From Pyrofollis japonicus (lineage in GTDB: Archaea > Thermoproteota > Thermoprotei_A > Sulfolobales > Pyrodictiaceae), in the NCBI RefSeq assembly GCF_033097485.1, contig NZ_AP028634.1, positions 1,417,126-1,481,125 of the forward strand: a stretch of 64,000 bases of DNA, written 5' to 3'. Below, piece by piece: positions 1 to 64,000 of this stretch. The position numbers and the translations under genes are program-made. The notes beneath the pieces were generated by a model that had not been told where the DNA came from, made no database searches, and saw only the letters and a list, made by a program, of their open reading frames with translations. Numbering within the stretch: the stretch's first letter is position 1; each line of letters opens with the position of its first letter.

Positions 1-117
1 GCGCTTTATTCTTTCAACGACACCATCGAGGTCAAATAGATAAGAGTCAACTATGAACTTGCAGCCAGTGGTACCCAAGGCTAAGCACGCTTTATAACTA
101 CAAGGTACAAGAACCAT
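1..117 (-). CDS. HAD-superfamily hydrolase, N-terminal part (runs off window)
   Basis: Only the first 39 codons lie in the window; the rest continues beyond the left edge. The reading frame is open from an ATG at 115-117 and contains YLFDLDGVV, which resembles motif I of HAD phosphatases, where the first Asp of DLDG is the nucleophile. Family knowledge says such enzymes hydrolyse small phosphoesters; the substrate cannot be inferred. The real start may be a later TTG at codon 13, because the residues before the motif are longer than usual. The gene is divergent from nothing visible and lies upstream of nothing else here. The call rests on one short motif. Confidence 0.5.
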   Translation of the reverse strand, partial: MVLVPCSYKACLALGTTGCKFIVDSYLFDLDGVVERIKR

Positions 118-179
118 ACATGACTAACTATAAGCTTGCTCAAAAACATACCAATATTGAATATGGGTCAGAGAAAGAG

Positions 180-728
180 TTACTGGCTCGCAGATTTCTG
201 GAGCTCAGGCTTTAGCGGTATAATCCTTATTCTACTCGGCAGAGGTAGCTTGGACGCTCCTCTGCGTAATGCTTCTTTAGCGTGGTCTAGGTGTTCCTTG
301 CGCACTCTTACCTCTAGGACTGCTTGGCCTGGATAGACACGGGCCGCTGTTCCAACAGGTTTACCGAATGCTTGCCTCATACCCTCTTGCAGACGGTCTG
401 CACCAGCAAACGCCATCATTTTATGCTCGCGTAGAACGTGGTGCGGATATACACGTACACGGAACAAGTAGTTCGTGTCGCCAATAGTTGTTGAGAGATA
501 CTTGTGAACCATTACACGCGCTGCCTCAAGGGCGTTATGCCTTATCTGCCCTCTCTCCATCACGTATAGTTCTAACACATAATCATAATCACCGTGAGGG
601 TTACCCATAGTGAACTTCTGGATCTTGGGCGGCGGTACACCATGGATATACTCCTGCCTTGTATAGGCTGGGCCGGAGAACGCCTTGGCCCTTCTCTTAG
701 TAAAGCATCGTGCAGGCTTCTGTGGCAT
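180..728 (-). CDS. rpl10e: 50S ribosomal protein L10e (uL16)
   Basis: This is the archaeal/eukaryotic L10e form of uL16, a large-subunit protein that binds near the peptidyl-transferase centre and the 5S/tRNA corridor. The 182-residue length is normal, and the start MPQKPARCF followed by a basic N-terminal tail and the [12 protein letters not shown] segment is typical of the family. The ATG is preceded by a good Shine-Dalgarno (GGAGGG). It is the last gene of the minus-strand block of translation genes, about 80 bp downstream of the Trm14-like gene, so it may share that transcript or have its own start. Confidence 0.95.
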
Positions 729-809
729 AACCCAGCGCCCTCCTTAGGTAATTCCCTGCTCTAGGCTCCTATTAGTGTACCGAGGTAATAAAGATAGTTG
801 AGAAGGATG

Positions 810-1856
810 CTATTGCTGCGGCGAGGCAACAATTATGTGAGGATGAAGATTACCGTGAGAAACAATTCTGTCCTCTACTATACGCCATCTATTCTTTGAC
901 ACAACTTCTTTTACTACAATGTGCTCCGTTGTTATCAATGCTATGCTTTTTCTAACAACACTTACTGCCTCTTGGAGGAAGTCACGATAAACTCTCCTCA
1001 CCTCATGCGGGCTCCCTAACCTTATACCATAAGGAGGGTTTGAAACAACAACATCAGCCTCATCTATATAGCTACTCAGCTTCCTTGCGTCTCCCACAAT
1101 GAAGCGTATGCGCTGATACACTTGCGCAGCCTTTGCATTGAGTTTTGCGCCTCTTATGTGACGCGGATTCTTATCCATACATATTATCTCCGAGTCTTCA
1201 AAGAGATACGCAGCTTCTATAGCAACAGTTCCACCACCACACATAGGGTCAAGTATTACATCTCCGTCTCTTGCCCCTGACAACACTAACATGGCATAGG
1301 CAAGTGTTGGCTTGAGCGCCGCTGGATGATCATATATTCTATAACCACGCCGATGCCATGAAAGGTCGCCTCCAAGTTCAATAGAGACTAGGACATCCTC
1401 ATTTATCACATCAACAGCCACTATTATTGATGGGTAGTCAAGGTCTACTGGGGGTCTTTCAGAGAAGGCCTTACTAACAAGCTCTATAACAGCGTCCCCA
1501 GCTACGCGTGCTATATCAAGCGAAGTGTACTCGTGTAACCCGCTTCGTTCAGCCCTTATAGCGAAGGACGTTAATGGGGTTATGTATTTAGTTAGATCGG
1601 GATGCGTAACTACTTTTTTCAGCCCGTTCAAGCATTGTTGCTCAGCGCATACCTTTCCCCTGGAAACAAGAATTCTTGCACGATGGATTGAGCGAAGAGT
1701 TTCGATAAGTTCAATGCTGTCTCTAGGAACCGTCGCAACAACTCTTCCAAGTCCCTTACGAATATCTATGATTCTTGCCCCAAGTTTTGCAGATATTTCA
1801 TCAGCAGCTATATCTTCTATGCCCGGATTTGTTGTAAAGATTACCTCAACCATACT
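810..1856 (-). CDS. THUMP-domain tRNA guanine-N2 methyltransferase, Trm14-like
   Basis: The N-terminal ~150 residues look like the ferredoxin-like plus THUMP module that binds the tRNA acceptor region. The C-terminal half is a Rossmann-fold methyltransferase with the SAM loop LDPMCGGGT and the catalytic SNPPYG motif. Together these match the Trm14/TrmN group, which makes m2G at position 6 of tRNA. I place the start at ATG 1856, which follows GGTGAAGG at good spacing, rather than at 1880. The start overlaps the 3' end of trmJ by 11 bp, so translation is probably coupled. It could also act on another G-N2 site such as positions 10 or 26. Confidence 0.8.
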   Translation of the reverse strand, partial: SMVEVIFTTNPGIEDIAADEISAKLGARIIDIRKGLGRVVATVPRDSIELIETLRSIHRARILVSRGKVCAEQQCLNGLKKVVTHPDLTKYITPLTSFAIRAERSGLHEYTSLDIARVAGDAVIELVSKAFSERPPVDLDYPSIIVAVDVINEDVLVSIELGGDLSWHRRGYRIYDHPAALKPTLAYAMLVLSGARDGDVILDPMCGGGTVAIEAAYLFEDSEIICMDKNPRHIRGAKLNAKAAQVYQRIRFIVGDARKLSSYIDEADVVVSNPPYGIRLGSPHEVRRVYRDFLQEAVSVVRKSIALITTEHIVVKEVVSKNRWRIVEDRIVSHGNLHPHIIVASPQQ

Positions 1857-2574
1857 CATTTCCTTCACCGCACCTTTCAACGAGACGTCTTATGCGCTTA
1901 AATAAATAGTAAAGCATCGACGCTTCTCCGATGGTTAGCTGAGATTTCCACAACAGGTGTTTTACTGCTGCCAACACGTGAGGTTGACGCTCCTTATCAA
2001 TTATGTTTGCAACAATGTTTTCGATGACCGAGTACACTCTTTGTATTTGTTCCGACGGAGCAGATTCATGTAACCGTACTTTTCTAAGGGCTCGCCAAAG
2101 CTCGTAGAGAACTATCGCTACCGCATGGCTAAGGTTAAGTACTGGATATTCAGGGTTTGCAGGTATATGTATAAGTAGATGGCACTTAAGGATCTCTTCC
2201 CGTGTAAGACCTACACTTTCGCGGCCAAACACGATAGCTATGCTTTTGTATCGAGGTGCTATTTCTTCTGCAAATTCTCGTACATCGACAGCGTGCCGCA
2301 GAACGTCACTCTTTTGACCTATTTTTGCACTCGTACAAGCAGCCACATCGACGCCGGCAAGCGCCTCATTAAGACTGTGAACAACTTTTGCCTGGTCAAG
2401 CATATAGGCTCCATTGGCTGCGAATCTTCGAGCTTCATGACTTTGAGGATCTACCTTTGGATTGACAAGGAAGAACTCATCTACGGCAAAATTTGCTGAA
2501 AGTCTCGCTATAAATCCTAGGTTTATTTCGCCCTCAGTACCTACAAGTACGAGCCTTATCTTGTGCTCCGACAT
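1846..2574 (-). CDS. trmJ: tRNA ribose 2'-O-methyltransferase, TrmJ/SpoU family
   Basis: This is a SPOUT-class methyltransferase of 242 residues. The N-terminus RLVLVGTEGEINLGFIARL is the TrmJ signature. The three SPOUT motifs follow: the Asn/Arg loop near residue 20, IVFGRESVGLTREE near 115, and PVLNLSHAVAIVLYE near 145, which together form the knotted SAM pocket. Archaeal TrmJ methylates the ribose of position 32 in tRNA; which nucleobases are accepted cannot be read here. A helical C-terminal extension is present. The gene overlaps both neighbours (the HemK-like gene by 19 bp and the Trm14-like gene by 11 bp), placing it inside an RNA-modification operon. Confidence 0.85.
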   Translation of the reverse strand: MSEHKIRLVLVGTEGEINLGFIARLSANFAVDEFFLVNPKVDPQSHEARRFAANGAYMLDQAKVVHSLNEALAGVDVAACTSAKIGQKSDVLRHAVDVREFAEEIAPRYKSIAIVFGRESVGLTREEILKCHLLIHIPANPEYPVLNLSHAVAIVLYELWRALRKVRLHESAPSEQIQRVYSVIENIVANIIDKERQPHVLAAVKHLLWKSQLTIGEASMLYYLFKRIRRLVERCGEGNEYG

Positions 2575-3248
2575 ATAATCACCGCCTTTATATCTTCAAA
2601 GAAAAAGTGCTCGACGATCTCGCTGAGAGAAATCCCGTTGCACAACATATCCCTAAGTTCTTTATCGTTACCGCTGAGAGACGAGTATACAAGCACCAGG
2701 CAACCCTTACCGAACTTTTCAAGAAACAATGCGAGTGCGCGTTTTGCCTCGCGCAGGCCACCGCTCCATGATAACCCGATAAGACCTTCATCGCTTACCG
2801 GAAGATATGGCGTGTTATAGACGATTATAGCTGGTTTTCTCGTGCTTCTGAGGCAAGTCATGTTGTCGCACTGGACTATATCTACGTATGCGTCAAGGCC
2901 TAGTTCACGTATATTGAGCCTTATGCATTCTATAGCGCAAGGATTTATATCAATCGAGATGCCATATTTCTCGAACATTCTCAGACAATAGATCCCTAGT
3001 ATGCCTGTGCCGGCACCTATGTCGACACATAGCTCTGGGCCGATGTCTTCCTTGCCGAGTTTCTCAATAGCCTTAATTGCTAGGAACGTATCCTCCGCCG
3101 GCTCATACACGTTGCCACATGTATATATGTAATCGTTTTCTATAAAGACCTTGTACATTTTGCTAAACTCGCTGCAAGTGTATCCAATTTGTTTCAAGCC
3201 TTTGACCTCTACAATCGTATAATAATTGTTCCCGTTTTGCAACTGCAC
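2556..3248 (-). CDS. HemK/Mtq2-like glutamine methyltransferase
   Basis: This class I methyltransferase probably methylates the GGQ glutamine of release factor aRF1, by family analogy. It has the family N-terminal signature VYEPAEDTFL, the SAM loop DIGAGTGILG, and SIDINPCAIE for ribose binding. The catalytic motif reads NTPYLP instead of the usual NPPY. The GTG at 3248 gives 230 residues, but ATG at 3158 (MYKVFIEND) would give the usual compact length and is a serious alternative; neither has a strong ribosome site. The gene follows ksgA by 6 bp in the conserved archaeal order DUF655-ksgA-hemK. Confidence 0.8.
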   Translation of the reverse strand: MQLQNGNNYYTIVEVKGLKQIGYTCSEFSKMYKVFIENDYIYTCGNVYEPAEDTFLAIKAIEKLGKEDIGPELCVDIGAGTGILGIYCLRMFEKYGISIDINPCAIECIRLNIRELGLDAYVDIVQCDNMTCLRSTRKPAIIVYNTPYLPVSDEGLIGLSWSGGLREAKRALALFLEKFGKGCLVLVYSSLSGNDKELRDMLCNGISLSEIVEHFFFEDIKAVIICRSTR

Positions 3249-3254
3249 AACAAT

Positions 3255-4016
3255 TCATGTATTCAATTCCAATATTTCTGTGAAGAAGTTGGGCGGTAAT
3301 TCATATACCCTCTTATTAGAAAGATCATATTTCTTCACAATACTTTGTGGAATCTCGCCTAGACACTGTCTTGCTATCTTTAGGGCTTTCTTATTTCTCT
3401 GCGAGAAAAAGCATCTAGTTACCTCTTCAACCTTGCTTACTACTCTGTTTTTGACACCATTTTTGGGCACTAGTTCAACAATCTGCGAAAACACCTTAGG
3501 GCGAGGCTTAAAAGCCGAAGGCGGAACAACCATATGCTTAACGACATCGTAGACTAGTTGCACAAGCACTGTGATTCTTCCATACTTGGGTGTTCCTGGT
3601 CTAGCACCGAGTCTATCAGCTACCTCTTTTTGAATTAAAAGAAGCACAGGCTTCTGGAACTCTGAGACAATAAGCCGGATAAGTGGCCCCGTTATATTGT
3701 ATGGAATGCTCCCGTACGCAGCGTCAAAGCCTTTAAGCCTCAGGGGAGGGGAAAGCGCGTCACCATGCACAGCTTGAAGTGCCTCGGCGATAAGGCTTAG
3801 AGAAGAAAGATTTTCTAGCAGCCTAGTATCAATCTCCAAGCCTACTAATAACTCTACATTACATGTTCTTAGGATTTGGGCTGTGAGAGACCCTGTTCCG
3901 GGGCCTATCTCAAGAAGCCTGCGAAAACGGCATGCCCACTTAGCAAAAAACGAGCTTACACGACGTGATACGAGAAAATGCTGGCCAAGCCTCTTTCTAG
4001 GCCGTATTCCCTCCAT
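3255..4016 (-). CDS. rsmA: 16S rRNA adenine dimethyltransferase KsgA/RsmA (Dim1)
   Basis: This enzyme dimethylates the two adjacent adenines of helix 45 near the 3' end of 16S rRNA. The protein has the RKRLGQHFL start, the SAM loop EIGPGTGSL (residues 36-44) and GLEID (59-63), and the normal length of 253 residues. The catalytic motif, normally NIPY or NLPY, reads SIPY at residues 103-106. Basic C-terminal helices follow. The gene starts 4 bp after the DUF655 gene, so the two are surely co-transcribed. The 16S gene in this window keeps the expected GGAA loop target, so the substrate is present even though the active site is unusual. Confidence 0.92.
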   Translation of the reverse strand: MEGIRPRKRLGQHFLVSRRVSSFFAKWACRFRRLLEIGPGTGSLTAQILRTCNVELLVGLEIDTRLLENLSSLSLIAEALQAVHGDALSPPLRLKGFDAAYGSIPYNITGPLIRLIVSEFQKPVLLLIQKEVADRLGARPGTPKYGRITVLVQLVYDVVKHMVVPPSAFKPRPKVFSQIVELVPKNGVKNRVVSKVEEVTRCFFSQRNKKALKIARQCLGEIPQSIVKKYDLSNKRVYELPPNFFTEILELNT

Positions 4017-4020
4017 AGTA

Positions 4021-4716
4021 TTAGAGTTCCTCGTCCTCTCTTTGCTTACCTACACGCTCATACAATACTTCTAAATAGTTTAGGAACATGGGTGGCACAA
4101 CATCTTCTCTTTCACGGCGCGGAGGCCGTATAAACAGGTAGTATTTCTGTCCTCCCTTAAGCTCTTCTATTATCCTCTCAGTGATGACTTTAACGGGGTC
4201 TATGTGAACACGTTCCTTTATGTCCTCATAGCTCTTAAAGGGCTCACGCTCCCTAGCCTTAATTATCTTTTCAACAGTCTTCTTTCCCACACCCGGCAAG
4301 AGTTCAAGACTATGAAACCTGATGTTTATCGGGCCTGCTATGTTAAAGAATTCCACGAAGACTTTTTCCTTTTTACGCACAATTTCCTCCACTATTGTAG
4401 GAAGCATGCTCTTGGCGAAAGACGTTAAGTCATCGTACTCTATTTCCGCTTCGACACGGAATATTTTGAGGCGCTTCTCCGCTATAGGTCCAACATAGAC
4501 TCTCTCTCCTACTTCGAGAGAGGCTCCACGCCTCGGTAAAGCCTCAAGTAGGAGGAAATAGTCTTCACCTATAAGTTGGACTACTGGCTGAGTACGGTGT
4601 TTGGGATGCTTATCAGACGGGTTTCCCATCGGTAGATAATCAAGAACGTATGCATACTCCTCGTGCGGCTTACGTTTATGTCGTGAGCGCTGGAAATGTT
4701 GTCGCTGCTGAGCCAA
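4021..4716 (-). CDS. DUF655 family OB-fold/helix-hairpin-helix protein
   Basis: A conserved archaeal protein (COG1491) found next to rpoF and ksgA in many archaea. Its N-terminal half looks like an OB-type beta domain (YAYVLDYLPMGNPSD). The C-terminal half contains LELLPGVGKKTVEKII, a clear helix-hairpin-helix motif for nonspecific nucleic-acid binding, around residues 138-153. The function is unknown; the context suggests RNA processing or ribosome assembly. The start is TTG at 4716, chosen because a very strong GGAGGGGGA site lies 6 bases upstream. The 5' leader is about 150 bp from rpoF. Confidence 0.85.
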   Translation of the reverse strand: MAQQRQHFQRSRHKRKPHEEYAYVLDYLPMGNPSDKHPKHRTQPVVQLIGEDYFLLLEALPRRGASLEVGERVYVGPIAEKRLKIFRVEAEIEYDDLTSFAKSMLPTIVEEIVRKKEKVFVEFFNIAGPINIRFHSLELLPGVGKKTVEKIIKAREREPFKSYEDIKERVHIDPVKVITERIIEELKGGQKYYLFIRPPRREREDVVPPMFLNYLEVLYERVGKQREDEEL

Positions 4717-4868
4717 AGAATAGTCCCCCTCCTTTTATCTTTGATTATGAAGGAATATAAGCTAACTCATTAATCGTGGATGACTAAGGCTAGAAAGAAT
4801 TGGTTCTTAACAATCGTGTCATTGATTAGAGTTAGAATAAACATTCTCGAATCGTAATATTTTTAAGC

Positions 4869-5207
4869 TTATTCAGATTCTTGACAGTATTTTCGAAGGA
4901 CTTCTAGGGCTTGTTCTATTTTTTCCTCATCATAGCCGCCATCGATGTCGCCAAGAAGTGCCTTTGCTTCTTCGAGCTCTGTCGGAACCGTGTTTATAAG
5001 CATAGCAGCCGCGAACTCGCTGAACCCTACTTCTTGTAGCTCTTTGAGCGCCTTTTCCGCGTTCTCTGGGCTACACTTCGAGAATTTGGCAACATACTCG
5101 TATGTTCGGGCAACTATAGGGTTTTCATTTACAAGCTCTTTTATGTTCTCGAGTATCTTCTTTGCCACTGGATTAGGCACATAGTTTGAAGATATAATTT
5201 CTACCAT
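4869..5207 (-). CDS. rpoF: DNA-directed RNA polymerase subunit F (Rpo4/Rpb4)
   Basis: Rpo4 pairs with Rpo7 to make the stalk of archaeal RNA polymerase. The protein is all-helical: an N-terminal tip helix region (PNPVAKKILENI) and then an HRDC-like domain (SPENAEKALKELQEVGFSEFAA cut at its core, residues about 45-70), with an acidic C-terminus. I choose ATG at 5207, because GGTGG lies six bases upstream and overlaps the alternative GTG at 5216. It sits 71 bp downstream of rpl21e, an order conserved in archaea. Confidence 0.92.
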   Translation of the reverse strand: MVEIISSNYVPNPVAKKILENIKELVNENPIVARTYEYVAKFSKCSPENAEKALKELQEVGFSEFAAAMLINTVPTELEEAKALLGDIDGGYDEEKIEQALEVLRKYCQESE

Positions 5208-5278
5208 TGAGTCCACCTTGAAAACTTAGCTAATGTCTATAGAGGCTAAAGCCTGGATAGAAAATTCGCAATCGGTGC

Positions 5279-5608
5279 TTAGGCTTTTTCGCTGCTCGGC
5301 GGCGTTAGTGCTTCTGGCGGAACTGGCCGAAGGTGCTCGGGGCGTATGAAGAGTGTTTTTACTTTGCTGCCAACCTTGACTTGTACTATGTATGCTTTTC
5401 CGCGCTTACCAACAACAATACCAACCTTGCCGTGGTATCGTCGATGCGGCATTCCTTTCATTATCGACGGGTTCACGATGATGTAGACCCTGTCTCCCGG
5501 CTTATACTCATGCATTAGAAGGCTTAGCGGTGGCACTGCTCCTCTTTCACGTATGTGTTTTTTGAACACCTTCCTTGTTCTATGCCGGTACCCCTTGGAC
5601 GGCTTCAC
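5279..5608 (-). CDS. rpl21e: 50S ribosomal protein L21e
   Basis: A large-subunit protein specific to archaea and eukaryotes, with an SH3-like barrel. The start KPSKGYRHRTRKVFKK, the GDRVYIIVNPSIMKGMPHRR segment and GKVGIVVGKRGKAYIVQV are characteristic. The length of 109 residues is slightly longer than usual because of a Pro/Ser-rich C-terminal tail. The start is GTG at 5608. It stands between pus10, which ends 61 bp upstream, and rpoF. Confidence 0.95.
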   Translation of the reverse strand: MKPSKGYRHRTRKVFKKHIRERGAVPPLSLLMHEYKPGDRVYIIVNPSIMKGMPHRRYHGKVGIVVGKRGKAYIVQVKVGSKVKTLFIRPEHLRPVPPEALTPPSSEKA

Positions 5609-5669
5609 GCTTGACCCCCGCTCCCGCCTATGTGCACCGGTACGTTATATGCTTGACCGGGAGCAGGTG

Positions 5670-6992
5670 TTAAATCTTAACACCAATAACGTCAAGTTCT
5701 ACGCACAAGGCCTTGGCTCCGAGATATTCGGAGAAGCTTGGAGAAGTGTCACCCTCGTCTCCACTTACAAGCTCTTTTATGTAGAGTCCTCCCTCGGCTA
5801 CGATAATCGCTTCGAAAACATTTGCCGCAAGTTTTCTTGCATCGACACTGTACACTATCCTTTCGCGCACAATGTCTGGGCGACGATGCCTTACCCTACG
5901 CGGCGTTCTCTGCCGTATCTCCCTCATCCTAAAGAATTCCTCGAGACCGCGCAACTCTTCATCGGAAATCTCTTTCTCGACAACTATTAGTGCTTTATAC
6001 ACTTTGGCCTTCTTCTGGTCGCTAGACTTAAGCTCAACAACATCCTTGCGCACGGCTTCCCCACTAAGCTCGACACTTACTAGGCCATTCGTGCTTTTCT
6101 CGACAGAAGCTGCAGCCTCATGAAGACCGACAAGCCTCTTTCTAGGCCTCTTGAGTTCTACTATGAATGGTCTCCCTGTGCCAAGCATTCTCGCGTCGGC
6201 GTCCTCTCTACCCGAGGCATGAAGCACGAGTTCATCCGCGTCGTAGAGGTCTAGGAGAGGGCTAAGAGCCTCCTCAACGCTTAATGGATAGCGTTTCTCT
6301 CCTCTTCGCGTAATCCAGAAGGACTGCGATATTCTTCTACTAGTTTTCCAGTATCTTCCCTTGAGGAGCAAGGGCATTATCTGTAATTCTACATCGCCGC
6401 CCGGAATATGTACAGCTATCACGACATCGGGGTTCACAAAGTTTGGTTTTAATTCTGTTTTTGCTTGTATAATTTTACTTACTTCACGTTTTACCTCGGA
6501 ACCTATGGACTCGGCGTGGGATAGACCATAGCGCTGCTTAAGAGTGTCCTCACGGACTCTTATCTTTTCATCTATTTTTGCAGCTACAAGGAAGCTCCGG
6601 GTCTCTATGAGGCGGAGCTGCTTAAGACTCTCCTCGCCGGCTCTCTGTATCCATTTATCAAGCTCTGAGCCACAGATATAGCATTTCCGAGGCTCTAGCT
6701 GTTTTCCGAAGAGTTCTTCGTAGAGCTTTGAGGCTTGGGGCCCTATATTCGGCGCTAGTTGTTCGAAGAGCCTGGCCGCTTCCTTGTCGCCTTCTCTTAT
6801 ACGCGCATGAAGCCCCATTACTACCAGGCGCTTAATAGCATCACCACGCTCCTTGTTACTCCACCCTCTCCCGAGAAGCGCGAACATCCTGCCCAGGCAT
6901 CTATCACAGAGAGGATAATCCCTTAGTATAGCAACAGCTTTCTCTACTATATCACAGGCCTTGCTAGCATCGCTTTCTGCACTGTTCATCAT
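5670..6992 (-). CDS. pus10: tRNA pseudouridine 54/55 synthase Pus10
   Basis: Pus10 isomerises U54 and U55 in the T-loop of archaeal tRNA. The N-terminal accessory domain carries a four-Cys zinc site: LCDRCLGRM near residues 27-35 and KCYICGSEL near 103-111. A THUMP-like region follows, and then the catalytic domain with GREDADARMLGTGRPF, whose second Asp is the expected nucleophile. The 440-residue length is normal. It overlaps the upstream TrmY-like gene by 29 bp, which supports coupled expression and a shared target, position 54. The ATG-ATG start follows a weak GGTTGTG. Confidence 0.93.
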   Translation of the reverse strand: MMNSAESDASKACDIVEKAVAILRDYPLCDRCLGRMFALLGRGWSNKERGDAIKRLVVMGLHARIREGDKEAARLFEQLAPNIGPQASKLYEELFGKQLEPRKCYICGSELDKWIQRAGEESLKQLRLIETRSFLVAAKIDEKIRVREDTLKQRYGLSHAESIGSEVKREVSKIIQAKTELKPNFVNPDVVIAVHIPGGDVELQIMPLLLKGRYWKTSRRISQSFWITRRGEKRYPLSVEEALSPLLDLYDADELVLHASGREDADARMLGTGRPFIVELKRPRKRLVGLHEAAASVEKSTNGLVSVELSGEAVRKDVVELKSSDQKKAKVYKALIVVEKEISDEELRGLEEFFRMREIRQRTPRRVRHRRPDIVRERIVYSVDARKLAANVFEAIIVAEGGLYIKELVSGDEGDTSPSFSEYLGAKALCVELDVIGVKI

Positions 6993-7458
6993 TCACAACC
7001 ATTATTGCTGAGAGGAGCCACCAGGGCTTTAAACCAATATCCTTAACCTCTTCTTCGTCAAGCATGATGCAGTTAGGACATGTTTCCTGCCCCTTTAGGT
7101 AGCTTATTATGTTAAGACAGCCCACCTTTTGAGAAACCATCTCGTTATCGACTTTGCGGAGAACGACGCCCGGCCATGGCTTGCCATTCTTAATTGTGTT
7201 TATGAATCCTTGGAGATTCTTCTCACCGGGTCTTAGCCACCTAACTCGTTTGCCATCAACGCTTAGAACATATCTCAGACAGTTGCCCCTAATGCGCTCA
7301 TTTATCATTGCTTCATATGTTACCCAGTATCGAATAGAGTTAGAGAGGAATAGTGCTGAAGAGAGTCCAAGGGCGGCGCGAAGAAATGCTTTCTCATCGC
7401 ACCGCGTAACGTAAATTACCTTAACCTGGTAGTCTCCCTGACTTGACGAGTTTTTCAA
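6964..7458 (-). CDS. Divergent TrmY-like SPOUT protein (candidate tRNA pseudouridine-54 N1-methyltransferase)
   Basis: I recognise this from pattern rather than from strong motifs. The segment LSSALFLSNSIRY resembles the ALFLSHGIR helix of TrmY. VLSVDGKRVRWLRPGEKN resembles the LRYLNPDERS segment. GLKPWWLLSAIMVVND resembles the knot region that ends in AI-x-VNN in TrmY. The typical GDHxG SAM loop is not obvious, and an ETCPNC pair occurs instead. Family knowledge says TrmY methylates N1 of pseudouridine 54, the product of Pus10, whose gene overlaps this one by 29 bp. The start is TTG 7458, 38 bp inside srp54, after GAGGAAGG. A loss of catalysis cannot be excluded. Confidence 0.55.
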   Translation of the reverse strand: MKNSSSQGDYQVKVIYVTRCDEKAFLRAALGLSSALFLSNSIRYWVTYEAMINERIRGNCLRYVLSVDGKRVRWLRPGEKNLQGFINTIKNGKPWPGVVLRKVDNEMVSQKVGCLNIISYLKGQETCPNCIMLDEEEVKDIGLKPWWLLSAIMVVNDEQCRKRC

Positions 7459-8770
7459 GTATATCCTTCCTCTTCTTAAGTGTCCTCATCATCCTTTTCA
7501 CCGTCTTATAGTAGTTATAGAGTTCTCTCACGTCGCTTGTTTCAACACCCGCACCTATCGCGATCCGCTTGACGCGTGAGCGTTGTTCAAGCAGTTCAGG
7601 GTTATCGAGCTCCTCATACGTCATGGAATTGATTATCGTTATCCACTTCTTTGTCTTCTCTTCACTGAGTTTGGCCGCATCATCGACAGACTCTATGAGG
7701 GACGAGATGCCGGGAATCATTTGGAGGACTTTTCTAAATGGTCCCAGCTTGCGTACCTGCTCTATCTGCCTATATATTGTTCTAAATGTTATTTTGCCAG
7801 AGAGCATCTCGGCAACGGTTTTCTCGAAGTCTTTTGCGCTTTCAAGCCTCTCTATTCTCTCCAAGAGAGACTCTAGGTCTCCCATTCCAAGCAATCGAGC
7901 TACGAAACGCTTAGGCCGGAAAACCTCTATCTCGCTAATATCTTCGCCTGTGCCGATGAACTTTATCCTTGCACCTGTCGCCGCAACGGCTGAGAGGGCT
8001 CCACCGCCCTTAGCTGTACCATCCATCTTCGTGATGACTATGCTCCCAATAGGTGTTGCCTCATGGAACCTCTTTGCCAGGTCGTAGCTCTTCTGACCCA
8101 TAGCCGCGTCTATGACGAGCATGACTTCATCCGGTTTTACTGCCGCCGCAATATCCTTCATTTCTTTCAACAAGTACTCTTCCTCACCATAGCCATGGCG
8201 GCCCGCAGTATCAATTATTATCACTTCAGCACCCCGCTTCTTCAGCTCCTCTACTCCTCGCTTAGCAATTCCTATAGGGTCCTTAGATCCCGGCTCACCA
8301 TAGAACATTGCGCCAGCGCGCTCAGCAAGCTGTCTCAGCTGGTCATATGCCCCAGGCCTATACGTGTCAGCAGCCACAACGCCGACCTTGTAACCCATAT
8401 CTCGATAAAATTTCGCGAGCTTGCCCACAGTGGTCGTTTTACCGCTTCCCTGAACGCCAACCATCATTATGACGTATGGAGTATAGGGCGGCTTCACCTC
8501 TGGTTCGTAGTCTCCACCAAATAGTTTGCTCAGCTCCTCATAGGTTATCTTGACAAGCCATTCTCTCCTACTAACGCCTGGCGGAGGCTCACTCTTCAGA
8601 GCCTGCTCGCGAATACGCTTTGTGAGATCAAATACTATCCTAACATTCACGTCAGCAGCTATCAGTGCCTTCTGAAGATCCCTTATGTACTCGTTAATTA
8701 TGCTCTCGTATGGACCGCTTCGTCTAAGTAACTTGCTAACGGCCTTACGCAGATCCTCGAGCCCCGGCAA
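7421..8770 (-). CDS. srp54: Signal recognition particle GTPase SRP54 (Ffh)
   Basis: SRP54 recognises hydrophobic signal sequences and delivers ribosomes to the membrane. The N domain (residues 1-95) is followed by the G domain with P-loop GVQGSGKTTTVGKLA (about 103-118), DTYRPGAYDQL, DTAGRHGY and TKMDGTAKGGG. The M domain (about 300-449) is helical but rather poor in Met compared with mesophiles. The length of 449 is standard. The start is TTG at 8770 with an uncertain ribosome site. It begins a run of overlapping genes ending in pus10. Confidence 0.95.
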   Translation of the reverse strand: MPGLEDLRKAVSKLLRRSGPYESIINEYIRDLQKALIAADVNVRIVFDLTKRIREQALKSEPPPGVSRREWLVKITYEELSKLFGGDYEPEVKPPYTPYVIMMVGVQGSGKTTTVGKLAKFYRDMGYKVGVVAADTYRPGAYDQLRQLAERAGAMFYGEPGSKDPIGIAKRGVEELKKRGAEVIIIDTAGRHGYGEEEYLLKEMKDIAAAVKPDEVMLVIDAAMGQKSYDLAKRFHEATPIGSIVITKMDGTAKGGGALSAVAATGARIKFIGTGEDISEIEVFRPKRFVARLLGMGDLESLLERIERLESAKDFEKTVAEMLSGKITFRTIYRQIEQVRKLGPFRKVLQMIPGISSLIESVDDAAKLSEEKTKKWITIINSMTYEELDNPELLEQRSRVKRIAIGAGVETSDVRELYNYYKTVKRMMRTLKKRKDILEKLVKSGRLPG

Positions 8771-8904
8771 CTGCTAAACAGCCCCATTATTGTATTCTTA
8801 CCGATCCAGCAATAATAAAGCTAGAAGAAAAGGAACAGATACAAAGGCCAGAGAGCAATAGAAAGCTCATACAAAAAGACTGGCTCCCTAGCATGGCAAA
8901 AAGA

Positions 8905-9315
8905 TTAGCTCTTTGGCGCGCTCCTGACCTTTGCTATATAGTACTTACCCATAACTATCCAGTACTCTACCTCAGCACCTGGCTGTAGCTTGGAGCGCAG
9001 ATCCTCATCCTTGGGCTTCTCGACCTCAAATGTGTCAAACGTCTCCATGTCCATGATCTGAACCATGTCGCCGAGGTCGGCTATTACTTGGCCAACCCTC
9101 TTATCGATTATCGGCACCTCGACGCGCGTGTCAACCGGAGCCACAAGAGTCTTCTTATTGCCCGAGAACAAGCAAACAGCAACAACATGTGCCTTAGCGC
9201 TACCATGTTTGCCCGTTTTCGCCTTGCTCATTTCAACTATTCTACAAGGCTCACCGTCTATCACGATATAGCTGCCAACACGTAGTTCTCCAAGAGTCGC
9301 ATAGTTGACGCTCAT
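8905..9315 (-). CDS. eif5a: Translation factor aIF5A
   Basis: aIF5A binds the ribosome E site and relieves stalling; it is active only after a lysine is converted to hypusine. The modification loop KTGKHGSAK is intact, with the target Lys at residue 36 if translation begins at ATG 9315 ([10 protein letters not shown]). That start gives the normal 136 residues and lies about 16 bases below the expected transcript start from the TATA box at 9353-9362; an upstream start at 9390 would add an unlikely 25-residue tail. An SH3 domain and a C-terminal OB domain are recognisable. The modifying enzyme gene is at the right end of the window. Confidence 0.95.
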
Positions 9316-9352
9316 ACTAATCCCCAAGCTACCTAGCAAGAGCCACGGCCCG

Positions 9353-9362
9353 CATTTATAGC
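9353..9362 (-). promoter_or_regulatory. TATA box for aIF5A gene
   Basis: The minus strand reads GCTATAAATG here, a near-consensus archaeal TATA element. It would place the transcript start near 9331, about 16 bases before the chosen ATG. Confidence 0.6.
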
Positions 9363-9395
9363 TTAGCCCCACATCTAGGCAATGATCCACGTTAA

Positions 9396-9404
9396 CTATT
9401 TAAC
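9396..9404 (+). promoter_or_regulatory. TATA-like box for tRNA-Asp
   Basis: The plus strand reads CTATTTAAC, centred about 26 bases before a start near 9425, twelve bases upstream of the tRNA. It lies in the short divergent region shared with aIF5A. Confidence 0.45.
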
Positions 9405-9436
9405 CCGGCTAAGGTAGAGGAGAACACCAACATGGT

Positions 9437-9514
9437 GCCGCGGTAGTATAGCCTGGCCTAGTATGCGGGCCTGTCAAGCCCGTGACCCGGGTTCAAATCC
9501 CGGCCGCGGCGCCA
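9437..9514 (+). tRNA. tRNA-Asp (GTC)
   Basis: A complete cloverleaf with no intron. The acceptor arms are GCCGCGG (9437-9443) and CCGCGGC (9504-9510), the discriminator is G and CCA is encoded. The anticodon stem GCGGG/CCCGT holds the loop with GTC at 9473-9475. The T-arm ACCCGGGTTCAAATCCCGG is standard. A pyrimidine-rich tract follows at 9517-9533 and may end transcription. Confidence 0.97.
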
Positions 9515-9704
9515 TCCCTTCCTCCTTACTTCTTAATCGTACTATCACTACAGCAAATACTCGATTCTTTAATCACGGCTTAAGCTGAAAGAGTACCCCG
9601 ATTCTTTTTGACACTTAGAGCGCGGATTACTACACAGCGTAATAATTCTACTACGCTGTAGAAGAACAATATAGCGAGAAAATAGAAGCGTCTTCCCTTG
9701 AGGG

Positions 9705-12407
9705 ATGAACAGCGGGTTGCAGTCCGCACAAAGACGAAAAAGCATTGCTATGGTTGTTGGCCTAATCCACTTACTAATATTTAGTTCTTTCGTTATTGCT
9801 GAAAGCAACCAAAGCCGTAACAATTGTGAATTTTACGTTATAGATGCTTGGAAACTAGGTTTTGGAGAAAGAATATTCGTGGAAACCCTGCAAGGTATTG
9901 TTAATCGGGATAAGCCAGTTCTATACGTTTCTCACACTCCCCTAGACAAAATGATTGCACTCCAAGTCTTTCAAGACACTTTTGGCTGCAAGCCGATACC
10001 AGTTGAGCCTAACCCGGCTCTATTATTAAGAATGTTCTCAGATGAGATAAGAGGGTTAATTATCTACGATGAGAACATTCCCGGGGAAGCATATCTCGCA
10101 GCCAGTCTCGGAGGCGTCCTAGACTCCCTACCAGTTTCTCAGTACATGTTAGAAGAGCTTCAACATACAAGATATCCTATTGTTCTTGACTTACGTGGAG
10201 TTTTTAACGACACAATTTCTGTACATACATATCTGCTTAAGAATATAAAGATGTTCAACACTTCTTCGATAGTAGTTCTACCTTCGGGAGCTACAGCCTT
10301 AATCGATTTCGCTGTAAAATATAGGTACCCAATCGTGTCTCTGAGCCCTATTCCGCAGAAGGCTAAGGAAAGAGAGCTGCTAGACGAATTTCTTAGTAAA
10401 ATACATGGCCTTTACGTGTATGGGTTCTTTCCGGATGGTGGAGCAGGTGAGTATTATGGTGTAAGACTTGTTAGTAGACACGGGTTTAGCTTAATAGTTG
10501 CATCGGACGCGCCTAGTCTTAGTTTTTCTGAATGGTTTAGAGACCACATAGGCAAGTTACCGCGCAAGGCTGCACCAAAGGGGAGACCGATAAATATAGA
10601 CAATAACGGTATCTATGTTGCACTCGTCGTGAGCGATGGGGATAACATAGCATATTTAATGAATACATTGCCTTCGAAAGAGCGCTGGGGAAATAATCTA
10701 AGGGGTACCATACCCGTAACATGGACTATTAATCCCCTTACTGCTAGGCTAGCGCCACATCTACTACTATACTATTTACAAACAGCTTCGCCGAATGATA
10801 CATTGGTTCCAGGGGTAAGCGGCGATGGCTACTACTATGGCTGCGATATGTCTCTTCGTAGCCTGAAACTACACGCTGCTGCCGCAAAGGAGCTTTCAAA
10901 AAAGATTGAAGCCGAATATGCAGTCTTTATCACGCCGGTTACTCGGCAAGTGCTTAATCTACATGCCTTCTATAGGGGCATTATAAGCCCTGTTCACCAG
11001 GCAAACGGGTTATGGGGCTATGTTCAAAGCGAACGCTTACCTCTACTCATATATGCTGTTCCAGTTACATACCATGATTACCGAGACGTACTAGGAAAAA
11101 TTCTATCAATTAAGCAGAGACCTCTGGCGCTCGTGATTTATCTTGATGCTTGGAGCTTCAACATGAACCGTATATATGAGTTGACAAAATATCTGGAAAG
11201 CAATGGAGCAAGGATAGTTAACTTGACTGATCTCGTGGAAACCATTAGAACAGCGCCACAGCGCTTCAAAACTCCCTGGTGTAGCATCAAGCCAGAGCCA
11301 CAAGTCTTTTTGGAACTCAGTAAGGATTACCACCAAGTACGAGTATATAGCTGGATTTCAGGAGAACTTCTTGCAGTCAGCCGTGCAGACCCCGCGATAC
11401 TCGTAATTAATAATTCTGCACAGACTCTGAAACCTCTTGTACTAAGAAATTCTTCGACAAACATCACGTTAGTATTTAAAACGCCTAGTGCAAAAATCAT
11501 TAGAATGTACCTTGTTAATGACCAAGGAGTATTAGTGAAAACATTGATAATTACTCAACACCCTATAAGTGTTAAAGTCGTTGATGCACTCCTTGACCAG
11601 CTTGACACAATGGCTTGGTCTCCTCACGGACCTCCAGGAGGAGGCTGCGAGGCTAAGGGGCCTAGATATTTCTCGATAATAGGCTCGCAACAAGTTATGC
11701 AGAGGCCCTTGGGCCCAGACCCTTACATTCTATGTGAAAATTGTAAAGGGGTAATCGTGTTTGATGATGGTTTTCCTCATCCCAAGGCACTGGCTCTTCT
11801 AGTAAAGAAAGCGCCTTATGACTATCTCCTCATAGACGCCTTTAGTAAAGGCGACACGGATAACGACAACGTGTCTGAATTACACACAGTCTCTATAAGT
11901 ATAAATCTAGAACTAGAACCCGATAATTACGCAGAGTATGATGCGCAAATAATCCCGCTAGGACATGGGTGGAACGCCGAGCTCCCAATACTTAGCCCGC
12001 TTTTATTCCATAATTGTATTCTGGAGCCGCTTCTCGAAGATATAATATTTAAAACAGGGTTTTCTAAGGCAATACAATCATCATGCCAAATACCCTTATG
12101 TACACAGAAAGCATTAACAGTGACTACAACAATAACGACTAAGAGAATCCAGTACTATACAAAGACGCTGACCACTATAAGTAAAACAACGAGAACGATA
12201 ACCGTGAAAACTACAAACATATTCACTATTACTAACACAGTAACAATAAACAAGACAATAGTAAGCAACACAACGATTACAGAGCCTGGGACAACAATAA
12301 CTGTATTCGTCCCAAGCTCGAGCCCAGCACTGCCATTGCTGCTTCTTCTAATAGTTTTAGCAATAGTGCTCGTCTTTTTACAAATAAGGTGTACAAAACA
12401 TAAATAA
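9705..12407 (+). CDS. Surface-anchored GxGYxYP-family protein (putative glycoside hydrolase)
   Basis: A 900-residue secreted protein. Residues about 12-32 form a signal peptide (LIHLLIFSSFVIAES). The central part carries VALVVSDGDNIAYLMN and, near residue 371, SGDGYYYG, the motif that names the GxGYxYP putative glycoside hydrolase family. A beta-rich region follows (about 530-640), then an unrecognised domain with GDTDNDNVSE, a likely metal-binding loop. Residues about 803-870 are a Thr-rich stalk, and one membrane helix (about 873-892) with a short basic tail anchors it outside the cell. The substrate is unknown. ATG 9705 follows GAGGG. The gene stands alone between tRNA-Asp and a convergent transporter gene. 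Confidence 0.75.
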   Translation: MNSGLQSAQRRKSIAMVVGLIHLLIFSSFVIAESNQSRNNCEFYVIDAWKLGFGERIFVETLQGIVNRDKPVLYVSHTPLDKMIALQVFQDTFGCKPIPVEPNPALLLRMFSDEIRGLIIYDENIPGEAYLAASLGGVLDSLPVSQYMLEELQHTRYPIVLDLRGVFNDTISVHTYLLKNIKMFNTSSIVVLPSGATALIDFAVKYRYPIVSLSPIPQKAKERELLDEFLSKIHGLYVYGFFPDGGAGEYYGVRLVSRHGFSLIVASDAPSLSFSEWFRDHIGKLPRKAAPKGRPINIDNNGIYVALVVSDGDNIAYLMNTLPSKERWGNNLRGTIPVTWTINPLTARLAPHLLLYYLQTASPNDTLVPGVSGDGYYYGCDMSLRSLKLHAAAAKELSKKIEAEYAVFITPVTRQVLNLHAFYRGIISPVHQANGLWGYVQSERLPLLIYAVPVTYHDYRDVLGKILSIKQRPLALVIYLDAWSFNMNRIYELTKYLESNGARIVNLTDLVETIRTAPQRFKTPWCSIKPEPQVFLELSKDYHQVRVYSWISGELLAVSRADPAILVINNSAQTLKPLVLRNSSTNITLVFKTPSAKIIRMYLVNDQGVLVKTLIITQHPISVKVVDALLDQLDTMAWSPHGPPGGGCEAKGPRYFSIIGSQQVMQRPLGPDPYILCENCKGVIVFDDGFPHPKALALLVKKAPYDYLLIDAFSKGDTDNDNVSELHTVSISINLELEPDNYAEYDAQIIPLGHGWNAELPILSPLLFHNCILEPLLEDIIFKTGFSKAIQSSCQIPLCTQKALTVTTTITTKRIQYYTKTLTTISKTTRTITVKTTNIFTITNTVTINKTIVSNTTITEPGTTITVFVPSSSPALPLLLLLIVLAIVLVFLQIRCTKHK

Positions 12408-12447
12408 ATCTTGCCATATAGCTGGTTAAGCAAGCTGTACTCATGGA

Positions 12448-13392
12448 CTAGTTTATAAAGAACTGTAGCAGAGCCAGGGCTATTGAGAAGGGAGTTGATA
12501 TGCCTATTGACTTTGCAACTACTTTATAATCTAATCCATATATCACTGCCACGACGATATTCATTGTTGCCGGAGGCATAAACGACTCTATTATGAGGCC
12601 TCGTATCCACAGTTCTCCTATCGCAGGGTTCACGGATAAGATAACTATTAGCGTAATAATTGGCTCTACTATGAGCCGCCACAGCGTTATCACGAGTACT
12701 GGTTTATCTAGTCCGAGTCCGCTTTGCCTAAGGGCAGCACCTACGAGGTAGAAGCTGATAAGCGTGGCTTCAGCACTTATTGTATAGAGGCTTGAAAGCG
12801 TTGAAACAACTTGATCCGGACACGTCGTCATGAATCCTCTCGACGCTAGGCCGGCGAGCAGTGCTATGAAGGGCGGGTACGCGATAATGGATCTTAGAAC
12901 AATCCTAGCAACGCTTCCTTCTTCATTTCTCTTTTCTGCGCGATAGAGTCCCACTATTATCGGCACTATTATTGACGCGTGGATGCTTGCTATTGTCGAG
13001 TAAAGGGCTGCTGGGCCGGCATCGCCGTAAAGCATGAGCATTAACGGGATCGGCAAGAAGCCAGAGTTGTGTATTCCTGCAGCAAGGATAGCTGCTCCAA
13101 TCGTTTTCTCCGAATACTCCCTAAGAATGCGAGGAACGAGTATCGCGGCCGAGCCTAGCGTTAGCCAGAACACAGCTGTGACTAGCACCGCGTACTGTAC
13201 TATGATGCCGAGCTGCGTAGACGCTACCTTATAGATTATTATGGCGGGTATAAACAAGTAGAGCAACAGCTTAGCAATAATGTTTGAGACCCGGCGCCCC
13301 TCCCTTGTCGACCCAAGGATGAAGCCTAGGAAGAAGACAAAGAGTGCTGCAAAGAGCCTCACGACTTGCTCCAACATTTCTGCTAGGTACAC
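12448..13392 (-). CDS. AEC-family membrane transporter (auxin efflux carrier-like)
   Basis: An integral membrane protein of 314 residues with about ten hydrophobic helices. The family usually exports or imports small organic acids or amino acids; the substrate cannot be told. Recognisable parts are the first helix LFAALFVFFLGFILG, IAKLLLYLFIPAIII, and GIHNSGFLPIPLML, which holds the conserved Asn and Pro residues of the mid-protein crossover. The start is GTG 13392; ATG 13380 is also possible. It converges with the GxGYxYP gene (40 bp gap) and is divergent from the kinase gene. Confidence 0.8.
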   Translation of the reverse strand: MYLAEMLEQVVRLFAALFVFFLGFILGSTREGRRVSNIIAKLLLYLFIPAIIIYKVASTQLGIIVQYAVLVTAVFWLTLGSAAILVPRILREYSEKTIGAAILAAGIHNSGFLPIPLMLMLYGDAGPAALYSTIASIHASIIVPIIVGLYRAEKRNEEGSVARIVLRSIIAYPPFIALLAGLASRGFMTTCPDQVVSTLSSLYTISAEATLISFYLVGAALRQSGLGLDKPVLVITLWRLIVEPIITLIVILSVNPAIGELWIRGLIIESFMPPATMNIVVAVIYGLDYKVVAKSIGISTPFSIALALLQFFIN

Positions 13393-13628
13393 CTCGTCCT
13401 AGCAATCACTTCCCTTACTCATATCGCAGTTCTATGTGCTCAACCTAGTCAAATGCTACTAGCAATGCGCATCAGATACCCGTTAACGAAGAACACCCCT
13501 CTGCGCTATACTCTAGGAGACACTCTTAAACAACATGCTACCAGTTGCGGGGATCGGGGCAGCTGCACGCCATAACTCCAGCCAAAATATATTCAATGCT
13601 TGTTTAAGCAGAACCAAGAGTTGGGGAT

Positions 13629-14591
13629 GTGGACCAAGTGATAGTTGTTGGTGTAGATGGTGGCGCTACTAGTACCAAGGTCTTAGCCCTCAGCACAAGC
13701 ACAATGGAGGCTTCAATAGCTCGTTCGGGCCCTTCAAACCCGGTCAACGTGGGGCCGGAGAAGGCAGGAGAAAACATTGGTAAGGGAGTACTAGAGGCTG
13801 TGAGGAAGCTTGGCGCGCGACTGGATGACATAGTGCTAGTTTATGCCGGGCTTGCTGGACTAGACTCTCGTAGGGTCAAAGATGCCCTGGCCGATACAAT
13901 CAAGCATGCCTCAGGACTTGGGGAGAGACTTGTCTTAGACCACGATGCATACATCTCTCTATTGGCTGCTACTCGGGGAAGGCCAGGAATATTGGTAATA
14001 GCTGGGACAGGGAGCATTGTCTTCGCATACGATGGGGCCAGGAGACTGATACTGGGAGACCGAGGCTGGCTCCTCGGAGATGAGGGAAGCGGCTTCTGGG
14101 TGGCAAGGCTGGCTTTGAGGAGACTCCGGAGGGCGCTAGATGGGCTAATAGGACATGACTGTATGACGTCGTTTCTTACAAAAAGGCTCGGTGTAAGGGA
14201 TACCGACGAACTAATGTATTGGTTCTATAACAATCAAGGCGTAGAGCAAATAGCGTCTGTTACGAGATATCTCGCAGAAATAGCGGAGAATTGTGCTCCT
14301 GCCAGAAGCCTCTTTGAAAAAGGGGCCCGGTTACTCGCCGCGCTGGCTCTTGAGGCTGCAAAGTGGACTGGGCTGCAAAACGTCTATGTGACGGGGTCCA
14401 TGTTTAGAAGCAACGTGTTTATGAGTACTTTTCGCAACGTGCTCGAAGCCAGAGGGATATCGGTACACGAGAATATTGTTTATGCGGTGCTCGGCGCTGT
14501 GTATGAGGCTTTGAGGCTAGCCGGCGACCCAGAACCAGATAAGGCGTTCTCCAATGAGCTTTACACTGCCGCGAGAAATCTTTACGAGTAA
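13629..14591 (+). CDS. BadF/BcrA-type ATPase, N-acetylglucosamine kinase-like
   Basis: A sugar-kinase fold (ASKHA) protein of 320 residues. The phosphate-1 loop VGVDGGATSTKVLAL begins at about residue 5, the adenosine segment is ILVIAGTGSIVFAYDG, and GDRGWLLGDEGSGFWVAR is the phosphate-2/substrate region typical of GlcNAc and glucosamine kinases. YVTGSMFRSNVF forms part of the adenosine site. The likely reaction is ATP-dependent phosphorylation of an amino sugar. The start is GTG 13629 after TTGGGGAT. The about 240 bp before it show no gene. Confidence 0.8.
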   Translation: MDQVIVVGVDGGATSTKVLALSTSTMEASIARSGPSNPVNVGPEKAGENIGKGVLEAVRKLGARLDDIVLVYAGLAGLDSRRVKDALADTIKHASGLGERLVLDHDAYISLLAATRGRPGILVIAGTGSIVFAYDGARRLILGDRGWLLGDEGSGFWVARLALRRLRRALDGLIGHDCMTSFLTKRLGVRDTDELMYWFYNNQGVEQIASVTRYLAEIAENCAPARSLFEKGARLLAALALEAAKWTGLQNVYVTGSMFRSNVFMSTFRNVLEARGISVHENIVYAVLGAVYEALRLAGDPEPDKAFSNELYTAARNLYE

Positions 14592-14615
14592 CAAATACAG
14601 CTATTGCTCGTGATG

Positions 14616-15416
14616 TTAGCCGTATAGCTCAGGGCGTCTAAGACGCAGCAATGGGAGCATTCTGCGCGCCTCCTCTAGCTCTTCCTTGGAGAGCTCTGCC
14701 GCAATGACTTTCTCTCCAGGGCCAGCATCAAGCCTTATCACGCCATAAGGGTCTGCCACGAGGCTCCTACCGGTAAAGTTGTCGCCGTAGAGCACAGGGA
14801 CTACAACGAACAACGTGTTTTCATGAGCACGCGCCGCGGCTAATAATCGAATCTGGTCCTCCTTTACTGGGCCACGATACCACCCAGCAGGAACCACTAC
14901 TACGTCTGCACCGCGAAGCGCCAGCGACCGAAAGATCTCAGGGAATCGTATCTCAAAGCATATCGCCACGCCTAGCCTGTACCCATTTACGTCTATAATC
15001 CTGCTTAGCTCGTTGCCCGGTTCAAAGAGGTCGCTCTCACGGTACCCGAGTATGTCGAACATATGGGTTTTTCTGTAAACTAGTAACTGTTCACCACTGG
15101 GAGACACTAGTACAGCCGTGTTGAAGGCTTTCCTATAGCCGGGTCTCCGCTCGAACATCGTATACAATATGTAGAAGCCGTTCCTCTCAGCGTGTTCGGC
15201 AAAGAATCTTGACCAGGGCCCATCTAGTGGCTCAGCTTCATTGACTATATCCTCGGCACGTAGACCCGTAGGGTCAAACATAGAGTACTCAGGCAAGACA
15301 ACGATGTCAGGCTTATGCTTTGCCGCCTTCTCTAACAACTTGCTAATCTTTCTAGCAGACTCCTCCTTGGACCTCGATGCAGCTAGCTGCACGAGCACCA
15401 GTCGGAGCGAGTCCAT
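14616..15416 (-). CDS. Carbon-nitrogen hydrolase (nitrilase superfamily)
   Basis: An amidase of 266 residues with the complete Glu-Lys-Cys triad: Glu in VVLPEYSMF (about residue 42), Lys in YRKTHMF (about 113), and Cys in VAICFEIRFPE (about 150). By similarity it hydrolyses a small amide such as omega-amides or N-carbamoyl compounds; the exact substrate is unclear. The ATG follows a strong GGGAGGAG. It ends 24 bp from the convergent kinase gene and starts 37 bp downstream of the TauE-like gene, so the two may be co-transcribed. Confidence 0.88.
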   Translation of the reverse strand: MDSLRLVLVQLAASRSKEESARKISKLLEKAAKHKPDIVVLPEYSMFDPTGLRAEDIVNEAEPLDGPWSRFFAEHAERNGFYILYTMFERRPGYRKAFNTAVLVSPSGEQLLVYRKTHMFDILGYRESDLFEPGNELSRIIDVNGYRLGVAICFEIRFPEIFRSLALRGADVVVVPAGWYRGPVKEDQIRLLAAARAHENTLFVVVPVLYGDNFTGRSLVADPYGVIRLDAGPGEKVIAAELSKEELEEARRMLPLLRLRRPELYG

Positions 15417-15453
15417 ATCTCCTCCCTCACTCTACGAACAAGAAGAAAAGGTC

Positions 15454-16236
15454 TCATAGCCTAGACTTTATGACCAGGTAGGCTCCCATTATAAAGTAGT
15501 ACAGCGCTGCTATTATGTATAGTGAGCGGGCCTTCAGTCTCACGAGTACACGCGACGAGACCGTTGCCCCAGTATAGGTTCCTACCAGTAGAAGCACAGC
15601 AAGAAGCCAATCAACATTACCTGTAGCTACATGGCCTAGCAGGCCCGCCAAGGCCGTTATACCTACCATGAGCTTGCTCGTGGATACTGCAACGTGTATC
15701 GGGAGACCAAGAACGAGGACAAGTATTGGAACCTTTATCACTCCGCCGCCTATGCCGAGCATAGCTGAAAACATTCCGGCCGCGAAGCTCGCTGAGAGAG
15801 CAGCTGCTAGCCGGCCAAGCTTGTCCCTTAAGCTAATCGGCGTATAGCCTCCTGGACCCTTCTCCCTTCTTGCGACAACCCTTTGCCTCACGAGGAACAA
15901 TATGCCGGAAAGTACGAGCACGAAGCCAAGTATTGCTATTAGCTCCTTGTTGCTAAGCTTCCCGAATACAGCTACGCCCGTCAACGCGCCCGTCGTTGAA
16001 GCTAATTCCAATATAACTGCTAGCCTGTAGTCAACAAGACCCCTGCCAAGGAGGTATCGGAGCCCGCCAGCACTTGTGCCAAGTATTGCGAAGAGACTAG
16101 CAGGCACAACCCTCTTGATGTCGAAGCCTAGGAGCGTTAAGAAGGGCACCATTATGGCGCCGCCGCCTATACCGAGCATAGTGCCTACGAAGCCGGCCAC
16201 AAACCCAATCAGCGGCACAATAACTAGTTCCTGCAC
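15454..16236 (-). CDS. TauE/SafE-family membrane permease
   Basis: An eight-helix membrane protein of 260 residues with the internal repeat typical of the family: GFVAGFVGTMLGIGGGAIMVPFL in the first half (core LGIGGGA) and MFSAMLGIGGGVIKVP in the second. Members move sulfite, sulfonates or other small anions. It lies 52 bp after the tungsten oxidoreductase gene, so an oxyanion or sulfur link is possible but unproven. Confidence 0.85.
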   Translation of the reverse strand: MQELVIVPLIGFVAGFVGTMLGIGGGAIMVPFLTLLGFDIKRVVPASLFAILGTSAGGLRYLLGRGLVDYRLAVILELASTTGALTGVAVFGKLSNKELIAILGFVLVLSGILFLVRQRVVARREKGPGGYTPISLRDKLGRLAAALSASFAAGMFSAMLGIGGGVIKVPILVLVLGLPIHVAVSTSKLMVGITALAGLLGHVATGNVDWLLAVLLLVGTYTGATVSSRVLVRLKARSLYIIAALYYFIMGAYLVIKSRL

Positions 16237-16288
16237 TTATCCGTGCACCAAGCACAGCGGCGTAGCCCTGGATGGGAGAAAAACATAG

Positions 16289-18277
16289 CTACGCTGTCGG
16301 CGCAGAGGCCTCCTCTGCTTCCTCGGGGATAACGCCTAGCCAGCTCCATATATGCTTGTATAGTTTTTCCCAGTACTCCCGGTGGGCCCTGTATAGTTGC
16401 TCCGCTAGCTCTTTGTCCCCAAGCTCTGCTGCAAGAGAAACAATCATGTCAATGCTCTTCTTTGAGTCCCAGGGCCTGGGCACTGCTCCCGCCAATACCC
16501 GGTACCTTGCTATGGATCCTAGTACGCGGCGCGCGTGGCTAACGAGGTCGATTTTTTCGCCTACAAGGCCCTCGTAGAGCTTCTCTAAGACCTTCTCAGT
16601 CCACTTCCGGTAGAAGCGACACGTTCCAGCATTGTCAACGAGGTACTCATTAACCATTCTATTGATTATTACTTCAGCGAATTCACGGGGATCGCGCGGT
16701 ATCGCCGGGCTATAATAGCTCCAATACCTACCTGGAACCGGTATTGGAGCTATTAGGCCGGGCGCCCAGTACAAGTTTGGAGTCATATAGGCCTCGTCAC
16801 CGTATGGTGCACATACTATTAGGTCGTGGAACCCTAGGCCGTACATACGGGTCCTTGACTCAAACCGCTTGTTAAGCTCTAATGATGCCTTTCTAAGCCC
16901 CTTCTCGGCTACTAGCTTCAATATCTCGCTACGATGCTCTACTAGGCCCTCGAGTACTTGTTTGGCTAACTCATAGTTAACGTCGCTCTGGTCTACAGTA
17001 TAGCTCAGCGGATCGAAGAACGGTCTCTGGCCGAGCCCTACCTCCTCCGGCAGCAACATTCCACGATGAACCGCGTCGAAGATCCATGATATTATGTGGC
17101 CCGCCTCAATAGCGTCGATACCTAGGTCGTCGGCGAGCCTTATCAAGTCCGCAACTTGGTCTGCCTTCACAACACCTACTAGACCGCCAAGAGCGTTGGA
17201 GGGCTCATAGTCTATTTTCACGCCGCGCCATATCTTCTTACAAGCCGCTATACATGGCTCACCACACGTCCTCCAAGGCTTCTCTGGCGCCTCGAAGACT
17301 TCTCTCTGAACAAGTTTCCACAGATGCTCTAAGATTATATCAAGTATCCGAAGCCTAGCCGCCTTCGACAAGTAAACAGTATTGTAGCCAAAGAATGGCA
17401 ACATGTCCCTGTAGTGCACGTAGTTTACTCCAAAGGTGCCGCCTGTGCCAAGCTTTTCGTCAAACCGGTACTTCGTGGTAACGCTTCTAGCCACGACCGC
17501 ATAAGGCTTCCCAAACACCTCTCTAGTAACATCCTCGATCATCTTGTTTATAGTAGGGGCCTCGCGTGTGAAGTCATAGTCTCCGCCGAACACGATGCCA
17601 GCAACACCATGTGCCCTCAGCAAAACACTGCCGCCACCAGCCCTCGAGGCAGAGTCCACGACAGGCGACAGCCATTCACCCTCAACCATATACGAGAATA
17701 TTCCGCCAAACATTGTGCGCGCCGCCGCAGGCCCGACAACAGCTACTCTGACCGGGAACTCCGCGCCACCTACTACTTCGCGGTAAAGGTATAACGCAAG
17801 AGCGCTCGTGCCCCTATAACCCTCGAAGCCGCCCCATATGTTCCAGAGCTTCTCCCAAGAGACCCCAATGAAGTCAACATCTATTCTTCCATCGCGCTTA
17901 CCAAGTACCTTTATAATCACCGGCTCCTCGCTCCAGCCTTCGACTACGAGGCCACGAAGCCCCGTCCTCATAAACTGGTAACAGGCACCCCCAAGAGTGC
18001 TTACATGAAGCCCCATTGTCTCCGGACTCCTAAACACAAAGACCATTCTGTGCCCGCCGAAGACCCTTGCGCCGGCGAAGGGCCCGCAACCAGCTACTAC
18101 CACGTTGCGCGGAGAATCAACCGAAACTTCATAGCTCTTATACTTATCAACATGCAGCCTTACACCATAGTCAATAATGCCTAGAATACCGCTACCTATA
18201 TTCTGCTCCTCGACACGGTAATTCCGTGAAGCAGCATCCACAACAAGTACTCGAAACACACTCATAGCACATTGCAC
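16289..18277 (-). CDS. gor: Tungsten glyceraldehyde-3-phosphate:ferredoxin oxidoreductase (GAPOR)
   Basis: An AOR-family tungstopterin enzyme of 662 residues. The N-terminus (IDYGVRLHVDKYKSYEV, GCGPFAGA, MVFVFRSPETMG, GGACYQF) and especially the cluster motif TCGEPCIAACKK followed by VKIDYEPSNALGG match GAPOR rather than generic AOR. The fourth Fe-S cysteine is in NAGTCRFYRKW near residue 560. GAPOR oxidises glyceraldehyde-3-phosphate to 3-phosphoglycerate with ferredoxin, replacing GAPDH and PGK in the archaeal glycolytic route. The start is ATG 18277 or ATG 18265; the second has better GGTG spacing. The C-terminal 40 residues are a charged tail. Confidence 0.85.
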   Translation of the reverse strand: MQCAMSVFRVLVVDAASRNYRVEEQNIGSGILGIIDYGVRLHVDKYKSYEVSVDSPRNVVVAGCGPFAGARVFGGHRMVFVFRSPETMGLHVSTLGGACYQFMRTGLRGLVVEGWSEEPVIIKVLGKRDGRIDVDFIGVSWEKLWNIWGGFEGYRGTSALALYLYREVVGGAEFPVRVAVVGPAAARTMFGGIFSYMVEGEWLSPVVDSASRAGGGSVLLRAHGVAGIVFGGDYDFTREAPTINKMIEDVTREVFGKPYAVVARSVTTKYRFDEKLGTGGTFGVNYVHYRDMLPFFGYNTVYLSKAARLRILDIILEHLWKLVQREVFEAPEKPWRTCGEPCIAACKKIWRGVKIDYEPSNALGGLVGVVKADQVADLIRLADDLGIDAIEAGHIISWIFDAVHRGMLLPEEVGLGQRPFFDPLSYTVDQSDVNYELAKQVLEGLVEHRSEILKLVAEKGLRKASLELNKRFESRTRMYGLGFHDLIVCAPYGDEAYMTPNLYWAPGLIAPIPVPGRYWSYYSPAIPRDPREFAEVIINRMVNEYLVDNAGTCRFYRKWTEKVLEKLYEGLVGEKIDLVSHARRVLGSIARYRVLAGAVPRPWDSKKSIDMIVSLAAELGDKELAEQLYRAHREYWEKLYKHIWSWLGVIPEEAEEASAPTA

Positions 18278-18469
18278 CTATTAAAGACCAGTAAGAAAAA
18301 CCCTCCTATACCCCTCATAACGAGGATGACGTAGTGCTAGGTATATGAGTGTACTGCTGAGCATCCCTTTTAGCCAGGTACAGTAACTTGGACAACTCCT
18401 TCCCTGCCGAGGCGCATTTGCATAATCCCTATTTTTACTCCATACGTTACTTTAACGCGGGGGGTCTCT

Positions 18470-18865
18470 GTGCCCACTCTTACAGCCTATGACCTAGTAC
18501 GTGACACCAAGCCCATATACGCTACACCGGATAAAACAATACTTGACGCAACAAGGATAATGGCCGAACACAATATCGGAAGCGTACCAGTGGTCAAGGA
18601 CGAGAAACTCGTAGGCATCTTCACGGAAAGAGACCTCGTTAAACACATTGCAAAAGGAACTCCCCTGGAAACCAGGCTAGAAGAAGTAATGACACGCGAC
18701 CTAGTCGTAGCACATCCCGCCGACCCCTTGCCGCTCATAGCCCAGAAAATGATACAGCACAACATCCGACACATACCAGTAGTCGACGACCGGGGTAGGC
18801 TCCTCGGAGTAATCAGCATCCGCAGAGTACTACAATTCCTCCTAGCAGAGAGCGAACACCCCTAA
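18470..18865 (+). CDS. Tandem CBS-domain protein
   Basis: A 131-residue protein made of two CBS motifs, about residues 8-62 (DLVRDTKPIYATPDKTILDA start region, VPVVKDEKLVGIFTERDLV) and 70-128 (MTRDLVVAHPADPL, IPVVDDRGRLLGVISI). Paired CBS units bind adenine nucleotides or related ligands and regulate partner proteins. No partner is fused here. The start is GTG 18470 with GGGGGGT five bases upstream. Its stop codon overlaps that of the convergent MazG-like gene. Confidence 0.9.
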   Translation: MPTLTAYDLVRDTKPIYATPDKTILDATRIMAEHNIGSVPVVKDEKLVGIFTERDLVKHIAKGTPLETRLEEVMTRDLVVAHPADPLPLIAQKMIQHNIRHIPVVDDRGRLLGVISIRRVLQFLLAESEHP

Positions 18866-19176
18866 CAGTCTCGATCAAGCCAAACAACAACATAGCCCCC
18901 GGAAAACCCACCTTTTTCCTCCCGCTTCCTAGCCCTAACATCCTCAACAACACGTAGAGAAATACCCCTCAAACCCAGCCACTCATAGAGAGCCTCAAGA
19001 AGATCAGCAGCCTCTTCAACACTACCACTCTCCGCAAGCTCCAACGCCTCCTCAACAATCTTGGCACGCAGCAATGCATCAAACTGCTCCCCGGAAACCC
19101 GGAAAACACGGACACCGGGCTCTCCACGAACCTCCTCGGCAATCCTATCCCTAACGAGCTTCCAACAAACCAACAC
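18862..19176 (-). CDS. MazG-like nucleotide pyrophosphohydrolase
   Basis: A 104-residue all-alpha NTP pyrophosphohydrolase-like protein. KLVRDRI opens the family, KIVEEALELAE gives the first ExxE metal pair and VEEAADLLEALYEWL the second, with EExxD order. Such proteins hydrolyse nucleoside triphosphates or phosphoribosyl-ATP. The C-terminus ARKREEKGGFSGGYVV matches the phosphoribosyl-ATP pyrophosphohydrolase-like group. Convergent with the CBS gene; it stands about 90 bp from the rRNA trailer. Confidence 0.8.
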   Translation of the reverse strand: MLVCWKLVRDRIAEEVRGEPGVRVFRVSGEQFDALLRAKIVEEALELAESGSVEEAADLLEALYEWLGLRGISLRVVEDVRARKREEKGGFSGGYVVVWLDRDC

Positions 19177-19268
19177 ATAGCACCATAGAAGAGAAACTCA
19201 GGACAAACCACAAGGGCCAAGAATAGAACCAGGAAGAAGCAATACTGCAACATAGAGGAGAGAGGCAA

Positions 19269-19301
19269 CACGCTAACGACGGGGGCCCAGACCCCGCGCA
19301 C
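19269..19301. repeat. Outer inverted-repeat arm downstream of 23S rRNA
   Basis: Bases 19277-19301 are the exact reverse complement of 24236-24260 (25 bp), and 19269-19279 of 24315-24325 (11 bp). In the rRNA transcript this trailer arm can therefore pair with the 16S leader, enclosing the whole operon. The repeat match was read directly from the sequence; the pairing in vivo is inference. Confidence 0.85.
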
Positions 19302-19324
19302 ACCACCCAGGAGCCCTAAGCCCC

Positions 19325-19384
19325 GGGCCCTGGGCCCCTGCGGGCCACGCAGACCCTATACCCAGCGTGGCCCGCCCCTGAGCG
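19325..19384 (-). other. 23S processing stem, 3' arm with side hairpin
   Basis: Two 14-base segments, 19371-19384 and 19325-19338, are complementary to 22503-22516 and 22514-22527 upstream of 23S. Between them on the trailer side lies a hairpin with stem CCACGC/GCGTGG. This is the long stem in which the archaeal splicing endonuclease cuts a bulge-helix-bulge to release pre-23S rRNA. Confidence 0.8.
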
Positions 19385-19393
19385 AGAAGCCCC

Positions 19394-22500
<3,107 letters not shown>

Positions 22501-22502
22501 CC

Positions 22503-22527
22503 CGCTCAGGGGCGGGGCCCAGGGCCC
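22503..22527 (-). other. 23S processing stem, 5' arm
   Basis: Complementary to the trailer segments at 19371-19384 and 19325-19338. Together they form a GC-only stem of about 28 pairs around 23S rRNA. Confidence 0.8.
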
Positions 22528-22575
22528 GGTCTGGCCGGCCCCTGGGTGCTCCCACCGCCGAGGCCCTCTAGGGAG

Positions 22576-22600
22576 CCCCGGGCACCGGATAGTGAAGCGG
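22576..22600 (-). other. 16S processing stem, 3' arm
   Basis: These 25 bases pair with 24187-24211 upstream of 16S, with one G-U pair and no gaps. This is the standard archaeal stem around 16S that the tRNA-splicing endonuclease cuts. Confidence 0.85.
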
Positions 22601-22637
22601 TCCGTGAGTGGCCCTAGTGACGGGCCCCTGCAGCCAC

Positions 22638-24146
<1,509 letters not shown>

Positions 24147-24186
24147 CACGGCCGCAAGGCGGGCCCGTGGCAGGGCCACCCCGGTG

Positions 24187-24211
24187 CCGCTCCACTATCC
24201 GGTGCCCGGGG
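24187..24211 (-). other. 16S processing stem, 5' arm
   Basis: Pairs with 22576-22600 beyond the 3' end of 16S over 25 positions with one G-U, forming the 16S processing helix. Confidence 0.85.
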
Positions 24212-24235
24212 TCTTTCCCCGGGCCCCGGCGGTGG

Positions 24236-24325
24236 GTGCGCGGGGTCTGGGCCCCCGTCGGGCCCAAGCGTCCCAGGGGTACTGCCCCCGGGTTTGCTTG
24301 GGCCCCCATTACTATCGTTAGCGTG
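24236..24325. repeat. Outer inverted-repeat arm in the 16S leader
   Basis: 24236-24260 and 24315-24325 are exact reverse complements of parts of 19269-19301, beyond 23S. The two leader blocks are separated by 54 bases, whereas the trailer blocks overlap by three bases, so pairing would loop out the leader insert. Confidence 0.8.
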
Positions 24326-24398
24326 ATGCTGGGCCCGCGTCCCGGGCTGTTCCCGGGCGCGGGCGCCGTGTATGTCTGGTTACCGCTCTTAGTGGGGA

Positions 24399-24411
24399 TT
24401 TAAGTATTTCG
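24399..24411 (-). promoter_or_regulatory. rRNA operon promoter (BRE and TATA)
   Basis: The minus strand reads CGAAATACTTAAA: a purine-rich BRE followed by TACTTAAA. It lies just upstream of the point where the GC-rich leader begins and would start transcription near 24375, about 230 bases before 16S. Confidence 0.55.
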
Positions 24412-24655
24412 GATAGGTGATGCTTTAACTCTTCAGACTCTATGTTTCTGATGTTTAGCCAAGTGTTACTCTATGGTTTCTGTCTATTATACTTGTCTGT
24501 GGAGGGCTTAACGGGAACCCATAGAGTCTGAACGCCCGGGAATACCGCTACTCCTTCACTAGGGTACGTAAAGCATTCCAAAACACTTCTTAAAGCATGG
24601 CGGGAGTAGGGACAAGGAGTAAAAGAGATACGCGGAGCAGGATTACAGAACAAGG
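24412..24655. other. Intergenic stretch between rRNA promoter and KaiC-like gene
   Basis: No credible gene. It holds an 11-bp inverted repeat, CAGACTCTATG at 24434-24444 and its complement at 24520-24530. This lies upstream of the rRNA promoter and may be a regulatory site or part of an unrecognised RNA. Confidence 0.35.
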
Positions 24656-24750
24656 AATGGCCCCCGGCTTCCCGGCGGCGGCGCAGCCGCGACACCGGGC
24701 AAAGCCCGGGGCTCCTTGGATGGGCGGGCTAGCCTCCAGCCGGGGGCACA
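24656..24750 (+). ncRNA. Candidate H/ACA-like structured RNA
   Basis: A GC-rich island of about 90 bases in AT-rich surroundings, a known sign of structured RNA in hyperthermophiles. 24660-24669 (GCCCCCGGCT) pairs perfectly with 24738-24747, and ACA follows directly at 24748-24750, as in archaeal H/ACA guide RNAs. Internal hairpins GCGGC-GCA-GCCGC and CCGGG-CAAAG-CCCGG are possible. No kink-turn or clear guide pocket was identified and the strand is chosen only from the ACA, so this remains a candidate. Confidence 0.4.
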
Positions 24751-24890
24751 CTATTATTATAAATTATGACATTATTATTGTGAATACAGTCCAGCGTTTT
24801 GGTGGCGCAGAGCATCTACACGGCCATGAAAACTCTCTGCGTCGTTCTAGTATAATGTTAGGTTCTTAGCTAAACTAATTGCTTGTAGTT

Positions 24891-24911
24891 ATATAAAAAT
24901 TCTTTTTATAC
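24891..24911 (+). promoter_or_regulatory. TATA elements for KaiC-like gene
   Basis: Two TATA-like boxes, ATATAAAAA (24891-24899) and TTTTTATAC (24903-24911). They would start transcripts near 24920 or 24933, giving a short leader or almost leaderless mRNA for ATG 24938. Confidence 0.5.
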
Positions 24912-24937
24912 AGTGCCTTTTTGTTTAACAATTATGC

Positions 24938-26386
24938 ATGGGTATAAACTTGAGCGATGATAGCACTATAGACGAGGAGGGCAAGGCTGCCTTCAGCTGG
25001 GGCATTGACGCTTTAGACGAGCTGCTTGGCCAAGCCCTCATTCCTGGAACAAGCATACTCGTTGCTGGCAATCCTGGCGCCGGCAAGACGACACTCGCGG
25101 CAACAATCTGCTATCATAACGCGAGACGTGGAAACCCGTGCCTCTATGTATCGTTCTACGAGGAAGAAGACAGATTCATAAACCAGATGAAGCGCTACGG
25201 CATGGACTTCGGGGACCCTAGTTTAAAGGGCCGATTCAGATACGTTAAATTACCATTGATACTCGACGTTGATGCCTTGGAGACAATGCTCGAAACAATA
25301 CATAGTTATAGCGAGGAGATAGGCGCCAGAGTCATCGTGGTTGACAGTTTTACGCCCATGGGCATGATTGTCCGGGAAGAAGCTAAGGCTCGTGAACTCG
25401 TCCAAAACTTCTTCTACACCTTGGCACGCATGATACAAGGCATAGTCGTTATAATAGCTGAAATACCTTACGGGCGTCAACGTGTCGAAATAGGCGGTGT
25501 AGAATTCGTAACCGATATCGTACTTATACTTAAACACATAGTGGTTAATAGACTCTTAACAAGAATACTCGAAATAAGAAAAGCGCGTGGCGCTCCGATA
25601 ACTGTAGCCGAGTTACCGTTCTCAATAGTTGAGGGAAGGGGAATAGCTGTCTACGCTCCGCCAGTAATAAGGGAAATACCCCTACCTAGGCGCGATATAG
25701 TGTATGAGCTTCCCTGTAAGCTTCTCAAAAGAGTGCTTGGCGCAATTCACCCAGGAGAGGTAATATATGGAGAATATCCGGCTGATGCGCGTGTCAGGCA
25801 GCTACTTCTTCCGTTCACGTTTGGATTTATTTATAAGAACAAGCTGAAGACATTGATTATAAGCTATCGTAGATCGCCGCAGGAAATAGTTGAAGGCATA
25901 AAGTCGCTACTACACTTATCTGACGACGATCCCTGTACACAAAAACTACTAGACCTAATAGACGTTGTTGCACTCAATCCCTCAGCAATGAGCGTTGAGG
26001 AGAGTTATGCAACAGAGATTGAGACAATAAGGAGGAAACGCCCACAGCTGGTCCTCTTCGAGAGAATTGATATACCTGCGCGAATGCACAGAAGTAGCGA
26101 ACTATTCTTTAAGTATCTCCATGACCAGCTCCTCGTTCTCCGCGGCCTTGGAGTAATAACTATACGGGCCTCAGCCTACATAGATAAGGAACACTATATC
26201 AAGAATAGCAGTATTTCTGATATCGTGTTTAAGATGTTTAGAATTATCCATGGCGACAGAGTTGACCTAAAACTCTACGTCTGGAGGTATGGTGCAAAGC
26301 CGCAGATAGTCTCGGAGAAGGATATTGAGGAATGCACTCAAGAAATACTATCAATGATTAAAGCAGATTGTGCAGAGAGTGCGTAA
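24938..26386 (+). CDS. KaiC/RadA-like RecA-superfamily ATPase
   Basis: A 482-residue protein with one clear KaiC-type ATPase domain at residues about 18-245: GIDALDELLGQALIPG, Walker A GNPGAGKTTLA, PCLYVSFYEE with the catalytic-type acidic pair, and Walker B VIVVDSFTPM. The second half (about 255-482) keeps the length of a RecA-like domain but I see no Walker A, so it may be a degenerate copy. Archaeal KaiC relatives are regulators or signalling switches, not clock proteins; the target is unknown. It is monocistronic and convergent with the next gene. Confidence 0.8.
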   Translation: MGINLSDDSTIDEEGKAAFSWGIDALDELLGQALIPGTSILVAGNPGAGKTTLAATICYHNARRGNPCLYVSFYEEEDRFINQMKRYGMDFGDPSLKGRFRYVKLPLILDVDALETMLETIHSYSEEIGARVIVVDSFTPMGMIVREEAKARELVQNFFYTLARMIQGIVVIIAEIPYGRQRVEIGGVEFVTDIVLILKHIVVNRLLTRILEIRKARGAPITVAELPFSIVEGRGIAVYAPPVIREIPLPRRDIVYELPCKLLKRVLGAIHPGEVIYGEYPADARVRQLLLPFTFGFIYKNKLKTLIISYRRSPQEIVEGIKSLLHLSDDDPCTQKLLDLIDVVALNPSAMSVEESYATEIETIRRKRPQLVLFERIDIPARMHRSSELFFKYLHDQLLVLRGLGVITIRASAYIDKEHYIKNSSISDIVFKMFRIIHGDRVDLKLYVWRYGAKPQIVSEKDIEECTQEILSMIKADCAESA

Positions 26387-26424
26387 ACAACGTGAAAAGT
26401 ACTTAAGTGTTTATTCTCTCGTAG

Positions 26425-27642
26425 CTAATGATACTCTTTTAGCAACGTGTTTCGGAGCTTCCTTACACATCCCTCTTGAAGCGATACTTTGTTTTCTTCG
26501 CCCTTTATGCACTCCTTGGGAGTAGCGTCTTGTTTGCCAAACATTGAAGATATCTTGTTTATAATAGTAGTATCCATGCCCGCACTGTATAGTTCGCTGC
26601 ACGTACTGCTTACCATTGTTTTGAGAACCAGCTGCTCTACTGCTGCACCGAGTATTAACGACCTTAGCTTGTCAATGTTGAAACCGAGGTGATGAACCAC
26701 TGTCCCCCCGACACGTTTCTTATGGAGCCTCGTTTCATCGATATATGTTGAGGCGCTCTCAGCGAGTATAGTAGCTATTTTCCTTAAGGGGTCGAGTGAG
26801 CCGCACGCCTGGTATGGGAGGAGGATGTAGTAGCTTTTCTTCGCTGCAAGGGCTGACAGCACTGTCAGCTCTATTTCCCTTGGCTCGGGTCTGCCACCGT
26901 ATCTCCGTGCTCCGAGAGGTGTTCGTGGCACCAATAGCTTGTTCCTTATCGCTTTCTCCGCATCGATGAGCTCTAGTTGAGCAAGTAGCACTTGAAGAGC
27001 TTCGTGTTTCTCGGCTTCCCTTACCTCTATGATTGGCTCCTTTGTCGTGGGATACGGTGGCTGCTCTGTGCCAAGAATTACTAGCTTGCTATGCGTTAGT
27101 GCTGCGAGAAGCTCGCCTAGCCTTATCGAGAGTGATTTAAGAAATGGCTCCTCCGTCCCCCCGATAACTACGTACACTGTGTCTATTCTCAGCTTAGGCC
27201 TTTTCTCCAGGATAGTTTCTAGTATTTCTGATAGGGCTAGTGCTAAGGCGTCTGCAGGATAGGCGTCGAAGGCCCAGCCTCCGACGATCCTGCTCCACGG
27301 AACAACTACGTAGTGTACGCGTCTACATGTGCGCGGAGATAGGCGTATCGAGCACCTTCTGGTGGCTGCTTCTTTGAGCTTATCTATAACCTCTCTATAA
27401 CTTGTTGATTTCGGGAAGGCGCCTACTTCTGGCCACACGCTGTGCGTGTCAGGAACAACTATGAACCCAATGTTATCATATAATGCCTCGTTGAGCAAGG
27501 GTGCAACAGGGTCAACGCCCTCGTCTGAGACAGCACCGTACTTGTACTCAGCTCTGGGTGCTCTGCGGAAAGGATTATCAGAGACATATATAACGATACC
27601 AGTCACTTCATCCACCCTTGCCTCCTGTTGCCTCCACGCCAA
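26425..27642 (-). CDS. Possible Csx1/MJ1666-type CARF-domain protein
   Basis: A 405-residue protein I cannot assign with certainty. The order of segments resembles the MJ1666/Csx1 family: a start like VIYVSDNPFRRAPRAEYKYG, then NIGFIVVPDTHS, then a loop VPWSRIVGGWAFDAYPADAL, and a strand RIDTVYVVIGGTEEP where CARF proteins have their ligand-binding second motif. The C-terminal region is helical, and no RNase HEPN R-x4-6-H is obvious. If correct, it would sense cyclic oligoadenylate. No cas genes or CRISPR arrays are in the window. It is divergent from the MazG gene. Confidence 0.4.
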   Translation of the reverse strand: MAWRQQEARVDEVTGIVIYVSDNPFRRAPRAEYKYGAVSDEGVDPVAPLLNEALYDNIGFIVVPDTHSVWPEVGAFPKSTSYREVIDKLKEAATRRCSIRLSPRTCRRVHYVVVPWSRIVGGWAFDAYPADALALALSEILETILEKRPKLRIDTVYVVIGGTEEPFLKSLSIRLGELLAALTHSKLVILGTEQPPYPTTKEPIIEVREAEKHEALQVLLAQLELIDAEKAIRNKLLVPRTPLGARRYGGRPEPREIELTVLSALAAKKSYYILLPYQACGSLDPLRKIATILAESASTYIDETRLHKKRVGGTVVHHLGFNIDKLRSLILGAAVEQLVLKTMVSSTCSELYSAGMDTTIINKISSMFGKQDATPKECIKGEENKVSLQEGCVRKLRNTLLKEYH

Positions 27643-27763
27643 TAACGCAATGTTTTCCTCGACTAGAAACTGTTCGTGCTAATACAACGAGACTCGCGGA
27701 AGCATCCTTAGCTTTAATAACCTAGCTACATAGATAACGTCAATACTAATCAAGGGTTCGTGA

Positions 27764-28036
27764 ATGGAGCTGCGCTGCCTTCAAGAGGCAATGAAGAAGG
27801 CGTTCTATGAACGTGACTCTGCAAGAGGGCTCTACGCAACCTTTACTTGGCTTGTAGAGGAAGTAGGCGAGCTTGCTGAGGCGCTACTGAAGAGAGATAA
27901 GTCGTCGATTGAAGAGGAACTCGCAGACGTCCTTGCATGGACTCTCAGCATTGCGAACCTTGTAGGCGTTGATGCGGAGGAGGCTTTTAGAAAGAAATAT
28001 GGCCGTGAAATAGATGCAGCAGGCTGTACTAGGTGA
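27764..28036 (+). CDS. MazG-family NTP pyrophosphohydrolase, short form
   Basis: A 90-residue MazG domain. WLVEEVGELAEALLKRD gives the first ExxxE metal-binding helix and IEEELADVLAWTLSIAN the ExxD helix; AFRKKYGREI closes the fold. Such proteins form tight dimers or tetramers that convert NTPs to NMPs, probably cleaning non-canonical nucleotides. The stop lies 22 bp from the convergent GGGP synthase gene. Confidence 0.9.
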   Translation: MELRCLQEAMKKAFYERDSARGLYATFTWLVEEVGELAEALLKRDKSSIEEELADVLAWTLSIANLVGVDAEEAFRKKYGREIDAAGCTR

Positions 28037-28057
28037 CGGAAACCAGCATTGTTCTGC

Positions 28058-28819
28058 CTAACGCTTTTTGATAGCTTGTAGTACCTGGAGAGCCTTTTCA
28101 GGATCTTTCTCTGCAAGCGTACCGACAACTATGGCGTCTGCTCCAGCCCCGATGAACTCCTTAGCTTTTTCAGGTGAACGTATTCCACCACCAACTACTA
28201 GGACTGCGTCTTCGGTCACCTTCCTCGCATATATTACCGCTTCTTGCGGGACTGGGCGTGGTGCCCCGGAGCCCGCCTCTAAGTATATGAATCTGTATCC
28301 CAGCATCTCTGCTGCAGCAGCGTAGGATGCAACTATGTACGGGTTTTCATACGGTATTGGCTGCGCTTTGCCTACGTGGCCCGCCGCGCCACCATGCCCC
28401 ACAATTATGTATGCGGTGGGTATTGGCTCGAGTCCTAGCCTCTTTATGAGGAGGGCAGCCGAGATCTGTGCGCCAACTATCCAGTATGGATCAAGGCTAT
28501 TCATTAGCGACATGAAGAATATGGCATCTGCTTTCGACGATATGTTGTTGAGCCCACCCGGGAACAATATTATTGGAAGAGCGACGCCGTCTCCTCGCAG
28601 CTCGTCTATATAGGCATCTATATCGTATGGTAATACGTTAAGGCTTCCGCCTATGAGGAGCGCGTCTGCGCCACCCTGCTCAAAACGCTCAACTACTCTA
28701 GGAGGAAGCGGCGACTCTGGGTCTGAGAGAAGGAAGAATAGCTTCTCCCCAGACTCAATACGTTTCCGGAGCTCCTTCTCCACTCTCCCCGGCTTCAAGC
28801 TCGCTCTCCTCTGCTCCAA
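28058..28819 (-). CDS. Geranylgeranylglyceryl phosphate synthase
   Basis: This TIM-barrel enzyme joins geranylgeranyl diphosphate to sn-glycerol-1-phosphate, the first committed step of archaeal lipids. Motifs are LLSDPESPL near the N-terminus, GGADALLIGGSLNV, ILFPGGLNNIS, FIYLEAGSGAPRPV (substrate helix region), VVGGGIRSPEKAKEF and GADAIVVGT (phosphate clamp). TTG 28819 overlaps the Elf1 gene by 65 bp; GTG 28783 would shorten the protein by 12 residues and is equally likely. Downstream lipid enzymes are encoded at 42-44 and 49.5 kb. Confidence 0.93.
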   Translation of the reverse strand: MEQRRASLKPGRVEKELRKRIESGEKLFFLLSDPESPLPPRVVERFEQGGADALLIGGSLNVLPYDIDAYIDELRGDGVALPIILFPGGLNNISSKADAIFFMSLMNSLDPYWIVGAQISAALLIKRLGLEPIPTAYIIVGHGGAAGHVGKAQPIPYENPYIVASYAAAAEMLGYRFIYLEAGSGAPRPVPQEAVIYARKVTEDAVLVVGGGIRSPEKAKEFIGAGADAIVVGTLAEKDPEKALQVLQAIKKR

Positions 28820-29135
28820 GCTCCTCTAAGCTTATGGTCCTTTCCTCAGCCTTCTTTAGGAACTTAACCTCGATCCTGCCCTCAAGATAAGCGTCAAGAA
28901 ACTTCGAGTAGACATCGACCGGCTGGAATATTTCTGGAACCCACATCTCGGCGTAGAGCCCACAATTACCGCACCTTATTATCGCCTTGACCTCGCCTCT
29001 CTCATTGCGCTCCTTCTTCTTAATCTCAACACTTATAGCCCTAGCACCACAATGCGGACACTCAAACACCGTTGGCATACGTGGCTGTGGGCGCAGCAAC
29101 TGCGTCTTACGATACTTTCGCCTACGTCGACCCAT
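28755..29135 (-). CDS. Elf1-family zinc-ribbon transcription elongation factor
   Basis: A small protein of 126 residues with a basic start (MGRRRRKYRK), a zinc ribbon formed by FECPHCGA and IRCGNCGL, and an acidic tail. This is the archaeal Elf1 homologue, which travels with RNA polymerase. Translation from ATG 29135 fits the family; an upstream extension to 29249 would run into the RNase P RNA gene and is rejected. The last 65 bp overlap the GGGP synthase frame. Confidence 0.85.
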   Translation of the reverse strand: MGRRRRKYRKTQLLRPQPRMPTVFECPHCGARAISVEIKKKERNERGEVKAIIRCGNCGLYAEMWVPEIFQPVDVYSKFLDAYLEGRIEVKFLKKAEERTISLEELGAEESELEAGESGEGAPETY

Positions 29136-29205
29136 TCGCGCACACCCATGCATAGGCCAAGCTATGCTCACTAATATAGTGTGAATAAAATAAGGGTGCA
29201 CTGGC

Positions 29206-29535
29206 GGCGGGCCCCAGCTATAACCCGCCTTCTGTACCTTCGGCCGCATCCGACTAAGCGGACCCGGCGCGCCAATCGCGCGGCCCTCATCGGCGCGCCG
29301 CCTTGCTCCCCGGGGGACGGCCGTTTCAACGCACCCGCCCAGGTCCTCTGCGGGTTACTGGCCCCCCGTTGCCGGGGGGCCCTCGCCGCGTCATCGTCCT
29401 CCCTAGGCGGGCGTGCCGTTTCTGTGCCGTTGCCACGGGGTCTCCCCGTGCACCATTTCGGTGCCCCGGCGCCGCGGGGAGGGCGGAGTTTCCTCGGGCC
29501 AGTAGCGGCCCGTTAGCGGCCAGCTGAGGCCCGCC
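29206..29535 (-). ncRNA. rnpB: RNase P RNA
   Basis: The catalytic RNA that matures tRNA 5' ends. On the minus strand, helix P1 is formed by 29522-29535 and 29206-29219. Conserved regions are present in order: GAGGAAACTCC (CR-I), GGCACAGAAACGG (CR-II), GGGAGCAAGGC (CR-IV) and GGTACAGAAGGCGGG with TTATAG (CR-V). The length of 330 bases is normal for archaea and the GC content is very high. A TATA box stands 26 bases upstream. Confidence 0.93.
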
Positions 29536-29560
29536 ATTACTTAACTGACTGAAATAACGG

Positions 29561-29569
29561 CTTATAAGC
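29561..29569 (-). promoter_or_regulatory. TATA box for RNase P RNA
   Basis: The minus strand reads GCTTATAAG, about 26-34 bases upstream of the P1 helix, the expected distance for direct initiation at the mature 5' end. Confidence 0.65.
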
Positions 29570-29606
29570 ATTCAAATACCTAGGCACAATAACCGTTTGA
29601 CGCTAA

Positions 29607-29630
29607 ACAAGATGCGTATCTTTGTTTGTC
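29607..29630. other. Imperfect hairpin between tRNA-His and rnpB
   Basis: AAACAAGAT and ATCTTTGTTT flank a GCGT loop, with one bulge. It lies downstream of the minus-strand tRNA-His and could help end that transcript. Confidence 0.25.
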
Positions 29631-29700
29631 GATACCTCGAAGGCTATATGGAGTTAATTCATGAAACATCCGGAAGCAGGGTTAAAATGAAGAGAATGAA

Positions 29701-29777
29701 TGGGGCCGCCGCCGGGATTTGAACCCGGGACCTCGGGGTCCACAGCCCCGCGCTCTCCCGGCTGAGCTACGGCGGCC
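29701..29777 (-). tRNA. tRNA-His (GTG)
   Basis: A complete cloverleaf without intron. Acceptor arms are at 29770-29776 and 29705-29711, the discriminator is C (29704), CCA is encoded, and the genome also encodes G at -1 (29777). The pair G-1:C73 is the histidine identity element. Anticodon GTG sits in the loop CTGTGGA. No TATA box lies at the usual distance; the nearest good one is near 29900, so it may be made from a longer precursor. Confidence 0.97.
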
Positions 29778-29799
29778 TCACATCCTTCATCTTTCCGTC

Positions 29800-29885
29800 T
29801 ACGAGGCCACTGCGCCTCATTGCCCGGTACGGGGCCGGGCTCGATGGAGGCGGCCCTTACTCCGGGAATAGCGTAGCTTACATGG
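29800..29885 (-). other. GC-rich folded element upstream of tRNA-His
   Basis: Three consecutive hairpins can be read: GAGGC-CACTGC-GCCTC, GCCCGG-TACGGGG-CCGGGC, and GGAG...CTCC. On the minus strand CTACG near 29873 and CGTAG near 29803 can close them into one domain. A TATA-like AGCTATATTAAC lies upstream on that strand (29895-29906). It fits no RNA family I know; tRNA T-arm and 5S signatures are absent. Confidence 0.35.
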
Positions 29886-29929
29886 CTCTCAGTTAATATA
29901 GCTTTACCAATGTACTAGGGACCTAGTGA

Positions 29930-30110
29930 TCGGGAGGAGCGGGTGCAGCTTCATAAGCCTCTCTAGAACTATTAGCGATCCCGGAAAACCGGGTGCCTAT
30001 AGAGTGGCTATGACGAGAGAACCCGGGTTGCCGTGGCACCGCGCAACCCGCAACGAGCGGGGATGGCGGCAAGGCCCGCATCCGAGCCTCTATAACGAGC
30101 AGAATGAGGT
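29930..30110. other. Unassigned structured RNA-like element
   Basis: This gene-free stretch holds CCCGG-AAAA-CCGGG and then a cloverleaf-like set: TATAGAG (30004-30010) with its complement near 30088-30094 encloses GGGTTGC...GCAACCC, CCCGC-AACGA-GCGGG and GGAT-GGCGG...CCGC-ATCC. GC content is much higher than its flanks. No tRNA, C/D or ACA signature fits. The strand cannot be decided. Confidence 0.35.
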
Positions 30111-30195
30111 TGTCTTGTCGAAGCATTAACCCTTGTTTCGAATAGGCATAGCAATGAACACCGCATCGATACTACTAGTAATTTAGCGACGAAGC

Positions 30196-30203
30196 CTTTA
30201 TAG
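30196..30203 (+). promoter_or_regulatory. TATA box for tRNA-Ala
   Basis: CTTTATAG is placed to start transcription near 30225, 15 bases before the tRNA. The sequence is nearly symmetrical and could also serve a minus-strand transcript. Confidence 0.5.
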
Positions 30204-30239
30204 CCCCGAGGACGATATGAGCCTTCAACATACACGGGT

Positions 30240-30316
<77 letters not shown>

Positions 30317-30349
30317 CCCCCAATCTTTCCAACAGAGCGGTGCCTTGTT

Positions 30350-30928
30350 GTGGCCGCTATAGACACACCTCAGCACTACATACCACTTGGCGGGAATCCT
30401 GGCAGCATTAATTTGTCATATCTTCGACGCATAGGAAACGTGTCTATACTCTTCCAGGATAATACTCGTACAGGGGAAGTAGGTCTATCAGGCACTAGTA
30501 CTCACCACATCATATCTGGCTCAGTTATCGTAATCCTTGTTGTTGCACTTGTTGCTGCAATTGTAATATACCTCGTAGTAGCGAGATATGGGTTCCGACA
30601 AAACTTTACAAGGCCATCAACAGCTGCACAGGTATTTCTATCCGACGTGCCTAGGCCGATATATTTCTATGAAGCAGGCAAGAAGAGGCTGCGTGCTCTT
30701 TTCGAAACAGTACGTGACTGCGTGAAGAACAATCCAAATTACAACGAAGGCTTGACAGTTACGGAGATAGCCAAGCTTTTCGACAAGAGAGGCCTTCTAT
30801 CAAAATTTGCTACAATATATAACGAGACAGTGTTTTCGCCCATAGTTCCTGACGACAAGGTTATCGAGGAGGCTGAGCAGATTGTGGATACCTGGAAGAA
30901 CTACTCTATTGCTGATATCAATTCTTAG
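30350..30928 (+). CDS. DUF4129-like single-pass membrane protein
   Basis: The first gene of the MoxR cluster. The open frame extends back into tRNA-Ala, so I choose GTG 30350 with GGTG upstream, giving 192 residues. An extracellular N-terminal part of about 55 residues is followed by one membrane helix (SGSVIVILVVALVAAIVIYLVV) and a cytoplasmic part with YNEGLTVTEIAKLF and LFETVRDCV, resembling the DUF4129 domain often found with MoxR and DUF58 proteins. The role is unknown. The next gene overlaps it by 47 bp. Confidence 0.6.
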   Translation: MAAIDTPQHYIPLGGNPGSINLSYLRRIGNVSILFQDNTRTGEVGLSGTSTHHIISGSVIVILVVALVAAIVIYLVVARYGFRQNFTRPSTAAQVFLSDVPRPIYFYEAGKKRLRALFETVRDCVKNNPNYNEGLTVTEIAKLFDKRGLLSKFATIYNETVFSPIVPDDKVIEEAEQIVDTWKNYSIADINS

Positions 30929-31898
30929 TGCTCTATACCTTTCAATAGCTACAGCTAATATCTATACGTACCAGGGTTCAGTATACTCCACGAGCCCTGA
31001 TAACATATACTTGACTGGAACTAGCGACTTCTACTCAATGCTGGCCAGAATGGGTCTGAGAGCTAGTCTTGGCTCCCCATTCGACTTGGTATCATTATCA
31101 AGCTCACATAACAGAATATTATACGTTGTGATTGGGCCCGAGAAGCCTTTTAGCGATGAAGAAATTGACGCTATCGCCCAGATAGTTAGGAGCGGTAAGG
31201 CTGTGCTTCTAGTAGCTGACGAGGTCGGTGTTTCTAATAACTTGTTGGAGAACATTGTAGGCGTTCGCGTATCGGGCAAGATGCTTAGGAGCAATATTAC
31301 TTCGAGCGGCTATATAGTCCCAATACTGTGTCTTAATAACGTTATATTATCTACCAAGGTTTCATGGATAACTGGTTTATCACACAATACTAGCGTTTTC
31401 TGCTGGGCAGAGCCCCGTCCAGGGAAGCGGTTTCCAGTAGGAACAGTTACTAGAGTTGGAAGCGGCTATGCCATAGTTATTAGCGACTCAAGCATCTTTT
31501 CCAACTTTGAGATGAATGGCTTAGAGCCCTTTATCCCAACTAAGAAAATTGTTGCCAAGCTTGTAAGTGAAATAATTAACAAATACGGCATAGACTATGT
31601 CATAGTAGATGATGAGCATTATAGCAAGAATGCCGTGCTATCTTTGTCTGCAGGCGCACGGAAAGCATTGGCAGCTTTTGCATCAATATCTAACGCGCTA
31701 TCCAGCTTTACGAAGGAGAACATTATTGCCGAAATTATAGCACTATTCCTATTGCCGCTCATATTGTCCATAGCATTTGCAGGTATACCACCGAGGACAA
31801 GGAATAAGGAAAAACCCGTCATAACACTTGATGAACTTTCTAGAGAACTCTCAAAAGCGCTAAGTCATCATAGAGCAGGAAACAAGGATAAGAGATAA
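30882..31898 (+). CDS. DUF4350-like membrane-anchored protein
   Basis: A 338-residue protein with an N-terminal helix (TLLLISILSALYLSIATA), a long outer domain resembling DUF4350 (a GATase1-like fold with YVVIGPEKPFSDEEIDAI and a GSGYAIVISDSSIFSN strand-turn), and a C-terminal helix (IIALFLLPLILSIAFAGI) with a charged cytoplasmic tail. It probably binds a ligand or protein on the outside. The start is TTG 30882 with GGAGG nine bases upstream, inside the previous gene, so translation is coupled. Confidence 0.65.
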   Translation: MWIPGRTTLLLISILSALYLSIATANIYTYQGSVYSTSPDNIYLTGTSDFYSMLARMGLRASLGSPFDLVSLSSSHNRILYVVIGPEKPFSDEEIDAIAQIVRSGKAVLLVADEVGVSNNLLENIVGVRVSGKMLRSNITSSGYIVPILCLNNVILSTKVSWITGLSHNTSVFCWAEPRPGKRFPVGTVTRVGSGYAIVISDSSIFSNFEMNGLEPFIPTKKIVAKLVSEIINKYGIDYVIVDDEHYSKNAVLSLSAGARKALAAFASISNALSSFTKENIIAEIIALFLLPLILSIAFAGIPPRTRNKEKPVITLDELSRELSKALSHHRAGNKDKR

Positions 31899-31938
31899 TA
31901 GCTAACTATGCACGGCGATAAGTAGGGCACGTAACGAG

Positions 31939-32850
31939 TTGAGCGTCTTTTCCAAGATCGTTGACGAAGTGTCTAAGGTAATTGTTGGAAAACGTTCAGA
32001 AATAGAATACATCGTCGCAACTATTCTTGCTGGCGGCCATGTTCTCCTAGAAGGTGTTCCGGGAGTAGCAAAAACAACCATAGCTAAGGCGATCGCGTCT
32101 GCCATGGCTCTAGAATTCAAGCGTATACAGTTTACGCCGGATCTTCTCCCGAGCGACATAATCGGTACCTATGTCTACCGTAATGGGAGATTTGAGTTCG
32201 AGAAAGGCCCGATATTTGCAGACCTAGTTCTCGTTGACGAGATTAACCGTGCTAGCCCGAAGACTCAGGCAGCGCTTCTAGAAGCCATGCAGGAGAGACA
32301 AGTAACAGTTTGGGGGAATACCTTCAAGCTTTCACCGGTATTTATTGTTATAGCTACAATGAACCCTGTAGAATTCGAAGGAGTATATCCATTAAGTGAA
32401 GCACAAGTAGATAGGTTTATGTCAAAAATCATTATAGGTCTTCCTTCACGTGATGAGCTTGTTGATATTCTTGCAAGGCTGCGCCGGATCGAGGAGTGGC
32501 CCGTTAAGCCGGTTATAACTAGAGACGAGCTAGTAAAAGCGAGAGAAGAGATATGGAATATCTATGTCGATAAGAACATATTGTACTATGTTGCCTCGAT
32601 TGTTGAAGCTACGCATAAGAGCCCGTATGTGCGTCTTGGTGCATCGCCTAGAGCTGCGATTTCAATGGTCCAAGTGGCTAGGGGACTTGCATATATAGAT
32701 GGAGTTCGCCATGTAACAGCTGACCATGTTAAGAAAGCTGCTTGGCCGGCTCTAAGGCATCGTATAATTCTCAAACCTGAAGCAAAGCTCTCCGGCATAA
32801 CGCCGGAAAAGATAATTGAGGAAGTACTAGCAACTATCCCGCCGCCATGA
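31939..32850 (+). CDS. MoxR-family AAA+ ATPase
   Basis: A 303-residue AAA+ chaperone-like ATPase. Walker A is [15 protein letters not shown] (about residues 36-50), Walker [11 protein letters not shown], sensor 1 [12 protein letters not shown], and the arginine-finger region [11 protein letters not shown]. The lid domain follows with [16 protein letters not shown]. MoxR proteins remodel partners carrying VWA or DUF58 domains, which the next gene supplies. The start is TTG 31939, 40 bp after the DUF4350 gene. Confidence 0.93.
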
Positions 32851-32892
32851 GCGCTTAAACATACATGACTGTCCCCAACGGTGATGCCATAG

Positions 32893-34164
32893 GTGGACGT
32901 GGCTTCAACTTCTAAAGCAATTGCTATGCTGTATGCAACCGTTTTGCTTTTTGTAGCCGGTTTTCTCGGCGCCTATCCCCTCGTGACTCTTTCCCTGTCA
33001 CTATTCCTTGCATCAATAACGGTGTCGGAATACCTATTAGCAAAGAAGTATCTACATGTTCTTCGCCGCCTTAGCGTTAAGAGGATAGCTAACCCGTCGT
33101 CGGCACCGGAAACATTACCTGTAAGAGTGTTTACAACAATATGCAATGGTTCAAGCGAGGGAATAACCGATATCATTGTTGATGAGGAGAAACCTCCAAG
33201 AACGAAAAGGATTCCGAGCTCAACAGGATTCATAGTGGATGTTCCGCCTTCATCATGCACCAGCTATGCCTATGGCTTGACCGGTGCTCCAGGCCTTGCA
33301 GTCTCGCGAAGAGTGGTGCTGGAGAAATATTCTCCCTTAGGCCTATTTGTAGCTATTACTGAAAGAGAGGAAATCCTGACCATCCGCTATTACCCGTTAT
33401 TCGCCTCGGTAACTCAGTCAATATATTCTGGCGAATCGCTCGGACTCCAAGAAATTTATTCGAGGCGTATCAAGGGTGTAGGCACAGAGTTCTACAGTAT
33501 AAGGGAATACGTTCCAGGCGACGATCCACGCAGAATCGTTTGGGCAGCCGTAGCTCGTACAGGAAAACTCATGGTTCGAGAAGATTTAGCAGAGCTGCGC
33601 CTCCGAATACATGTATTCGTAGACGTGTCTAGGCCCATGTGGGTCGGCGAGCCCGGCAAATCACCAGGCGACGAGGCACTAAGACTTGCATCATCACTGG
33701 CAGATAATGCTAGGCGTGCTGGAGGACTCCTCGGCTATACGTTCTTCTCGGGCGAGGTATGGTTTAACCGATATCCTGGAAACGCTAGCGAGGTCTTTAC
33801 AGAACTCTATAACAGGACCTCCATGGTTGATCCCTACATTGCTACGCCTCGAAGAAGCCTGCGACGGGCTCTCGAAGAAGCCTCGATTGCTGCAGAGCAT
33901 ATGCCCTTGATAATAATTACTGGTCCAGGAATATCTATCAATTCTGACGACATTGCAGAAATTGCTCGTAATCGCCTCGCGCCAACAGTCATAATTTATC
34001 TTAAGCCTCCAGAAAGTATTGAAGCCATAGAGGCTGAGGCAAAGAGTTTACGAAACAAGTTCTCCAATATCCCAGGCGCCTTATTTATAGACGCCAAATC
34101 GCTTGGAGAGGCGCTCGAGGCGTTACGAATATACGCATGGAGGATTGCCAGATATGCGGCTTAG
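32893..34164 (+). CDS. DUF58-domain protein with VWA-like fold
   Basis: A 423-residue membrane protein: two N-terminal helices (about residues 7-50), a beta-rich middle, and the DUF58 signature EFYSIREYVPGDDPRRIVWAA (key residues about 197-215), followed by TGKLMVREDLAE. The end folds like a VWA domain (HVFVDVSRPMW holds a MIDAS-like Asp-x-Ser). It is the expected partner of the MoxR ATPase. The start is GTG 32893, or GTG 32899. It overlaps the next gene by 11 bp. Confidence 0.88.
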   Translation: MDVASTSKAIAMLYATVLLFVAGFLGAYPLVTLSLSLFLASITVSEYLLAKKYLHVLRRLSVKRIANPSSAPETLPVRVFTTICNGSSEGITDIIVDEEKPPRTKRIPSSTGFIVDVPPSSCTSYAYGLTGAPGLAVSRRVVLEKYSPLGLFVAITEREEILTIRYYPLFASVTQSIYSGESLGLQEIYSRRIKGVGTEFYSIREYVPGDDPRRIVWAAVARTGKLMVREDLAELRLRIHVFVDVSRPMWVGEPGKSPGDEALRLASSLADNARRAGGLLGYTFFSGEVWFNRYPGNASEVFTELYNRTSMVDPYIATPRRSLRRALEEASIAAEHMPLIIITGPGISINSDDIAEIARNRLAPTVIIYLKPPESIEAIEAEAKSLRNKFSNIPGALFIDAKSLGEALEALRIYAWRIARYAA

Positions 34165-34888
34165 ACTTGCCACAGTGATTTCACTTATCTTAGCAATTGC
34201 GTCGCTCATACTCCTCGCGGCCAATGCTGAAGACATCAAGGCATCCTCGAGGCTTCTTGGATTAGCCTTTAGTATCGCAGCCATCGCGTCATCGTTTAGC
34301 ATGAGCTGGTTTTCGCTCATGTTATCGCTAACATCAATTACAATAGTATTAGTTGAGACTAGTTCCCTTATTTCCCTCGCCATACTTGTTTATGGCGTAG
34401 TTGTACTGGTTTTCCTTAACGAGCCGTTTATAAATACTCGCGAATCCAAACACGTTGTTCCAGCCGTGCTTTTTGTGTTGATCGGAGCAGCACTGGCATC
34501 TTTATTTAGCGCTGAAATAGTCCATATCGGTATCAGGGAAATCGCTGTTTTTGGGAGCTCAAGCGCCGGGCTTGTTCTCATATACTTGTATTTTATGCTG
34601 CTGACGATTTATCTTACAGGTTGTTATTATTCTTCGGAACGAATACTTCCAAGGATAACTAAGAATATTTATCATATCATTAGTCCGAGCTACGGCTTTA
34701 AACTGGCGCTATATGGTGCTAGTTTTGCGCCGTCGGTAGTGTTCAAGGACCCATTATATGCTGTCGCAACCTTGGTAGCCATCTTGGTGAAAACTCTAAT
34801 CCCTATCCCTTCACGTCTAAGGTTTATGGATGTAATTGTTTATAGTGTTTCATATGCTTTCGTAATAGTATTGCTAGGCTATAGGTGA
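34154..34888 (+). CDS. Polytopic membrane protein of the MoxR cluster
   Basis: A 244-residue hydrophobic protein with about eight predicted helices and almost no soluble parts. I do not recognise a family. ATG 34154 (MRLRLATVISL) inside the last codons of the DUF58 gene is the best start. Its position suggests it is the membrane core or regulator of the MoxR-DUF58 assembly. Confidence 0.75.
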   Translation: MRLRLATVISLILAIASLILLAANAEDIKASSRLLGLAFSIAAIASSFSMSWFSLMLSLTSITIVLVETSSLISLAILVYGVVVLVFLNEPFINTRESKHVVPAVLFVLIGAALASLFSAEIVHIGIREIAVFGSSSAGLVLIYLYFMLLTIYLTGCYYSSERILPRITKNIYHIISPSYGFKLALYGASFAPSVVFKDPLYAVATLVAILVKTLIPIPSRLRFMDVIVYSVSYAFVIVLLGYR

Positions 34889-34896
34889 TTAAGGGA

Positions 34897-35055
34897 ATGA
34901 AGAGGGATTTGAAGAAATTGGTTCTGCTTGTATCAGGTATACTATTCTTTGCTTCTAGTATATACTTGTTACACGTAGGAGATATTGCATCAGCAATTTT
35001 AGCTGTAGGTATAGGCTATATGCTTACTGGACTCGGCGTAGAAGGAGAGTCATGA
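34897..35055 (+). CDS. Small two-helix membrane protein (52 aa)
   Basis: A 52-residue open frame starting MKRDLKKLVL with two hydrophobic segments (about 8-26 and 31-46) separated by HVGD, ending GVEGES. ATG 34897 lies eight bases after the previous stop, with AAGGGA upstream. Spacing and strand indicate it is the last gene of the MoxR cluster. No family is recognised; it could equally be a chance hydrophobic frame. Confidence 0.55.
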   Translation: MKRDLKKLVLLVSGILFFASSIYLLHVGDIASAILAVGIGYMLTGLGVEGES

Positions 35056-35156
35056 GGAGCAGTCTGCCGGACAGCTGATATCCCCGATAAATATAGGGCA
35101 ACGTGATGATAGAGGCCGCGAACCGATAAATAATGCTCTTCTAAACCAGCATATTA

Positions 35157-35351
35157 TCAGATTATTGAAAACGTTAAAACTATTGCTATAAGAGCAATCG
35201 TTGATATTAACACATGTATAGGCTTAAGCTTAATGACTGCTTCTTCCTCACTGAACGCTAGGAGTCCGGCTGCTGTAAACACGGTAGGTGAGGTATCTTT
35301 CGCCTTCTCTTCCTTACCGGACGGCTTAGTGCGTCGCCTGCTCTTAGGCAT
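35157..35351 (-). CDS. secG: Preprotein translocase Sec61-beta subunit
   Basis: The archaeal Sec61-beta protein: a basic, unordered start (MPKSRRRTKPSGKEEK), the conserved TAAGLLAFSEEEAVIKLKP junction, and one membrane helix (HVLISTIALIAIVLTFSII). It is the peripheral subunit of the SecY channel. Length (64) is normal. ATG 35351 follows GCTGGGG. It stands alone, convergent with the MoxR cluster. Confidence 0.9.
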   Translation of the reverse strand: MPKSRRRTKPSGKEEKAKDTSPTVFTAAGLLAFSEEEAVIKLKPIHVLISTIALIAIVLTFSII

Positions 35352-35817
35352 AGTATCCCCAGCTCAGAAAACACTTCCTAGTCGGCTAAAAACACCTTCC
35401 TCTCCTAAGCACTCCTACGCTGCTCCCACTCCACAGGAAAGCTAGGGGTCCAGAAGCAAATACTTAATATGATTTTCTAACAAGTATACGTATTATTAAG
35501 AGAGACACCCCTTGTCTTCTCTTGGAGCAATACTGTCTTCTACATTACTCTAAAGGTGTTGCTAAAGGTATTGAAAATAATAGTTTATACAAACAATTAT
35601 TAGAGTTTAATTTAATGCAATAGCACTAGCTCATTATACTTCCTTATTTTGCCTTGCACTAAAGTTAAGCATAGATTCCACTTGAAAACTTAGGGTGCCC
35701 TGGCTTTCTTCCGGTAAACATGTCCAGAAACGCAGAAGTTAATTCTTTCCCACAATTGTGGGCTCCAGGAGAAACTGAGGGGTCAGTTACAGTTTAGTAA
35801 AGGCATGTAGTAAGCAA
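35352..35817. other. Gene-free AT-rich interval
   Basis: I see no gene or RNA here. The only regular element is a perfect 14-bp palindrome, CCCACAATTGTGGG, at 35749-35762, about 55 bp after the tiaS stop and 400 bp upstream of secG. It may be an operator or a terminator hairpin. Confidence 0.4.
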
Positions 35818-37071
35818 TTAGCTGTACTGAAGTCTTTCCGGCAATACATCGTCATTAGTTCTAGGGAAAACAATTGACGAGGATGTGTACATTACGTGTT
35901 TGCGCTCTAAAGGCCTCATTAGGTGGTGAAATGCATGATACGGCGGCTTAACGGTGACGGGAAATCGTTGAGAACATGCATATGCATCAATGCATTCTCT
36001 AAGAATCATGATCTCAGCATTAAGGGTTACTCGGCCAGCGTGAGGCTTTACTTGTCCTCCGATAGTTACCTTAAATCTACTTGCAGCACGGTAAGCAAAG
36101 TGTCTGAGCCAGCCTGTTTCTCGATAGAATGCGACACTTATACATCCTGTATTGTCGCATAGCTCTCCTATTAAGTGACCTCCGCTAATCCAGTATGCCT
36201 TCCTTAATATTCCTGTTACAAGAGGATTATCGTACGGATGTATATCTTCAACCATTTTTTCTCTGAGGTGCGCATCTGTTGCTTGATTACTTCTATGTAG
36301 GATCCAGTGCGAAGGATCTTCTCCTGGATCAATTATTTCTAAAGCCTTTTTGAGAACAAGTGGATCGTCGCCGCGCACCGCGTAGAGAACAGGGTCATAA
36401 CCGTGTGGTGCTATTAGTGGCTTGTTTATTGTGTAGTCATAGTTCATGAATGTTAGAGGCTTTGTTCGTATATCGAACTCCACAACGCTTTGGGGGTCTA
36501 TTCTTCGGGGTTTTGACCAGTTTTCGATCTTTCTGTAAACTGTTAGCTCAAAGGTATAGTCGTCTAGCGTCATTCCAAGGGCTGCTGTTGCTCCTATTAT
36601 CCCCCTATTAGTATCTCCCGTGATGCTTAATATTCTCCCGTCACTGCTCGCTCTAGTCTCCCTAATGCATTCATGGGCGATGTCAAGTGGTAATGCTTCG
36701 TGGACTGCCCTGTGGTAAAGCTGTGTAAGACACTTGGGCCTGACCTCGTCCAAGTATTGACTCATATCATCGATACTAAATAGAATTGATACATAGGAAG
36801 CCTTTGGGCTTATGTTATACGCTTTTCCAAGGTCATGCAATATCCTTATAATATCCTTTGCATCGTTAAGCCCGTCAACATAGATGTGTAGTGCTATAGC
36901 TCCGTTTCCACGTGTTTTCCAGGGCACAGCAGGGTTGAGCCTTACGAGCCACGGATAATCTGCTAAGATGTAACCATTCCTTGAGATAATGTAGGCTAGT
37001 ATTGAGGAAAAATGTGTGGTGCACCCAGCAAAGGCGGTATCAAAACTATCTATTCCTATGGCCAGTATCAA
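35818..37071 (-). CDS. tiaS: tRNA-Ile2 agmatidine synthetase TiaS, variant
   Basis: TiaS attaches agmatine to C34 of the CAU-anticodon isoleucine tRNA so that it reads AUA. The protein shows PWLVRLNPAVPWKTRGNGA (about 40-58), IIGATAALGM, and an OB-type domain (GHLIGELCDNTGCISV), and ends with HAFHHLMRPLERKHV. Two differences stand out: the nucleotide-binding start reads GIDSFDTAFAGCTT instead of GIDDTDS, and the C-terminal zinc ribbon with two CxxC pairs seems to be absent. The length of 417 is near normal. The start is TTG 37071, 22 bp after the RAM-domain gene. Confidence 0.85.
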   Translation of the reverse strand: MILAIGIDSFDTAFAGCTTHFSSILAYIISRNGYILADYPWLVRLNPAVPWKTRGNGAIALHIYVDGLNDAKDIIRILHDLGKAYNISPKASYVSILFSIDDMSQYLDEVRPKCLTQLYHRAVHEALPLDIAHECIRETRASSDGRILSITGDTNRGIIGATAALGMTLDDYTFELTVYRKIENWSKPRRIDPQSVVEFDIRTKPLTFMNYDYTINKPLIAPHGYDPVLYAVRGDDPLVLKKALEIIDPGEDPSHWILHRSNQATDAHLREKMVEDIHPYDNPLVTGILRKAYWISGGHLIGELCDNTGCISVAFYRETGWLRHFAYRAASRFKVTIGGQVKPHAGRVTLNAEIMILRECIDAYACSQRFPVTVKPPYHAFHHLMRPLERKHVMYTSSSIVFPRTNDDVLPERLQYS

Positions 37072-37093
37072 GGCATTCCCGGGTTATTGCTGT

Positions 37094-37339
37094 TTACTTC
37101 CTTTCATGATCTTTTACAACTATCATTGTTAGCGTGGATCTAACCTTTCCGTGACTCCTTATACTATTATAAATTATGTTTCTCAGCTTGTTCATATCAT
37201 CGCTTTCTACTATTGCTATTATGTCGTAGAGCCCGTATACCATGTAGACAGCCTTTATCTCGGGAATAGTCTTGAGTTTTTCGAATACTTCTTCATCTGC
37301 ACCTATTTCGGTATTTATTAAGACTATCGCTTTGGGCAT
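37094..37339 (-). CDS. Stand-alone Lrp/AsnC effector (RAM) domain
   Basis: An 81-residue protein that is only the ligand-binding domain of Lrp/AsnC regulators, with no DNA-binding part: KAIVLINTEIGADEEVFEKL, VYMVYGLYDIIAIVES and the final beta strand STLTMIVVKD. Such proteins bind amino acids and may modulate full-length Lrp regulators. ATG 37339 follows GGTG by five bases and is preferred over GTG 37348. It is probably co-transcribed with tiaS. Confidence 0.88.
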   Translation of the reverse strand: MPKAIVLINTEIGADEEVFEKLKTIPEIKAVYMVYGLYDIIAIVESDDMNKLRNIIYNSIRSHGKVRSTLTMIVVKDHERK

Positions 37340-37503
37340 AAGACGCACCCTTGCACTACTAGAGTGGGTTCAGGATAGTACTCCATGTTAGCTAAGAGTT
37401 GTTGAGGATAATAAAAATGTGGCGACACCCGTTAAACAAACAGAGAGGAACTCCTCGGACACAGGGACGTTAATTGCATCCTGGTAGCTGAGAGGCTGAT
37501 GAG

Positions 37504-38085
37504 ATGGTAAGGCTTTACGCTATTTACTATCGCCACGATAATCCACATTACAATACTGTTGTAAAGCTAGCCAAGACTGGTATAGTAAGCTTAGTTAGGA
37601 AGCCGCTGCCCGGTACCCTGCTTCTCGACCCGCTATCGCCTATACCGGTATCCAGAATGGATAAAGGAATTATCGAGCAGCGAGGCATTACAGTAATAGA
37701 CACGTCTTGGAGAAAATTTACCAACATATTGAAGCGTTTTAGAGGCGTTAGAAGAAGGTTGCCACTCCTCCTTGCCGCGAATCCAGTGAACTATGGGAAG
37801 CCATATCTGCTCAGCAGCGCAGAAGCGTTAGCAGCATCGCTAATAATTGCGGGGTTCGAGAAGGAAGCAGATAATCTGCTATCTAGGTTCAAATGGGGAG
37901 AAGAATTTATGAAAATAAATAAGAGGTACCTTGAAAGATACGTGGCAGCAACGACATCGGCTCAAGTAATTCAGGAAGAGTGCAACATAATTAGTGAACT
38001 AGCGCAAATAGAGGAATGCAATACGGAGGTCTTGGAAAGAATTATCGGAAACATATTGCTTCAATATGTTGAGAAAGGAAAGTAG
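37504..38085 (+). CDS. tsr3: 16S rRNA aminocarboxypropyltransferase Tsr3
   Basis: Tsr3 transfers the aminocarboxypropyl group of SAM to a modified uridine in the decoding region of small-subunit rRNA. Family signatures are LLDPLSPIPVSRMD, ITVIDTSWRKF, RRLPLLLAANPVNYGKPY and SSAEALAAS, plus FKWGEEFMKIN. The length of 193 is normal. ATG 37504 follows GAGAGG. It precedes tRNA-Leu on the same strand with about 70 bp between. Confidence 0.92.
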   Translation: MVRLYAIYYRHDNPHYNTVVKLAKTGIVSLVRKPLPGTLLLDPLSPIPVSRMDKGIIEQRGITVIDTSWRKFTNILKRFRGVRRRLPLLLAANPVNYGKPYLLSSAEALAASLIIAGFEKEADNLLSRFKWGEEFMKINKRYLERYVAATTSAQVIQEECNIISELAQIEECNTEVLERIIGNILLQYVEKGK

Positions 38086-38100
38086 AGAGTAACGACAAAA

Positions 38101-38109
38101 TTATATTTA
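38101..38109 (+). promoter_or_regulatory. TATA box for tRNA-Leu
   Basis: TTATATTTA, predicting a start near 38131. The 28-base leader contains a small hairpin (CTGG at 38137-38140 with CCAG at 38153-38156). Confidence 0.55.
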
Positions 38110-38158
38110 GCCCAGAATTACTATGGTCGAATATCACTGGAGGGTCGCAGCCCCAGGT

Positions 38159-38246
38159 GCGGGGGTGCCCGAGCCAGGTCAAAGGGGGCGGGCTGAGGAC
38201 CCGCTGGCGTAGGCCTGCGTGGGTTCAAATCCCACCCCCCGCACCA
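38159..38246 (+). tRNA. tRNA-Leu (GAG)
   Basis: A class II tRNA with a long variable arm. Acceptor arms GCGGGGG (38159-38165) and CCCCCGC (38236-38242), discriminator A and encoded CCA. The anticodon arm GCGGG-CTGAGGA-CCCGC shows GAG; the variable arm follows (TGGCGTAGGCCTGCG). No intron. Confidence 0.96.
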
Positions 38247-38283
38247 TAGTCTTTCTCCGCTATCATTCCTCGTGAACACATTG

Positions 38284-38643
38284 TCATCTCGTAATGCTTG
38301 AAAGGAGCTTTGCGACATCGTCGGCTATTCTCTCTACCATCTCTATATCTCTTGTTTCTTCTAGGAGATCGTATAGGGTCAGCCATAGTGTTTCGGCTAT
38401 GTATTTCAGTATTTTTTGCCTTGTCTCTTCATCTATTCTAGCTATGAGTAGGCATATTGACCTAGTGCTTGGCGATAATGTGTCGTGGATATATCTTGAA
38501 ACGGCTGGCGGGCTCACGTTCATTAGTTCTGCGACATCTTTTACAGCATATCCATTGTTTAGCGCTATTTCAATTATTGTTTTTCTCGAATTCTTGTCGA
38601 GGAATTCCACAGCTTTACATATATTCTCTGAAAGTGCTATCAC
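38284..38643 (-). CDS. Helix-turn-helix transcriptional regulator (small)
   Basis: A 119-residue protein with an N-terminal HTH at about 22-50 (IIEIALNNGYAVKDVAELMN then SPPAVSRYI), followed by a helical domain that may dimerise or sense a ligand. Family not identified beyond HTH. GTG 38643 follows GGGAG. It is the third gene of an operon after the CCA enzyme and the COG2112 kinase; 19 bp separate it from the kinase. Confidence 0.75.
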   Translation of the reverse strand: MIALSENICKAVEFLDKNSRKTIIEIALNNGYAVKDVAELMNVSPPAVSRYIHDTLSPSTRSICLLIARIDEETRQKILKYIAETLWLTLYDLLEETRDIEMVERIADDVAKLLSSITR

Positions 38644-38662
38644 GGCTCCCTACCTTGCCTTG

Positions 38663-39448
38663 TTACTTGTTCATACATGTAAGCGTATCTATGATGTTGA
38701 TGGCTATGCTTGCCCTTCGTTTTAATCGCGTCTCATTTTTGTATTGTTTTAACAAGGTCTTTATCTCCTCGCTAATATCCTTGACGCAAATGTTTCGGCT
38801 TAGGACCTTCGAGCGCAGTATTCCTCCTACTAATTGTGTAAGATTAGATGGCCTTCTTGAGACAGTTGCTGACTCGAAGTCGATAATATAGGGTTCAAGG
38901 GTGTTATTTTCGACTATAACTTGTCGATGTGGTCTTGCAAGTTCGTTATGGCTAATGCCTAGGATGTCTAAGAGGAATGCCTTCCAGAGTAGTCTCCGCA
39001 TTATCAGTGTGGTTTTGGCAGTGTTGTTGCACGAATCTAGTGCTTCGTCTAAGTGCTTGCCTTTAATGTACTCCATTGCTATAAATAAGTTGTTGTAGCT
39101 GTAGACTTGGGGAGATATGTTAATTATTGATGCTGTTATGAGCATTGCTGCTTCGTGAAGCAGGCTTATTCTTCTAGAGCCAGGTCGTAGAGCTTTAACC
39201 GCGACGATTCTTTCACCCATTAGTGCTAGGAAGACGTTACTTGCCCATCCTTTTCCTAGGAGCATCAGTTTTCCTATTCTTAGATTACCCCTATTTACAT
39301 AGTGAGTTATCCCATGTTGGGTCAGAGCATCTATTAATTTGTTGCAGAAATCTGTTTCAGGTCTTGGAAAACATATGGCTTCTTTGGCTACTTCCAGCGG
39401 TATGGCTTCATCCAATGCGGTGTCTTTTCTACGAATTTCTCCAGCCAT
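38663..39448 (-). CDS. COG2112-type archaeal Ser/Thr protein kinase
   Basis: An atypical kinase of 261 residues. The glycine loop is LGKGWASNVFLA (about 64-75), the ATP lysine is in IVAVKALRPGS, the catalytic loop reads HNELARPHRQVI instead of HRDLKxxN, and the metal motif is DFESA instead of DFG. These features define the archaeal COG2112 group, which is related to RIO/Bud32 kinases. The substrate is unknown. The first 61 bp overlap the end of the CCA-enzyme gene, so a shared role in tRNA biology is possible. TTG 39415 is an alternative start. Confidence 0.82.
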   Translation of the reverse strand: MAGEIRRKDTALDEAIPLEVAKEAICFPRPETDFCNKLIDALTQHGITHYVNRGNLRIGKLMLLGKGWASNVFLALMGERIVAVKALRPGSRRISLLHEAAMLITASIINISPQVYSYNNLFIAMEYIKGKHLDEALDSCNNTAKTTLIMRRLLWKAFLLDILGISHNELARPHRQVIVENNTLEPYIIDFESATVSRRPSNLTQLVGGILRSKVLSRNICVKDISEEIKTLLKQYKNETRLKRRASIAINIIDTLTCMNK

Positions 39449-40965
39449 GCTAATTCGTCCCTGTCAAGGTTCTCTATAAGGGCTAGAGCTTTTCCGACAC
39501 GTATAGTATAGCTCTTTGCTGCTTTTGGGAGCAAGTCTCTAATAGTGCTTGCTAGGAGTTCTTCTGGCCTGCGATATCGTCTCTTCTTCAGTGCTACGAG
39601 CCGCCCAGCGTCGTCAATCCAGGGCCCAATAGTGTCCTCGCTACTGAGGTGTTTCCGTAGAAACCTTTCAGCGTTTTCACCCGCCCATGCAGGTGGGCCT
39701 CTTCGTAGCTCGTAGCTTGGTAAGACCGGGTTCTCAACCTCTACCGAGATATAAGCTCTTGTGCCGTCTTCCTTGGCATAGACGCTGTAATCGTCTACGA
39801 TGAACCCATTGCTCTCTAAGATGCGGGTTATTATTCTCGCCACGCGTTTGGCTATCCCCCATAGATTATCTGGGGCTTCTTTCTCTGGTGGTGTTAGGAC
39901 TATGAGTACAGTGTGGTCTATGCGGTCGGCGGCTTTTGCGCCTATCTGTCCCGGATAAGGAGTCTTATGTGGAGTAAATACGTGGAAGAACTCATATCTC
40001 GGAATTCTGAGATACATTTTGGCGGCAGTGATGAATAATGAGAACGATTTGTACGATAATGCTGCGGCAACGTTTCGTTTAGGGTCTACGGGGTCAGGAA
40101 ATATCAGAGGAGCATTGCTGTAAGTTTCTAATAGCCTATCCACGTGTTGTTTCTCTTTCTCGCTAAGCGTTATAACGAGTCTGGGCTTCCATTTCTTTGA
40201 TGCATTGTCTAGTAGTGATCTAAAGCATTTATACTTGATTATAAGCAATTCAGCTAGGTATCCTGAGAATCCTTGCACAGCTATTTCTGCCCCATAGACT
40301 CCTATGCCCTTTAAGAAGGATTTCAGCAATCGTATCTCGTTTCTTTGCTCCGGGGACGTGTTTTTTAGCACGAATTCTCGATGGTAGGGGGTTCTGTCAA
40401 CAGCTGTTATTGGTTTTGATGGATCTTTTACTCTACATCCGGGAACAATCTCTATCCATACGCCGCTGTATAGTAGTCGTAGATATGGGTGTTGTGCATA
40501 TCTCTTTTCGACACGATAGCCCATATTCCTTAGGCTTGATTCAATCCGGGCTACTAGGCCTTGATTTATGATGCTAAGGCAGTTTTCATGTGGTAAGAGA
40601 ATAAATAAGTCTATATCGACGTCTCCTCGAAGCCAAGTATCCTTGGCAAAGCTTCCCTCGGCGGTGACCAATGCATCGTGGATCCCCAATCCTTCTAGAA
40701 TTGAAATGATTAGTTTTCTCACCTTATCAACTACTCTTTTAAGCATTTCATAATCCTCGCTGCGGGGTACAATTAGCTCAAGTACTTTTTTCTCGACATC
40801 GTTGTGAAGACACTCCAAGACTCTCCTTGCACCTTCCACTATGCGTGTCGTTATCTGGATAGAGATATTTACGTGTCCTTCGCGATATGGTATAAAACAT
40901 GGCGATGAAGAGGGCTGGTATTGCTGAACAAGCCTAATTGATGACGGACACCAGCTCTGAGCCAT
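39388..40965 (-). CDS. cca: CCA-adding tRNA nucleotidyltransferase (archaeal class I)
   Basis: Adds or repairs the CCA end of tRNA. The catalytic head has GSFAKDTWLRGDVDIDLFILL (key GS and DxD near residues 105-122), followed by RVKDPSKPITAVDRTPYH, the neck region, and the archaeal body and tail domains ending GKALALIENL. ATG 40965 gives 525 residues, longer than the family (about 450); the first 40 residues look non-conserved, so GTG 40839 (residue 43) may be the true start. It heads the CCA-kinase-HTH operon. Confidence 0.9.
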   Translation of the reverse strand: MAQSWCPSSIRLVQQYQPSSSPCFIPYREGHVNISIQITTRIVEGARRVLECLHNDVEKKVLELIVPRSEDYEMLKRVVDKVRKLIISILEGLGIHDALVTAEGSFAKDTWLRGDVDIDLFILLPHENCLSIINQGLVARIESSLRNMGYRVEKRYAQHPYLRLLYSGVWIEIVPGCRVKDPSKPITAVDRTPYHREFVLKNTSPEQRNEIRLLKSFLKGIGVYGAEIAVQGFSGYLAELLIIKYKCFRSLLDNASKKWKPRLVITLSEKEKQHVDRLLETYSNAPLIFPDPVDPKRNVAAALSYKSFSLFITAAKMYLRIPRYEFFHVFTPHKTPYPGQIGAKAADRIDHTVLIVLTPPEKEAPDNLWGIAKRVARIITRILESNGFIVDDYSVYAKEDGTRAYISVEVENPVLPSYELRRGPPAWAGENAERFLRKHLSSEDTIGPWIDDAGRLVALKKRRYRRPEELLASTIRDLLPKAAKSYTIRVGKALALIENLDRDELAWLEKFVEKTPHWMKPYRWK

Positions 40966-41051
40966 GGCTTGCTTCTAGCTAGTCGTCTAGCTATGTTAGG
41001 AAAAGTTATGAGTGCATAGCTGATTGACGCGCTTGTTAGGGTGTATACGAG

Positions 41052-41795
41052 TTGAGCACGTTCGATAGACGCGTAAAAATAGTCTATGAAAAGCTTAGGG
41101 CTAAGGCAGAGACTATAAGCAATGATACTATCAGGAGACTCGTGCTTGAACTCCTAACAGAGCCCGTGATAACGTTTACAAAGGTTGAGCCAAAGATAAG
41201 CTTCTTTGAAAGCCCTGCCGCGCCCAAGAAGCACCATGCTTACCCCGGGGGACTCCTAGACCATACTCTCGGTGTTACGGAGATAGCCGAGAAGCTAATG
41301 GATGTCTATAGCAACATATATGGTGCTAAAATCGATAGGAATATAGTTGTTGCCGCAGCTCTGCTACACGACTTATTTAAGTATTATCAGTACGAGAGGG
41401 ATCCATTGACTGGCGGATATAGGCCTCGTTCTGATTGGTACTTTAGCCACGACTTTGCAATGGTTGCTGAGCTTAGTGTACGTGGAGCCCCTGAGCGCTT
41501 GATAAGAGCCGTAGCAGAGGTTCACGGCACGGTTCCTTTCACAATGATAGAGTCACAGATAGTTCACCAGGCCGATTCGACAGATTCTGAGATGATCGCT
41601 AAGATACAAGACATAATATGGAGAGTCTGTATGGATATAGAGATAGAGATACCGGAGACAAAGGCGATAAAGGTATTCAATGAGGCTCTTAAACGGTTGC
41701 CGATATTTGAGTATGCGCGAATATACTATAGTGAAGGCAGAGACGCGCTGCGCGAGTACATAAAGAAGCTATTAGGACTTGAGACTAAGTCCTAG
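41052..41795 (+). CDS. HD-domain phosphohydrolase/nuclease
   Basis: A 247-residue metal-dependent HD protein. Metal ligands are visible in HHAYPGGLLDHTLGV (about 60-75), AALLHDLFKYYQY with the HD pair (about 105), and FSHDFAMVAE plus VAEVHGTVPF further on. This order resembles the HD domain of YhaM-type 3'-5' exoribonucleases, here without an OB domain. The exact substrate is unknown. The start is TTG 41052. It is followed by the small-RNA interval. Confidence 0.8.
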   Translation: MSTFDRRVKIVYEKLRAKAETISNDTIRRLVLELLTEPVITFTKVEPKISFFESPAAPKKHHAYPGGLLDHTLGVTEIAEKLMDVYSNIYGAKIDRNIVVAAALLHDLFKYYQYERDPLTGGYRPRSDWYFSHDFAMVAELSVRGAPERLIRAVAEVHGTVPFTMIESQIVHQADSTDSEMIAKIQDIIWRVCMDIEIEIPETKAIKVFNEALKRLPIFEYARIYYSEGRDALREYIKKLLGLETKS

Positions 41796-41829
41796 AACAT
41801 GCTGAGATGAGGAGGCCGACATAAACCTA

Positions 41830-41850
41830 CACCCCTGGAGCCAAGGGGTG
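41830..41850. other. Perfect hairpin, start of small-RNA interval
   Basis: CACCCCT and AGGGGTG enclose the loop GGAGCCA. It lies 35 bp after the HD gene. It could be a terminator or part of an unrecognised RNA. Confidence 0.4.
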
Positions 41851-41970
41851 GATGAAGAAGGGTCGATTTGCCGAGGAGATGCATAGCAAGTTCATGTAGA
41901 TAACGACTTTAAGTATCTTAGCATTCGTTGATTATAATGTGGCTGTGCTTGGCTTGTCCAATCCATGTCT

Positions 41971-42043
41971 TTTGCCGATGAAGACCCGTCGGACGTAGAC
42001 GAGCATATGCGATGAGATGTCCCCTGGCTCCTCTGAGGCAGAA
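41971..42043 (+). ncRNA. Candidate C/D box sRNA (plus strand)
   Basis: A box-C-like CGATGA (41976-41981), internal GAGATGT (42014-42020), a 12-base guide, and box D CTGA (42033-42036). TGCC before box C and GGCA after box D can form the terminal stem. A TATA-like ATTATAAT at about 41930-41937 would start the transcript near 41960. The D' box is unclear (CGGA or ACGA), so confidence is moderate. Confidence 0.45.
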
Positions 42044-42075
42044 ATCGTTGCAGTGGCAAATGATATACTTGGAAA

Positions 42076-42134
42076 CGCTCAGACGGGTCCAGCTACATCA
42101 TGTCTTCAGTTGACCGATAACCGTCATCATAGCC
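42076..42134 (-). ncRNA. C/D box guide sRNA targeting 23S rRNA
   Basis: On the minus strand: box C TGATGA (42124-42129), guide, D' CTGA, four-base spacer, C' ATGATGT (42095-42101), 12-base guide (42083-42094), box D CTGA (42079-42082). GCT before C and AGC after D can pair. The second guide pairs with the 23S segment at 19940-19950 over 11 contiguous positions including one G-U, directly next to box D; by the fifth-nucleotide rule it would methylate the G at 19946. Nop5 and fibrillarin, the protein partners, are encoded at 53-55 kb. Confidence 0.7.
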
Positions 42135-42206
42135 GTGATGATTAGCAAACCATCAGACTCGGAAAAGGGATGAAGAAGAGCTCTCTCTCTGAGCCCTTTT
42201 GCATCA
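42131..42206 (+). ncRNA. Possible second C/D sRNA, divergent
   Basis: GTGATGA (42135-42141), a 12-base guide, CAGA as D', GGATGAA as C' and CTGA as D near 42198. AAAAGGG and CCCTTTT also form a stem around the second half. No rRNA target was found and no promoter is evident, so this may be chance. Confidence 0.3.
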
Positions 42207-43271
42207 TTAGAGAAGAGCTTTTAGCACCCTAGCGACAGATAGTGGCATCTTTGTGATAATTCGTAATGTTTTCTTAAGGTTAAGTTCTCCCAACCCTATT
42301 GCAGTAAACACGTCAAGCGGTATAGACTCTAGTACTGCTGCTCGTGTTTTAGGAGACACGGCCTTTACTCTATCTAGTAGCTTTCTTTGCCTCGATATCC
42401 ACTCTATTATGTTTGATATCACTGAGACTCTATCCACGCCCTTATCTATGCTCTGAAACAAAGCATATGATGAAGCAACGCTTGGCCTAATTCCCTCACC
42501 TGTTAAGGGATAAACGAATCCTGCTGCTTCTCCTACTACGGGGCTTCTTTCTCTCATGAAGAGTTCTTTATTCACATTTGATGCAATAATCCTTGCTCCC
42601 TTAATGGCAGAGGATTTCTCTGCTTTCACTGATCTAAGATACTCTCTCGTAAAGACTTCAAGCCTATAAACAAGTTTATCAAACGATTCAAGCCCCCCAA
42701 CACCTATATCAACGACACGTTCACCTCTAGGAAACACCCAATAGTATCCGATTAGGTTCTCGTCAAACCAGAACTCTATTGTATTCACGTCGTCTAAAGG
42801 CTCTTTGAGCTCGAGGATGCGTTGTACTGCATTTATTACTTCAACTCCATTTTTATGAATGTATCCATACGCACCTATAGAGCCTACAGCTATTATCGTC
42901 TCCTCGCGAGGATCTACACCGATAGGTGATAAATCTTCGCGAAGACGTACAGGTTTTCGTATGAACTCCGAAGACGAAATTAAGTATTTCAGGAACCCCG
43001 GTTTATTGATAATGTAGCCCCAATGTCCTCCACTATGTTCTTTTATGAGTTGGTTGTTTAGATATATACGAAAGCCTTTTATCTCTGTTAATATAAACTC
43101 CTTTGGGATTTTTATGAAATGTTCTATCGAGCCAGGTACCGCCCAGCCGCATGGCTTTGAGCCAGGTTCGTGAATGTCGTAGACTATGACTTTGTAGCCC
43201 TTGTTTGAAGCGTAAAACGCAAAGGAGGCACCTGCTGGGCCTGAACCTACAACTGTGAAATCGTGCCTCAT
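42207..43271 (-). CDS. Geranylgeranyl reductase family flavoprotein
   Basis: An FAD enzyme of 354 residues that saturates the isoprenoid chains of archaeal lipids. The N-terminal FAD loop is VVGSGPAGASFAFYA, the substrate motif PCGWAVPG lies near residue 41, YYWVFPRGERVVDIGVGG near 175, and GEAAGFVYPLTGEGIRPS near 245 is the second FAD motif. It is adjacent to GGPP synthase (67 bp apart), which fits a lipid operon. The length is shorter than typical 390-450 residue members. Confidence 0.88.
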   Translation of the reverse strand: MRHDFTVVGSGPAGASFAFYASNKGYKVIVYDIHEPGSKPCGWAVPGSIEHFIKIPKEFILTEIKGFRIYLNNQLIKEHSGGHWGYIINKPGFLKYLISSSEFIRKPVRLREDLSPIGVDPREETIIAVGSIGAYGYIHKNGVEVINAVQRILELKEPLDDVNTIEFWFDENLIGYYWVFPRGERVVDIGVGGLESFDKLVYRLEVFTREYLRSVKAEKSSAIKGARIIASNVNKELFMRERSPVVGEAAGFVYPLTGEGIRPSVASSYALFQSIDKGVDRVSVISNIIEWISRQRKLLDRVKAVSPKTRAAVLESIPLDVFTAIGLGELNLKKTLRIITKMPLSVARVLKALL

Positions 43272-43338
43272 GAGTTATTTCCCGTGGTACAGGATTGAAA
43301 CGAATTAGCGGATAATTGTTTTTAGCCAGTGTTTTGTC

Positions 43339-44244
43339 CTAGTTTAGTTTTCGGAGTATCGATTTTGTATCCAGTTCGCCTAGCATGGCACTGACTATAA
43401 ATGAAGGGATTATGTGAATAAGTGTACTTTTTGTTCCGAAGGTTTTGTTGATTAATGTATTTGTTTCTTCAAGCAGTTTGTTTATTGTCAAGTAGGCTTT
43501 TGCTATTCCTTTGCCGTTGATCCATGCTCTAAATAATCTTAGCCCAGGCTCGGTTGACTTCTCCGGGTCCATGCTGTCTCTAATATCGTCGGCTATTTGG
43601 TACATTATTCCAATGTTCTCACCTATTGTAGATAAAGAATCTAGGAGATCATACGCCTTTGCGGCAATGGCGCCGAGCTCGGCTGAAAGCCTAAAGAGTG
43701 ATCCGGTCTTGAGTCTAACCATCTCAATATATGTTTCTGGCCTTAAAGGCTCGGTGTAGAATGCATCTATAACCTCTCCCTTAGATATATCAAGCCAAGC
43801 CGCTACCGTCCTTAATAGTGCTAGTGCGCCATATTTTTGGTAAATAATTTCCTGCGCGAAAGGAATGAGTAAATTAGATACCATGACTGTCTTCTTTAAT
43901 CCGTGCTTTATCCATGCAGCTTCTTTCCCCCTGCGCCGTGTGTCCTCGTCAATTATGTCATCGAGTGCCAGGCTTGCGGCATGCACAAGTTCAACTGCCA
44001 CGGCAGCGTCAAGGGCATCTTTAATGCTTGCCCCAAGTGTTTTTGCAAGTTCGATTACAAGGAATCCTCGCAGCCTCTTACCGCCCATAGCAATATAGTG
44101 TGCAACGTTTATTGCTTGAGCTTGCGGCAGCTCTCTTAGTCTATTTTCTATCGCTGTATCTATGAGTGATTTTATTGACTTCCACCGCTCCAGTAGCTCC
44201 GTATAAATACTCAGATCCGTCATAGTTTCGTTCGCCATATACAT
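43339..44244 (-). CDS. Geranylgeranyl diphosphate synthase (polyprenyl synthetase)
   Basis: A trans-prenyltransferase of 301 residues. The first Asp-rich motif reads LDDIIDED (FARM), the second DDIRD (SARM) after MYQIA; GGKRLRG is near residue 54. Chain length is probably C20, though C25 is possible and cannot be decided. It supplies substrate to the GGGP and DGGGP synthases in this window. ATG 44244 follows AGGG. Confidence 0.9.
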   Translation of the reverse strand: MYMANETMTDLSIYTELLERWKSIKSLIDTAIENRLRELPQAQAINVAHYIAMGGKRLRGFLVIELAKTLGASIKDALDAAVAVELVHAASLALDDIIDEDTRRRGKEAAWIKHGLKKTVMVSNLLIPFAQEIIYQKYGALALLRTVAAWLDISKGEVIDAFYTEPLRPETYIEMVRLKTGSLFRLSAELGAIAAKAYDLLDSLSTIGENIGIMYQIADDIRDSMDPEKSTEPGLRLFRAWINGKGIAKAYLTINKLLEETNTLINKTFGTKSTLIHIIPSFIVSAMLGELDTKSILRKLN

Positions 44245-44389
44245 CCCTACAATTGATGTCGTCTAGAACAAACTTCATAATAACTTTATTAGCTTTCGCT
44301 TAGCCTAAATCATTGAGTGTCCAGAGTAGACGTTGTTCCCCCTCACTCTTATACCCTTCCATCCACTAGATTACCGTAACTGGGGACAA

Positions 44390-45142
44390 GTGTTGGGCAA
44401 GGCGCACTTATCTTATCCGGATGCAAAGTCGTTCTACAATATATTAGACTCTCTTTCAAAAATAGTTGACGAAGTGAACATGACTATATCAAACGAAGGC
44501 GTAAAGGCTGTAGCTATTGACCCCGCACACGTGGCGCTTATAACGATTGAATTGCCGCCTGAGAGCTTTATAGAGTATGAAGTTGAAGGCGAAAAAGTTG
44601 AGCTTGGTTTTAATGTAGCAAATGTTGCTAAATTAGTGAAAAGAGGTAAGAAAGGAGACAAGCTCGAGATAGATGTTGAAGAGGATAAAGTGACGTGGTC
44701 GATTGTTGGTGCTGTGATAAAAAGATACAGGTTGAATAATCTAGAAGTAGCTATACCTGAAATACCTGAAGCCCAGCTAGAGTTTAAGATTCATGTAGCG
44801 ATGATAGTGGATCCATTCAAGAATGCTCTGCGTGATGCAGAAGCAGTTGGGGACACTGTTGAACTTGAAGCGCCGAACGAGTCAATGCTGATCATAAGGG
44901 GTGTAGGTACAGCTGTAGCCGAGGCCAAGATTAATAGTGATTCGCCAGCTGTTGTCGAGTTTAAGGTAGAGGAGCCGGGCAAGTCGGCATATAGTATAGA
45001 CTACTTGAAGCACGTCTTGTCATTAACAAAGGTTGCGGATACCATAGTCATCGAGTTCTCTCCGGAAATGCCGCTGAGGCTTCAGTTTAGATTACCCGCG
45101 GGCGGCAATGTAACGTACTTGCTCGCTCCTAAGGCCATATAA
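44390..45142 (+). CDS. pcn: Sliding clamp PCNA
   Basis: The DNA polymerase clamp. SYPDAKSFYNILDSLSKIVDE begins the first domain, followed by GVKAVAIDPAHVALI, the interdomain loop IPEIPEAQLEFK and the C-terminal RLPAGGNVTYLLAPK that contacts partners. GTG 44390, with GGGG four bases upstream, gives the normal 250 residues; the frame upstream of it is not conserved. Crenarchaea usually have several PCNA paralogues, so this may be one subunit of a heterotrimer. Confidence 0.93.
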   Translation: MLGKAHLSYPDAKSFYNILDSLSKIVDEVNMTISNEGVKAVAIDPAHVALITIELPPESFIEYEVEGEKVELGFNVANVAKLVKRGKKGDKLEIDVEEDKVTWSIVGAVIKRYRLNNLEVAIPEIPEAQLEFKIHVAMIVDPFKNALRDAEAVGDTVELEAPNESMLIIRGVGTAVAEAKINSDSPAVVEFKVEEPGKSAYSIDYLKHVLSLTKVADTIVIEFSPEMPLRLQFRLPAGGNVTYLLAPKAI

Positions 45143-45293
45143 CGATTTTACTTAGCCAAGTTTGGTAACCAATTCTTCTCAGTAATGAGGCTTAACTAAA
45201 AGCAGGCCAGGAATCCATATATTTGTGGATGATGAGTACTCACCGGCTCGTCGTAGATCGCTTTAAATGCAGAAGGCCAGGACAGCTGACTCA

Positions 45294-46181
45294 TCACCTT
45301 TTCACGAGACCTATTATGAGTTTAGCTATTTCCTCGGCGGGATCAACTCCAGTTGCACTTTGAAGTCCGCGCCAAAGAGGAGACGCATTTACTTCTATTA
45401 CGTAGAACTCATTATTGGGCGTCTCTATTATGTCTACACCTGCGTAGAAGAGGCCCAGAAGTTTTGTTGCCCTTACTGCCGCTTCAAGCACCTCGGCCTC
45501 TGGGTGTGCAGGTATGGGTTTAGCCCCTCTCGCTATATTTGTTTTCCATCCACCAATTGTTTGGCGGTACATGGATCCTACGACTTTTTCTCCGACAACG
45601 AAGACTCTTAGATCCATACTATCCTTTTTCTCAAGATATTCTTGGAGATATATGGGTTGGTTAACTCTGAGAAGGAGATTTACTACATGATACGCTGTGT
45701 CTATATCAGCTACGCGAAAGGATCCTAAACCCAGGCTGCCCATGAGCGGCTTAATTACTGCTTGACCTACTTTTTCGACAAAGTGTAGTGCCGTTGATGG
45801 GTTCTCAGTTATGATTGTCCTTGGCACGGGTATTCTATGTGATTCTAGTACTCGTAGACTGGAAAATTTGTCACGTGCAAGGAATAGAGAAAATGATGGG
45901 TTCACAACTAGGATGCCGGAATCTTCAGCTGCCTTGAGTAATGCTAGGCGAAACTGGTATTTCTCTGCAGAAAGACCTTGTCCCATGCCTCTCACTATGA
46001 TTGCATCTACGTTCGTGCACTTCCCTTGATACTTTATCGCACAGTCGCCTCTTATCTCTGCAGACAAGTATGGCCATACTATGTAAAGTGTTGATGCACC
46101 TTGTTTTGATAGAGCTTTTAGGAGCTTACGTGAACTCCAGGTTGGTCTAGGTGTATAGTGTAGTATGGCTACTCTAGGCAT
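45294..46181 (-). CDS. RimK/LysX-type ATP-grasp ligase
   Basis: A 295-residue ATP-grasp enzyme that links an amino acid (often glutamate) to a carboxylate. Motifs: AVIKPLMGSLGLGSF (ATP loop), IYLQEYLEKKDSMDLRVFVVG, GWKTNIARGAKP and FYVIEVNASPLWRG (metal site). Related proteins make coenzyme tails or amino-carrier-linked intermediates; the substrate is unknown. It overlaps the upstream gene by 8 bp. Confidence 0.82.
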   Translation of the reverse strand: MPRVAILHYTPRPTWSSRKLLKALSKQGASTLYIVWPYLSAEIRGDCAIKYQGKCTNVDAIIVRGMGQGLSAEKYQFRLALLKAAEDSGILVVNPSFSLFLARDKFSSLRVLESHRIPVPRTIITENPSTALHFVEKVGQAVIKPLMGSLGLGSFRVADIDTAYHVVNLLLRVNQPIYLQEYLEKKDSMDLRVFVVGEKVVGSMYRQTIGGWKTNIARGAKPIPAHPEAEVLEAAVRATKLLGLFYAGVDIIETPNNEFYVIEVNASPLWRGLQSATGVDPAEEIAKLIIGLVKR

Positions 46182-47157
46182 TTTTGATCATCTTCTCCAC
46201 TACTGTGGTATAAATCTTGTTCGAAATAAGAGACGCATACAGGGGTGCGGTTAATGGATCGGTATGTATCACTAGTTCACTGAGATGTGATCTTATATTT
46301 GCTAATGAAGCTTTGAATTTTGCCTCTCTTAGAATATCGGCCTCTACGTCAGTTGATATTATTAGTGAAAGCGTTTCCATGAATAGGTAGTTAATAGAGG
46401 TTGATATATCTGATAGAAGAGTTGATATTGTTGCTAGTTTTGATTCTATAGCGACTGTGTTAAGATACCAGTGAAGCAGATTACTTGCGGGTTCCAGTGT
46501 TGGTGAAGTGTATATGATTACTTTTTTGACCCGGACAATTGTATCCGATATGTCTGCTATATTGTTTTTATATTTATTTATTAAATCATTATATATGGTA
46601 CTAATTTCACTGTATTCGCTAATAACCCTCTCTGTTCTAATCTTTATTTCTCCTATAGATTTTGATAGCATTGTAGCGAGCTTTGCAGCAGCGATAATGA
46701 AGGCTAGCGGGAGGTCTTGATAATCAATAGTAATTGATGGGCCGGTTATTCTCGACAATATTATCTCCGGTAACGGGTGAGCTATTACGAGCATTCTTGA
46801 CCCGGTAAGCCGTACGGCATCTGATGTTTTGGCTACAAGGTTCTCTGTACCGGGTTCCGCAAATAGTATGACAAGGGAGTCCTCATCATGATATGGAAGT
46901 GTATGGTATAATATTTCCTCGCCTGGCGTAAGCCGTACATCCTTATTGCTAAGCTGTCTTAAGGGCCAGTACAGAATTCCAGCTGCAGATTTTGCAAAAC
47001 CAGAGCCAAAGTAACCTATGTAAAGGGTTTTGAAAAAGGTCTCTCTGAGGAAATCTTTTGCCTCCTCTTCTACTTTCTCGTATATAATCTTCTCTAGGCT
47101 TGCCAGCTCGGATTGCGTTATAGGAGTGCCGTTTTTAATGCGTTGCAGCAGCTGCAA
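46174..47157 (-). CDS. Uncharacterised crenarchaeal protein, possible SIS fold
   Basis: A 327-residue protein without a certain family. The first half has alternating strands and helices ([16 protein letters not shown]; then [17 protein letters not shown], which recalls SIS-domain sugar-phosphate-binding loops). The second half is long, helical and Ser/Thr/Ile-rich, perhaps coiled. It overlaps mtnP by 40 bp and the ATP-grasp gene by 8 bp, so these three form one transcript. I make no functional claim. Confidence 0.55.
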
Positions 47158-47948
47158 AGCTCTGAATCCGGTTCCTCAGGTATCTTCGGGATTAGTTCAT
47201 ATAGTATTCTGCGAGCCTTCTCCGTGTTCTCCTTCATAACTCTTGCTACTTCGTCAGCTGTCACAGGACGTTCAGCCCACACATCATAGTCCGTCACCAG
47301 AGCCAGTGTTGCATAGCAGAGCTGTGCTTCACATGCAAGGTTTACTTCAGGGACAAGTGTCATGCCAATTATATCGGCCCTGAATACCTCTTTCCAGATT
47401 CTGCTCTCAGCCCTTGTTGAGAAGCGGGGCCCTTCTATGCATATGTATGTACCTTTTTCGTGAATTGTATAGCCCAGCTGTTTACCTGTTTCTATAATTA
47501 GCTTACGGAGATGTTCACAGAATGGATCAGCCATACTGACGTGTGCTACAACTCCTTGATCGAAGAAAGTGTAGTCTCTATTCTTTGTCATATCTATGAA
47601 TTGGTCTGGGACAACAAGATCACCCGGCTTATAGTCTTCTCGGAGGGAACCTACAGCGGATACAGCAATAACCCACTTTACTCCAAGCGATTTTAATGCC
47701 CATATGTTTGCTCTATAGTTTATGCGATGGGGAGGAATACGGTGTCCACGTCCGTGACGGGGGAGAAACGCTACTCGTCTACCTTTCAATGTTCCTAATA
47801 TTATGTAGTCACTTGGTTCGCCATAAGGCGTGTATACTTTAATTTCCTTAATATCTTCTAATATACCCGGATCATAGAGCCCGCTTCCACCAATTATTCC
47901 TATTTCAGCCTTCTCGTAAGGCTTTGGAGGAAAGTCAGCTTTTTCCAC
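47118..47948 (-). CDS. mtnP: S-methyl-5'-thioadenosine phosphorylase
   Basis: Splits methylthioadenosine with phosphate, recycling the by-product of polyamine synthesis. Signatures: [32 protein letters not shown] (phosphate and subunit contacts), [15 protein letters not shown], and [16 protein letters not shown]. The C-terminal CSCC resembles the CXC disulfide motif of the hyperstable Sulfolobus enzyme. The length of 276 is normal. It is the first gene of a three-gene overlapping run. Confidence 0.93.
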
Positions 47949-48005
47949 GTCTTGACACCGATAGGTAGAAAGATGTAATTGTGGAAGGATAAATCCATAG
48001 TGGTT

Positions 48006-48938
48006 TTACCGGGTATAAAGCCTAGGTTTGACTGCTACAAAACCTTCTGCTATAGAATCATAATACTTTACTACGAATCCAGCTTTTTGAAGCCTTTCTT
48101 TTATGCCACGAATTATTGGTCCAGAGCCTTTTCCTCTTTTCCTCATAGGTGTACCTGTATAGTGAAACAGTACGCCGCCTGGCCTTAGTACGCGAAAAAG
48201 TTCTTTGTAAAATTCAAGACTATATAATTCGCCAGCAATGTTGAATCTTGGTGGATCGTGGATTATCTTATCAAAAGTATTATCATCAATTAATGGAAGA
48301 ATTTCTGTGGCATCGTTATTCAGTATGGTTATATTTTTTGATCCTAGAAAATAGCTCCAAGGATTAAACTCGGCTATTCTTAAAATGCTACCATTGAGTT
48401 CAATTGTTAGTATCTTTTTAGCTCCTCGCATCAATGCTGTAATAGCAGTATATCCTAGGCCAGTACATATATCAAGTACATTCCTATTCCTAATATTGCC
48501 AAGTAGTTTTACCTTGTTTAAAGCATCCCTATATGGACTCTTATTTATAATCTTGTGCATATGTATGCCATTTATTACAATTGTTGGGGACAACATATCC
48601 TCAGTCATCATTAGTTTGAGATATCCGTGTTCTGAAAATGTTTCCACTCTTGTAAGAATGCTATCATTGTTTATAATATACATTGATGAATTGTCTATGT
48701 TTTCTAGTTCTATTTGTGATTTAGGCAAATTTATTTGTTTTGTGATTTTACCTATATTTAGAATAATTATTATATTATTGTTATTATTAATAATTTTATA
48801 TATAATACCTAGATCGAATCGTATCTCAAACTTTTGTTTATTGTTGAGCTTCTTTATATTGTTAATTATGAAACCCGGTATTGGTACACTGTTTCTGGTA
48901 AATTCGTAAACAAATACTTCAATCACTTTACCTACCAT
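48006..48938 (-). CDS. COG2521-like SAM-dependent methyltransferase
   Basis: A 310-residue protein with a C-terminal Rossmann methyltransferase: VLDICTGLGYTAITAL (motif I), ILTIELNGSILRIAE, and the catalytic IIHDPPRFNIAG. This is close to COG2521, archaeal methyltransferases of unknown target. The N-terminal 90 residues are Asn/Ile-rich with a run of Asn and Ile (about 51-60), and the DNA there is unusually AT-rich. The DPPR motif favours an N-methylation. Confidence 0.75.
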   Translation of the reverse strand: MVGKVIEVFVYEFTRNSVPIPGFIINNIKKLNNKQKFEIRFDLGIIYKIINNNNNIIIILNIGKITKQINLPKSQIELENIDNSSMYIINNDSILTRVETFSEHGYLKLMMTEDMLSPTIVINGIHMHKIINKSPYRDALNKVKLLGNIRNRNVLDICTGLGYTAITALMRGAKKILTIELNGSILRIAEFNPWSYFLGSKNITILNNDATEILPLIDDNTFDKIIHDPPRFNIAGELYSLEFYKELFRVLRPGGVLFHYTGTPMRKRGKGSGPIIRGIKERLQKAGFVVKYYDSIAEGFVAVKPRLYTR

Positions 48939-49007
48939 GCCACATTGTATAAAACTGCCTTATCCTTGTTTATTAGCTTAGGGGTAACAACGGTATATCT
49001 ACAATTG

Positions 49008-49067
49008 AAGAGCGATGAAGACCACGACTCAAGCTGAAGAATGATGAAGGAGGTTTCGACGGAGCAA
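49008..49067 (+). ncRNA. C/D box guide sRNA targeting 16S rRNA
   Basis: Box C GCGATGA (49012-49018), D' CTGA (49034-49037), C' ATGATGA (49041-49047), a 12-base guide and a variant box D CGGA (49060-49063). Guide bases 49049-49058 are exactly complementary to ten bases of 16S rRNA (23774-23783), one base from box D. The fifth-nucleotide rule predicts methylation of the A at 23780. The variant box D is the main weakness. Confidence 0.6.
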
Positions 49068-49098
49068 TTTCAAGATAGGGAAATGTATCAGAGGTCTA

Positions 49099-49383
49099 TT
49101 AAGAGGTTGCCATACTTTCGTTCTTCACTTTTGAAGCTCTAGCTATATATGTACGTAAGATGTTCCTAACGGCTATGATATGTTTACAGTATCCTTTATA
49201 GTAGAACCCCTTGCATGTACAGGTAGCCTTTCCGGAGTCTATGTTTATGTGAACAATGTATATGTTAGATGAGCCTCTAACAGCTGCAGCAACTGTATTC
49301 TCATTAATCCAACGTAAATATAGTACTTTTCGTTGATTTACTATTCTGGCAGCCTCTATTGCTATGTTGCTTCTGATACCCAT
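49099..49383 (-). CDS. SWIM zinc-finger protein
   Basis: A 94-residue protein consisting of a SWIM domain: the zinc ligands form CTCKGFYYKGYCKHI (C-x-C-x8-C-x-H). SWIM fingers bind DNA or proteins and in archaea accompany Rad51-like and SNF2 factors. Nothing else is fused. The flanking genes do not suggest a role. Confidence 0.88.
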   Translation of the reverse strand: MGIRSNIAIEAARIVNQRKVLYLRWINENTVAAAVRGSSNIYIVHINIDSGKATCTCKGFYYKGYCKHIIAVRNILRTYIARASKVKNESMATS

Positions 49384-49529
49384 AATGCCCGTAGTACCGT
49401 ACTTCGTGGAAAAGTTGTGATTGGGTGATAAGTGAAAGTATTCTGTTAAAAAGCTTAGCTTGTTTTAGAACTTACTTCAGAGATAAAAGTTATAGCATTG
49501 CTTTATAGAAGGGAGTCAGCGGAAAGGTC

Positions 49530-50414
49530 ATGGCATCCAGCGAGACAATAAGAGGATATATAGAGTTACTTAGACCTCATAACTTATTCGTATCAGCAAT
49601 TACTACGCTTGTCGGTTATAGTGTTGTATCGAAGCTTCAGGATGGTAGTATAGTAGGCTTTGATTATCTTATTGCAAGCACAATAGTTGTATTAATTGCT
49701 GCTGCTGGATATGTAATAAATGATTATTATGATATTGAAACTGATAAGATCTCTAAGCCTTGGAGACCCATTGTCCGAGGCTCCGTGAAGCCGGAACATG
49801 CAAGATATTTTGCATACCTATTGTTTATCCTTGGTATTACAGTCGCACTTCTGTCCTCTCTACTAATAGGGCTGTTCGCCCTAATTAGCGGCTTACTCGT
49901 ACACGAGTATTCACGGTGGATTAAAAAGACCGGATTCATAGGTAATATAGCTGTTTCTATCGAATCCGCAGCCACTATATTATTTGGAGGATTCTTTGCA
50001 GCAGTATACCATGGCGCATATGTACCGTTAATAGTTCTTATTCCAACCATCTATGCGTTCCTATTTGTGCTCGGAAGAGAAATTGTTAAAGGAATCGAAG
50101 ATGTTGAGGGAGATAAACAAGCTAATATATACACACTTGCTGTGACCGTAGGGCCTCATCGGGCTGCAATCATCGCAACAATAATATTAGCGATAGTGGT
50201 ACTTATAAGCCCACTGCCATGGATGGCCGGCATATATAATGTACTATACCTTATCTTCGCCGCAGGTGTCGACTTGAGTATAATTGTTTCGATACTCTTA
50301 CTTGGTCGGGGAAAAACACTAAATGAGCTCATAGAGGCTTCTCGTAAGGCTAGAAGCTTACTAAAAATTGGATTTTTAATGGGTGGGTTAGCATTTTTGC
50401 TAGGAATAATATGA
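49530..50414 (+). CDS. Digeranylgeranylglyceryl phosphate synthase (UbiA family)
   Basis: A membrane prenyltransferase with about eight to nine helices. It attaches the second geranylgeranyl chain of archaeal lipids. The first Asp motif is NDYYDIETDKISKPWRP (about 65-81), and the second GIEDVEGDKQANIYTL (about 190-205), which binds Mg-diphosphate. The length of 294 is normal. ATG 49530 follows GAAAGGT. Other lipid genes are at 28 and 42-44 kb. Confidence 0.92.
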   Translation: MASSETIRGYIELLRPHNLFVSAITTLVGYSVVSKLQDGSIVGFDYLIASTIVVLIAAAGYVINDYYDIETDKISKPWRPIVRGSVKPEHARYFAYLLFILGITVALLSSLLIGLFALISGLLVHEYSRWIKKTGFIGNIAVSIESAATILFGGFFAAVYHGAYVPLIVLIPTIYAFLFVLGREIVKGIEDVEGDKQANIYTLAVTVGPHRAAIIATIILAIVVLISPLPWMAGIYNVLYLIFAAGVDLSIIVSILLLGRGKTLNELIEASRKARSLLKIGFLMGGLAFLLGII

Positions 50415-50483
50415 GTCGAATCGAGAATAAATGTAAAAACAAGAAATTATCCGCGAGGTCGGTTATCATCATCTTATCAGAAT

Positions 50484-51149
50484 TCAGAATAGGGTAGCTT
50501 CTTCACATTTTTCCTCAAGTAAATGTAGAGATGCTGCTAATACTCTTTTAAGTCGTTGTATTTTCCTTTTAACTAGAGAAAGATAAGTGTTTAAAATATT
50601 TGTTATTATGGCAATATTATTTATATTTAATTCTTTTATAAATATATTTTCTCTTATTTTTATTGGGATATCTATTCTTTCAGTCCCCAGGACAAGGATA
50701 TTATAACTATTCTTATGGGGCTTTATGCCAGAGTACTTGAACCCTATACTCTCTACAAGACGTACAATAGTACTCGCCAGGGAGAAACTGCATGTATGTA
50801 TACTCAAAATTATCGGCTGAGCAGATATCCAAATAAAATCATACTTATCTCTTTGGATAAGCCTATCAAGGACTGGTATTAAATCATGTACTGTTATCGT
50901 AGTATGCCATTTTGCCTGTATGCCTCCTTTCTTCTTATCTCCTGGAGATGGTGCAGCAATTACCACTATGCGTCCACTACAAGAACTTGATGTCGCAATA
51001 CAATCGATGCTGTTAAGGAGCATTAATATATCAACTATGTCTTGATCTACTTCGTTTTTGCTAAGAGCATTTTTTAGGTTCGATTTCAGCCTATCCCTAA
51101 GCTCAGCCCATTCAATACTAGTGCATTTATTTGCTTTATCCCTATCCAT
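50484..51149 (-). CDS. taw3: tRNA wybutosine-synthesis methyltransferase Taw3 (TYW3)
   Basis: Acts in the wybutosine pathway that modifies G37 of tRNA-Phe. Signatures are IATSSSCSGRIVV (about 50-62 of the protein), KGGIQAKWHTTI and IWISAQPIILSIHTCSF. The length is about 221 residues from ATG 51149, which has GGAG six bases upstream and is preferred over GTG 51164. It follows and touches the preceding unknown gene, so both are co-transcribed. Confidence 0.88.
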   Translation of the reverse strand: MDRDKANKCTSIEWAELRDRLKSNLKNALSKNEVDQDIVDILMLLNSIDCIATSSSCSGRIVVIAAPSPGDKKKGGIQAKWHTTITVHDLIPVLDRLIQRDKYDFIWISAQPIILSIHTCSFSLASTIVRLVESIGFKYSGIKPHKNSYNILVLGTERIDIPIKIRENIFIKELNINNIAIITNILNTYLSLVKRKIQRLKRVLAASLHLLEEKCEEATLF

Positions 51150-51150
51150 A

Positions 51151-51909
51151 TTATTCTCCTTCACTTGAACATGTGTACAATATACCCAGTATGAGTGCTT
51201 TCCTTATGACGTCATTTAGTCTAAGCGGTGGACACATGTGTATTAGCAATATTTCTCCCAGACCCCTATATAGCGTGACCAAGTGTTCGCCATCTATAGA
51301 TAGCAACGGGTAAAGTCTTCGACTCAGCGGCCCTACAATCTTGACTACATTGTCCACGCAAGCCTCTACTCCTAGCTTCCCAAAGACAGAGAGAGAGTTC
51401 AAAGGATTAGGCGTCGATATCGTACCGCATAGACGGCCTAGTTCAATGAATTGAAGAGGGTCAATATCCTGACATATGGGGGCAAACCCCCTAATCTTAC
51501 TACGAGAAACAGTCTCGATAAGTTCATACATATCTAGCTCTGCTATTTTGAGCTTGTTTACTAGCGTGTTCGATATTAATTCTAGTAGTTGTCTTCCTTT
51601 CTCGCGGACAGTCATACACTTAATCGAACCGGTCACAAGCCTACCGTATACCCATGATGTTGATACTAGTTTTGTGCTGGAGTCGATTTTACATCGGCTA
51701 CTGCACACTATACTTCCTTGTCCAGCTACGATATCTATTATATCATTTCCATACTTTGCAGTTACTATTGATGGATAATCAACTATGGTGCATTTGCATT
51801 CGTCGGGGTTAAGAAGTATGCTTTCAATTATTGATTCTAATGTTCCGGAATCAAGCCTCATTATCTGTTCTATGGGAATCAGAATATCGTCTTTCTCATA
51901 GCTCGGCAT
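51151..51909 (-). CDS. Hypothetical protein upstream of taw3
   Basis: A 252-residue protein I do not recognise. It has several cysteines, including CKCTIVD and CSSRCKID, which may bind metal or be chance, and the segment PICQDIDPLQFIELGRLCG. Stop codon and Taw3 ribosome site overlap, so it may work with Taw3 in tRNA-Phe modification; that is inference from position only. Confidence 0.6.
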   Translation of the reverse strand: MPSYEKDDILIPIEQIMRLDSGTLESIIESILLNPDECKCTIVDYPSIVTAKYGNDIIDIVAGQGSIVCSSRCKIDSSTKLVSTSWVYGRLVTGSIKCMTVREKGRQLLELISNTLVNKLKIAELDMYELIETVSRSKIRGFAPICQDIDPLQFIELGRLCGTISTPNPLNSLSVFGKLGVEACVDNVVKIVGPLSRRLYPLLSIDGEHLVTLYRGLGEILLIHMCPPLRLNDVIRKALILGILYTCSSEGE

Positions 51910-52053
51910 TACGTGCGGCCCTCAGCAGCCTGGTTATAGATCATTGCTTAAAGGCTCATACCTTACATGGCTCCTCATCGGAGCCGTTTTAATACGGGAA
52001 TAGCCGGTAGGGGGTTAATAGATGCTAGGACATAATAGTGTTAATGGTGATGT

Positions 52054-52473
52054 ATGGAAGTGGGGTTTTTGAAGAAATGGCCCAAGCGTAGGGAGTTCTT
52101 ATCCTACTATATGCTTTACAAGTATTTTGGCTCGAAGAATAGTGCTAATTTAGGAGAAATTATTGACGTTCTGACAGTACTAACCGGGTCCCGCAATTTA
52201 GCAAGACGTGTTGCAAGAATTCTAGTGAGACAAGGATTCCTTAAGCGAGAAAAACCATTTGTGTATACTGTTGTGGATATAGATGACTTGCTTAGCCGCG
52301 CTCTCGGATACTATATTGCCGGAAGGTTTAGGCGTCGGGGAATCGATGCGGAGTATGATGAGAAATCAAACACGCTAATTATTGATTCCGATGAATGTGA
52401 AAAAGTGAAAAATATGCTTACCCGTATTGGATTTAACGTTAGATGTGAAAAATCAGTAACAGTTCATAGATAA
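52054..52473 (+). CDS. Hypothetical protein with winged-helix-like region
   Basis: A 139-residue basic protein. Residues about 32-75 (LGEIIDVLTVLTGSRNLARR, then VRQGFLKREKPFVYTV) look like a winged helix; the C-terminal 50 residues may form an alpha-beta unit. The start is ATG 52054. It is a single gene convergent with the next one. Function unknown. Confidence 0.6.
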   Translation: MEVGFLKKWPKRREFLSYYMLYKYFGSKNSANLGEIIDVLTVLTGSRNLARRVARILVRQGFLKREKPFVYTVVDIDDLLSRALGYYIAGRFRRRGIDAEYDEKSNTLIIDSDECEKVKNMLTRIGFNVRCEKSVTVHR

Positions 52474-52503
52474 ATGTCATAGCTCTATTCTGAGATAGTG
52501 TGT

Positions 52504-52881
52504 TTATTCCTCTTCTTCATAGATTTCGACAATGATTCTGGCCTTTACCTTATCCTTTGAGAAGGGTGGTGGCGCCTCCCCGAGGTCCACTGCAAATGAG
52601 ACTTGATTGCCTAGGCTGTCTGTAAATCGTACTTCAGCGATATACCTCTTTTTTGGCCCCGATTCTAACATCTTCATAACTGCTTCATACATTCGTGAAA
52701 GAGCCATCTGGAGGGCTATTGGGCTTGAAAGATCCTCCGGTCTCAGTTGGATTGCTTGGATTCCTTGCATGATCTCGCCTACTCGTGCATCTCCTTCGAA
52801 AATTGCTAGCTTCTTATTTGGGTTTACACTTGTTGGCTCGTCTCCTTCTTTCCTCATGTGCTGTAATCCCTCAGCTTTCAT
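52504..52881 (-). CDS. Hypothetical crenarchaeal protein
   Basis: A 125-residue acidic protein: a helical middle (EIMQGIQAIQLRPEDL, ALQMALSRMYEAVMKML) and a C-terminal beta region (KKRYIAEVRFTDSLGNQVSF). Family unknown. ATG at codon 9 (52857) is an alternative start. It is divergent from nop5 with about 75 bp between, so it may share regulation with the C/D RNP genes. Confidence 0.6.
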   Translation of the reverse strand: MKAEGLQHMRKEGDEPTSVNPNKKLAIFEGDARVGEIMQGIQAIQLRPEDLSSPIALQMALSRMYEAVMKMLESGPKKRYIAEVRFTDSLGNQVSFAVDLGEAPPPFSKDKVKARIIVEIYEEEE

Positions 52882-52957
52882 TGAGTAAACGAATACTTAA
52901 AATAGTCTCCTCTACAATGCTAGCAGTTAATGGGTTTAGAAAGAGGTATATATAGCC

Positions 52958-54211
52958 ATGAAGATATATGTGGTGCAACACTTTACTGGAAGTTATGCTC
53001 TGAATGAGAATAAGGATGTTGTAGCATTCGTGCATGGTCCTAAAGGACTCGATGATATGGTTGAAGAAGCGCTAAAGATAGAGCGCGGTGAGCCTACTGC
53101 AGCCTACCTAAGGCTTCTTGAGAAACTAAAGGAGATGGGTATAAATGAAATAGCTGTCGAAACTAATGAGGAAGCAAAGACAGCAACGGCTAAAGGATTC
53201 GATGCAAAGGTCGAACCTGCAAATCCGATAGCAAGGTATTTCCGCGAACACGTAGCCGAGATCGCTGTAGATACAGGATTTGTGAAAAGCATAGAAGACT
53301 TCTATAACCTACTTCATGAATTTACTATAGAAACAACGCGTAGGAAGCTTAGAAGGGCGGCTCAGAAGAGAGACCTATTAGCCGCCCAAGCTATTCGCGC
53401 AATCGACGATATAGATAAGACGACAAACTTGTTTGCTGCAAGGCTTCGAGAATGGTATAGTCTGCACTTCCCAGAGCTTGATGACCTTGTTAGAGAACAC
53501 GAAGACTATGTAAGAATTGTTGCAGAACTAGGTCATAGAGACAATATAACTGTTGAAAACCTTGTAAAGCTTGGTTTTAGCGAAGAAAAAGCCAAAAAGA
53601 TAGCCGAAGCAGCTAAAAAGAGCATGGGTGCCGATTACCCAGAGTTCGACATAGAGCCTATGCAGAGGCTCGCAAGAATAACGCTTGAACTCTATAAGCT
53701 CCGCCGCGACCTATCAGACTACATTGCACAAGTGATGAAAGAAGTTGCTCCAAACATAACAGCCTTGGTTGGCCCGCTGCTAGGTGCAAGACTCATAAGC
53801 CTAGCAGGCGGACTAGAAGAACTAGCATTCATGCCAGCAAGCACGATACAAGTCCTTGGGGCAGAAAAGGCACTATTCCGAGCACTGCGTACAGGCGGAA
53901 AGCCGCCCAAGCATGGAGTAATATTCCAGTACCCAGATATCCATAGGAGCCCGCGCTGGCAGAGAGGTAAGATTGCCCGCGCACTGGCAGCGAAGCTTGC
54001 AATAGCAGCAAAGGTTGATTACTTTACTGGTCGCTTTATTGGCGATAAGCTAAAAGAAGCTCTGCGCAAGAGAATAGAGGAGATAAAGAGAATATATGCT
54101 AAGCCACCGAAGAGGAAGAAAGAAGAGGTAAAACCAGCCAAGCCTGCAAAGCGTCCGCCAAGAAGAGGAAGAAGAGGCGGCAAGCGCAAAGGTAGGGGCG
54201 GAAGAAGGTAA
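52958..54211 (+). CDS. nop5: C/D RNP core protein Nop5 (Nop56/58)
   Basis: Nop5 dimerises by a coiled coil, binds fibrillarin with its N-terminal domain and the L7Ae-RNA complex with its C-terminal domain. The C-terminal Nop domain is clear: LVGPLLGARLISLAGGLEEL and GKPPKHGVIFQYPDIHRSP (about 270-325), and the tail is very basic (KRPPRRGRRGGKRKGRGG). The coiled coil lies at about 130-250. It is directly followed by fibrillarin, the standard archaeal pair, and these proteins would use the C/D RNAs reported here. Confidence 0.95.
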   Translation: MKIYVVQHFTGSYALNENKDVVAFVHGPKGLDDMVEEALKIERGEPTAAYLRLLEKLKEMGINEIAVETNEEAKTATAKGFDAKVEPANPIARYFREHVAEIAVDTGFVKSIEDFYNLLHEFTIETTRRKLRRAAQKRDLLAAQAIRAIDDIDKTTNLFAARLREWYSLHFPELDDLVREHEDYVRIVAELGHRDNITVENLVKLGFSEEKAKKIAEAAKKSMGADYPEFDIEPMQRLARITLELYKLRRDLSDYIAQVMKEVAPNITALVGPLLGARLISLAGGLEELAFMPASTIQVLGAEKALFRALRTGGKPPKHGVIFQYPDIHRSPRWQRGKIARALAAKLAIAAKVDYFTGRFIGDKLKEALRKRIEEIKRIYAKPPKRKKEEVKPAKPAKRPPRRGRRGGKRKGRGGRR

Positions 54212-54264
54212 GCTTAATCAACTTTCATTAGTTTCTCATGTAGTCTCGGGAAGGGGTGTCATAA

Positions 54265-54969
54265 ATGGAGGTAGTTAATGTAAAAGAGCATGAAAAGTAC
54301 AAGGGCGTCTATATAGTAGAACTAGAGGATGGATCAACGAGGTTAGCAACAGTAAACCTTGCACCGGGGAAACGAGTTTATGGAGAACGATTATTCAAGT
54401 GGGGAGAACTTGAGCTAAGAGAATGGAATCCGTATAGAAGCAAACTTGCAGCTGCCCTCCTTAAGGGTTTGGAAGAGCTACCAATTCAGCGCGGGCATCG
54501 AATACTTTATCTAGGTGCGGCGACTGGCACGACACCAAGCCATGTATCGGATATAGTTGGGCTTGAGGGCAAAGTGTATGCACTTGATGTTGCCCCTAGG
54601 GTAATGAGAGAACTTGTAGCTGTTTGTGAGACCAGGCCAAACATGTTCCCATTATTGAATGATGCTAGAAAGCCCTATGAGTATAGACACATAGTAGAAC
54701 TTGTTGACGGTATATATGCTGATGTTGCCCAGCCCGAACAAGCAGCTATTGTTGCAGACAATGCTGATTACTTCCTCAAGGAGAATGGCTATCTGCTACT
54801 AGCCATAAAGGCAAGAAGCATTGATGTTACAAAAGAGCCTAGTGAGGTATTCAAACACGAGATAAACGTGTTAAAGGAAAGAGGATTTGAAATAGTTGAT
54901 ATGGTTCACTTAGAGCCCTTCGATAAGGATCACGCAATGGTATACGCGCGATATAGGCCGCAGAAGTAG
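54265..54969 (+). CDS. flpA: Fibrillarin-like rRNA/tRNA 2'-O-methyltransferase
   Basis: The catalytic subunit of C/D RNPs. Methyltransferase motifs: [19 protein letters not shown] (SAM loop, about 77-95), [17 protein letters not shown] and [16 protein letters not shown], with the Lys of [10 protein letters not shown] completing the active site. The length of 234 is normal. It starts 53 bp after nop5 with a GGGGTG site. Confidence 0.96.
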
Positions 54970-55138
54970 GAAAAGCAATTCATTTATTGGCAAATGATTT
55001 TTGCAACAATTATCATAGATTTCATTATATTTTTACTTTGTAGTACCTCATAGCAATTAATTCCATCATGCAAATGTTGTAGCACGTATAGCTCGTACTG
55101 CCGGGTTAATATGATGAGCCTTGACAGTATGTGGCGCG

Positions 55139-55147
55139 TTATATATA
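55139..55147 (+). promoter_or_regulatory. TATA box fixing the start of the next gene
   Basis: TTATATATA is centred 25 bases before ATG 55168, giving a leaderless mRNA. It lies inside the longer frame that would begin at 55111, which argues against that start. Confidence 0.6.
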
Positions 55148-55167
55148 CCAAGGTTAAACGCGAGGAA

Positions 55168-55572
55168 ATGATGAGCCGGCAGAGCATACCACGTGAGTAC
55201 AAAAGCCTATATGAACTGCTTAATATGGAAAAACCGGGGGTCTTCCTACAATCGGGTCTATTTCATTCGTTCGATAAAAATGACCTAAACAATGCACGAT
55301 CTCTTATCCCTTGGTATCTTCATCGTTTAGTTAAATTCCCTTGGGTTTTCATTTATCGTAAAAGTAGTGTATTAAGATATTTTGAACTAGTTAAGCCAGA
55401 TCAGTGGGCTGCCCGTGCTCTTAACTATGTATTAAACGGTGATTTGGGAGGAGTTGTTTGGGAAATAAATGAGTCCCAGATGATGAAACTACTATCACTT
55501 TTTAAAACTCTTATTATAGTGTTACTGAATTATAACTTAGAAATGGGTAGCGAAGAGGCTGCTGAAACGTGA
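55168..55572 (+). CDS. Hypothetical protein, translationally coupled to COG1395 regulator
   Basis: A 134-residue protein that I cannot place. It is mostly helical (SLYELLNMEKPGVFL; LIPWYLHRLVKFPWVFIY; LSLFKTLIIVLLNY). The start ATG 55168 is set by the TATA box at 55139. Its stop overlaps the GTG of the HTH regulator (GTGA), so the two proteins are produced together and may form a complex. Confidence 0.6.
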   Translation: MMSRQSIPREYKSLYELLNMEKPGVFLQSGLFHSFDKNDLNNARSLIPWYLHRLVKFPWVFIYRKSSVLRYFELVKPDQWAARALNYVLNGDLGGVVWEINESQMMKLLSLFKTLIIVLLNYNLEMGSEEAAET

Positions 55573-56525
55573 CAATGGAGCTACAAAAGATATTTGACGA
55601 GACATTAAGACTACTAGTGAGCTATGGATATACGGTTGAAAAGATATCATACCCTGAGGATCACGATAAGCGTAGTATAGATATAGTTGCCTCCCATGTT
55701 GAGAGAAAGCCGCTGATGCTGAAAATAACTGATGATACTTCTAATCTAAAAGCAAGTGAGATTAGCGAACTAAGAGATTGCAGTAATATACTTGGCGCTG
55801 CAGGACTAATTGTCGCTAACAAGGACAATAATGATGAAATAGATGATATAGTAGCCCATGAAAAGTCAGGTGTCTTTGTTGTAAGTCCTAGGGGGTTGAA
55901 ATCAACACTTGACAACACAATATATGTAGTGAAAAAACAAGGTAACTACTATATGCGTGTTGACGGCGGGAAGTTGAGAGCAGAAAGAGAGAAACGTGGT
56001 TACGGGCTTGGTGATGTTGCATCACTTCTTGGAGTAAGTCGTAGAGCTGTCTATATGTATGAGAGAGAGGAAGTTGATGTTTCGCTGCAAACAGCGTTAA
56101 GATTGATGGACATATTCAGCGACGAGATATTTAAACCTATAGATATTCTTGAAGAGGAGCACACAAGCCAAAGTCAACAGCGAATAAGGCGTATGACGAG
56201 TTCAAGGCTTACTAAACTTACAGAATCAATAAAGAATCTTGGGGGAGAAATTATAGAAACTCGACGTGCCCCCAGCGATGCTGTTGCGAGAATTAATTCA
56301 GAGAAAATGGTAATTGTCCTCTCTACGTATAGAGAAAAAGTCTTCTTTAAGAAGCTAGTTGAATCAGCCAAGGTAGCGTCTCATGTAAATGCGAGAGCGA
56401 TTGCCATATTGCGTAGCATTAGTCGGCAAATGATTGAAGACGAAGTAGACCTTGATAAGAACTTTGATACATATAGAAGCATAGACGAGTTTGTAAAAGA
56501 GATTAAATTGAGGCAGAGAGCATAG
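55569..56525 (+). CDS. COG1395 XRE-type transcriptional regulator
   Basis: A 318-residue archaeal regulator. The first 110 residues resemble a nuclease-like or RecB-like fold without clear catalytic residues, the middle has an XRE helix-turn-helix (LRAEREKRGYGLGDVASLLG, then SRRAVYMYEREEVDVSLQTA, about 130-170), and the C-terminal third is a second alpha-beta domain. The target is unknown. The GTG start overlaps the previous stop by four bases; ATG 55575 is possible. Confidence 0.85.
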   Translation: MTMELQKIFDETLRLLVSYGYTVEKISYPEDHDKRSIDIVASHVERKPLMLKITDDTSNLKASEISELRDCSNILGAAGLIVANKDNNDEIDDIVAHEKSGVFVVSPRGLKSTLDNTIYVVKKQGNYYMRVDGGKLRAEREKRGYGLGDVASLLGVSRRAVYMYEREEVDVSLQTALRLMDIFSDEIFKPIDILEEEHTSQSQQRIRRMTSSRLTKLTESIKNLGGEIIETRRAPSDAVARINSEKMVIVLSTYREKVFFKKLVESAKVASHVNARAIAILRSISRQMIEDEVDLDKNFDTYRSIDEFVKEIKLRQRA

Positions 56526-56550
56526 AACAAGTGTTTTGCGAGCATGCATT

Positions 56551-56559
56551 CTTATAATT
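56551..56559 (+). promoter_or_regulatory. TATA box for aspS
   Basis: CTTATAATT, predicting a transcript start near 56583. This is after ATG 56544, which therefore cannot be the start of AspRS from this promoter. Confidence 0.5.
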
Positions 56560-56657
56560 TTGTGTCCCGTTTTAGGCAGGTACGTACACGCACTATACTC
56601 GTTATTAATCGTCAAGCATTAATTCCTAGCACTGATAGGGCTAGAAAGGCAGGGGCA

Positions 56658-57989
56658 GTGTTGGCTCTAAGGCTCTCTGAGCGAAAATATGTCGCAGAGG
56701 TATTGGCTGAGGGAAAGATTGGAGAGAAATACGTTGTAGCAGGATGGGTTGACACTATCCGCGTCCACGGCAAGCTAGTATTCATTATCTTAAGGGATAG
56801 GACCGGAAAGATGCAACTAGTTGTTAAAAAGAACGTATCAGAACATGCATGGGAACTTGCAAGAAAGCTCACCGTTGAGAGTGTTATCGGCGCCAAAGGC
56901 ACACTTGTAGAAAGTAAGGCTGCACTAGGAGGTAAGGAAATAGTTGTTGAAGAACTAGTTGTTTATTCAAAAGCCGAGCCGCTTCCCATCGATATAAAGG
57001 ATCATACAAAGACCACCCTGGCAAAAAGGCTTGATTGGCGATTCCTTGACCTACGTAATCCTAGAAATCAACTAATATTTCTAGTTGAAGCAGAAATGTC
57101 GAAAGCAGCGCGTGACTTCTTTTATAGCAATGGCTTTGTCGAGATATATACATCAAAAATTGTTGGAGCAGCGACAGAGGGTGGGGCAGAAGTATTTAGC
57201 ATAGTCTATTTCGACAAGCCAGCTTTCCTCGCACAGTCTCCACAGCTATATAAGCAGATGGGCGTAATATCAGGGTTCGAGAAAGTATTCGAGATAGGAC
57301 CCGCGTTCAGAGCCGAACCGCATCATACGACAAGGCATCTCACAGAATACACCAGTGTCGACTTTGAAATGGGCTTCATAGATAGCTTTGAAGATGTCAT
57401 GAAGGTTGCGGAAAGAGCTGTGCTCTCTATGATCCAGCGCGCGATCGACAAGTACGGTAAGAAGGTAAATGAGTACTTCCCGTCGGCCCTCCAAGAGGTT
57501 CCAAAGGATATTCCAAGGATTAGCATAAGAGAGGCCTATAAGCTACTAAAACGTGAAGGCATTCATGTAGAGGAAGGCGATGATCTCAGCAGTGAAGCCG
57601 AGAGAAAACTTGGAGAGATAGTGCTACGTGAATATGGTAGTCCCCTAGTCTTTGTAACAGAGTATCCCTGGAAGGTACGCCCATTCTACACCATGAGGAA
57701 AGAAGATGAGCCTGAATGGACCTATAGCTTCGACTTGTTGTTCAGAGGGCTAGAAATAGCGACAGGCGGGCAGCGTGAGCACAGATACGAGGTATTAATT
57801 AAACAACTCGAAGAGAAAGGCCTAAACCCGAAGAACTTTGAGTGGTACCTTGCAATGTTCCGATACGGTGCTCCGCCTCATGGAGGTGCCGGTATAGGAT
57901 TAGAACGTGTAGTTATGCAGTACCTAGGTCTGTCAAATATACGTGAAGCAAGGCTCTTGCCAAGAGACCCTGAAAGATTAGTACCATAA
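56658..57989 (+). CDS. aspS: Aspartyl-tRNA synthetase
   Basis: Class IIb synthetase. The N-terminal OB anticodon domain begins with [19 protein letters not shown]; motif 2 is [19 protein letters not shown] and motif 3 [17 protein letters not shown]. From GTG 56658 (or TTG 56661, with AGGGG upstream) the protein has 443 residues, the family norm; a frame back to 56544 is non-conserved and lies upstream of the promoter. Whether it also charges tRNA-Asn cannot be decided from the sequence. Confidence 0.93.
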
Positions 57990-57997
57990 TCTCTCGC

Positions 57998-58057
57998 AAT
58001 ATCAGCCCCCAGCGCCTCTTCACGACTAGTCTGCGTCGTCTAGCCTCATCATCCATG
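57998..58057 (-). ncRNA. Candidate C/D box sRNA (minus strand)
   Basis: Minus strand order: ATGATGA (58046-58052), 12-base guide, CAGA as D', six bases, GTGAAGA as C', 11-base guide, CTGA (58002-58005). Box spacing is close to ideal. A partial match (10 of 11 with two G-U) exists to 23S at 20644-20654, too weak to call. It lies between aspS and ahbD, antisense to the intergenic region. Confidence 0.5.
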
Positions 58058-58138
58058 CATGGACTTTATTTTTGGTGCAAAGCTAATAAGGGTGCCTTTA
58101 CTTCAACATCTGTTAACTACGTGGAAGGTGAAGATTGA

Positions 58139-59368
58139 ATGCATGGCAGAGACTCATGGCCATTTGACGAGAAGCCGCTGCTTGTATTCTGGGAAACAAC
58201 TAAGGCATGCATGCTTGCATGTAAACACTGTCGTGCCTCTGCTATACTAAAACCTCTGCCTGGAGAATTGAGTACAGATGAAGGGAAGAAACTCATAGAC
58301 GATATAGCTGAATTCGGCAAACCAAGTCCAATTCTCGTCTTTACTGGCGGAGACCCCCTAATGCGAAAAGACATATGGGAGTTAGTGGACTATGCTCTCA
58401 GCAAGGGAATTAGAGTTGCTCTTGCACCAGCTGTAACAGAGCTTCTGGGAAAATCCATTGACATAATTGCAGACAAGAAGCTAAGTGTCAGCATAAGCCT
58501 CGACGGAAGTAGGCCCGAAATACACGACAATATAAGAGGAATAAAGGGTCATTTTCAAAAAACAATCAACATTCTGAAATTGATGGTTGAGAAAGGTATA
58601 CGTGTACAAGTCAATACAGCGGTAATGCGGGATAACGTAGAGGACCTAGCAGATATAGCAAAGCTCCTAGCCGACATCGGAATAAAGACTTGGGAAGTAT
58701 TCTACCTAATACCGGTTGGACGTGCCCAAAAGGAACTTGATCTAACGCCCCAAGAATGGGAGGATGTCAGTAACTTCTTATTCGATGTCTCAAAATACGG
58801 AATTGTTGTCAGGACAACCGAGGGTCCAATGTTTAGAAGAATAGCGCTGACGAGGCTCCTACTTGAAAGTATGGGTGTTGATTATCGCAAAGTAATGAAG
58901 CTTGGTCCTCTCTACGAGAAGCTTGAGAGAAGACTAAGAGAGCTCTTAGGCGAGCCCCGCACAAAGCCTATGGTGTCTACTGTTGGGACGCGTGACGGAA
59001 AAGGCATAATATTTGTGGCATATGACGGAACTGTTTATCCTAGCGGATTCATGCCTTACCCCCTAGGCAATGTTAGGAGTAAAAGCCTAGTAGAGATATA
59101 CCGTGAGAATCCTGTTCTCAAAAAGATACGCGCAGCAGAATTTAAAGGAAGGTGTGGTGTTTGCGAATTTAGAGATATCTGTGGCGGTAGCAGGGCCAGA
59201 GCATATGTGCTTAAAGCTGACCCGCTGGGCGAGGACCCGGCATGCCCGTACGAGCCCGGAGAATTTACCAAGCTGGTAGAAAAACTAGGTGCTGATATCC
59301 AAAAATACAAGTCGATTATTCAAGGACTAGAGTTAGTTCTTCCTCTTAAGCCTAGACAGGAGGGCTGA
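58139..59368 (+). CDS. ahbD: Radical SAM heme synthase AhbD-like
   Basis: A 409-residue radical SAM/SPASM enzyme. The SAM cluster motif is CMLACKHC (about 24-31), then GGDPL, and the C-terminal SPASM cluster has CGVCEFRDICGG and CPYEPG. In the siroheme route AhbD removes two propionate carboxylates of Fe-coproporphyrin III to give heme. I assign AhbD here and AhbC to the third gene by overall pattern; the two could be swapped. ATG 58139 has GGAAGGTGA upstream. It starts a three-gene operon. Confidence 0.78.
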   Translation: MHGRDSWPFDEKPLLVFWETTKACMLACKHCRASAILKPLPGELSTDEGKKLIDDIAEFGKPSPILVFTGGDPLMRKDIWELVDYALSKGIRVALAPAVTELLGKSIDIIADKKLSVSISLDGSRPEIHDNIRGIKGHFQKTINILKLMVEKGIRVQVNTAVMRDNVEDLADIAKLLADIGIKTWEVFYLIPVGRAQKELDLTPQEWEDVSNFLFDVSKYGIVVRTTEGPMFRRIALTRLLLESMGVDYRKVMKLGPLYEKLERRLRELLGEPRTKPMVSTVGTRDGKGIIFVAYDGTVYPSGFMPYPLGNVRSKSLVEIYRENPVLKKIRAAEFKGRCGVCEFRDICGGSRARAYVLKADPLGEDPACPYEPGEFTKLVEKLGADIQKYKSIIQGLELVLPLKPRQEG

Positions 59369-59375
59369 ATGCAAT

Positions 59376-60335
59376 ATGGACGAACTTACTAAGAAGTTGT
59401 TAATGGAGCTTCAGTATAAGTTCCCTTTAAATCCTAGACCATTTAGCGTTGTAGGTGAAAGGCTAGGGATAAGCGAGGATGAAATAATAGAGCACCTCAA
59501 ACGCCTCAAGGAGCAAGGCATATTGAAGCGAATAGGCTTCTACGTGAACTATAAGGCGTATAGACAAGTCGCTGCGCTTGTAGCATTCAGAACAGACAAT
59601 CCTGACGAGCTTAATAAGTTAATACTTAGAGAATTCATAACTACACATAGCTACATACGAAACCATCCGTACTACAACCTATGGGTCGTTGTAAGAGATA
59701 AGGGTCGTGAAATTATTAAAGAAAAAATCACAAGGATCGCAGAGCAGGGTAAAGCTGACTTCGTCATCTTGTGGAGCAAGAAAGTCTACCGACTCAGTGT
59801 CAAATATGACTTGTACCGAGGCACCAGCTGGGCTGGACCATATAGTGTGATAAAAGAGAACCCTCCAACTCCGAGCGAGCTCGGATTAAGCACCGAGCTT
59901 GTAAGCGGCTTCCGTTCGCTTCCAATAACGAAGCGGCCATATAAAAATCTGGCAGAAAAGCATGGAATAAGTGAAGAAGAACTAGTAAAAATAGTTGCTA
60001 TGCTTCTTGAGAAAGGAGTTCTAGGTGATCCCGGTGCAGCCTTAGATGGACATAAGGCAGGCTTTACCTATAATGCAATGGTAGTTATGGAGCCCCGTGC
60101 TAGCGAGCACGAAACATGTAAGTGGATTATAGACAATATTCCCGAAGCAACTCACGTTGTCCTTCGGGAGCCTTGGCCGCCGGGCAAGTGGAGACATGTC
60201 TGCTATATGATGATTCACGCTAAAGATTCTAGCTTGTTGAAACCAGTTTACGAAAAAATCGAGAAAAGCCCACTAATAAAAGACTATTTACCCATTATTA
60301 GTCTAAGAGATCTCCTTCCTGGAGTAATTAGATAG
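59376..60335 (+). CDS. ahbAB: Fused siroheme decarboxylase AhbA-AhbB
   Basis: AhbA and AhbB are Lrp/AsnC-like proteins that together decarboxylate siroheme to 12,18-didecarboxysiroheme; they are usually separate. Here one 319-residue protein holds both units. Unit 1 (about 1-150) has an HTH-like start (PRPFSVVGERLGISEDEI) and IRNHPYYNLWVVV. Unit 2 (about 160-319) repeats the pattern (PITKRPYKNLAEKHGISEEEL) and ends with EPWPPGKWRHVCYMMIHA. It starts 7 bp after ahbD and is 10 bp from ahbC. Confidence 0.82.
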   Translation: MDELTKKLLMELQYKFPLNPRPFSVVGERLGISEDEIIEHLKRLKEQGILKRIGFYVNYKAYRQVAALVAFRTDNPDELNKLILREFITTHSYIRNHPYYNLWVVVRDKGREIIKEKITRIAEQGKADFVILWSKKVYRLSVKYDLYRGTSWAGPYSVIKENPPTPSELGLSTELVSGFRSLPITKRPYKNLAEKHGISEEELVKIVAMLLEKGVLGDPGAALDGHKAGFTYNAMVVMEPRASEHETCKWIIDNIPEATHVVLREPWPPGKWRHVCYMMIHAKDSSLLKPVYEKIEKSPLIKDYLPIISLRDLLPGVIR

Positions 60336-60345
60336 GTGGTACAAA

Positions 60346-61533
60346 GTGATACCCGTAACCGTAATGGTGACAGGCAAAGGAACCGTATCCACGCGCATAA
60401 AGGGGCACTACGGTCCACGAAAGCCGTCAAGATTCAGCGACATTTTACGCCCCATAGTGTTCTGGAATATCACCTACAAGTGCAATCTGCGCTGCATCCA
60501 CTGCTACATAAGCGCTGGCCTATACGATGATCGATACGAGCTATCAACAGATGAGGCAAGAAGAGTTGCAGAGGAAATGGTCAAGATAGGGATACCACTT
60601 GTCATACTCTCTGGAGGCGAGCCCTTAGTAAGAAAGGACTTCTGGGATATAGTTGAGCCCATGGCGAATAAGCAACGGCCAAAGCTATCACTGAGCACTA
60701 ATGGAACACTCATAACGCGTGACGTTGCGCAACAACTGGCATCGTATGGATTCGTCTATGTAGGTGTTTCAATAGATAGTATAATTCCTGCCCGTCATGA
60801 CGAATTTCGCGGAGTAAAGGGTGCGTTCGAGGCAGCAGTTAAGGGGATAAAGAACGCAATAGATGCCGGTATCGATGTCGGAATAAGAACAACAATAACT
60901 AAATATAACGTAGACGAGGTGCCGGACATACTAAAATGGGCCCATGATAACGGGATAAGAAGGGTGAGCCTATACATACTCGATACAGTTGGTAGGGGTG
61001 CTTTCATTAAAGACCTACTACCGAGTCACGAACAGTTAAGGAAGCTTGCATCAACACTGATAGAGGAAGCACGAAAATACGCAGATGAGATGGAGATTCT
61101 AATAGTACGTGCACAGTTCCTAGGCATTTACATAGCCTCGTTGCTTGCCAGGAATAGAGAGGAGTTTCTCCAATATCTTAGAATGCTAGACGCACAGGGT
61201 AACTGTGGAAGAAAAAGCGTAAGCATTTACCCGGACGGAGAGGTAAAGCCGTGCCAATTCATAGACTGGGTAAGCCTAGGCAATGTTAGAGAGAAACCGC
61301 TCTCCGAAATACTAACGCCGAGCAATCCTAACCTTAAGCCATTCATAAATATCGAGAAATACCTTAGAGGACAGCGCTGCGGCAAATGTCCATTCCGGCG
61401 TATATGCGGTGGAGGCAGTAGAGGAAGAGCGCTTGCGCTTACAGGGGACGAGTGGGGCGACGATCCGCTGTGCTTTATAGACTATAGTGAAATAGCGAAA
61501 AAGTACGGCATATCGGAAGAGGAACTGCTATAA
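60346..61533 (+). CDS. ahbC: Radical SAM AhbC-like didecarboxysiroheme deacetylase
   Basis: AhbC removes two acetate side chains from didecarboxysiroheme to give Fe-coproporphyrin III. The 395-residue protein has the radical SAM motif CNLRCIHC (about 48-55), LSGGEPL, VGVSIDS, and a SPASM end with CGRKSVSIYPDGEVKPCQF and CGKCPFRRICGGGSRGRA. GTG 60346 follows GGTGGT. It completes the heme operon; siroheme synthesis genes are not in the window. Confidence 0.82.
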   Translation: MIPVTVMVTGKGTVSTRIKGHYGPRKPSRFSDILRPIVFWNITYKCNLRCIHCYISAGLYDDRYELSTDEARRVAEEMVKIGIPLVILSGGEPLVRKDFWDIVEPMANKQRPKLSLSTNGTLITRDVAQQLASYGFVYVGVSIDSIIPARHDEFRGVKGAFEAAVKGIKNAIDAGIDVGIRTTITKYNVDEVPDILKWAHDNGIRRVSLYILDTVGRGAFIKDLLPSHEQLRKLASTLIEEARKYADEMEILIVRAQFLGIYIASLLARNREEFLQYLRMLDAQGNCGRKSVSIYPDGEVKPCQFIDWVSLGNVREKPLSEILTPSNPNLKPFINIEKYLRGQRCGKCPFRRICGGGSRGRALALTGDEWGDDPLCFIDYSEIAKKYGISEEELL

Positions 61534-61548
61534 GGCATCGACTGACCT

Positions 61549-62310
61549 CTAGCACGGTTTCTTAACGCCTTTTCTCTCAGCAAGCTCTCTAAGGAGCGGT
61601 ATTTCTCTGAACTTTTCACAGCTAAGCAATTCCCATAGTATACCCTTTGGTCTTTCCTCTCTTGATTCAACCTTAATGATTCTAGTAGGTGTAACAATAT
61701 AATCTACAGTAAGGTCGTACGGGTCTCGAGGTATAGGCTCACTAAGCACTTGTAGATCATGAACTGTTGTTGCTATGGGTGTTGAGTCTGTTACTAGTCC
61801 TAGTTCCCGCATTATTGCGTACTCTATCTCTGCATAGCCTTCTCCCTTCCCGATTCTGTGGCCCTGCATGTCTACAGCAACGGAGCCCGATACGATGAAA
61901 TCTATGCCGCCAAGCCTCTTCAGCTCCTCGATTCCTATCTTTCTGCCGAGCTGGAATGCTCCTCGAATAGTTGCTGCTTTTTCATACATTGCTGGAGGTA
62001 TTTTCCCGGGATCGAGGAGAATAAAGCCTTCGCGCAGCCTCGGTGTAGCCATGACTACTAGCTTACCTTGCTTGAGCGCAAGCAGTCTTACCCATTTTTG
62101 GGGCGAGTCGGGATTAACTTTGATAATCCTAGCTCTCTTCCACTCCTCTAGGCTTGCAAGCCTATAAGCAGCCTTTTCCGCTCCTTCGAAATTTGGTATT
62201 CTGCCATATACTGGGCGCGGAAACCTTGCAACGCCTCTTTCTTCAAGTAGTCTCCATATTCTTTTTCTTATAGAGTCTTTGACCTCTCTGGTTCTAGACT
62301 TGCTGGACAT
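61549..62310 (-). CDS. 5-formyltetrahydrofolate cyclo-ligase family protein
   Basis: Converts 5-formyl-THF to methenyl-THF in classic members. The 253-residue protein has RKRIWRLLEERGVARFP, MATPRLREGFILLDP, FIVSGSVAVDMQGHRIGKGEGYAEIEYA (key GKGxGYxE region), and ATTVHDLQVL. Crenarchaea often use other C1 carriers, so the real substrate may be a modified folate. It overlaps nothing and lies 3 bp after the nuclease gene. Confidence 0.85.
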   Translation of the reverse strand: MSSKSRTREVKDSIRKRIWRLLEERGVARFPRPVYGRIPNFEGAEKAAYRLASLEEWKRARIIKVNPDSPQKWVRLLALKQGKLVVMATPRLREGFILLDPGKIPPAMYEKAATIRGAFQLGRKIGIEELKRLGGIDFIVSGSVAVDMQGHRIGKGEGYAEIEYAIMRELGLVTDSTPIATTVHDLQVLSEPIPRDPYDLTVDYIVTPTRIIKVESREERPKGILWELLSCEKFREIPLLRELAERKGVKKPC

Positions 62311-62313
62311 GGC

Positions 62314-63036
62314 TTAGACACCGAGTTTTGATAAAAGTGAATTAAGTCTTTCAATATCGTTTTCAAGGGTTTCAATAAGGCCTTGAAGCCTATATCTAGC
62401 TAGGAGCAAGAGTGCAAGTAAGCGTATGGAGCGGTATCCTCCTCTCCTTGCAAGAGGTGAAAGTGAACGAAGCCAAGCAACTACTCCGACAACCTCTTTC
62501 ACATCCTTGTTGAGCAGGCGGGAAGCCTCATGGATCGAATCTGTGGATGCAATTGCTTTAATATAGTCTAGGTACTCTGTTCTCGGCTTTATGGTGGGGT
62601 CAAGTAAGATACGAATCGCCTCTGAGAAGGCTTCGAACGAAGCCCCATAAACTATTTCTTCTAATTCCTCGGCATCTACGAGAAACACATCGCTAAGCTC
62701 AATAACTTTTACCCCTAGTTTCTCGGCAACAATCTTTGCAGCGTCGTCGGCGAATCCCTTACAAATAGCAAGAGGCTTCATTCCAAGGAGCTTTGCATTA
62801 CTATAGACTTGCCTTACACCATGTACATCTAACCGTCCAGCTTTAACCTCAACGGCATAATACTCGTTATCTGGACCTATAGCTATGGCATCAACCTCGC
62901 CTACCTCAACATCATCAATAACGATTCTCTTATGTGTCTCAATAATGCGGTATCCCATTTCCTCTAGTAACCTAAAGGCGATTCGTTCACTTGCATGCCA
63001 TCTACGTTTGCCACTGAGCTCCTTAAGCCCTGACAA
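62314..63036 (-). CDS. RecB-like PD-(D/E)XK nuclease
   Basis: A 240-residue archaeal RecB-family nuclease. The active site is GEVDAIAIGPDN followed by YYAVEVKAGRLDVHGVRQV (Asp, then Glu-x-Lys), near residues 46-75. The C-terminal half is helical. Such proteins may act in repair or recombination; no partner is evident. It is divergent from the deoxyhypusine synthase gene and co-directional with the cyclo-ligase gene 3 bp downstream. Confidence 0.82.
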   Translation of the reverse strand: MSGLKELSGKRRWHASERIAFRLLEEMGYRIIETHKRIVIDDVEVGEVDAIAIGPDNEYYAVEVKAGRLDVHGVRQVYSNAKLLGMKPLAICKGFADDAAKIVAEKLGVKVIELSDVFLVDAEELEEIVYGASFEAFSEAIRILLDPTIKPRTEYLDYIKAIASTDSIHEASRLLNKDVKEVVGVVAWLRSLSPLARRGGYRSIRLLALLLLARYRLQGLIETLENDIERLNSLLSKLGV

Positions 63037-63129
63037 GGCAAAGTGGCCTCATAGACCCAGCTCTCTTCTATGCGGGTTGGCTTTAAAGTCTGTTTAATTA
63101 GAATGTGTACATCATTGGGGTGGGTGTTG

Positions 63130-64000
63130 GTGAAGGCTGATAGGGAGGAATTCTTAAAGGAGCCGGTAAGTGATGTGAAGGTAACAAAGTCAATGAGCAT
63201 AACAGATCTAATAGAAGCTTATAATAAAATACACGGGTTTATGGCTGGCCATCTCGTTAGAGCAATAGAGATTCTACGAAAATGCCTTCAAGACTCAGAT
63301 CTAAGAGTAATATCATTTACCGCAAACCTGGTGGCCACCGGGCTGCGCGGCATCTTTACCCAACTTATTGAGAAAGGTGTATTCAACCTAGTAGTTACTA
63401 CATGCGGTACAATAGATCACGATATTGCAAGATCCTTTGGTGGAACGTATTATAAAGGCTATTTTGAAGCTGATGATCGCATGCTTAGGGATCTTGAAAT
63501 ACACAGGCTAGGCAATGTGTTTATACCGGTAGAAAACTATGGGCCTCTTATCGAGAAGGTTGTATATAGTACGCTTGACGAGCTTGACCGTAATAAAGAA
63601 TGGGCTATATATGAGATATTAGATGAGATAGGGAAGAGAACTAACGACGAGAATAGTATTTTGAGGGCTGCGCATCTGCACGGTGTACCAATAATAGTTC
63701 CAGGTTACCTTGACGGCGCATTTGGCACAGCACTATTTACTTATACACAGATACATAAGGATTTACATGTAAACCCGTTTAAGGACGAGGAAGTAATGGC
63801 GGAGAAATTCTTTCACTCAAAGAAGGCAACAGCCCTAATAATAGGTGGAGGGATTAGCAAGCATCACACAATATGGTGGGCACAGTTTAGGGAAGGCTTA
63901 GATTGCGCAGTATATCTTACAACAGCAGTAGAATATGACGGAAGCCTCAGTGGAGCCCATCCCAGGGAGGCCATTAGCTGGGGCAAGATAAGGCCGGAGG
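63130..64000 (+). CDS. dys: Deoxyhypusine synthase (cut at the window edge)
   Basis: The first hypusine enzyme: it transfers aminobutyl from spermidine to the aIF5A lysine. 290 codons are visible. Signatures: VTKSMSITDLIEAY, FTANLVATGLRGIFTQLIEKG, VVTTCGTIDHDIARS, GRAAHL-like RAAHLHGVPI, and near the end GGGISKHH, which contains the active-site Lys. The start is GTG 63130 after GGGGTGG; GTG 63124 is possible. Its substrate aIF5A is encoded at 8.9 kb. The C-terminus lies beyond 64000. Confidence 0.94.
   Translation, partial: MKADREEFLKEPVSDVKVTKSMSITDLIEAYNKIHGFMAGHLVRAIEILRKCLQDSDLRVISFTANLVATGLRGIFTQLIEKGVFNLVVTTCGTIDHDIARSFGGTYYKGYFEADDRMLRDLEIHRLGNVFIPVENYGPLIEKVVYSTLDELDRNKEWAIYEILDEIGKRTNDENSILRAAHLHGVPIIVPGYLDGAFGTALFTYTQIHKDLHVNPFKDEEVMAEKFFHSKKATALIIGGGISKHHTIWWAQFREGLDCAVYLTTAVEYDGSLSGAHPREAISWGKIRPE

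Follow-up and report, generated by a model that had tools for sequence, protein, structure and literature searches.

A conserved cluster of four predicted C/D box sRNA genes between two convergent archaeal genes

What occupies the short gap between two convergent protein-coding genes in which an initial annotation had seen a cluster of small RNAs? The gap lies in the window, by which we mean the whole 64-kb stretch of DNA that was analysed, from a genome that consists of one contig of 2,005,174 bases with archaeal 16S, 23S and RNase P genes. It comprises 411 bases (41796-42206) between the stop of an HD-domain protein gene (41795) and the stop of a geranylgeranyl reductase family gene (42207), and contains four C/D box sRNA genes in the order E1 (+), E2 (+), E3 (-), E4 (+) (Table 1). 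Judged from sequence, the four very probably form a compact C/D box sRNA cluster at convergent gene 3' ends, and their products would be rRNA methylation guides. The small-RNA cluster claimed earlier was therefore real and understated: the proposed plus-strand C/D candidate with a terminal stem is E2, the minus-strand C/D RNA is E3, and the possible fourth element is the full C/D sRNA E4. The two C boxes that had been noticed facing away from each other (TCATCA-TAGCCG-TGATGA, 42124-42141) belong to E3 and E4, with six bases between the hexamers.

Searching 39 genomes with the HD-domain protein recovered it in 18, the window's own included, and the order from HD gene to reductase gene is kept in 11 loci (L002-L010, L012 and L015, counting that of the window). 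These syntenic loci represent three genera: g1, to which the window belongs (4 genomes), g2 (4 genomes) and g8 (3 genomes). E1, E2, E3 and E4 are all present, in the same order, in 11/11 syntenic gaps, and this comparison with relatives, which the initial annotation had proposed as a check on its cluster, thus bears out the conservation of the other elements. In alignments of the 11 loci the boxes and guides are near-invariant, and the spacers are variable.

The consensus of C/D box RNAs is RUGAUGA for the C box and CUGA for the D box. The C, D, C' and D' boxes are strict in E3 and E4, and variants in E1 and E2; those of E1 relatives are canonical. A strict C-D'-C'-D pattern has three matches in the 64 kb of the window, E3 and E4 in the gap and one elsewhere, whereas 40 dinucleotide shuffles gave 0.025 per 64-kb window on average. 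These counts, the conserved boxes and guides, and a complementarity to rRNA that exceeds shuffled controls (below) together support the reading of the gap as a C/D sRNA cluster. An Rfam scan of the gap returned no family at its gathering score; E1, E3 and E4 have sub-threshold matches, mostly to archaeal sR families.

Table 1. Features of the gap and its neighbours and the predicted rRNA target of E1 and E4, in window positions; minus-strand boxes and guides are given 5' to 3'
Feature	Positions	Strand	Remarks
HD-domain protein gene (Pfam HD)	41052-41795	+	neighbour upstream, convergent with the reductase gene; used as synteny anchor
E1 C/D box sRNA (predicted)	41807-41874	+	conserved in 11/11 syntenic loci
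E1 C box	41807-41813	+	ATGAGGA
E1 D' guide	41814-41825	+	GGCCGACATAAA
E1 D' box	41826-41829	+	CCTA
E1 hairpin	41830-41850	+	stem CACCCCT/AGGGGTG, between D' and C'
E1 C' box	41852-41858	+	ATGAAGA
E1 D guide	41859-41870	+	AGGGTCGATTTG
E1 D box	41871-41874	+	CCGA
E2 C/D box sRNA (predicted)	41974-42039	+	conserved in 11/11 loci
E2 terminal stem	41974-41976 / 42037-42039	+	GCC/GGC
E2 C box	41978-41984	+	ATGAAGA
E2 D' box	41999-42002	+	NNGA
E2 D guide	ends 42032	+	ending in TGTCCCCTGGCTCCT
E2 D box	42033-42036	+	CTGA; limits of C' unsure
E3 C/D box sRNA (predicted)	42079-42130	-	conserved in 11/11 loci
E3 C box	42130-42124	-	ATGATGA
E3 D' guide	42123-42110	-	CGGTTATCGGTCAA
E3 D' box	42109-42106	-	CTGA
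E3 C' box	42101-42095	-	ATGATGT
E3 D guide	42094-42083	-	AGCTGGACCCGT
E3 D box	42082-42079	-	CTGA
E4 C/D box sRNA (predicted)	42135-42192	+	conserved in 11/11 loci
E4 C box	42135-42141	+	GTGATGA
E4 D' guide	42142-42153	+	TTAGCAAACCAT
E4 D' box	42154-42157	+	CAGA
E4 C' box	42170-42176	+	ATGAAGA
E4 D guide	42177-42188	+	AGAGCTCTCTCT
E4 D box	42189-42192	+	CTGA
Geranylgeranyl reductase family gene (Pfam GGR_cat)	42207-43271	-	convergent neighbour
Predicted E1 and E4 target stretch in the 23S gene	19801-19844	-	23S 2658-2701, 44 nt

The anatomy of E1 and E4 was read from distant relatives with canonical boxes, for example ATGATGA-(12 nt)-CAGA...GTGATGA-(12 nt)-CTGA. E1 has degenerate D' and D boxes in the window (CCTA and CCGA); its relatives across the order have canonical boxes in the same register (for example CGGA or CAGA for D' and CTGA for D), and the 12-nt register of the guides is unchanged in far relatives. 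The perfect 7-bp hairpin reported as an element of its own does exist, but it is an internal stem of E1. Its closing pairs 1-4 covary in 19 hand-chosen sequences, in which pair 1 is CG in 13, GC, TA and AT in one each and broken in three, and pair 2 is AT in nine, CG in nine and broken in one.

We scored each guide set against the 16S and 23S rRNAs of the window. Both guides of E1 and of E4, and the D guides of E2 and of E3, are complementary to rRNA with a standard pair at nucleotide five from the box. In 16S and 23S together, each of the four E1 and E4 guide sets has its best mean site within 23S 2640-2715. Here the E4 D guide (GAGCTCTC) fits 2658-2665, the E1 D guide (GGGTCGAT, or GGGGTCGAT in some) 2668-2675, the E4 D' guide (TAGCAAACC) 2679-2687 and the E1 D' guide (GCCGACAT) 2693-2700, so that the two RNAs alternate along a target that we take to be helix 89 and the following peptidyl-transferase segment. 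In this order the fifth-nucleotide rule predicts methylation at positions equivalent to E. coli A2469, U2479, U2491 and U2504, the first two of which are partners in a base pair of the local fold. E4 would bind both sides of helix 89 and E1 its upper 3' side and the next segment, at sites that are near each other in sequence.

In column shuffles, which used 9, 7, 6 and 7 representative rows, the observed score was reached within 2640-2715, a stretch picked after the target scan, 0 times per 1,000 for E1-D, 0 for E4-D, 0 for E4-D' and 4 for E1-D'; anywhere in the rRNAs it was reached 17, 49, 0 and 64 times, respectively. The best site of E4-D' scores 24.3, compared with 16.0 for the next. For E1-D we keep 23S 1888-1898 (site 1892) as a rival to helix 89 (site 2669). 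It scores slightly better in the window species (24.0 versus 21); in genome G014 the two tie at 24. Counted into the D box, the rival match comprises 16 bases (23S 1883-1898). The part of the E1 D guide that is invariant in the 11 loci (GGGTCGAT) forms only Watson-Crick pairs at helix 89, and it is the varying part that extends the match to the rival.

One compensatory change is seen between E4 and its predicted target: genome G007 has GAGAGCCC in the rRNA and GGGCTCTC in the E4 guide, in place of GAGAGCTC and GAGCTCTC of the window. The changed guide is shared by G012, a member of the G007 genus whose rRNA was not found. Helix 89 also reads GAGAGCCC in G022, G041 and G059, yet no matching guide accompanies it there. 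We therefore reject covariation between guide and helix 89 as a general proof of the target; the helix could be read in 11/32 genomes with one pattern and in 6/26 with another. The 23S record of G017 (L024; G017:C100) was left out of the target conclusions. It has 67.5% identity to the 23S of the window, compared with 94-99% for the other archaeal rows, fits the guides badly and is probably a foreign contig or contamination, despite the assignment of the genome to the same family. In G013, the 23S gene is found only in separate pieces (L026, L028 and L144; G013:C1:896435-896833), a pattern that an intron or insertion would produce.

The targets predicted for E2 and E3 lie elsewhere. The E3 D guide fits 23S 2552-2562 in domain V, with a predicted site at about E. 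coli G2365 and a score of 27.9 compared with 19.3 for the next site in the 16S and 23S of the window. The E3 D' guide differs between genera, and its fit to 23S 520-529 in the window is absent from g2 and g8. The E2 D guide fits 16S 725-734, with a predicted site at E. coli G769, on the rRNAs of g1 and g2 and, for g8, on the 16S of the window, which served for scoring there; a single other stretch outscores it in g1 and g2. The target scan gave no convincing rRNA site for the E2 D' guide. The motif ACCCGTC occurs in both E2 and E3 of the window and had been taken as a trace of duplicated guides. It is kept in 5/11 E2 rows and 3/11 E3 rows, and the guides match different places in rRNA. We therefore reject duplication: the motif is a chance overlap, unconserved in either RNA, between guides with different targets.

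Beyond the syntenic loci, the order as a whole yields matches to E4 in 85/197 genomes and to E1 in 79/197, although the weakest of these may be other C/D RNAs; the best E1 matches carry the same guides. Within the family, 16/20 genomes have both E1 and E4, clustered in 11 of the 16, and E3 is found in 15/20. Both RNAs also occur in 28 genomes outside the family, eight times on one contig at a distance of at least 280 kb and 20 times on different contigs; in none of these 28 are they neighbours. This dispersal indicates that the E1 and E4 guides are older than the cluster. Genome G118 has two E4-like genes (L125 and L126) that differ in their D guides, one with GAGCTCTC and one with GGGCTCTC; this may be a duplication, which would widen the target.

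Within the cluster, the order of the elements is fixed and their strand is not. E4 is on the plus strand in g1 (4/4), whereas the g2 and g8 loci all have it on the minus strand (7/7); E3 is on the minus strand in 10/11 loci and on the plus strand in one (L010 in G017). Model searches give one E4, one E3 and one E1 match per cluster genome, which indicates that the flipped genes are not second copies. In a tree of the HD protein, g1 forms one branch (89/98) and the cluster-bearing species group together (81/90). The four g1 genomes are separate assemblies, making misassembly an unlikely cause of the E4 flip; the E3 flip comes from one draft genome. E4 has a terminal GGC/GCC stem in g2 and g8 that is absent from its flanks in g1, and such a stem would be a natural inverted-repeat breakpoint for the flip. 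None of the papers listed by our limited literature search describes a C/D sRNA gene that has changed strand.

TATA-like boxes no more than 55 nt upstream are present in 0/11 loci for E3, 0/11 for E4, 2/11 for E2 and 5/11 for E1. According to a review, most archaeal C/D sRNAs lack promoters and need only their boxes for maturation. The RNAs of the gap are probably made from read-through transcripts and not from promoters of their own, E1, E2 and E4 being cut from read-through of the HD gene on the plus strand and E3 from read-through of the reductase gene on the minus strand. A gene that turned round would then merely swap its parent transcript, and single genes could flip in place and stay in use. 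Each RNA would fold through its C/D and C'/D' boxes into an archaeal sRNP with L7Ae, Nop5 and fibrillarin, a guide would pair with rRNA, and 2'-O-methylation would fall on the rRNA base that faces guide nucleotide five, counted from the D or D' box. E1 and E4 would in this way lay four alternating guides on helix 89 and the next peptidyl-transferase segment, while the D guides of E3 and E2 would act on 23S domain V and on 16S. For all four RNAs, we infer expression, read-through, sRNP assembly and methylation. Our tentative proposal, which we see as possible rather than probable, is that the convergent gap is a strand-neutral nursery for sRNA genes: both strands are read through and boxes suffice, so E4 in one genus and E3 in another lineage could flip without loss of function, and the ancient E1 and E4, far apart elsewhere, were brought together as a single module, their guides taking turns along helix 89 and the peptidyl-transferase segment. 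Sister genera that have one gene on opposite strands provide a natural experiment on whether archaeal sRNAs need promoters.

The strands of E3 and E4 might instead result from copying to the other strand followed by loss of the first copy, a route to which we give somewhat less than an even chance. Duplication of sRNAs and mobilisation of modules are described for archaea in excerpts of PMC4644070, and two copies of E4 are present in G118. The single E4, E3 and E1 matches in cluster genomes and the identical order of elements in 11/11 loci favour inversion, but weakly, because the end products of both routes look alike. A separate question is whether the E1/E4 pair would mainly be a folding chaperone that holds both arms of helix 89 and the next segment, keeps 23S 2660-2672 from forming a competing hairpin with 2690-2702, and lets go of the strands once they are methylated, which we consider unlikely from the modelled folds. 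At 37 °C, both the segment on its own and a 374-nt piece of domain V prefer the competing hairpin, with pair probabilities of about 1 for it and about 0 for native helix 89, and three of the four E1 and E4 guides cover the arms of this hairpin. Chaperoning by two guides has already been proposed for archaeal sRNAs (PMC4644070, in excerpt), and the excerpted text of PMC8536713 terms the yeast box C/D RNA snR190 a folding chaperone, with a releasing helicase, Dbp7, that crosslinks to helix 89. At 90 °C, however, the competing hairpin has a probability of about 0.03 and the native pairs one of about 0.2; G007 is without the competing hairpin even at 37 °C; and E. coli shares much of it (0.35 versus 0.65 for the native form) without any guide. 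The folds at 90 °C and G007 thus weaken the competing hairpin as the reason for the guides. The alternation of E1 and E4 guides makes the choice between chaperoning and methylation addressable at one helix.

Two further alternatives concern the nature of the gap itself. In the window, E1 and E2 have degenerate boxes, and of the four RNAs the strict pattern matches E3 and E4 only, as would be the case if E3, perhaps with E4, were the sole working RNA and E1 and E2 were decaying copies. Long stretches of E1 and E2 are invariant over three genera, however, and the recurrence of E1 across the order with the same guides in its best matches also makes decay very improbable. ORFs of 42 and 55 codons overlap the gap, which might on that account be an untranslated or coding region conserved for another cause, such as an overlooked small protein; but spacer indels ignore the reading frame, and conserved C/D boxes and rRNA-matching guides keep one register, so that we give this explanation almost no credence.

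As predicted guides of rRNA methylation, E1-E4 are, as far as their primary structure can place them, archaeal C/D box sRNAs of a known kind. The locus stands out through the genes that changed strand in place and through the two RNAs whose guides alternate on helix 89. Dennis et al. 2015 (PMC4644070) and Breuer et al. 2021 (PMC7994747) describe archaeal C/D box sRNAs that likewise have C, D', C' and D boxes and guides of about 12 nt, direct two guides to nearby rRNA sites under the fifth-nucleotide rule, and lie in gene clusters with few promoters. A review of archaeal C/D sRNAs mentions clusters of two or three, whereas here four genes share one gap on both strands. Unlike the archaeal C/D sRNAs described, single genes lie on opposite strands in related genera, and four guides of two RNAs alternate on one rRNA stretch of 44 nt; the term 'helix 89' is absent from the archaeal sRNA papers found in our literature search. 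The system of yeast snR190 and Dbp7 (PMC8536713, in excerpt) also involves a box C/D RNA, which pairs with large-subunit rRNA domains I and V. It is eukaryotic and non-methylating and shows no sign of homology to E1 or E4, so that the likeness is one of analogy only.

The best Rfam match of E4 is sR17 (RF01144), with 25.2 bits in the window and 28.1-31.5 bits in three relatives. The D guide of the sR17 model ends in CUCGCA before CUGA, as some E4 relatives end in CTCGCA before CTGA, and could occupy the same register on helix 89 as the E4 D guide. The D' guide is different, and we reject the identification of E4 as sR17, as it scores at most 31.5 bits everywhere against a gathering score of 36. 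A scan for a helix-89 variant matching sR17, with a pattern that was partly guessed, gave three stretches, none archaeal by title.

The locus is thus a conserved set of four C/D sRNA genes missed by Rfam cut-offs, with concrete predicted methylation sites at the catalytic centre of the ribosome. Elsewhere in the window, the third strict C-D'-C'-D match (ATGATGA ... CTGA; 58002-58052, minus strand) marks a further C/D sRNA candidate. Three g2 loci (L006, L007 and L009) have in common the sequence GGAAACCTCTATACCC(C)TGG, conserved upstream of E1 and no more than about 80 bases past the HD stop; it is perhaps a promoter or a fifth RNA.

Follow-up and report, generated by a model that had tools for sequence, protein, structure and literature searches.

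A predicted C/D box guide RNA for helix 86 of 23S rRNA in Pyrofollis japonicus and related Pyrodictiaceae

A stretch of 64,000 nucleotides of Pyrofollis japonicus DNA, hereafter the window, carries on its minus strand (42077-42134) what its sequence indicates is a real and ordinary archaeal C/D guide RNA gene, an added member of a well-known family. We put at roughly 88% the probability that the product of this gene, sRNA B, is an archaeal C/D box sRNA of ~58 nt whose D guide directs fibrillarin to methylate G2556 of 23S rRNA. The predicted 2'-O-methylation of helix 86 at this residue, which the guide very probably directs, adds a well-supported, testable site in 23S rRNA for hyperthermophilic Pyrodictiaceae.

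Results

sRNA B has the box structure of a C/D guide RNA

The original prediction placed all four boxes in order on the minus strand, and we read C, D', C' and D there between 42130 and 42079, with the spacer AGAC separating box D' (42109-42106) from box C' (42101-42095):

42077-42134, minus strand: C/D box sRNA B (box C to box D, 42079-42130)
42124-42130, minus strand: box C, ATGATGA
42110-42123, minus strand: D' guide, CGGTTATCGGTCAA
42106-42109, minus strand: box D', CTGA
42095-42101, minus strand: box C', ATGATGT
42083-42094, minus strand: D guide, AGCTGGACCCGT, of which the 11 nt adjoining box D pair with 23S rRNA
42079-42082, minus strand: box D, CTGA
19940-19950, minus strand: predicted pairing site of the D guide in 23S rRNA (helix 86, 3' strand)

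The order of the boxes, C (RUGAUGA), D' (CUGA), C' and D (CUGA), and their guide-length spacing are those that define the class. When a four-box C/D descriptor was run on both strands of the 64-kb window, sRNA B ranked first, with a single deviation from four perfect boxes, and no Markov-simulated window of the same dinucleotide make-up reached its score. At two or fewer box deviations the window holds four C/D motifs, against 0.03 expected from the simulation.

Comparison with Rfam returned sub-threshold matches to archaeal sR44, sR1 and sR14 that cover exactly 42077-42134; every sR family fell below its gathering score (best 23.3 bits, versus 45 for sR44), and we read the similarity as resemblance to the class only. 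These low scores would suit the view that B is a chance resemblance that is not expressed, to which we give almost no credence: it is opposed by the box structure relative to simulated windows, by the conservation of boxes and guides across genera and by the consistent D-guide target among orthologues (both below). The assignment as a C/D guide RNA is instead backed by the boxes, their spacing, conservation of boxes and guides in three genera, and the genes for Nop5 and fibrillarin.

The D guide is predicted to target helix 86

The 11-pair match first proposed between the D guide and 23S rRNA was reproduced: the guide pairs contiguously with 19950-19940 (23S 2552-2562), including one G-U, and the pairing directly adjoins box D. 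Counting by the N+5 rule leads to G19946, 23S position 2556, the residue originally named, which forms a Watson-Crick pair with the guide. Alignment with E. coli 23S equates G19946 with approximately G2365, which we assign to helix 86 of domain V, on its 3' strand. Helix 86 in the window reads CCGGACCC / GGGTCCGG, and the D guide nearly copies the opposite (5') strand; because of this resemblance, the guide would have to bind before the helix folds, and it may also delay that folding. Following the established mechanism, L7Ae would bind the C/D and C'/D' motifs of B first, followed by Nop5 and fibrillarin; with the D guide paired to the 3' strand of helix 86, fibrillarin would methylate the 2'-OH of the G at 2556.

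That guide and target were both read in one window had been offered as a strength of the match. The match itself stands, but its strength within a single genome is lower than implied, at about 5-6% by chance: an equal match arises in 5.4% of trials with shuffled D guides and in 6% with shuffled rRNA, and 1.6% of the other CTGA-adjacent 14-mers of the window match rRNA equally well (5% at similar G+C). From Pyrofollis japonicus alone the match is modest and only suggestive, and odds of about 1 in 20 would leave room for a real C/D sRNA whose D guide serves mainly another target, with a fortuitous fit to helix 86. We nonetheless consider such a coincidence improbable, since each D guide tested among the orthologues has 23S 2556 as its first-ranked site in the window's 16S and 23S rRNA, that site's joint score is 9.44 and the runner-up's 6.89, and nothing better appeared among the 41 tRNA predictions tested, which came from 30 of 45 tRNA loci.

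In the joint permutation test the window's own 23S served as target for all species and the guides of genus g2 were trimmed by 2 nt. The joint score at 2556 was reached in 2 of 3000 column permutations (p ~0.0007) and, with one D guide per genus, in 9 of 3000 (p 0.003). It is thus the comparison across Pyrodictiaceae genera that makes the case for 23S 2556 a strong one.

Boxes and guides of sRNA B are conserved in three genera

A search of relatives for a conserved guide had been suggested as a check, and orthologues of B with boxes and guides retained do lie at the same locus in three Pyrodictiaceae genera. Since BLAST with sRNA B beyond its genus gave no significant match to any orthologue, synteny was needed to find them, and syntenic gaps in the other genera were located by protein search with the neighbouring reductase gene; a search of genome contigs with the reductase protein returned no relatives. 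Across the four species of the window's own genus (g1), indels have replaced the spacers between sRNAs, but the boxes and both guides of B have been kept.

The D guides of the orthologues read AGCTGGACCCG followed by T or C in the window's genus, GCCGGACCC.. in g2, and GCCGGACCCTA, GCTGGACCCGC and GCTGGACCCGT in g8. Within the 9-nt core the sole substitution, T to C, turns a G-U pair into G-C. The outermost pairs vary, with a mismatch at guide position 1 in three genomes (G001, G002, G004), and the D guide of some g2 species mismatches 23S position 2553. In g2 genomes box D is CAGA or CGGA and lies two bases further on; unless the alternative register is taken for the box, N+5 would then be 23S 2554. 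The locus is in this sense a compact natural record of guide drift while the target is kept.

The draft g8 genome G017 has CTGGACCC and CCAGTC guides; should its helix 86 have GGGTCCAG, this would be a compensatory change matching both. The 23S fragment found in that draft (contig C100, locus L121) is unlike the 23S of its relatives and bacterial-like; judged by its sequence it is probably bacterial contamination, and the contig was left out of the comparison.

Pattern searches were extended to the whole order. The D' guide of B was found in the window's genus only. The pattern YYGGACCCVNCTGA gave 42 matches, not above the reversed-pattern control, and most were rejected as coding-like and without a C box; match L077 (genome G047) was rejected as probably coding. 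By inspection, the only YYGGACCCVNCTGA matches with C/D structure outside the window's genus were L090, L099, L101 and L111, the last being the orthologue of B at the same locus in G017. L090, from another family of the order (genome G168), is a C/D sRNA with a helix 86-type guide at the D' position that carries CTGGACCCC, and the 23S of its congeners has G instead of C at the position paired with CTGGACCCC, a compensating base. The L090 sRNA also has a GGGGTG/CACCCC terminal stem.

No consistent target emerged for the D' guide

Over the orthologues, the D' guide of B points to no consistent target in the sequences compared. Within the window's genus its best fit is 23S 522 (E. coli C444), with 10 bp including one G-U, and it can form 12 pairs, two of them G-U, with tRNA-Ile(GAU), placing C32 at N+5; the guide has possibly been re-targeted within this genus. 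Taken jointly, the orthologues favour 23S 2535 (p 0.009-0.025), which belongs to the 5' strand of helix 86 and ranks first only in two g8 genomes; in G015 the guide makes 9 Watson-Crick pairs there.

This joint site, the pairing in G015 and the precedent of sR15 and sR17 in Nanoarchaeum equitans, which bind both strands of one helix (PMC4644070), would together allow B to be a dual guide and chaperone, its D' guide acting on the 5' strand of helix 86 (23S C2535, window 19967) so that both strands are held apart until methylated. Such a role would extend the preferred explanation and not exclude it. We regard it as a tentative and rather doubtful addition: the p values are weak, the D' match at 2535 in Pyrofollis japonicus is just 7 bp with one G-U and ranks fifth, and both 23S 522 and C32 of tRNA-Ile(GAU) offer this guide more pairs.

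sRNA B lies in a cluster of four C/D-type sRNAs

Four C/D-type sRNAs, termed 0, A, B and C, form a conserved cluster in the gap of ~410 nt that separates an HD-domain gene from a geranylgeranyl-reductase-like gene, and genes for two sRNP proteins also lie in the window:

41052-41795, plus strand: HD-domain gene
41803-41876, plus strand: sRNA 0, C/D-like, its D' degenerate; 23S 2669 (window 19833) is the predicted target of its D guide
41973-42040, plus strand: C/D sRNA A, with strong conservation of boxes and guides between genera
42131-42194, plus strand: C/D sRNA C, head-to-head with B
42207-43271, minus strand: geranylgeranyl-reductase-like gene
52958-54211, plus strand: gene for a Nop5/56-type protein, sRNP core
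54265-54969, plus strand: gene for fibrillarin, the methyltransferase

The best predicted target of sRNA A is in 16S rRNA, at E. coli G769 (p 0.055). Joint target inference for sRNA C gives 23S 2681 and 2659 (window near 19821 and 19843), and its guides, together with the D guide of sRNA 0, appear to aim at neighbouring sites close to the peptidyl transferase centre, in domain V of 23S.

Only 4 nt separate the C boxes of B and C, which leaves no room for separate promoters between them. sRNA B lies ~75 nt downstream of the reductase-like gene on the same strand, a position from which it would probably be released from the 3' tail of the reductase transcript, and the HD-domain gene is the likely source of a read-through transcript for the plus-strand sRNAs. 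The sRNAs in the gap likely come, then, from processed read-through transcripts of the two convergent genes; most archaeal C/D sRNAs have been reported as processed from such transcripts (PMC7994747).

Neighbouring sRNA genes appear to switch strands

Most surprising among these findings is that neighbouring sRNA genes appear to have changed strands. We oriented each locus with sRNAs 0 and A on the plus strand and the reductase gene on the minus strand. In this frame the four genomes of the window's genus have sRNA C on the plus strand, but at the same locus it occupies the minus strand in four genomes of g2 and in four of g8, among them G019, which is without sRNAs 0 and A; loci with C on the minus strand include L130, L132, L135 and L137. 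In g3 and g4 the upstream gene is different and sRNA C is on the plus strand, weakly so in g4. sRNA B is on the minus strand in g1, g2, G013 and G015, and on the plus strand in G017 (L134). The change in C rests on several complete or near-complete genomes per side, that in B on one draft genome, G017.

From these arrangements we lean towards in-place inversion of individual C/D sRNA genes within the locus. With the two flanking genes facing each other across the gap, read-through would transcribe either orientation, and a flip could for this reason be tolerated; for the recombination site, a speculative candidate is the short inverted stem at the ends of each sRNA. A limited literature search returned no report of in-place sRNA gene inversion, which is not evidence of novelty. 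A strand change in place would fit the published view that a transcribed setting suffices and a promoter of its own is unneeded (PMC7994747).

Other C/D motifs in the window

A candidate at 40905-40960 (plus strand) provided a positive control: its guides match 16S rRNA at ~G514 and, through 12 pairs of which one is G-U, at A535 (E. coli numbering), hitting the paired A535/G515 target published for crenarchaeal sRNAs (PMC4644070). The candidate overlaps the ORF at 39388-40965 in antisense, at the 5' end of that ORF. Weaker C/D-like motifs occur on the minus strand at 58002-58052 (two box deviations) and 51922-51978 (four); their rRNA matches are not distinctive.

Discussion

sRNA B resembles the archaeal sR families of Sulfolobus, Ignicoccus, Pyrobaculum and other genera (PMC4644070, PMC7994747) in its four ordered boxes and two guides of 12-14 nt, as well as in its predicted N+5 rRNA target, its clustering next to coding genes and a genome that encodes Nop5 and fibrillarin. 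It differs from the archaeal sR families in Rfam in that its guide sequences reach no family's gathering score. Helix 86 is absent as an sRNA target from the main text of PMC4644070, which also counts 262 of 489 archaeal C/D sRNAs as double guides; a second target is not required of every member. Another close parallel is the pair sR15 and sR17 of N. equitans, which bind the two strands of a helix in 16S rRNA (PMC4644070): the g8 orthologues of B could likewise bind both strands of helix 86, whereas Pyrofollis japonicus shows a weak second match, and only ~20 nt lie between the two strands of helix 86, in contrast to the distant strands bound by sR15 and sR17.
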